A stretch of 23,686 nucleotides of DNA from Gemmatimonadota bacterium (GTDB lineage Bacteria; Gemmatimonadota; Gemmatimonadetes; Longimicrobiales; Gaopeijiaceae), in contig WGEM01000525.1 of assembly GCA_015492755.1 (NCBI GenBank), positions 1-23,686 of the forward strand. Direction: 5' to 3'. This document shows, piece by piece, positions 1 to 23,686 of the stretch. Position 1 is the stretch's first letter. Each line of letters begins with the position of its first letter. Below the pieces are notes generated by a model, which ran no database searches, was not told the DNA's origin, and worked only from the letters and a program-made list of their open reading frames with translations. The position numbers and the translations under genes are program-made.

Positions 1-1263
1 AATCTCCTCGGCGCGCACCTCGCGCCGCTCGAAGGTGAACACCCGCAACACGCGGGCGGTGGAGTAGAGCTGCTTCGCCACCGCCGGAAGATCCAGAAGC
101 CCGGGCAGTCCTCCCGCGCCCATCCGCGCCACCCGGCCGGATCGGCGCTCCACCAGAACGTCGAGCTGGAACATCTCCGGCTTGGCGGGGAAGTCGATGA
201 CCACCTCTCCGGGCTGCAGACCCAGCTCCGCCGCAAGGTCGTCTTCCACGGCGCGCTTCCACGGCGAGTCGCCCACCGCCCAGTCCTCCACCTGCCTACC
301 CTCCAGGTCCGCAGCGGTGAGCTCCAGCGCGCGCTTGGGGAGCCTGCGGTGGCGGAGCGCCGGCAGCCACCGCATGGCGATCCGCTCCGCCACCTCGCCG
401 TCGTCCTCCAGCGCGCGCCGGCCGATCTCATGGAGGAGCTCCTCGTCGGTGGGGCCGATGAGCTCATCCGGATCCAGCAGGCCCGCACGGACGGACTCCT
501 CCACGATGCGTTTGTACAGCGCGGTGGCCGCCCTCACCGCGTGGTGCCAGTACACGTTCCGGAACATCTGGTACTTGGCGAAGAGCAGGGACTCCAGCGC
601 CGCCACCGCCTTCTCGTGCACGCCCACCTCGTACACCCCCGTATCGGGGTCCCGCACCAGCGTGAGCCCCTGGAGGAGGCGCGACACGTCCACCTCGCCA
701 TACGGCACGCCGCAGAAACGCGCGTCCCGACGGAGATACTCCATCTTGTCCAGGTCGAGGGAGCCGCTCACCAGGCCCCGCAGCGGCAGCTCACTCCGTC
801 CGGAGATGAGTTCCTGGATCCGGTCCGCCGCGGTGAGCCCCAGCGGCGCCAGCGCGTCGCGCAGCGCGGGCGCGTCGAAGAACCGGCGGCTCACCTCCTC
901 GTGATGCGCCGGGACGTGGTCCGCCTCCAGTTCCTCCAGCGCGTGCGAGAAGGCGTAGTGCCCGATGTCGTGGAGGAGCGCCGCGTACGGGATGAGTTCC
1001 TCACCCTCCCACGCGGCGGGGTCGGCCCCACCCCGCTCCCGGAGGTACCGCAGCGCCGTGGTGGTGAGATGGTAGACGCCCAGCGCGTGGTCGAAGCGTG
1101 TGTGCGTGGCGCCTGGATAGACGAGGTGCGCCAGGCCGAGCTGCCGGATGTAGCGAAGCCGCTGGAACTCCGCCGTGTCCACGATGCGCTGTGCCGTGGC
1201 GTCGAGACGGATGGTGTTCCAGAGCGGGTCGCGGATCGTCTTGCCGGATGCGTCGTGCGTCAT
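1..1263 (-). CDS. HD-domain phosphohydrolase (YdhJ/COG1078-like), 3' end outside the window
   Basis: Reading the minus strand from ATG at 1263 gives 421 open residues to the window edge, so the C-terminus is missing. The N-terminal half has the metal-dependent HD phosphohydrolase signature: RFDHALG (His59), then ALLHDIGHYAFSHALE (His98-Asp99, His102, His107), and a later Asp in LDLDKMEYLRRDA (about residue 172). It begins with the family-typical 'IRDPLWNTIRLDATAQRIVDTAEFQRLRYIRQLG' region, read in short blocks. This layout fits the dGTPase-related COG1078 group, which hydrolyses nucleotide phosphates; the substrate cannot be told from sequence. It is a cytosolic protein with no signal peptide. 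It is divergent from the UvrC-like gene, with a 157-bp spacer (1264-1420) that contains the only AT-richer patch nearby (about 1340-1362), a reasonable place for a promoter. Family is secure, specific activity is not. Confidence 0.88.
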   Translation of the reverse strand, partial: MTHDASGKTIRDPLWNTIRLDATAQRIVDTAEFQRLRYIRQLGLAHLVYPGATHTRFDHALGVYHLTTTALRYLRERGGADPAAWEGEELIPYAALLHDIGHYAFSHALEELEADHVPAHHEEVSRRFFDAPALRDALAPLGLTAADRIQELISGRSELPLRGLVSGSLDLDKMEYLRRDARFCGVPYGEVDVSRLLQGLTLVRDPDTGVYEVGVHEKAVAALESLLFAKYQMFRNVYWHHAVRAATALYKRIVEESVRAGLLDPDELIGPTDEELLHEIGRRALEDDGEVAERIAMRWLPALRHRRLPKRALELTAADLEGRQVEDWAVGDSPWKRAVEDDLAAELGLQPGEVVIDFPAKPEMFQLDVLVERRSGRVARMGAGGLPGLLDLPAVAKQLYSTARVLRVFTFERREVRAEEI

Positions 1264-1420
1264 GGTGGCAGTCTCGCGTGTAACGGGGCGCGCCGGAATG
1301 GACCGACGGGACGTGACCGTGGTTCGCGCGCCCCCTCCACTCTATTTTCCCGAAGAAAGTGCGAAAGCGCCACCCCTGTCCACGCCCGGCGCCCGACGAG
1401 AGGCCCCGCCTGAGAGGATC

Positions 1421-2485
1421 GTGAACCCCAACCCCTCCCTTCGAGCCCGCGTGCGCGCCGCCGCGGAGAACCGTCCCGGGGTCTACGCCATGTACGGGCC
1501 GGGCGACGAGCTGCTGTACGTGGGGAAGTCGGTGCGGGTGCGCACGCGGCTCCTCTCCTACTTCCGGGCGGAACGCGGCGAGAAGGCGTGGGAACTCATC
1601 CGTGAGACCTCCCGCATCGAGTGGAAATACGTTCCGAATGAGTTCGAGGCGCTCATCCGTGAGATGAAGCTCATCCAGAACCGGCAGCCGCGGTTCAACG
1701 TGCAGCACAAGCGCAAGCGGATCTACGCGTTCGTCAAGGTGACGCGCGAGCCCGCTCCACGGGTGCTCCCGGTGAGTCGGGTGGTCCCGGACGGCGCCAC
1801 CTACTACGGGCCCTTCCCCCGGGTGCGCGCCCTGGCCCGCACCATCCGGGAGCTCGCCCAGGTGCTGGGGTTGAGGGACTGCCCCGCCTCCACGCCCGTC
1901 TTCTTCGCCGATCAGCTGGAGATCTTCCGCGGCGGCCGACCGCCGCGTTGCATCCGCGCGGACCTGGGCACCTGCCTGGCGCCGTGCTGCGGGAGGCCCA
2001 GCGTCGCCGAGTACGACGCCGTGGTGCGGCTGGCGACTCGCTTCCTCGAGGGGCGAGCCGAGGCGCCCCTCCGGGAACTGGAGGCGCGCATGCGGGAGGC
2101 GGCGCGCCGCATGGACTTCGAGTACGCCTCCGTGCTGCGCGACCGCCTGGAGCGCCTCCGGCGCTTCCGGGACGAGCTGGTGGCCTTCCGGGGCCGGGTG
2201 GAGAACCTGACCTTCCTGTACCGGGTGCCGGGCTTCAGGGGGGACGACCGTCTCTACGCCATCCGCCAGGGGCGCATCCGCGCGGCACTCCCGTATCCCA
2301 GGGGCGCGGCGGCCCGCCGGCGGGCGCGGGCGCGGGTAGCCGAGGTGTTCACCACCGGCGACCCGGGGCCCGAGGGTTTGCGTCCGGAGGAGGCAGCCGA
2401 GATTCTACTGGTTTCCCGCTGGTTCAGACTTCGCCCGCGAGAGCGCAAACGCACGGTGCCGCCGGAGCGGTGGCTCCAGGCGTAG
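1421..2485 (+). CDS. UvrC-like GIY-YIG nuclease lacking the C-terminal half of UvrC
   Basis: Taking GTG 1421 (GAGAGG just upstream) gives 354 residues; an in-frame ATG at 1298 would add 41 residues of low-complexity sequence and is less likely. Residues 20-35 hold the GVY...YVG form of the GIY-YIG motif, Arg39 follows, and NEFEALIRE (73-81) carries the metal-binding Glu. Cys154, 177, 185 and 189 (plus 190), in the setting LRDC...RC...GTCLAPC, match the UvrC cysteine cluster reported to bind an Fe-S centre. A UVR motif (about 207-250, ending in YASVLRDRLERLRRFRDEL) would contact UvrB. After that only about 100 residues follow, so the RNase H-like 5'-incision domain and the HhH pair of full UvrC (about 600 residues) are absent. 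By analogy with Cho it would make only the 3' incision in nucleotide excision repair; that role is inferred. Confidence 0.85.
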   Translation: MNPNPSLRARVRAAAENRPGVYAMYGPGDELLYVGKSVRVRTRLLSYFRAERGEKAWELIRETSRIEWKYVPNEFEALIREMKLIQNRQPRFNVQHKRKRIYAFVKVTREPAPRVLPVSRVVPDGATYYGPFPRVRALARTIRELAQVLGLRDCPASTPVFFADQLEIFRGGRPPRCIRADLGTCLAPCCGRPSVAEYDAVVRLATRFLEGRAEAPLRELEARMREAARRMDFEYASVLRDRLERLRRFRDELVAFRGRVENLTFLYRVPGFRGDDRLYAIRQGRIRAALPYPRGAAARRRARARVAEVFTTGDPGPEGLRPEEAAEILLVSRWFRLRPRERKRTVPPERWLQA

Positions 2486-2528
2486 CGCCGGGCGCACGCC
2501 CACGTTCACCGTCCGTCCGGAGCATGCC

Positions 2529-3521
2529 ATGACGCGACGCCCGTCGATCAAGGTGTTCGACGAATGGCGCATCCGTCAGGCGGTGACCGACGCGCTGGCG
2601 CTCCACTGCGCCGAGCGGGCGTTCCGGGCGCTGGGCAAGGGGCTCGTCACCGTGCCGCCGCCGCTGGGATGGGAGTTCCCGCGTGTTCATGGCGAGGTGC
2701 ATATCAAGGGCGCCTACGTGCACGGATCCCCCATGTTCACCCTCAAGATCGCCACGGGCTTCTACGGCAACGTCGAACTGGGCGTGCCCACCGGCTCCGG
2801 CTTCGTGATGATCTTCGACGCGGAGACCGGCTTTCCCCGGGGGATCCTGGCAGACAACGGCTACCTCACGGACCTGCGCACCGGGGCGGCAGGGGCGCTG
2901 GCGGCGGGAAGGCTCACACCCGCTCGCCCCCTCCGCGTCGCCATCCTGGGCGCCGGCGTGCAGGGTCAGATGCAGCTCCGGATGCTTCGCCAGGTCCGGG
3001 AGGTCGAGCACCTCCACCTCTGGTCCCGTACCCGCAGCCGCGCGCTGCGCTGGCGCGAGAAGCTGCTGGAGGCCGGGGATGTCGGCGTCGATGCCCACGA
3101 GACTCCCGCCGACGCGGTACGGGATGCGGATCTGGTCATCACCGCGACGCCGGCGCGCGAGCCCCTCATCTGCGAAGGGATGCTCCGCCCCGGAGCCACC
3201 GTCATCGCCGTGGGATCCGACGGTCCCGACAAGCAGGAACTCGCGGCCGCGGTGGTGGCAGGCGCCGACAAGGTGGTCACGGACCTCACGAGTCAGTGCG
3301 TGCGCCTGGGCGAGCTCCACCACGCGGTGGACGCAGGCCTGATGCGCGAGGAGGACGTCCACGCCGAGCTGGGAGAGATCGTGCTGGACGAGAAGCCCGG
3401 CCGTGAGGGCGACGAGACCATCGTCTGCGACCTCACCGGGGTGGGCGCTCAGGACGCCACGCTGGGCGAGGCCGTCTTCGTGGAGCTGGCGGGTCAGGAT
3501 GCGAGGCTGGGCGATGCGTAG
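2529..3521 (+). CDS. Ornithine cyclodeaminase / mu-crystallin family NAD(P)-dependent enzyme
   Basis: The 330-residue product is close to the usual family length. It shows the family landmarks in order: HIKGAY (Lys60) and LKIATGFYGN (Lys73) in the substrate half, DLRTGAAGALA (Arg117), the Rossmann turn GAGVQG at 141-146, ITATPAREPLI, and the C-terminal DLTGVGAQDATLGEAV signature. Members include ornithine cyclodeaminase (ornithine to proline plus ammonia), alanine dehydrogenase of the archaeal type, and enzymes acting on other amino or imino acids, so the substrate is not predictable here. It is cytosolic. The ATG at 2529 has GGAG at 2519-2522. It lies 43 bp after the UvrC-like gene on the same strand, so the two may be cotranscribed, but no functional link is evident. 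It converges on the penicillin-acylase gene with only 21 bp between stops. Confidence 0.88.
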   Translation: MTRRPSIKVFDEWRIRQAVTDALALHCAERAFRALGKGLVTVPPPLGWEFPRVHGEVHIKGAYVHGSPMFTLKIATGFYGNVELGVPTGSGFVMIFDAETGFPRGILADNGYLTDLRTGAAGALAAGRLTPARPLRVAILGAGVQGQMQLRMLRQVREVEHLHLWSRTRSRALRWREKLLEAGDVGVDAHETPADAVRDADLVITATPAREPLICEGMLRPGATVIAVGSDGPDKQELAAAVVAGADKVVTDLTSQCVRLGELHHAVDAGLMREEDVHAELGEIVLDEKPGREGDETIVCDLTGVGAQDATLGEAVFVELAGQDARLGDA

Positions 3522-3542
3522 CGGAGCCTGTCCGGGCCTCCG
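3522..3542. terminator. Small hairpin filling the gap between two convergent stops
   Basis: CGGAG (3522-3526) pairs with CTCCG (3538-3542), and the inner CC/GG can extend the stem with one bulge. It occupies exactly the 21 bases between the stop codons of the cyclodeaminase-family gene (+) and the penicillin-acylase gene (-). There is no U-tract on either strand, so a terminator role is only suggested by position. Confidence 0.3.
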
Positions 3543-5966
3543 TCACCTCCCCACCAGCTCCAGACGCAGCGCCGTCACCTCCTCGATCCGTTCCCGGGAG
3601 TAGAACACCGGGTGGAAGCGGTCCTTCGCCCAGAGCTCGAAGAGGTTTCGGTAGAAGGGCGAGTCGGGATCCCCGCTCTGTCCCGGGTTGTTCATCCCCA
3701 CGGAACGATCCCAGTCGCCGGTGTCCACGATGATGCGGAACGAAGCCCCGCTGGTTTGGTTGTCGCCGTTGCCCGTCTGGTTCACGGTGTAGCCGTATCC
3801 GCCCCGGGGCGCGGGCCCCACCTCCAGGCGCTCCCGGATATCGTCACGCACCGCCGCACCCAGGGGATGGCGGAGATAGGCGTGATGGTATGCGGGCTGG
3901 CCCCAGATCCAGCCCCCCATATCGGGGCCCAGCTTCTCGGTGAGGCGGGCCATGGCCCGCTCCAACGCGTCCAGGAGGAGGCTGTCCCTGGCCGCGATGG
4001 GATCCGCGCCCAGAATCCCCGGCGGAACCATGAGCGTCTCGATGGTTCTGGAGAGCGAGACGTTGAGGTCGGCGCCCTCCGGCACCAGCAGGTCGCGTAC
4101 CGCGCCGCGAAGCTCGCCTTCCCACGCCACATAGAGGCCGGCGGCGGCGGAACGCTCATCCATGACGTGATCCCACCCCAGAAGGAGTCCCATGGCCCGC
4201 CGCATCCGGTTATCGCGGGGCTCGAGATCTTCCAGGAGCGGGACGAGCTGCCGCGCGGGGATCGAGAGCTCGTCCGTCTGTAGGCGCATCATGTCCGCCA
4301 TTCCGAATCGCCGGCCGCTCCCCAGGACCTCCACGATGCGCAACCACCGATAGGGGTCGGACCAGGAGAATCCGATGGCCTCCATGTACGGGTAGTCCCT
4401 GGGAATGAGGTCGTTGTTGGCGGTGGCGAAGTAGCCTTCCGGCGGATCCACCACGTGGGGCTTCGCCTGGATGGGGAGGTAGCCGTCCCACTCGTAGCGG
4501 CCGTCGCCGGGCACGGGAACCAGTCCACTCCAGTTGCGCCGGATGGGCGCGATCCCCACCGCCTGCCAGCCGATGGTGCCGTCGCGCCCCGCCCAGACCA
4601 TGTTCTCGCCGGGGATGTTGGAGTAGGTGCAGGCCTCGCGGAACTCCTCCCAGGTACGCGCCTGATCCATGCGGAGCGACGCCAGATAGGGCGCGCCACC
4701 GATCTCCATCCATCCGGCGCGCACCGCGTACGCCAGGTTGCGCTCCCGGTCTTCGAAGACCACCGGACCGTGGCGCGTGTACTTCAGCCGCACCACGTGG
4801 TGGCCCTGTCCCTTCACCGGAATCCGCTCGGTGATCACCGTCATGCGCTCCCACCCGTCGCGGTACCGGTACTCCTCCGGGTCATCTGGATTCGTCTCGT
4901 AGACGTACAGGTCCTCCGAATCCGTGGCGAACACGGTGAGCCCCCAGGCGCCGTACTCGTTGTGACCGATGGAGACGCCCGGAAGGCTGGGCTCCCCTCC
5001 GCCGATGACGTTCCAGCCCGGCCCCACCAGGTGGACCCAGTACCTCAGTGAAGGCGCCGCCTGCACGCGGTGGGGGTCATTGGCCATCATGGGGTATCCG
5101 CTCTCGGTGAGGCGTCCCGACACCACCCAGTTGTTGGACCCCACGTCCGTCGCCGGGTCGTAGGCCGGTGCGGCGGCGGCCCGCTCCAGTCGATCAAAGG
5201 CCTCTTCGCTGGCCCGGTACTCGGGCGCCACGTCCTCCGGGCGGAAGCGCACGGGCCGCCGGAAAGCGTTGTAGAGGCCCAGGATGTCTTCGAAGAGGCC
5301 CTCCGGATCGATGGTCGGGTCCAGGGTGAGGTCCGGGTCACCGGGGCCGAACGAGGGGGCCCGCTTCACCGCCTCGGCGCCCACTCGCGCCACCGCACGT
5401 CCCACCTGCAACTCCTGGCCGATGTTTCCCAGGAGGCCCTGGTGCCGTGAGATCACCACCTCGGGCGTCCACTCGCCGGGCTCGATGCCCAGGATGCGGA
5501 ACTCCAGGGGGAGGAGATCGGGGTCGCGGCGCGTCTCGCGGATGTAGGCGTTGATTCCGTCCACGTAGGCCTGGATGATCTCCACGCCCCGGGGATGGTA
5601 GTGGCGAAGTTCCTGCTCCAGGTCCCGCCGGAACTTGAACAAGCGGGTCCCGATGTCGCGCTCCAGCTCCCGCGGACCCAGGATTTCCGCCACCGTTCCG
5701 GTGGCCTGGCGACGCCAGAGTTCAAGCTGGAAGAGGCGGTCACGGGCGGCGTTCCCCCCCTGGGCGAAGAAGAGATCGTGCTCGGTCTCGGCGTAGATGT
5801 GGCTGATGCCCCAGCGGTCCACCAGGATCTCCACCGGCCGGTCCAGTCCCGGGACTTCGAGGCGCCGTGTCTCCTGGGCGGACAGCGGCCCGGCGGCGGG
5901 CATGAAGGGGGCGGGGTGCGTCGCCGCAAGTGCGAGGAGGGCGACGAAACGGAGCGTGCGAGACAT
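3543..5966 (-). CDS. Secreted penicillin acylase family (S45) N-terminal nucleophile hydrolase
   Basis: Start ATG at 5966 is chosen because it is preceded by GAGGG and opens a clear signal peptide (MSRTLRFVALLALAAT..., cleavage near LSAQE), giving 807 residues; an upstream in-frame ATG would bury this signal. The family plan is visible: an alpha-chain start with VEILVDRWGISHIYAET and DLFFAQGGNAARDRLFQLELWRR, a spacer, then VGSNNWVVSG, where Ser277 would become the N-terminal nucleophile of the beta chain after autocleavage. ANDPH and the ENMVWAGRDGTIGW segment (oxyanion Asn region) follow. Such enzymes work in the periplasm or outside the cell and cut amides such as N-acyl-homoserine lactones, beta-lactam side chains or acylated peptides; the substrate is unknown. 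It stands alone, divergent from the envelope operon. Family call is secure. Confidence 0.93.
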   Translation of the reverse strand: MSRTLRFVALLALAATHPAPFMPAAGPLSAQETRRLEVPGLDRPVEILVDRWGISHIYAETEHDLFFAQGGNAARDRLFQLELWRRQATGTVAEILGPRELERDIGTRLFKFRRDLEQELRHYHPRGVEIIQAYVDGINAYIRETRRDPDLLPLEFRILGIEPGEWTPEVVISRHQGLLGNIGQELQVGRAVARVGAEAVKRAPSFGPGDPDLTLDPTIDPEGLFEDILGLYNAFRRPVRFRPEDVAPEYRASEEAFDRLERAAAAPAYDPATDVGSNNWVVSGRLTESGYPMMANDPHRVQAAPSLRYWVHLVGPGWNVIGGGEPSLPGVSIGHNEYGAWGLTVFATDSEDLYVYETNPDDPEEYRYRDGWERMTVITERIPVKGQGHHVVRLKYTRHGPVVFEDRERNLAYAVRAGWMEIGGAPYLASLRMDQARTWEEFREACTYSNIPGENMVWAGRDGTIGWQAVGIAPIRRNWSGLVPVPGDGRYEWDGYLPIQAKPHVVDPPEGYFATANNDLIPRDYPYMEAIGFSWSDPYRWLRIVEVLGSGRRFGMADMMRLQTDELSIPARQLVPLLEDLEPRDNRMRRAMGLLLGWDHVMDERSAAAGLYVAWEGELRGAVRDLLVPEGADLNVSLSRTIETLMVPPGILGADPIAARDSLLLDALERAMARLTEKLGPDMGGWIWGQPAYHHAYLRHPLGAAVRDDIRERLEVGPAPRGGYGYTVNQTGNGDNQTSGASFRIIVDTGDWDRSVGMNNPGQSGDPDSPFYRNLFELWAKDRFHPVFYSRERIEEVTALRLELVGR

Positions 5967-6062
5967 GGGGCTACCCTCGGACGCGGGTACGAAGTGGTGG
6001 TGCGTGTCGGCAGGCAAGGGAGCCTGTGCGCCGCGGGGCCACAAGGGCTGGGCGGGATCGGT

Positions 6063-6083
6063 CCGCCGCCCCCGTGGCGGCGG
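6063..6083. other. GC-rich hairpin in the divergent spacer
   Basis: CCGCCGCC (6063-6070) and GGCGGCGG (6076-6083) form a perfect 8-bp stem around the loop CCCGT. There is no U-run on either side, so it is not a standard intrinsic terminator. It sits just after the end of the kinase-like fragment on the minus strand, which would fit a former gene end or a simple GC-rich chance repeat. Confidence 0.35.
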
Positions 6084-6089
6084 TGTGGC

Positions 6090-6198
6090 TCAGGAAGCTT
6101 CCGCCCCCGGCTTGCCGGCCGAAAGGAGGCGCTCCACGAAGTAGCGTCCGGCCAGTGCCGCCTGCAGCTCCAGCGGGATTGCCTTCACCTCATCCATG
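6090..6198 (-). pseudogene. Probable remnant of a Ser/Thr protein kinase N-terminus (35 codons)
   Basis: On the minus strand an ATG at 6198 opens a 35-residue frame containing LQAALAGRYFVERLL and then ending in GAEAS-stop. The segment 'LQ.AL..RY.VER.L' is the usual lead-in to the glycine loop of bacterial Pkn kinases; the intact kinase in this window reads IQQALGSEFELTRRIGRGAMATVY at the same place. Where the glycine-rich loop should come, the frame becomes SAGKPG and stops, and no kinase-like continuation is seen in the other two frames down to the acylase start. I read it as a decayed or truncated kinase gene. It could be a chance short frame, or a small expressed peptide. Together with the hairpin it accounts for about half of the 299-bp spacer 5967-6265; I see nothing else convincing there. 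Confidence 0.4.
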
Positions 6199-6265
6199 CG
6201 GTGTGCTCCCGGTGACTCCGCGATTCCCCCATTGCGCCACCCCCCTCCGCACCCCAGCGTACAAC

Positions 6266-7354
6266 ATGAGTCACTCCTCCGCATCCATTCTCGTGATCGG
6301 CGCGCTCGCCGTCGCCGCCGGCTGTGAGCAGCTCGACCAGCGCCTCCCCTTCGAGCCCGATCCGCTCTTCGTGGCGCAGCGCACCGTCGGGCCGGAGGGC
6401 GGCCTGGTGAGCCATCCCATCGGGGTGGCCCTGGAGTTCCCGCGAGGCGCCCTGTCGGAGCCGGCCACCGTCACCATCACCCCCGTCGTCGACGGGTCGG
6501 CGTTTCCGGGCTCGCCCGAAGGCACACTGATTCGCGGCACCTACGTGCGGGTGCAACCTGCGCTCCTCCCCCTGGCGCAGCCGGTGCGCGTGGACCTGGC
6601 GGTGGATCCCGCCCAGCTGGACGAAGACGACCTCACCCGCCTGGCGCTGGCCACCGAGGACCCGGACGGCGGCGTGGTGACGGAGGGAGTCTCGTTCGAC
6701 GTATCCGCGGGTATCCTCCACGGCCGGACGGAGCGCCTCGGCGCCATCGCGGCCATCCTGGCGGCCAACGTGGTGCCCGTCATCGCCCAGGACCCTCCGA
6801 CGCTGGGAGGAGGCACCTTCACGGAGGCGGGCGCCGGCGGCGCGCCCCAGCGGAACACATCCACGGGTGTCTTCCGTGTACGCTGCGGGCACCGGGGACT
6901 CGTGCGCCGCTGCGTGGATTCGGGCACCATCGAGGTCTGGGCGTCGGCGGAGATCCGTGATCGACTCTCCGGAGATCTCATCTTCCTGAATCCCGACGTC
7001 ACCGGGGAACTGGAGTTCACCGACTTCGACAGCGGCGTCCCCACCCGTGTGCGCGGCACGGTGAGCGCCACGGGGACGCTCAGGGTCCGTCTGGGGCAGG
7101 CGGTGACGTCGTTCACGGTGGACGACGTCTTCAGCACCAGCGGTGCGGGGGGCGCCTCCGCCCTCACCGTGCAGGGCAATACCCTCACCTTCCACCAGAC
7201 CACGGTGGGCGCGCGCACGGTGGAGTATGAGCTCCGGCCGGTGGGCACCGGACAGCAGCTCGTGGTGCGCGGACAGAAGTCGGTGGACTTCGAGAATGAC
7301 GACGGCACCACCACCACCGCCACGCTCTTCTTGGATCTGAGGCTGCGCCGATGA
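6266..7354 (+). CDS. ZU5-type domain lipoprotein, first gene of an envelope operon
   Basis: The 362-residue product starts at ATG 6266 with a hydrophobic leader ending in AVAAGC (Cys20), which resembles a lipobox although position -3 is Ala. Residues 42-73 (GPEGGLVSHPIGVALEFPRGALSEPATVTI) match the start of ZU5-like domains, beta-sandwich modules found in bacterial surface proteins, in which 'GGtv..p.gv.l.iP.GAl' is the hallmark. The C-terminal half (about 190-362) is rich in beta-strand-like, Thr/Ser/Gly-containing sequence with a CGHRGLVRRC pair of cysteines. I recognise no enzyme motif. No good Shine-Dalgarno precedes the ATG, so initiation may be leaderless or weak. Its stop overlaps the next start (ATGA at 7351-7354), so it is coupled to the barrel protein. 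Likely an outer-membrane or periplasm-facing lipoprotein; function unknown. Confidence 0.78.
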   Translation: MSHSSASILVIGALAVAAGCEQLDQRLPFEPDPLFVAQRTVGPEGGLVSHPIGVALEFPRGALSEPATVTITPVVDGSAFPGSPEGTLIRGTYVRVQPALLPLAQPVRVDLAVDPAQLDEDDLTRLALATEDPDGGVVTEGVSFDVSAGILHGRTERLGAIAAILAANVVPVIAQDPPTLGGGTFTEAGAGGAPQRNTSTGVFRVRCGHRGLVRRCVDSGTIEVWASAEIRDRLSGDLIFLNPDVTGELEFTDFDSGVPTRVRGTVSATGTLRVRLGQAVTSFTVDDVFSTSGAGGASALTVQGNTLTFHQTTVGARTVEYELRPVGTGQQLVVRGQKSVDFENDDGTTTTATLFLDLRLRR

Positions 7355-8715
7355 GCGCGCGCGCTGCCCTCATCGCCGCCACACTGGCCACGGCCCTCTC
7401 CTCTGCGATGCCAGGGACCGCTCAGGAGAACCCGTGGCCGCGGGCCGAGGCCATGGGAGGGGCCGACCTGGCGCTGGCCCGGGGCTACGCCGCCATCGAG
7501 TGGAACCCGGCGAACCTCTTCCTGGAAGACTCCGTGGCCTTCTCCTTCGGGAGCACCGTATACGGCGGCCGGATCTCCGTAACGGGCGCGAGCCTCGGGG
7601 AGATGGCCGACATCATCACCGCCGCCGGATCGGGTCCGGCATCGCTGCTGGATGGCATCCCGGAGGAGGGGCTCCGCGTGGACGCGGTGTCGGAGGGGCT
7701 CACCGCCACCCGGATCGCCGAGCGACTGGAACTCCCGGATCCGTCCGGCGGCGCCACCGTCCCCAGCATGGCCTTCACCTACAAGAACGGCGGCTTTGCC
7801 TGGCGTCACCAGACGGTGGTGTCCGCCGTGGTGAGTCGTGAGTTGGCGGACCTGGCGGTGAACGGGTTCAACCCCGAGCGGATCGACGAGTACGCGGCCC
7901 GGGACACCCGCCTCCGCATCTTCTCGGTGGCGTCGCTCACCTTCGGCATGGGCAAGCCGTTGACCGAGCACCTCTCGGCGGGTTTCGCGGTGCGGTGGGT
8001 CTTCGGGAGGAAGCTGGTGACCGGACGGGTGTTCGAGCCGGAGATCGACGTGGACGCCGAGCGTCTCACGGCCCAGGCGGCGGCTGTGGAGACGCGCGGC
8101 GGACGCGGCTTCGGTCTGGACCTGGGGCTGACGTACCGGCGGGATGGGCGACTCTTCGTGAGCGCCGCGCTCCGCAATGCCATCCAGCGGATGCACTGGA
8201 GTGAGGATCTCTATTTCAGTCAGGCTGCGCTGGATCAGGACGATCTGGGGAGCACCGACCTGACGGACCTCATCGACCGGTTCCGTGCCAGGGAATTCGA
8301 CCCGGCGGGGACCACGCTGGAGGCGTACGCCGCCGGCAGCACACTCTTCCAACGCTCCTTCCTGCCCCGCGTGGGCCGCCTGGGCGTGGGCTACCGGACG
8401 CACTTCGGCACGCGGGTGCAGCTCACGGGACAGGCCGCGCTGGGCCGGGGGAGCCTGGTGCCGCCGCGACCCGACGGCGTCGTGCTGGGCGTGGAGCACC
8501 CGTGGTCCGTGCTGCGCCTCCGGGGAGGCCTCGCGCTGGAGGAGGGAGGGGTGCGGCGATTCACCGGTGGATTCGGGCTGCGCCTTGCCGCGTTGGAGTT
8601 TGACGTGGCGGCGGGCTATACGTCCGGCGGCGGGAATGACTCGCCGGTGGTGCGCGGATTCTCCGCGTCGGTGGGCATGGGGTTTCTCTTCCTGGGCGAC
8701 AGGGTGGTGCGATGA
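7351..8715 (+). CDS. PorV/UPF0164-like outer-membrane beta-barrel protein
   Basis: The 454-residue product has a signal peptide (MSARAALIAATLATALSSA..., cleavage near GTAQE) followed by the motif 'RAEAMGGADLALARGYAAIEWNPANL' read in pieces: AMGGA, ALARG and WNPANL. This combination is typical of PorV/UPF0164 and related FadL-like barrel proteins. The rest alternates hydrophobic and polar residues as in beta-strands and ends in VGMGFLFLGDRVVR. Start and stop codons overlap the flanking genes by 4 bp (7351-7354 and 8712-8715), so all three genes are translationally coupled and probably form a complex at the outer membrane. PorV in Bacteroidota shuttles type IX secretion substrates, but I see no type IX component here, so that role should not be transferred. 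Fold assignment is good; function is open. Confidence 0.75.
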   Translation: MSARAALIAATLATALSSAMPGTAQENPWPRAEAMGGADLALARGYAAIEWNPANLFLEDSVAFSFGSTVYGGRISVTGASLGEMADIITAAGSGPASLLDGIPEEGLRVDAVSEGLTATRIAERLELPDPSGGATVPSMAFTYKNGGFAWRHQTVVSAVVSRELADLAVNGFNPERIDEYAARDTRLRIFSVASLTFGMGKPLTEHLSAGFAVRWVFGRKLVTGRVFEPEIDVDAERLTAQAAAVETRGGRGFGLDLGLTYRRDGRLFVSAALRNAIQRMHWSEDLYFSQAALDQDDLGSTDLTDLIDRFRAREFDPAGTTLEAYAAGSTLFQRSFLPRVGRLGVGYRTHFGTRVQLTGQAALGRGSLVPPRPDGVVLGVEHPWSVLRLRGGLALEEGGVRRFTGGFGLRLAALEFDVAAGYTSGGGNDSPVVRGFSASVGMGFLFLGDRVVR

Positions 8716-10109
8716 ACGCCCGGAGCCGACTCATCCGGACCCTCATCTGCGTCTCGCTGACGCTGGTGCACGCCTGCGTCGACGCGCCTACGGCGGTGGA
8801 CGTGCACCGGCCCGACGTCCCCCTCCTCTTCAACGTGGTGAGCGGGGGCAACCTCACCGCGGAAGAGGAGACGGCGCTCAGCCAGGCCTTTGACAAGCTG
8901 GACCGGATCCACGTGCAGCTCTTCCGACCGGGGGAGACCGAGCCCTTCCTGGATACGTTGGTGGCGGTCCAACCCGGACAGGACGCCTACACCATCGATG
9001 TGGTGGTCCCCGGCGAGGAGGTGGACGCCGGAGAGCCGGTGGAGGTGGAGCTCACGGGCTCAGGCGGGGGCGTGGAGCTCTTCGCCGCCACGGTGAACGT
9101 GACGGTCTCGTCGGGGACGGGCGCGCCGGGCGCCGGGACCGACGAGACACTCATCACGGTGCCCGTCCGCTACGTGGGTCCCGGACTCACCGGGGTCATC
9201 CTGGATCCCGACGGTGGGCCTGCCGCCGGCGTGGGTGTGGAACTCCTCAGGGGGGGCGGCGTGCTGCGCAGCACCGTCACCTCCGAACTCGGGGAGTACC
9301 TCTTCATCGACCTGGAGCCCGGCACGTACGTGCTGCGGGTCTCCACCGGCTCGGGCCTGGTGTCGTGCCCGGCGCAGCGCGAGATCGGCCCCCTCACCGA
9401 GGCGAGCCGGATCGTGGGAGGCTTCCGCCTCTCGCGCACCGGTTGCGAGCTGCGGGTCCTGGTGCTCTCAGGCGGAGACGTGGACGACACCGGGGGTGTG
9501 GCTTCGGCCCTTGGAGGCGCCGTGCCCGAAGGCCGCTTCGCCACCGACTTCGTCATCGTGGCCCCCCCGGACCTGGCCACGCTCCTGGCCTACGACGCCA
9601 TCCTCCTCTTCGAGAACGGGATCTACGAGCACGCGAAGCGCGTGGGCGACCGCATCGCCGAATACGTGGCTGCCGGCGGCAATGTGGTGATGGCGTCGTT
9701 TTACTGGCAGAATCGCTCCGACGGGGGCTTCGGCACCTCCGGTTGGGGGGCGCTGGAGACCCTGGATCCCTTCTCCAGCACCGGCGGCGCGGCGTACGGC
9801 CCCGGCTCGCTGGGTACCACCGCCCACCACCCCATCACGGAAGGGGTGCAGCCCTTCGCGGTGGACCGGTGGTGGGGTGGCGTCGCGGCGAAGTCCGGCA
9901 CCACCGTGGTGGCGACCTGGGCGGACGGCACCCCTGCCGCGGGCTTCCGCACCGGGAGCGGCGGACAGCGCCTGGTGGCCGTCTCCGCCTTCCCGGGCCT
10001 CATGGGAACCGCCGGGGGTGAGCTCACCCGGCTCTTCGCCAATGCGGTGCGGTGGGCGGGCGCCGCCGGCGGGCCCACGCGAACGCCGGGGCCCGCGCCC
10101 CGGCGCTGA
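8712..10109 (+). CDS. Lipoprotein with carboxypeptidase-regulatory-like domain and a ThuA/GATase-like C-terminal region
   Basis: The 465-residue product opens with a hydrophobic leader ending in LVHAC (Cys22), a probable lipoprotein signal. Residues about 155-230 (LTGVILDPDGGPAAGVGVELL...TSELGEYLFIDLEPGTYVLRV) form a clear carboxypeptidase-regulatory-like / Cna-B-type beta-sandwich. From about 245 on (LRVLVLSGG...YDAILLFENGIY...IAEYVAAGGNVVMASFYW...HHPITEGVQPF) it looks like a ThuA or glutamine-amidotransferase-like Rossmann domain, as used for binding rather than catalysis in many surface proteins. No catalytic triad is evident. It is the last gene of the coupled three-gene operon, overlapping its predecessor by ATGA. 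A 9-bp GC hairpin spans its last codons. The domain calls rest on pattern recognition and the C-terminal one is the weaker. Confidence 0.72.
   Translation: MNARSRLIRTLICVSLTLVHACVDAPTAVDVHRPDVPLLFNVVSGGNLTAEEETALSQAFDKLDRIHVQLFRPGETEPFLDTLVAVQPGQDAYTIDVVVPGEEVDAGEPVEVELTGSGGGVELFAATVNVTVSSGTGAPGAGTDETLITVPVRYVGPGLTGVILDPDGGPAAGVGVELLRGGGVLRSTVTSELGEYLFIDLEPGTYVLRVSTGSGLVSCPAQREIGPLTEASRIVGGFRLSRTGCELRVLVLSGGDVDDTGGVASALGGAVPEGRFATDFVIVAPPDLATLLAYDAILLFENGIYEHAKRVGDRIAEYVAAGGNVVMASFYWQNRSDGGFGTSGWGALETLDPFSSTGGAAYGPGSLGTTAHHPITEGVQPFAVDRWWGGVAAKSGTTVVATWADGTPAAGFRTGSGGQRLVAVSAFPGLMGTAGGELTRLFANAVRWAGAAGGPTRTPGPAPRR
10084..10105 (+). terminator. GC-rich hairpin at the end of the envelope operon
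   Basis: CGCCGGGGC (10084-10092) and GCCCCGGCG (10097-10105) form a perfect 9-bp stem with a 4-nt loop, ending just before the TGA at 10107-10109. No U-tract follows, so it may act with Rho or only stabilise the mRNA 3' end. Confidence 0.4.
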
Positions 10110-10220
10110 ACGCCGACGGCGGGCTGAGCCGGCCGCGGCCTCTGGCGCCACGCCATGGCACGTGTATCGTAGGAGCCCGTCGGGATCCCACCCGTCAACC
10201 CCCAGGCCAGGCACACCGCC

Positions 10221-10568
10221 ATGATCGAGCTCATCTGCACCCGTACCTGAAGCACCTGTCGCAAGGCGGTCGCCTTGTTGGACGGGAAGGGGATCGAGTA
10301 CCGGTACCGTGACTACCGCAAGGAACCCCTCAGCGAGGACGAGCTGAAGAAGCTCTTCCGGAAGCTGGGTGTGCGCCCCCGCGACCTGTTGCGGCGTAAC
10401 GACCGGGCCTACAAGGAACTGGGGCTCAGCGGCGAGGAAGACGACGCGGTACTCATCCGCCATATGGCCCGACACCCCACGCTGCTGCAGCGGCCCATCG
10501 CGGTGGCCGGGCGGCGTGCGGTGGTAGGCCGCCCGCCGGAGCGGATCCTGGAGCTGGTGGAGGGCTGA
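10221..10568 (+). CDS. Predicted selenoprotein of the ArsC/Spx (arsenate reductase-like, thioredoxin-fold) family; TGA at 10248-10250 read as selenocysteine
   Basis: From ATG 10221 the frame reads MIELICTRT, then TGA at codon 10, then STCRKAVALLDGKGIEYRYRDY and on to the stop at 10566-10568 (115 residues counting Sec). In the ArsC/Spx family residue 10 is the redox Cys (as in ...NPRC-S-x-S/C-R-K-A), so the TGA replaces exactly the catalytic residue and leaves a Sec-x-x-Cys pair (residues 10 and 13). The rest is intact: KEPLSEDELKKLFRKLG, VRPRDLLRRN, HPTLLQRPI and RPPERIL keep the three family arginines. The nearest upstream in-frame stop is at 10170 and no other ATG lies between, so this start is forced. 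A SECIS-like hairpin follows the TGA. The Shine-Dalgarno is weak (AGG 10209-10211). Likely a cytosolic thiol/selenol oxidoreductase; arsenate reduction is only one option. Standard gene callers would start at TTG 10275 or miss it. A TGC-to-TGA error or pseudogene is the alternative. Confidence 0.8.
10248..10285 (+). promoter_or_regulatory. Candidate bacterial SECIS element just downstream of the TGA codon
   Basis: CAAGGC (10262-10267), loop GGTC (10268-10271) and GCCTTG (10272-10277) form a perfect 6-bp stem with a tetraloop. A G-U pair (10261/10278) and a lower GTC/GAC helix (10258-10260/10281-10283), plus CC/GG beyond, can extend it. Seventeen bases separate the TGA from the loop GG. SelB recognises an apical loop with GGU in the E. 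coli fdhF element, where the spacing is about the same (18 nt). The element lies within coding sequence, as bacterial SECIS elements do. SelB binding itself is inferred. Confidence 0.75.
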
Positions 10569-10603
10569 CGTGGGGCGGGGCGCCGCGTGCGCCCCGCCCC
10601 ACG
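10569..10603. terminator. Strong symmetric hairpin between convergent genes
   Basis: CGTGGGGCGGGGCG (10569-10582) and CGCCCCGCCCCACG (10590-10603) form a perfect 14-bp stem around a 7-nt loop. It begins directly after the TGA of the selenoprotein gene and ends 7 bp before the stop of the convergent M28 peptidase gene. No U-tract follows on either strand, but the stem strength and position suit a bidirectional transcript end. Confidence 0.65.
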
Positions 10604-10610
10604 CCGCCGA

Positions 10611-12206
10611 TTACATCCGGGAGGTGTCCTCGGAGCTGCGCACCGCCGGCTGGCAGGTGGGCCACTCGGCGGACCGCCCGCTCCGGTCGCGCAGCTCCGT
10701 GCGCCGCTCACGGCTGGTGAACTGGTCGTCCTCGGCGGCGAGGTAGGCCAGCGACGCCGTGAGCACCGCGTTGTTCTTCAGGTCGTCGAAGATGAGCTTG
10801 TCGAAGGTGTCGCGGTGCGTGTGCCAGGTGTGCGTCCCGTAGTCCCACGAGAGCGCGCCCAGGTTGATGCCCGGCGCACCGTGGCAGACGAAGGATGCGT
10901 AGTCGGAGCCGCCCCCTCCGGGGTTGCCGGGAAGCTGCAGGTCGATCTCACCCGTCACCTCCGCCGGCGCCAGCGCGATCCACCGCGTGAGCGAGGGCAC
11001 CAGGCCCACCAGCCCCTGCGCCGAGATGTTCACGATACGCCCGGTCCCGTTGTCCTGGTTGAAGAGCGCCTGGAGCCCCTCCACCACCTCGGGGTGGTCC
11101 TCGGTGAAGGCCCGCGACCCGTTGAGGCCCTGCTCCTCGCCGCTCCAGAGCCCGATGAGGATGGTGCGTTTCGGATTCGGGTACACCTTCTTCAGGATCC
11201 GGATGGTCTCCAGCATGAGCACCGACCCCGTCCCGTTGTCGGTGGCGCCGGAGCCGGACTCCCACGAATCGAAATGGGCCGACAGCATGACGTACTCGTC
11301 CGGCCGCTCGGTCCCGGGGATCTCACCGATGACGTTGAAGACGGGCACCTCGCCCCGGTTCGTGGCCTCAGCGGTGAGGCGCACCACAGGGCTCTGGCCG
11401 TTTTTCGCCAGGCGGTAGACCAGCCCGTAGTCCTCGCATGAGAGCTCGAAGGTGGGCGTGTTCCGGTTGTAGGCGTTGAAGACCCGCGTGGTGCCGTAGG
11501 AGCCCGGCCAGATGGAGGTGATGATCCCCGCGGCGCCCGCCTCCTCCAGCTGACGGTGCAGGTCGCGCCGGCGGCGGTCCTGGGAGCCGGTGTTGGCCAG
11601 ACTCTGCTGCCAGCGGCGCCGCCCCGCTGCGCGGGCCCGAGCGTAGCGTTCGAGGGACCCGGGGGCGGCGTACTCCTCCCACTGGTCCATGGGGCGGCAG
11701 GAGGGCTCGGGATAGGACATCATCACCCACTTCCCATCCACCGTCTCCAGGAAGGCCTGCCAGTCGCCTGGGTTGTCGATTTCGGGAAGGAAGGTGACGC
11801 CTGCTTCCACGGGCTCACCGCCCGTCCCCGGGCTCCACGCCAGAATCCGCCCCTCCAGGGAGCGCACACGCGGTGCCACGAGATCGATGTGGCTGGGACC
11901 GCGGTCCCACCCTTCCCACGTGCCGTACTGCTCGGTACGCGCATCGATCCCCCAGCGCTCGAGCGTCTGCACCGCCCACGCCTGCGCTCGCTCCATCTGC
12001 GGCGACGCGGTGAGCCGCGGGCCGATGGAATCCAGCAGCACCTGCGCCAACCGCTCGATCTGGGAGTTCTCCGTGGCTTCGTGCCAGATGGCCCGCAGCA
12101 CGGGATCGTCCACCGCCAGCGTCTGCGCCCGCGCCGGCGCGCTCCATCCGGCGAGAATGACGGCGCTCAGCGCGCTCCAACGGAGCGTTCGTCTCGGAAG
12201 CTTCAT
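10611..12206 (-). CDS. Secreted M28-family zinc aminopeptidase
   Basis: Start ATG 12206 (GGGAGA upstream) opens a signal peptide (MKLPRRTLRWSALSAVILAGW..., cleavage near ARAQT) and gives 531 residues; an ATG 36 bases upstream would weaken it. The co-catalytic zinc set of M28 is complete: SAHFDSW (His311, Asp313), GATDNGTG (Asp323), SGEEQG (Glu357 catalytic, Glu358), NQDN (Asp385) and WHTHRDTFD (His462). A PA-like insert precedes it (AAGIITSIWPGSYG region, about 225-290). Such enzymes remove N-terminal residues from peptides in the periplasm or outside the cell. It is the last gene of a minus-strand series and follows the EVE gene by 63 bp. The C-terminal tail after LAAEDDQFTS is Arg/Ser-rich and specific to this protein. 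Family is certain, substrate preference is not. Confidence 0.93.
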   Translation of the reverse strand: MKLPRRTLRWSALSAVILAGWSAPARAQTLAVDDPVLRAIWHEATENSQIERLAQVLLDSIGPRLTASPQMERAQAWAVQTLERWGIDARTEQYGTWEGWDRGPSHIDLVAPRVRSLEGRILAWSPGTGGEPVEAGVTFLPEIDNPGDWQAFLETVDGKWVMMSYPEPSCRPMDQWEEYAAPGSLERYARARAAGRRRWQQSLANTGSQDRRRRDLHRQLEEAGAAGIITSIWPGSYGTTRVFNAYNRNTPTFELSCEDYGLVYRLAKNGQSPVVRLTAEATNRGEVPVFNVIGEIPGTERPDEYVMLSAHFDSWESGSGATDNGTGSVLMLETIRILKKVYPNPKRTILIGLWSGEEQGLNGSRAFTEDHPEVVEGLQALFNQDNGTGRIVNISAQGLVGLVPSLTRWIALAPAEVTGEIDLQLPGNPGGGGSDYASFVCHGAPGINLGALSWDYGTHTWHTHRDTFDKLIFDDLKNNAVLTASLAYLAAEDDQFTSRERRTELRDRSGRSAEWPTCQPAVRSSEDTSRM

Positions 12207-12269
12207 GGGGTCTCCCTTCCTCATGTTGTCATGGGTCATCACGCCGGGGCGCCTCAGCCGCGTCCGGCA

Positions 12270-12731
12270 TCACTTCTTCCGGGCCAGCTTCTTGATGCGG
12301 CGGAACTCGGCGGGCTTCACCTCCTGCACCGACAGGCGTCCGTGGCGCACCAGTTGTATATCCGCCAGCTCCGGGTCCGCTTTGATCTCGGGCAGGCCCA
12401 CGACACGATCGAACTTCTTCACGAAGGCCACATCCACCATGTACCATCGGGGGTTCTCGGGATCGGACTTCGGGTCGAAGTACCTGCTCCCGGGATCGAA
12501 CTGGAAGTGGTCGGGATAGGCTTCTCGCACCACCCTGGCAATGCCCACCACGCCCGGCGGCTTGGCGTTGGAGTGGTAGATGAGCACCTCGTCGCCCACC
12601 GACATGGCCATCATGTTGTTGCGCGCCTGGTAGTTGCGCACACCCTCCCAGCAGGTCACGCCGTCTCGCTCCAGATCATCGATGGAGTACACGTCGGGCT
12701 CGGTCTTCATGAGCCAGTAGCGTCTGGGCAC
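12270..12731 (-). CDS. EVE-domain protein (PUA-like fold)
   Basis: The 153-residue product is essentially one EVE domain, the normal size for stand-alone members. It opens with RYWLMKTEPDVYSIDDL and continues with WEGVRNYQARNNMMAMSVGDEVLIYHSNAKPPGVVGIARV (read in short blocks), which is diagnostic. EVE domains are related to YTH and PUA domains and bind modified bases in nucleic acids. Stand-alone bacterial copies are of uncertain role; fused copies occur with restriction enzymes. The start is GTG 12731, preceded by GAGGAG about 10 bases upstream; the ATG in WLMKTEP is too deep in the domain. It is a soluble protein. It lies 46 bp after the methyltransferase gene on the same strand. Confidence 0.92.
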   Translation of the reverse strand: MPRRYWLMKTEPDVYSIDDLERDGVTCWEGVRNYQARNNMMAMSVGDEVLIYHSNAKPPGVVGIARVVREAYPDHFQFDPGSRYFDPKSDPENPRWYMVDVAFVKKFDRVVGLPEIKADPELADIQLVRHGRLSVQEVKPAEFRRIKKLARKK

Positions 12732-12777
12732 CTTCGCCGCTCCTCGGATGAAAGGTGATTGTCGTAGGGGAGCTCCG

Positions 12778-13383
12778 TTACCACGGCCGCTCCAGCGCGT
12801 CCAGATCCAGCGCCCGCTCCTCCGTCACATAGAACTGGAGCCCGATGGGCAGCAACCCCGCTTCCCGGAACATGGTGAGGTACGCTCCCGGCGGCCGGCG
12901 CTTGAAGCCCTCCATGTCGCCTTCCACATCGTCGGAGCGGGTGAACACTTCCAGGAAGGCCACACCGTCGGTGAGCTCCGCCAGCGCCGGCAGGCCCGCC
13001 ACGATCTCGCGCCGGTCCAGGTAGTGGAGCACGTCGGAGCACACCACCAGGTCGAAGGGCTCCTCGAACACGTGCAGGTCCAGCTCGGCAAAGGTGCCGT
13101 AACGGATGTTTCGCGCCGCGCCGTAGCGCTCCACGGCGTACCGACTGGAGTCGATGCCCAGATAGACCGCCTCGGGGCGCAGCCGGTGGAGGACCGGCTG
13201 CCAGCGCCCCTCCCCGCACCCCACGTCCAGAACGCTGCGAAGCGGGCGGTCCAGCACGAACTCGGCCACCGCAACCGCCACGGCCACCTTCCGCCGCAGC
13301 GGGCCCTTTCCCCCCACCGCCGATCCCCGTCCGCGGTACCAGCGGTCGAAATACGCCTGGTCGTAGACCTTCTTCCGCGACAT
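12778..13383 (-). CDS. Class I SAM-dependent methyltransferase
   Basis: The 201-residue product starts at ATG 13383. Motif I is VLDVGCGEGRWQP (51-63), followed by the acidic YLGIDSS strand-2 end, FDLVVCSDVLHYL (motif IV region) and FREAGLLPIGLQFYV at the end, the normal seven-strand Rossmann layout. A basic N-terminus (MSRKKVYDQAYFDRWYRGRG) resembles that of small-molecule methyltransferases annotated only by domain. No substrate-specific motif is visible. It is cytosolic. It sits 21 bp after the MATE exporter gene and 46 bp before the EVE gene, so all are likely on one transcript; whether it methylates an exported compound is only speculation. Confidence 0.88.
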   Translation of the reverse strand: MSRKKVYDQAYFDRWYRGRGSAVGGKGPLRRKVAVAVAVAEFVLDRPLRSVLDVGCGEGRWQPVLHRLRPEAVYLGIDSSRYAVERYGAARNIRYGTFAELDLHVFEEPFDLVVCSDVLHYLDRREIVAGLPALAELTDGVAFLEVFTRSDDVEGDMEGFKRRPPGAYLTMFREAGLLPIGLQFYVTEERALDLDALERPW

Positions 13384-13404
13384 CGTCTCGCCTCCCGAGC
13401 CCCG

Positions 13405-14823
13405 TCAACCGCCGGGCGCGGAGGGAGCTACGTTCACGCGGATGTGGCGCCAACCCTCCTGGTTGAACACCCAGACGCTCAGCGTCGCCCGGGTAAGGTG
13501 GCCCGCCACGATGGCCAACCAGATCTCGTGGGGATCCAGCGTGGAGAAGGTCTGGATGGCGAAACAGATGCCCAGCGGCACCACCACCTGCGAGATCATG
13601 GAGATCCACATGGGGCTCCGCGTGTCACCCGTCCCCTGGAGCCCTCCGGTGTAGGCCAGCGCCACCGTGATGAAGAGGCCTGACACCGCCAGGTAGCGGA
13701 GCAGCTCGATGCTCAGCTCCAGTACCACCGGATCGTCCATCCCGAAGACCGCCAGGAGCGCGCGCGGCACGGTGAGGAAGAGCACCCCGATGGAGGCCGC
13801 CAGAAGGAGTCCGAATCCGGCGGCGGTGCGTACCGCCCTGCGCGTGCGGTCGGGCCGACCCGCCCCGAGGTTCTGGCCCGCCACCGCCGCGGTGGCCCCC
13901 ATGATGCCCACGGAGGTCCAGGTGATGAAGGAGAAGAGCTGCGTGTAGCTCACCACGTAGGCCGCCTGCGCCTGGGCGCTCACCGCCAGAGAACCGATGA
14001 AGCCCAGGAGGAGGACGCCGCCCACATTCATGGCGATGCCCTGGATCCCCGTGGGGAGCCCGAAGCGGAAGAGTTCGCGGATGATGGACCAGTCCGGCCG
14101 CCATCCCAGGTGGCGCGGAAAGCCCACCACCCAACTCCCACCCAGAAGACGAGCCAGCGCGTAGAGCGCGATGACGCCGCCGGCGATGACGGTGCCCATG
14201 GCGGCGCCCCGCGTCCCGAATGCCGGGATGGGCCCCAGGCCACGGATGAGGATCACGTTCAGGACGATGTTGAGCACCGTCATGGTTACGCCCAGCCGGA
14301 GCGGCGTGCGGGCGTCCCCCGCCGAGCGAAGCGCCCCGCTCAGCATGAAGAACATGAGCATCCCGAAGGAGAACACGAAGAGGATGCGCAGATACGGGAG
14401 CGCCTCGGCCTGCACCTCGGGGGCCGCGTTCACCAGATCCAGGAGCGCCGGCGCGGAGAAGAACCCGATGGGAGCCATGATGACCACCGCGATGGTGAGC
14501 GCGGTGAGGAAGGCCTGATACACCGTGCGGTTTACCTGATCCGGCTCGTTGGCGCCGGCGAAGCGGGCCACCAGCACGCCCATGCCCGTGAAGAGGGAGC
14601 TGATGAAGACCACCACCACCAGAAAGATCTGCCAGGAGACGCCGATGGCCGCGTTCCCGGTGTAGCCCACGTAGTGGCCCACCATGGCGTGGTCCACGAT
14701 CCCCTGCACGCCACCGATGATGTTCTGGAGCATGGTGGGCCACGCCAGCTTCCACACCGCGCCGCGGATGGGTCCCTCTACGATGGACCGATCGAACCGC
14801 CCTCCGCCGCCGCCCCCGCTCAC
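13405..14823 (-). CDS. MATE-family multidrug/toxin efflux transporter
   Basis: The 472-residue product has about twelve hydrophobic segments in two similar halves, starting with IRGAVWKLAWPTMLQNIIGGVQGIVDHAMVGHYVG and AAIGVSWQIFLVVVVFISSLFTGMGVLVARFAGA (read in pieces), as in MATE exporters, which expel cationic drugs or metabolites using a Na+ or H+ gradient. Later landmarks are GALRSAGDARTPL and the second-half repeat GGLQGTGDTRSPM. The start is GTG 14823, one base after the TAG (14825-14827) of the M24 peptidase gene, so translation is probably coupled. The N-terminal Gly run (SGGGGGG) is unusual and may be an over-extended start, but no better start is visible before WKLAWP. Substrate unknown. 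Confidence 0.92.
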   Translation of the reverse strand: MSGGGGGGRFDRSIVEGPIRGAVWKLAWPTMLQNIIGGVQGIVDHAMVGHYVGYTGNAAIGVSWQIFLVVVVFISSLFTGMGVLVARFAGANEPDQVNRTVYQAFLTALTIAVVIMAPIGFFSAPALLDLVNAAPEVQAEALPYLRILFVFSFGMLMFFMLSGALRSAGDARTPLRLGVTMTVLNIVLNVILIRGLGPIPAFGTRGAAMGTVIAGGVIALYALARLLGGSWVVGFPRHLGWRPDWSIIRELFRFGLPTGIQGIAMNVGGVLLLGFIGSLAVSAQAQAAYVVSYTQLFSFITWTSVGIMGATAAVAGQNLGAGRPDRTRRAVRTAAGFGLLLAASIGVLFLTVPRALLAVFGMDDPVVLELSIELLRYLAVSGLFITVALAYTGGLQGTGDTRSPMWISMISQVVVPLGICFAIQTFSTLDPHEIWLAIVAGHLTRATLSVWVFNQEGWRHIRVNVAPSAPGG

Positions 14824-14824
14824 G

Positions 14825-16216
14825 CTACCAGACGAGATGGAAGCGGCTCTGGCGCCGGTACACCCAGTGTCGGTTGCCCTCGGTATCGAGGTACGCCTCC
14901 TCCTCCTGGCGGCATGACGCGGGCTTGCCGCCCCACTCCGGAATGGGCGTGGTGGCCTGCAATTCGATGGAGTGCCAGGTGGATGGAAGCAGGACCGCGT
15001 CGCCGCGCACCGGCACCCCGTCCTGCGCGTCCCACCGCCCGATGAGGGGCCCGGCGCCGTGGCCGTGATCGCCGATGGGATGGGTGTAGATGGTGCCGTC
15101 GATGCCCTCGGCCCGCATCTGAGCCAGGGCGTTGGCCAGAATCTGATTGCCGGTGAGCCCCGGCTCCATGTGCGCCAGCAGGATGTCCTGCAGCCGATTC
15201 GAATTCTTCAGGCACGTCTTCAGCCCTTCCGGGACGTCCGTCTCCCCGTCACGGAGCACGTATCCCAGATGTTGCGTGTCGGTGTGAAGGTTCATGGCCA
15301 CCACGCCGAAGTCGGTCCAGAGGAGGTCTCCCGGCTGGATGACCACCGGGCCGCTCCGGTCCACTTCGCCGGCGCGCTGCACGTCCACCGACGTCTGAAA
15401 CCAGGTGGTGTAGCCCAGCTCCTGGATGCGTTGACGCATCCACCACACCACGTCTTCCGTGGTGGTGACACCCGGCGTGATCACAGCGTTGGAGAAGGCC
15501 TCGGAGATGATGGCGTGCACCGACTCCATGATCCTGCGGTAACGCGGCATCATCTCGGGCAGGCGGAGGGCGATGTAGTTGAGCGCCAGCCGGGGTTCGC
15601 GCTTCACGCGCGCCACGTACGCCGGCCCCAGCGCCCGCTCCAGCGCCTCACGCTCTCCCGCGTGCAGTCCGTCGGAGAACGCCCAGTCCGGATCGATGTT
15701 CAGGACGATGTTCTCCGGATCCCGATCCTCCACCAGCTCGCGGAGGAGTCGCCACTGCTCGTCGCCCCACAGCTCCGCCGTCGGACGGGTGGGTGCCGGC
15801 CGGGTGGAGCGGAAGGCCTGAAACAGCCCGCCCTGACTGGTGCCTCCCAGTGCGAGACGCTCCACGCTCCCGTCGTCCCGGCGCGTGAAGACGTAGATGG
15901 ACCGGCGGCGCGCCGCGAAGGTGGTGGGCGACGTGATGGACCAGAACACCGGGTCCTCGGCGTACTCCCGCATGGAGAGGATCCACATGCGCACGTCGTA
16001 CTCTGCCATGAGCTCGGGGAGGACCCGCTCCAGGCGGAGCTGGAGCCACCGCTGCTGCTCTGCAGCTTGTTCCCGGAGCGTGGGCAGGGGATGGACGTGG
16101 GCGGGCGCATCCGGCAGGATGTACACCGGCGCCTGGGCTCCCGCCGCCACTGGAAGGCCGGCCCACGTGGTCAGGAGCACGCACATCAGCACGGTCTCCC
16201 GGGCGCGCATCTGCAT
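14825..16216 (-). CDS. Secreted M24-family (Xaa-Pro aminopeptidase-like) metallopeptidase
   Basis: ATG 16216, with GAGGAGG about 6 bases upstream, gives 463 residues beginning with a signal peptide (MQMRARETVLMCVLLTTWAGL..., cleavage near AAGAQA). An open frame continues far upstream but lacks homologous character. The pita-bread catalytic domain covers roughly the second half: the dinuclear-metal ligands appear as LLWTDFGVV, LHTDTQH, THPIGDHGHG, SIELQ and EEAYLDTEG, giving the Asp-Asp-His-Glu-Glu set. The N-terminal half (LMAEYDVRMWILSMREY...) matches the creatinase-like N-terminal domain. It would cleave N-terminal residues next to proline in the periplasm. The gene lies 50 bp after the kinase gene and touches the MATE gene. 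Family is secure; exact specificity is not. Confidence 0.87.
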   Translation of the reverse strand: MQMRARETVLMCVLLTTWAGLPVAAGAQAPVYILPDAPAHVHPLPTLREQAAEQQRWLQLRLERVLPELMAEYDVRMWILSMREYAEDPVFWSITSPTTFAARRRSIYVFTRRDDGSVERLALGGTSQGGLFQAFRSTRPAPTRPTAELWGDEQWRLLRELVEDRDPENIVLNIDPDWAFSDGLHAGEREALERALGPAYVARVKREPRLALNYIALRLPEMMPRYRRIMESVHAIISEAFSNAVITPGVTTTEDVVWWMRQRIQELGYTTWFQTSVDVQRAGEVDRSGPVVIQPGDLLWTDFGVVAMNLHTDTQHLGYVLRDGETDVPEGLKTCLKNSNRLQDILLAHMEPGLTGNQILANALAQMRAEGIDGTIYTHPIGDHGHGAGPLIGRWDAQDGVPVRGDAVLLPSTWHSIELQATTPIPEWGGKPASCRQEEEAYLDTEGNRHWVYRRQSRFHLVW

Positions 16217-16266
16217 CGGTGCCTCCTCGTTGCGTTCGCGATGGGTGGCGCCGCCCGGCGGGCGGC

Positions 16267-17475
16267 TCATGACTGCACCAGGATCCAGGCGGTGGCGGAG
16301 AGCCATGCGACCCCGATGAGGCTCAGAAGGATCCACTCCAGCACCTGGCTCCGTTGAGGTCCGCGCTCGCCGTGGAACCAGGCGATGACCGTGGCGGCGG
16401 CCACGCCGCACGCCACCAGGGGGAGCGTGAGGAGGTACATCGTGTTGCTCACGACACCCCGGTCGGCCAGCTGATCCACCAGCCCCATGAGCCCCAGACC
16501 CAACATCCCGGTGAGCACCACGATCTGGGGCACGCGGCGCCGGAGGAGCTCCTGCACGTCGGCGGGACCCTGCACGCTGGCCATCACCGCGTCCTGCGAC
16601 GCCGGCCAGGCGTCGCGTTCCCCGCCCTTCAGCACGCGCACCAGATCGGAGGCCGTGGGCCGGTAGTTGGGCGTGCGGTCCAGGCATCGTTTCAGCACTT
16701 CGGCCAACGACGGGTCCACCCCGGGCCGAAGATCCCTCAGGTCGCGGGGGGTCTCACGCAGGTGCGCGGCGATCCACTGGGCGGCGCCGGTGGCGTCATA
16801 CGGTCCTCGACCGGTGAGGAGCTCGTAGGCCAGGATCCCGAACTGGTAGATGTCCACCTGTTCGGTGAGCGGCTCGTCCTGTAACTGCTCGGGACTCAGG
16901 TAGCGGGGCTCACCCACCAGCTGCCCCGTCTGCGTCAGCCGGGTGATCTCGGAGCCGCTGGTCTCCAGGAGCGCGGCGATGCCGAAGTCCGCCAGGAGCG
17001 CCCGATCCTGTTCGTCGTCCCACAGCACGTTGGCGGGTCGCACATCGCGGTGCACGATTCCATGCCCGTGGGCCACCGCCAGCGCCCGGGCCACCGCCAG
17101 GAGGATCCGGCGCACCTCGTCTTCCGGCAGCGGCCCCTCCGCGTGGAGCCGCTCCTCCAGCGTGCGCCCCTTCACGTAACGCATGGTCACGAAGGGACGT
17201 CCATCCGCCAGTTCGCCGAAGCGGTACACCGGAACGATGTCGGGATGGGTGAGCGACGCGGCGGCCCTCGCCTCACGCTCGAAACGCTTTCGGACCGTCT
17301 CGTCGGCGGCATACGCGGCGTCCAGGACCTTGATGGCCACCAGCCTCCCCAGCGCCACTTCACGCGCCAGGTACACCGTGGCCATGGCCCCGCGCCCGAT
17401 GCGGCGCGTCAGCTCGAACTCGGAGCCCAGCGCCTGCTGGATCTCCTCGATGGTCTCCTTCTGGTCGTCGCTCAC
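16267..17475 (-). CDS. Membrane-anchored Ser/Thr protein kinase (Pkn/STPK type) with an unusual HRDVR catalytic loop
   Basis: From GTG 17475 the product is 402 residues. The kinase domain has the glycine loop IGRGAMATVY (26-35), Lys49 in VAIKVL, the alphaC Glu region REAR, the catalytic loop HRDVRPANV (142-150), DFG (163-165) and GEPRYLSPEQL (APE-like, activation segment end). In most relatives the loop is HRDxKPxN; here Lys is replaced by Arg146, while Asp144, Asn149 and DFG remain, so activity is probable but should be tested. The C-terminus carries three hydrophobic segments (about 314-335, 345-366, 378-400), tying it to the inner membrane with no extracellular sensor domain. An alternative, longer start exists, but it adds 50 residues without kinase character. 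It is divergent from the GntR gene, and the operator lies between them. Confidence 0.9.
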   Translation of the reverse strand: MSDDQKETIEEIQQALGSEFELTRRIGRGAMATVYLAREVALGRLVAIKVLDAAYAADETVRKRFEREARAAASLTHPDIVPVYRFGELADGRPFVTMRYVKGRTLEERLHAEGPLPEDEVRRILLAVARALAVAHGHGIVHRDVRPANVLWDDEQDRALLADFGIAALLETSGSEITRLTQTGQLVGEPRYLSPEQLQDEPLTEQVDIYQFGILAYELLTGRGPYDATGAAQWIAAHLRETPRDLRDLRPGVDPSLAEVLKRCLDRTPNYRPTASDLVRVLKGGERDAWPASQDAVMASVQGPADVQELLRRRVPQIVVLTGMLGLGLMGLVDQLADRGVVSNTMYLLTLPLVACGVAAATVIAWFHGERGPQRSQVLEWILLSLIGVAWLSATAWILVQS

Positions 17476-17588
17476 GGCCCCCCCGGGGATCGGCCACCGC
17501 GCCTGCACGATACCTCCCCCCGGGGCTTCGCGACAGCGCGCCGGGAATCGCGCCGCATGAAGATCTTTGCGCTCGCGTGTGTGTTGGT

Positions 17589-17606
17589 GTATTAGTTCAC
17601 TAATAC
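17589..17606. promoter_or_regulatory. Palindromic operator of a YtrA-type GntR regulator
   Basis: GTATTAGTTCACTAATAC is an uninterrupted palindrome (8-bp arms, 2-bp centre TC). A wider, spaced inverted repeat GGTGTAT (17586-17592) / ATACACC (17611-17617) surrounds it. The site is AT-rich in a GC-rich context and lies about 42 bp upstream of the GntR start and 114 bp upstream of the divergent kinase start. YtrA-subfamily operators are reported to have this GTA(C/T)TA...TA(G/A)TAC form, so autoregulation is likely. Control of the kinase as well is inference. Confidence 0.7.
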
Positions 17607-17647
17607 AGTGATACACCGCCGGCATCCCCCGAACCCACAGGACGCCC

Positions 17648-18097
17648 GTGTTCGAAGACCTGGACCCCCGGAGCCCTACGCCGCTCTACGAGCAGATCGC
17701 GGCACGCATCCGGACCGCCATCGCCGCCGGCGAGCTGGCTCCGGGCGACGCGCTCCCGTCGGTCCGCACACTCGCCCGGACCCTGCGGGTGAACCCGGCG
17801 ACGGCGAGTCAGGCGTACCGGGATCTCGCCGGCGACGGCTTCGTGGAGATCCGGCACGGCCAGGGCACCTTCGTGCAGGAGGTCCCGGCGCCGGTTCGCC
17901 ACGAGGAGCGGGCCGCGGCGGCACGGCGCCTGGTTCAGCGCTTCCTGCAGGAGGGGGCCAGGTTGGGTCTCGACATCGACGATCTGGAGCGCGCCTTCCT
18001 CGAGGAGACAGGAGTGAAGATCAGTGATGAACGCCATCGAGATGGAGGGCGTGTGGTCGCCGCGCGCCTTCGGAAGCGCCACCCGTTCCCGCGGTGA
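17648..18097 (+). CDS. GntR-family transcriptional regulator, YtrA subfamily
   Basis: The product (149 residues) starts at GTG 17648, with AGGA at 17638-17641. It has the standard winged-helix opening LYEQIAARIRTAIAAGELAPGDALPSVRTLARTLRVNPATASQAYRDLAGDGFVEIRHGQGTFV (read in pieces), residues about 13-76, followed by a short C-terminal helix region instead of a large effector domain, which defines the YtrA subfamily. Those regulators usually repress an operon with an ABC transporter directly downstream. Here the C-terminal 20-odd residues (from about SDERHRDGG) overlap, in another frame, an ATG (18027) that begins MNAIEMEGVW like an ABC ATPase, but the transporter is not there (see the remnant). 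The regulator could therefore be orphaned. The palindrome at 17589-17606 is the natural target. Confidence 0.88.
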   Translation: MFEDLDPRSPTPLYEQIAARIRTAIAAGELAPGDALPSVRTLARTLRVNPATASQAYRDLAGDGFVEIRHGQGTFVQEVPAPVRHEERAAAARRLVQRFLQEGARLGLDIDDLERAFLEETGVKISDERHRDGGRVVAARLRKRHPFPR

Positions 18098-18920
18098 CGC
18101 TGGACCCCTTCGCCGTAGGTCCCCCCAGGTCATCACCTTCCCTGAAGAGAGGGCGGAGGCCCGGCGTGTGGTGGGGCAGGCGCTGGCCGCCTTCGAGCCT
18201 GTGGTGGGCGCGTTCCCCACCACGCTGGGGACGGTGGCATTCCAGTGGAACCACCGGCCCCGACCCCTCCCCACAACCGAGGACGTGGGGCGCATCGAGC
18301 TGGTTCGCGCCTTCCGCAACCACGCTCAGGCGGCGGGCCGCGCCGAGGCCATCATCGGCGGACTTCTGGCGCACGCCCTGGGGGACGGCCCGACGGCGCA
18401 GTGGAGCCGGCGGGTGTGGACGGGGACCGCCTCATGCTCTGGACGGCGCTGGAGCGCGGGGGCGAAGGCGCCTGGCGGCGCCTCGTGGAGCGTCGGGACG
18501 CCCCCGTGGAGGAGGCGCTCACCTACGTCGCGGGCCTCGACGCCGACGCACTGGACCGCGCGTGGAGGGAGGAGCTGCTGGCCCGTCCTCACGCAGCTCA
18601 CGCCGGTGGACGCCTTCTTCCGGTGGAATCCCCTCCTCGGCCGGGACGGATTCGCTTACAGACTCCTGGCCGCGCTGGAAGTCGAAGTCGGAGCCGAGGC
18701 GGTGCGTCGATTCTGGACGGCGGACGGCGATCTCCAGGAGGCGTTTCAGGGGGCCTTCGGCGTGCCCATGGCGGAGTGGACGGGTGCCTGGATCCGGAGC
18801 CGCGCCGGGACGCTGCGCGCAGGCGTGACGCTCACCCAAGAGGCCCGGACATGGGGAACCCTCCTGGTGGCGGCGGGCCTCCTCCTGGCCATCCTGGCCC
18901 AGCGGCGGCGGGTGGCGTGA
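18027..18920 (+). pseudogene. Decayed or frameshifted gene: ABC-ATPase-like start fused to an unrelated C-terminal half
   Basis: ATG 18027 opens MNAIEMEGVW, the way many ABC ATPase subunits begin, and it sits exactly where YtrA-type operons carry that gene. No Walker A, signature or Walker B follows. After about 90 bases a different protein becomes apparent (PQVITFPEERAEARRVVGQAL..., frame of 18024) and continues to about 18410; it then goes on in the -1 frame (GDRLMLWTALERGGEGAWRRL..., to about 18590) and returns to the first frame (LTQLTPVDAFFRW...) to end with a membrane helix and QRRRVA at 18920. This implies two compensating single-base shifts. The pieces look like one protein of unknown function with a C-terminal anchor. 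Either a deletion followed by decay, or two indel errors in the assembly. The whole frame 18024-18920 is open, so it could be mis-annotated as an intact gene. Confidence 0.6.
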
Positions 18921-18926
18921 GCGCTC

Positions 18927-20531
<1,605 letters not shown>

Positions 20532-20593
20532 CGAGATCCTACTCCGTCATGTTCAGGCGGGGCGCGCCGCTCCCGCCGCCGTGTTCCCGCATC

Positions 20594-20631
20594 CGAAAGC
20601 AAAAGCACCCCGGCGCGGATCGCGGCCGGGG
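20594..20631 (-). terminator. Intrinsic terminator after the malic enzyme gene
   Basis: Read on the minus strand after the TAG of maeB, CCCCGGC-CGCG, loop ATC, CGCG-CCGGGG forms a roughly 10-bp stem with one bulged C, directly followed by TGCTTTTGCTTTC. Stem plus T-rich tail make this the best intrinsic terminator in the window. It separates maeB from pckA. Confidence 0.8.
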
Positions 20632-20648
20632 GGCGGTCGGCAAAGCAC

Positions 20649-22916
<2,268 letters not shown>

Positions 22917-22957
22917 GGGGCGCGCTCCGTGGAGAACGTGAATGTCGTGGAATCACC

Positions 22958-23686
22958 GTGAAGGCTAGACAAGCCCCGCTCGCGGGGCAATCCGCCGGCG
23001 ACGCGGCCCAGCACCGCCTCCGGCAGGCGTGGTGCGTCGCCGCAGCCGCGTGCCTCCTGGCGGCGGTGCCGCTCCACGCCCAGGAGGACGCGCTGTCCGC
23101 CGGTGAGGCCTGCCCTGACGGCCGCATCACGAACGTGTTCGTGGACAACCGGTCCATCTTCCAGGTGGACGAACTTCCGGAAGGCAGCCCCCTCGCCTGG
23201 CTCTACCGCCTGGCCAACGCGCTCCACATCACCACGCGGCAGGGGTTCATCCTGCGGGAGGTCCTCTTCGAGGTGGGCGACTGCTATGACCCCTTCCTCC
23301 TGGAAGAATCGGGACGACTCCTGAGGATCTACCCGTTCATCGCCACAGCCGACGTGTACGCCGTGCGCCAGCCGGACGGCAACGTCCACGTGGTCATCGA
23401 CACCCAGGACGACTGGACCACGAAGTTCGACCTGGGGGTGGCGGTGGATCAGGGGCTGCAGTTCGAGCGGGTGGACCTCACGGAGGAGAACCTCCTGGGG
23501 CGCGGGATGCTGGCTCAGGTCTTCTTCCGCCGCCGCCGTGAGAAGAGGGACCTGGGATTCCGGGTCCAGGAGCCGCGCCTCTTCGGCACGCGGGCCGACG
23601 CGCAACTGGGCTGGGGGAAGACCCGGGTGGGCACCTTCTTCGAGGAAGAGCTCAGCTATCCCTTCTTCGCCGAAGTGGGCCGCATC
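22958..23686 (+). CDS. Omp85/BamA-like outer-membrane protein, N-terminal part only
   Basis: From GTG 22958 the frame is open for 243 codons to the window edge, so the C-terminus is outside. A long leader (VKARQAPLAGQSAGDAAQHR...) ends in a signal peptide, WCVAAAACLLAAVPLHAQE. The mature part begins with a POTRA-like module (ITNVFVDNRSIFQVDEL...GFILREVLFEVGDCYDPFLLEESGRLLRIYPFIATADVYAV...VHVVIDTQDDW, about 57-155) and then the barrel-entry pattern TEENLLGRGMLAQVFF...LGFRVQEPRLFGTRADAQLG. This is the layout of BamA/TamA-related proteins that insert outer-membrane proteins, but only one POTRA is seen, so a dedicated accessory role is possible. The start is a weak GTG (GGA 22949-22951, close); a later GTG would cut into the signal peptide. 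No good promoter found in the 41-bp spacer. Confidence 0.72.
   Translation, partial: MKARQAPLAGQSAGDAAQHRLRQAWCVAAAACLLAAVPLHAQEDALSAGEACPDGRITNVFVDNRSIFQVDELPEGSPLAWLYRLANALHITTRQGFILREVLFEVGDCYDPFLLEESGRLLRIYPFIATADVYAVRQPDGNVHVVIDTQDDWTTKFDLGVAVDQGLQFERVDLTEENLLGRGMLAQVFFRRRREKRDLGFRVQEPRLFGTRADAQLGWGKTRVGTFFEEELSYPFFAEVGRI

Follow-up and report, generated by a model that had tools for sequence, protein, structure and literature searches.

A probable selenocysteine at the active site of an ArsC-family protein

A small gene at positions 10221–10568 (forward strand) of the Gemmatimonadota contig WGEM01000525.1 contains a TGA as its tenth codon, raising the question of whether this codon ends translation or specifies selenocysteine (Sec) at the active site of an arsenate reductase (ArsC)-like protein, and what such a protein would do. 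The window, i.e., the whole stretch of DNA analyzed here, comprises 23,686 nucleotides. When the TGA was translated as Sec, the gene encoded 115 residues from an ATG at 10221, and after codon 10 the frame was open up to a terminal TGA stop at 10566–10568. Two TGAs in one gene would thus be read differently, codon 10 (10248–10250) as a residue and the other as the gene's own stop. In an alignment to the structure 1jzw, codon 10 corresponded to the catalytic Cys12 of R773 ArsC. Two Cys residues lie close to it: Cys6 (codon at 10236–10238), four residues before Sec, and Cys13 (10257–10259), which is presumably the resolving thiol of a U-x-x-C site.

The Sec-containing translation matched the Pfam ArsC family (PF03960) with an E value of 3.5e-16 and 59.7 bits, well above the gathering cut-off of 24. 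The best curated model was TIGR00014, arsenate reductase (glutaredoxin), with 97.6 bits, which is below its cut-off of 106.05. Spx membership was rejected, because the scores for Spx/MgsR TIGR01617 (59.7 bits; cut-off, 75.05) and Spx NF002459 (44.3 bits) were under the respective cut-offs, and membership in NF041106 (ArsC_rel_Se_1, ArsC family (seleno)protein), which has UxxC at the same position, was rejected in the same way (20.7 bits; cut-off, 85). The best solved relatives were arsenate reductases (3f0i, 2.8e-18; 1jzw, 2.1e-14), followed by Spx (1.5e-10). Spx/MgsR shares a CxxC-type site and a related fold with the window protein, but by these scores the protein is nearer to, and on the side of, ArsC rather than Spx. 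The eight subfamily members tested, defined below as group A, all scored below the TIGR00014 cut-off, and none of them reached any curated NCBIfam cut-off. Taken with the 45 distinct genomic relatives described in the next section, all the sequence evidence indicates that the gene is a genuine ArsC-family selenoprotein gene, and we infer with great confidence that its UGA is decoded as Sec.

Relatives from three phyla carry TGA at the same codon

Among the matches listed when named genomes were scanned, there were at least four loci (from Polyangiaceae, Acidobacteriota, Gemmatimonadota and Thermoanaerobaculia), and codon 10 was TGA in all four that were listed. Sets of genomes from three phyla were also searched. 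In the window's phylum, 38 of 395 genomes had a match at 1e-10; at 1e-20, matches were present in 28 of 297 genomes of the phylum of locus L020 and in 61 of 282 genomes of the phylum of locus L019. In total, 93 loci were aligned, and 42 match rows remained outside the alignment (11 of 41 from the window's phylum and 31 of 61 from that of L019); a TGA flagged in these match lists may be a terminal stop. Cys6, U or C at position 10, and Cys13 occurred together (C-x3-[U/C]-x2-C) in 49 of the 93 aligned loci. Removal of three duplicates left 46 distinct loci, including the window, which we designated group A and in which Cys6 and Cys13 are constant by choice. Grouped by the search in which they were retrieved, 26 of these loci belong to Myxococcota, 10 to Acidobacteriota and 10 to Gemmatimonadota.

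Codon 10 was TGA in 45 of the 46 group A loci and TGC in one (L108). The frames were intact downstream, except in two loci truncated by contig ends (L041 and L091) and one containing Ns (L128). At the protein level, conservation of codons 1–9 and the first strand extended across the three phyla and included the Cys forms as well as those with TGA. Among database proteins, all 33 full-length Cys forms, which had been picked by their CxxC motif alone, also carried LIC or LVC with Cys6. The preliminary description of this DNA, made from its letters and reading frames, had proposed a selenoprotein of the ArsC/Spx type whose active site is Sec-x-x-Cys, and this proposal is borne out by the 44 other TGA loci, by the covariation of the hairpin and by the Sec genes of the genome (see below). 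Its reading of codon 10 as the catalytic position and of the frame as intact on both sides likewise held, with no decayed frame seen among the relatives.

In a tree of 121 rows that combined group A and other ArsC families, group A and the 33 database Cys proteins formed one clade (77 rows; support, 99/96), and the window protein paired with a protein from Acidobacteriota (98/86). This tree required 23 Sec/Cys changes, of which 8 were forced by well-supported branches. It rests on 114 columns, with the bootstrap unsettled and with L041 and L091 left out. Given such repeated changes, the family could be used to compare an enzyme in its Sec form with the same enzyme in its Cys form. In the group B relatives (mostly EKPTU), the catalytic codon was TGA in some loci and TGC or TGT in others, UxxS forms included. 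Those with TGA (L039, L040, L043, L044, L046–L050, L052–L055, L096 and L099–L101) were UxxC or UxxS, and Cys forms were located nearby in the tree.

A constrained hairpin follows the TGA codon

A hairpin downstream of the TGA had also been proposed in the preliminary description, and a SECIS-like hairpin of seven pairs, the last of which is G-U in the window, was located at 10261–10278. Its 5′ arm (10261–10267) and 3′ arm (10272–10278), both on the forward strand, enclose an apical loop at 10268–10271. The stem, GCAAGGC/GCCUUGC, starts 10 nt past the TGA codon and the GGUC loop starts 17 nt past it; the hairpin was judged by the SECIS rules for distance and loop. In the alignment, the loop was GGTC in 41 of the 45 TGA loci and CGTG or AGTT in the other four. 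The 43 nt starting from the TGA folded at −19.4 kcal/mol (z −2.97), and 2 of 200 shuffles were as good; the hairpins of L034 and L019 also folded, with a z value of −2.29 for the former and a weaker one of −1.87 for the latter.

Pairing was maintained across the family. Among the 315 stem cells of the alignment (seven pairs in 45 TGA loci), 97.8% paired, and three pairs were changed on both sides, whereas sliding the stem by 1–3 columns left only 30–58% of the cells paired. In none of 500 shuffles was the fraction of paired cells, the number of double changes or the covariation score as high as in the real alignment, and 8 of 500 matched the further pair-type count. Because the peptide itself favors some pairing, codons 11–21 were redrawn synonymously from the family's own usage as the null model. 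All seven pairs were formed in 40 of the 45 real members, as compared with 1.4 of 45 expected (3% of the synonymous draws). The codon series GCG-GTC-GCC-TTR was present in 37 of 45 members, where about 1% was expected, and Leu19 was encoded by TTR in 42 of 45, although TTR made up 15% of the later Leu codons. The Cys relative L108 encodes an identical CRKAVALL and keeps complementary bases in six of the seven pairs, indicating that part of the stem stems from the peptide itself; its best fold was a different structure (z 0.23), which, as a single Cys control, is thin. Codon choice beneath the hairpin is constrained.

Selenocysteine machinery in the genome

The window's genome contained selA (546 bits, above the cut-off), selD (387 bits; complement of 2277–3197 of locus L024, on contig C1) and a probable C-terminal piece of selB, a 206-codon stretch at one edge of contig C512 that was weakly identified by an E value of 1.9e-4 and by eye. 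Further matches to the selB model were located on contigs C505, C315, C431 and C352 and at 3781 on contig C99; another match on C99, at 5926, was EF-Tu by eye and was rejected. The gene for tRNA-Sec (selC) was not found in this 82% complete assembly with the covariance model, by which 150 of 666 candidates were scored, nor with a relative's tRNA-Sec as the DNA query, a search that had no positive control. When tRNA-Sec-like matches in the genome were checked with ARAGORN at six loci, they proved to be tRNAs for Ser, Leu and Lys or part of a cluster of other tRNAs, none of them Sec. With respect to the Sec genes for which the preliminary description had suggested a search, selA, selD and a probable part of selB were recovered, and selC was not found in the incomplete assembly.

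In the phylum as a whole, 302 of 395 genomes had tRNA-Sec matches above the Rfam cut-off, of which those near an E value of 1e-8 may be other tRNAs. When genomes were tested singly, tRNA-Sec was found in 14 of 15, comprising all 12 with a group A gene and two of the three with a group B gene. ARAGORN reported a tRNA-SeC with the anticodon TCA in all 14 loci given to it (of 18). No tRNA-Sec match was found in the single contig of genome G184, which carries a group B ArsC relative of the UxxS type with TGA (L040). Several minor observations were made at these loci. The selD gene of the window's genome has its own in-frame TGA (GAGUACK) and looks like a selenoprotein gene itself, and contig C512, which bears the selB piece, also carries a tmRNA. 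In three loci from Acidobacteriota and Myxococcota (L068, L069 and L070), selA adjoins tRNA-Sec; no selA was found next to tRNA-Sec in the flanking sequence of the loci from Gemmatimonadota.

Proposed function and genomic neighborhood

We consider it probable that the gene encodes a Sec-containing oxidoreductase of the glutaredoxin-type ArsC family. In the proposed mechanism, SelB carrying Sec-tRNA would bind the hairpin, and UGA would be decoded as Sec. The selenolate of U10 would then attack an oxyanion bound by R58, R91 and R104, for which arsenate is the most likely candidate; Cys13 (or Cys6) would resolve the adduct to form a selenenyl-sulfide, which would subsequently be reduced by thioredoxin or glutaredoxin. 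The three arginines (codons at 10392–10394, 10491–10493 and 10530–10532, respectively) align with residues 60, 94 and 107 of R773 ArsC, which we take to be its arsenate-binding arginines. In group A, R58 was conserved in 45 of 46 rows, the remaining one having an N-containing codon, and R91 and R104 were each conserved in all 44 rows that reach the position. The window protein and arsenate reductase (glutaredoxin) ArsC (TIGR00014/PF03960; 3f0i, 1jzw and 1i9d) thus share the fold family, as judged by sequence, the catalytic position and the arginine triad. They differ in that the window subfamily has Sec in place of Cys, a UxxC site and Cys6, scores below the TIGR00014 cut-off in the eight members tested and is not located beside Acr3. 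With the triad conserved, arsenate reduction by the window protein is plausible. Arsenate as the substrate is nevertheless the least certain step of this explanation, and we favor it slightly.

The protein might instead be a true ArsC-fold selenoprotein that is not an arsenate reductase and that acts, via Cys6, Sec10 and Cys13, in general selenol/thiol redox reactions or in the reduction of another oxyanion. This reading has a substantial chance of being correct, somewhat short of even, and draws on the neighborhood of the gene as well as on its active site. No ars gene was found among the eight proteins scanned around the gene in the window, which include a CarboxypepD_reg protein, an M28 peptidase, an EVE protein, a methyltransferase and a MatE protein. 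The immediate neighbors of group A genes differed between loci. In an all-versus-all comparison of the flanking ORFs of the 46 loci, from which frames overlapping the gene itself were excluded, recurring neighbors were limited to pairs and one triple, the largest thus occurring in 3 loci (40 clusters inspected), and a conserved operon was rejected. Acr3 was not found in the window's genome. It scored above the cut-off in 13 of the 27 group A genomes examined (of 46) and was not adjacent: in 12 of the 13 it was on another contig or 0.5 Mb off. In the thirteenth, genome G397, Acr3 is at base 413 of its contig, whereas the contig with the group A gene has that gene approximately 42 kb from its edge. 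The sub-cut-off TIGR00014 scores of all eight members tested point in the same direction, as does the position of Cys6, which by offset falls on residue 8 of R773 ArsC, presumably His8. However, arsC genes often stand alone. Conservation of the three arginines that correspond to those of R773 ArsC, together with the identity of the closest solved structures as arsenate reductases, argues against this alternative.

A broader version of the non-arsenate reading, which we regard as rather unlikely and put forward tentatively, is that group A represents a distinct selenoenzyme subfamily with C-x3-U-x2-C on an ArsC scaffold, which is present in three phyla, acts outside arsenic resistance on another oxyanion or on oxidized thiols, and has undergone repeated Sec/Cys swaps. 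If true, such a non-arsenic subfamily would provide a natural experiment on the contribution of selenium to the chemistry of the ArsC scaffold. As a separate observation on gene order, positions 644–1842 of locus L035 (contig C220 of genome G322) contain, in a row on one strand, a group A selenoprotein gene, a DinB-like gene (identified by eye) and an NF041106-like gene, the last of which has its own TGA and scored 77.7 bits against the cut-off of 85.

Probable truncation in the databases

In the protein database, the window's gene is represented by a 97-residue ORF that starts at an internal TTG (10275–10568, forward strand) and is without the active site; we take this TTG to be a mis-called start. 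Among the best 120 of 437 database hits, 33 were full-length Cys forms and 87 were proteins of 94–107 residues that start after the Sec codon, several of them named arsenate reductase. The TGA was checked in the DNA for one of these 87 proteins, the window's own. These short forms are what would be expected if UGA were a real stop, with the 97-residue protein being made from the TTG at 10275, and if everything before it were a relic. We consider this very improbable, because constraint acts on the hairpin, the short form would have no catalytic residue, and the supposed relic, i.e., codons 1–9 and the first strand, is conserved in TGA and Cys forms across three phyla. The prevalence of short forms rather suggests that gene callers usually miss the Sec codon of this subfamily, and many of its database entries are probably truncated.

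The least probable explanation of the TGA is an error in sequencing or assembly, or a pseudogene, since 44 further loci in the three phyla share this codon and the downstream frame is intact with its residues conserved, even though the source assembly (2.96 Mb in 637 contigs; completeness, 82%; contamination, 6%) is a fragmented one, and even though the pairing with an Acidobacteriota protein in the tree could indicate that the contig is foreign, in which case it would still carry a selenoprotein gene.

Relation to known ArsC-like selenoproteins

ArsC-family selenoproteins have been known since 2005, and the gene opens no new class. Fourteen UxxS arsenate reductase sequences were reported from the Sargasso Sea in 2005 (PMC1088965). 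Both Desulfotalea psychrophila and Desulfuromonas acetoxidans appear in tables of a 2006 study, the former with an ArsC-like selenoprotein and the latter with a distant homolog of ArsC (PMC1794560), and the 2008 GOS study lists "ArsC 1" (UxxS, 77 sequences) and "Arsenate reductase 2" (cd03032, UxxC, 42 sequences) (PMC2398784). UxxS and UxxC rows also appear in reviews from 2022 (PMC9312934) and 2026 (PMC13188914), the latter naming TIGR00014 and NF041106. The UxxS type (PMC1088965, PMC2398784, PMC13188914) shares Sec at the ArsC catalytic position with the window subfamily, but has Ser where the latter has Cys three residues on. Arsenate reductase 2 of GOS shares both UxxC and the ArsC/Spx domain (PMC2398784) and may be identical with the subfamily described here. 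No paper on the subfamily was found in the literature searched, which reaches few subscription papers. What is new is the delimitation of the C-x3-U-x2-C subfamily and its likely truncation in the databases, with a well-supported ArsC-family selenoprotein documented in genomes of three phyla.

The preliminary description had stated, with due reserve, that ArsC-like selenoproteins were predicted only from metagenomic data. This was mistaken: they have been reported from named genomes since 2006, and the family NF041106 exists and matches another gene of the window's own genome. The NF041106 cut-off was exceeded in 67 of the 395 genomes of the phylum, the window's genome included. There, the second ArsC-family selenoprotein gene is located at 486–803 of contig C293, scored above the cut-off (109.5 and 117.3 bits) and, counted within the stretch that matches, has TGA as its tenth codon.
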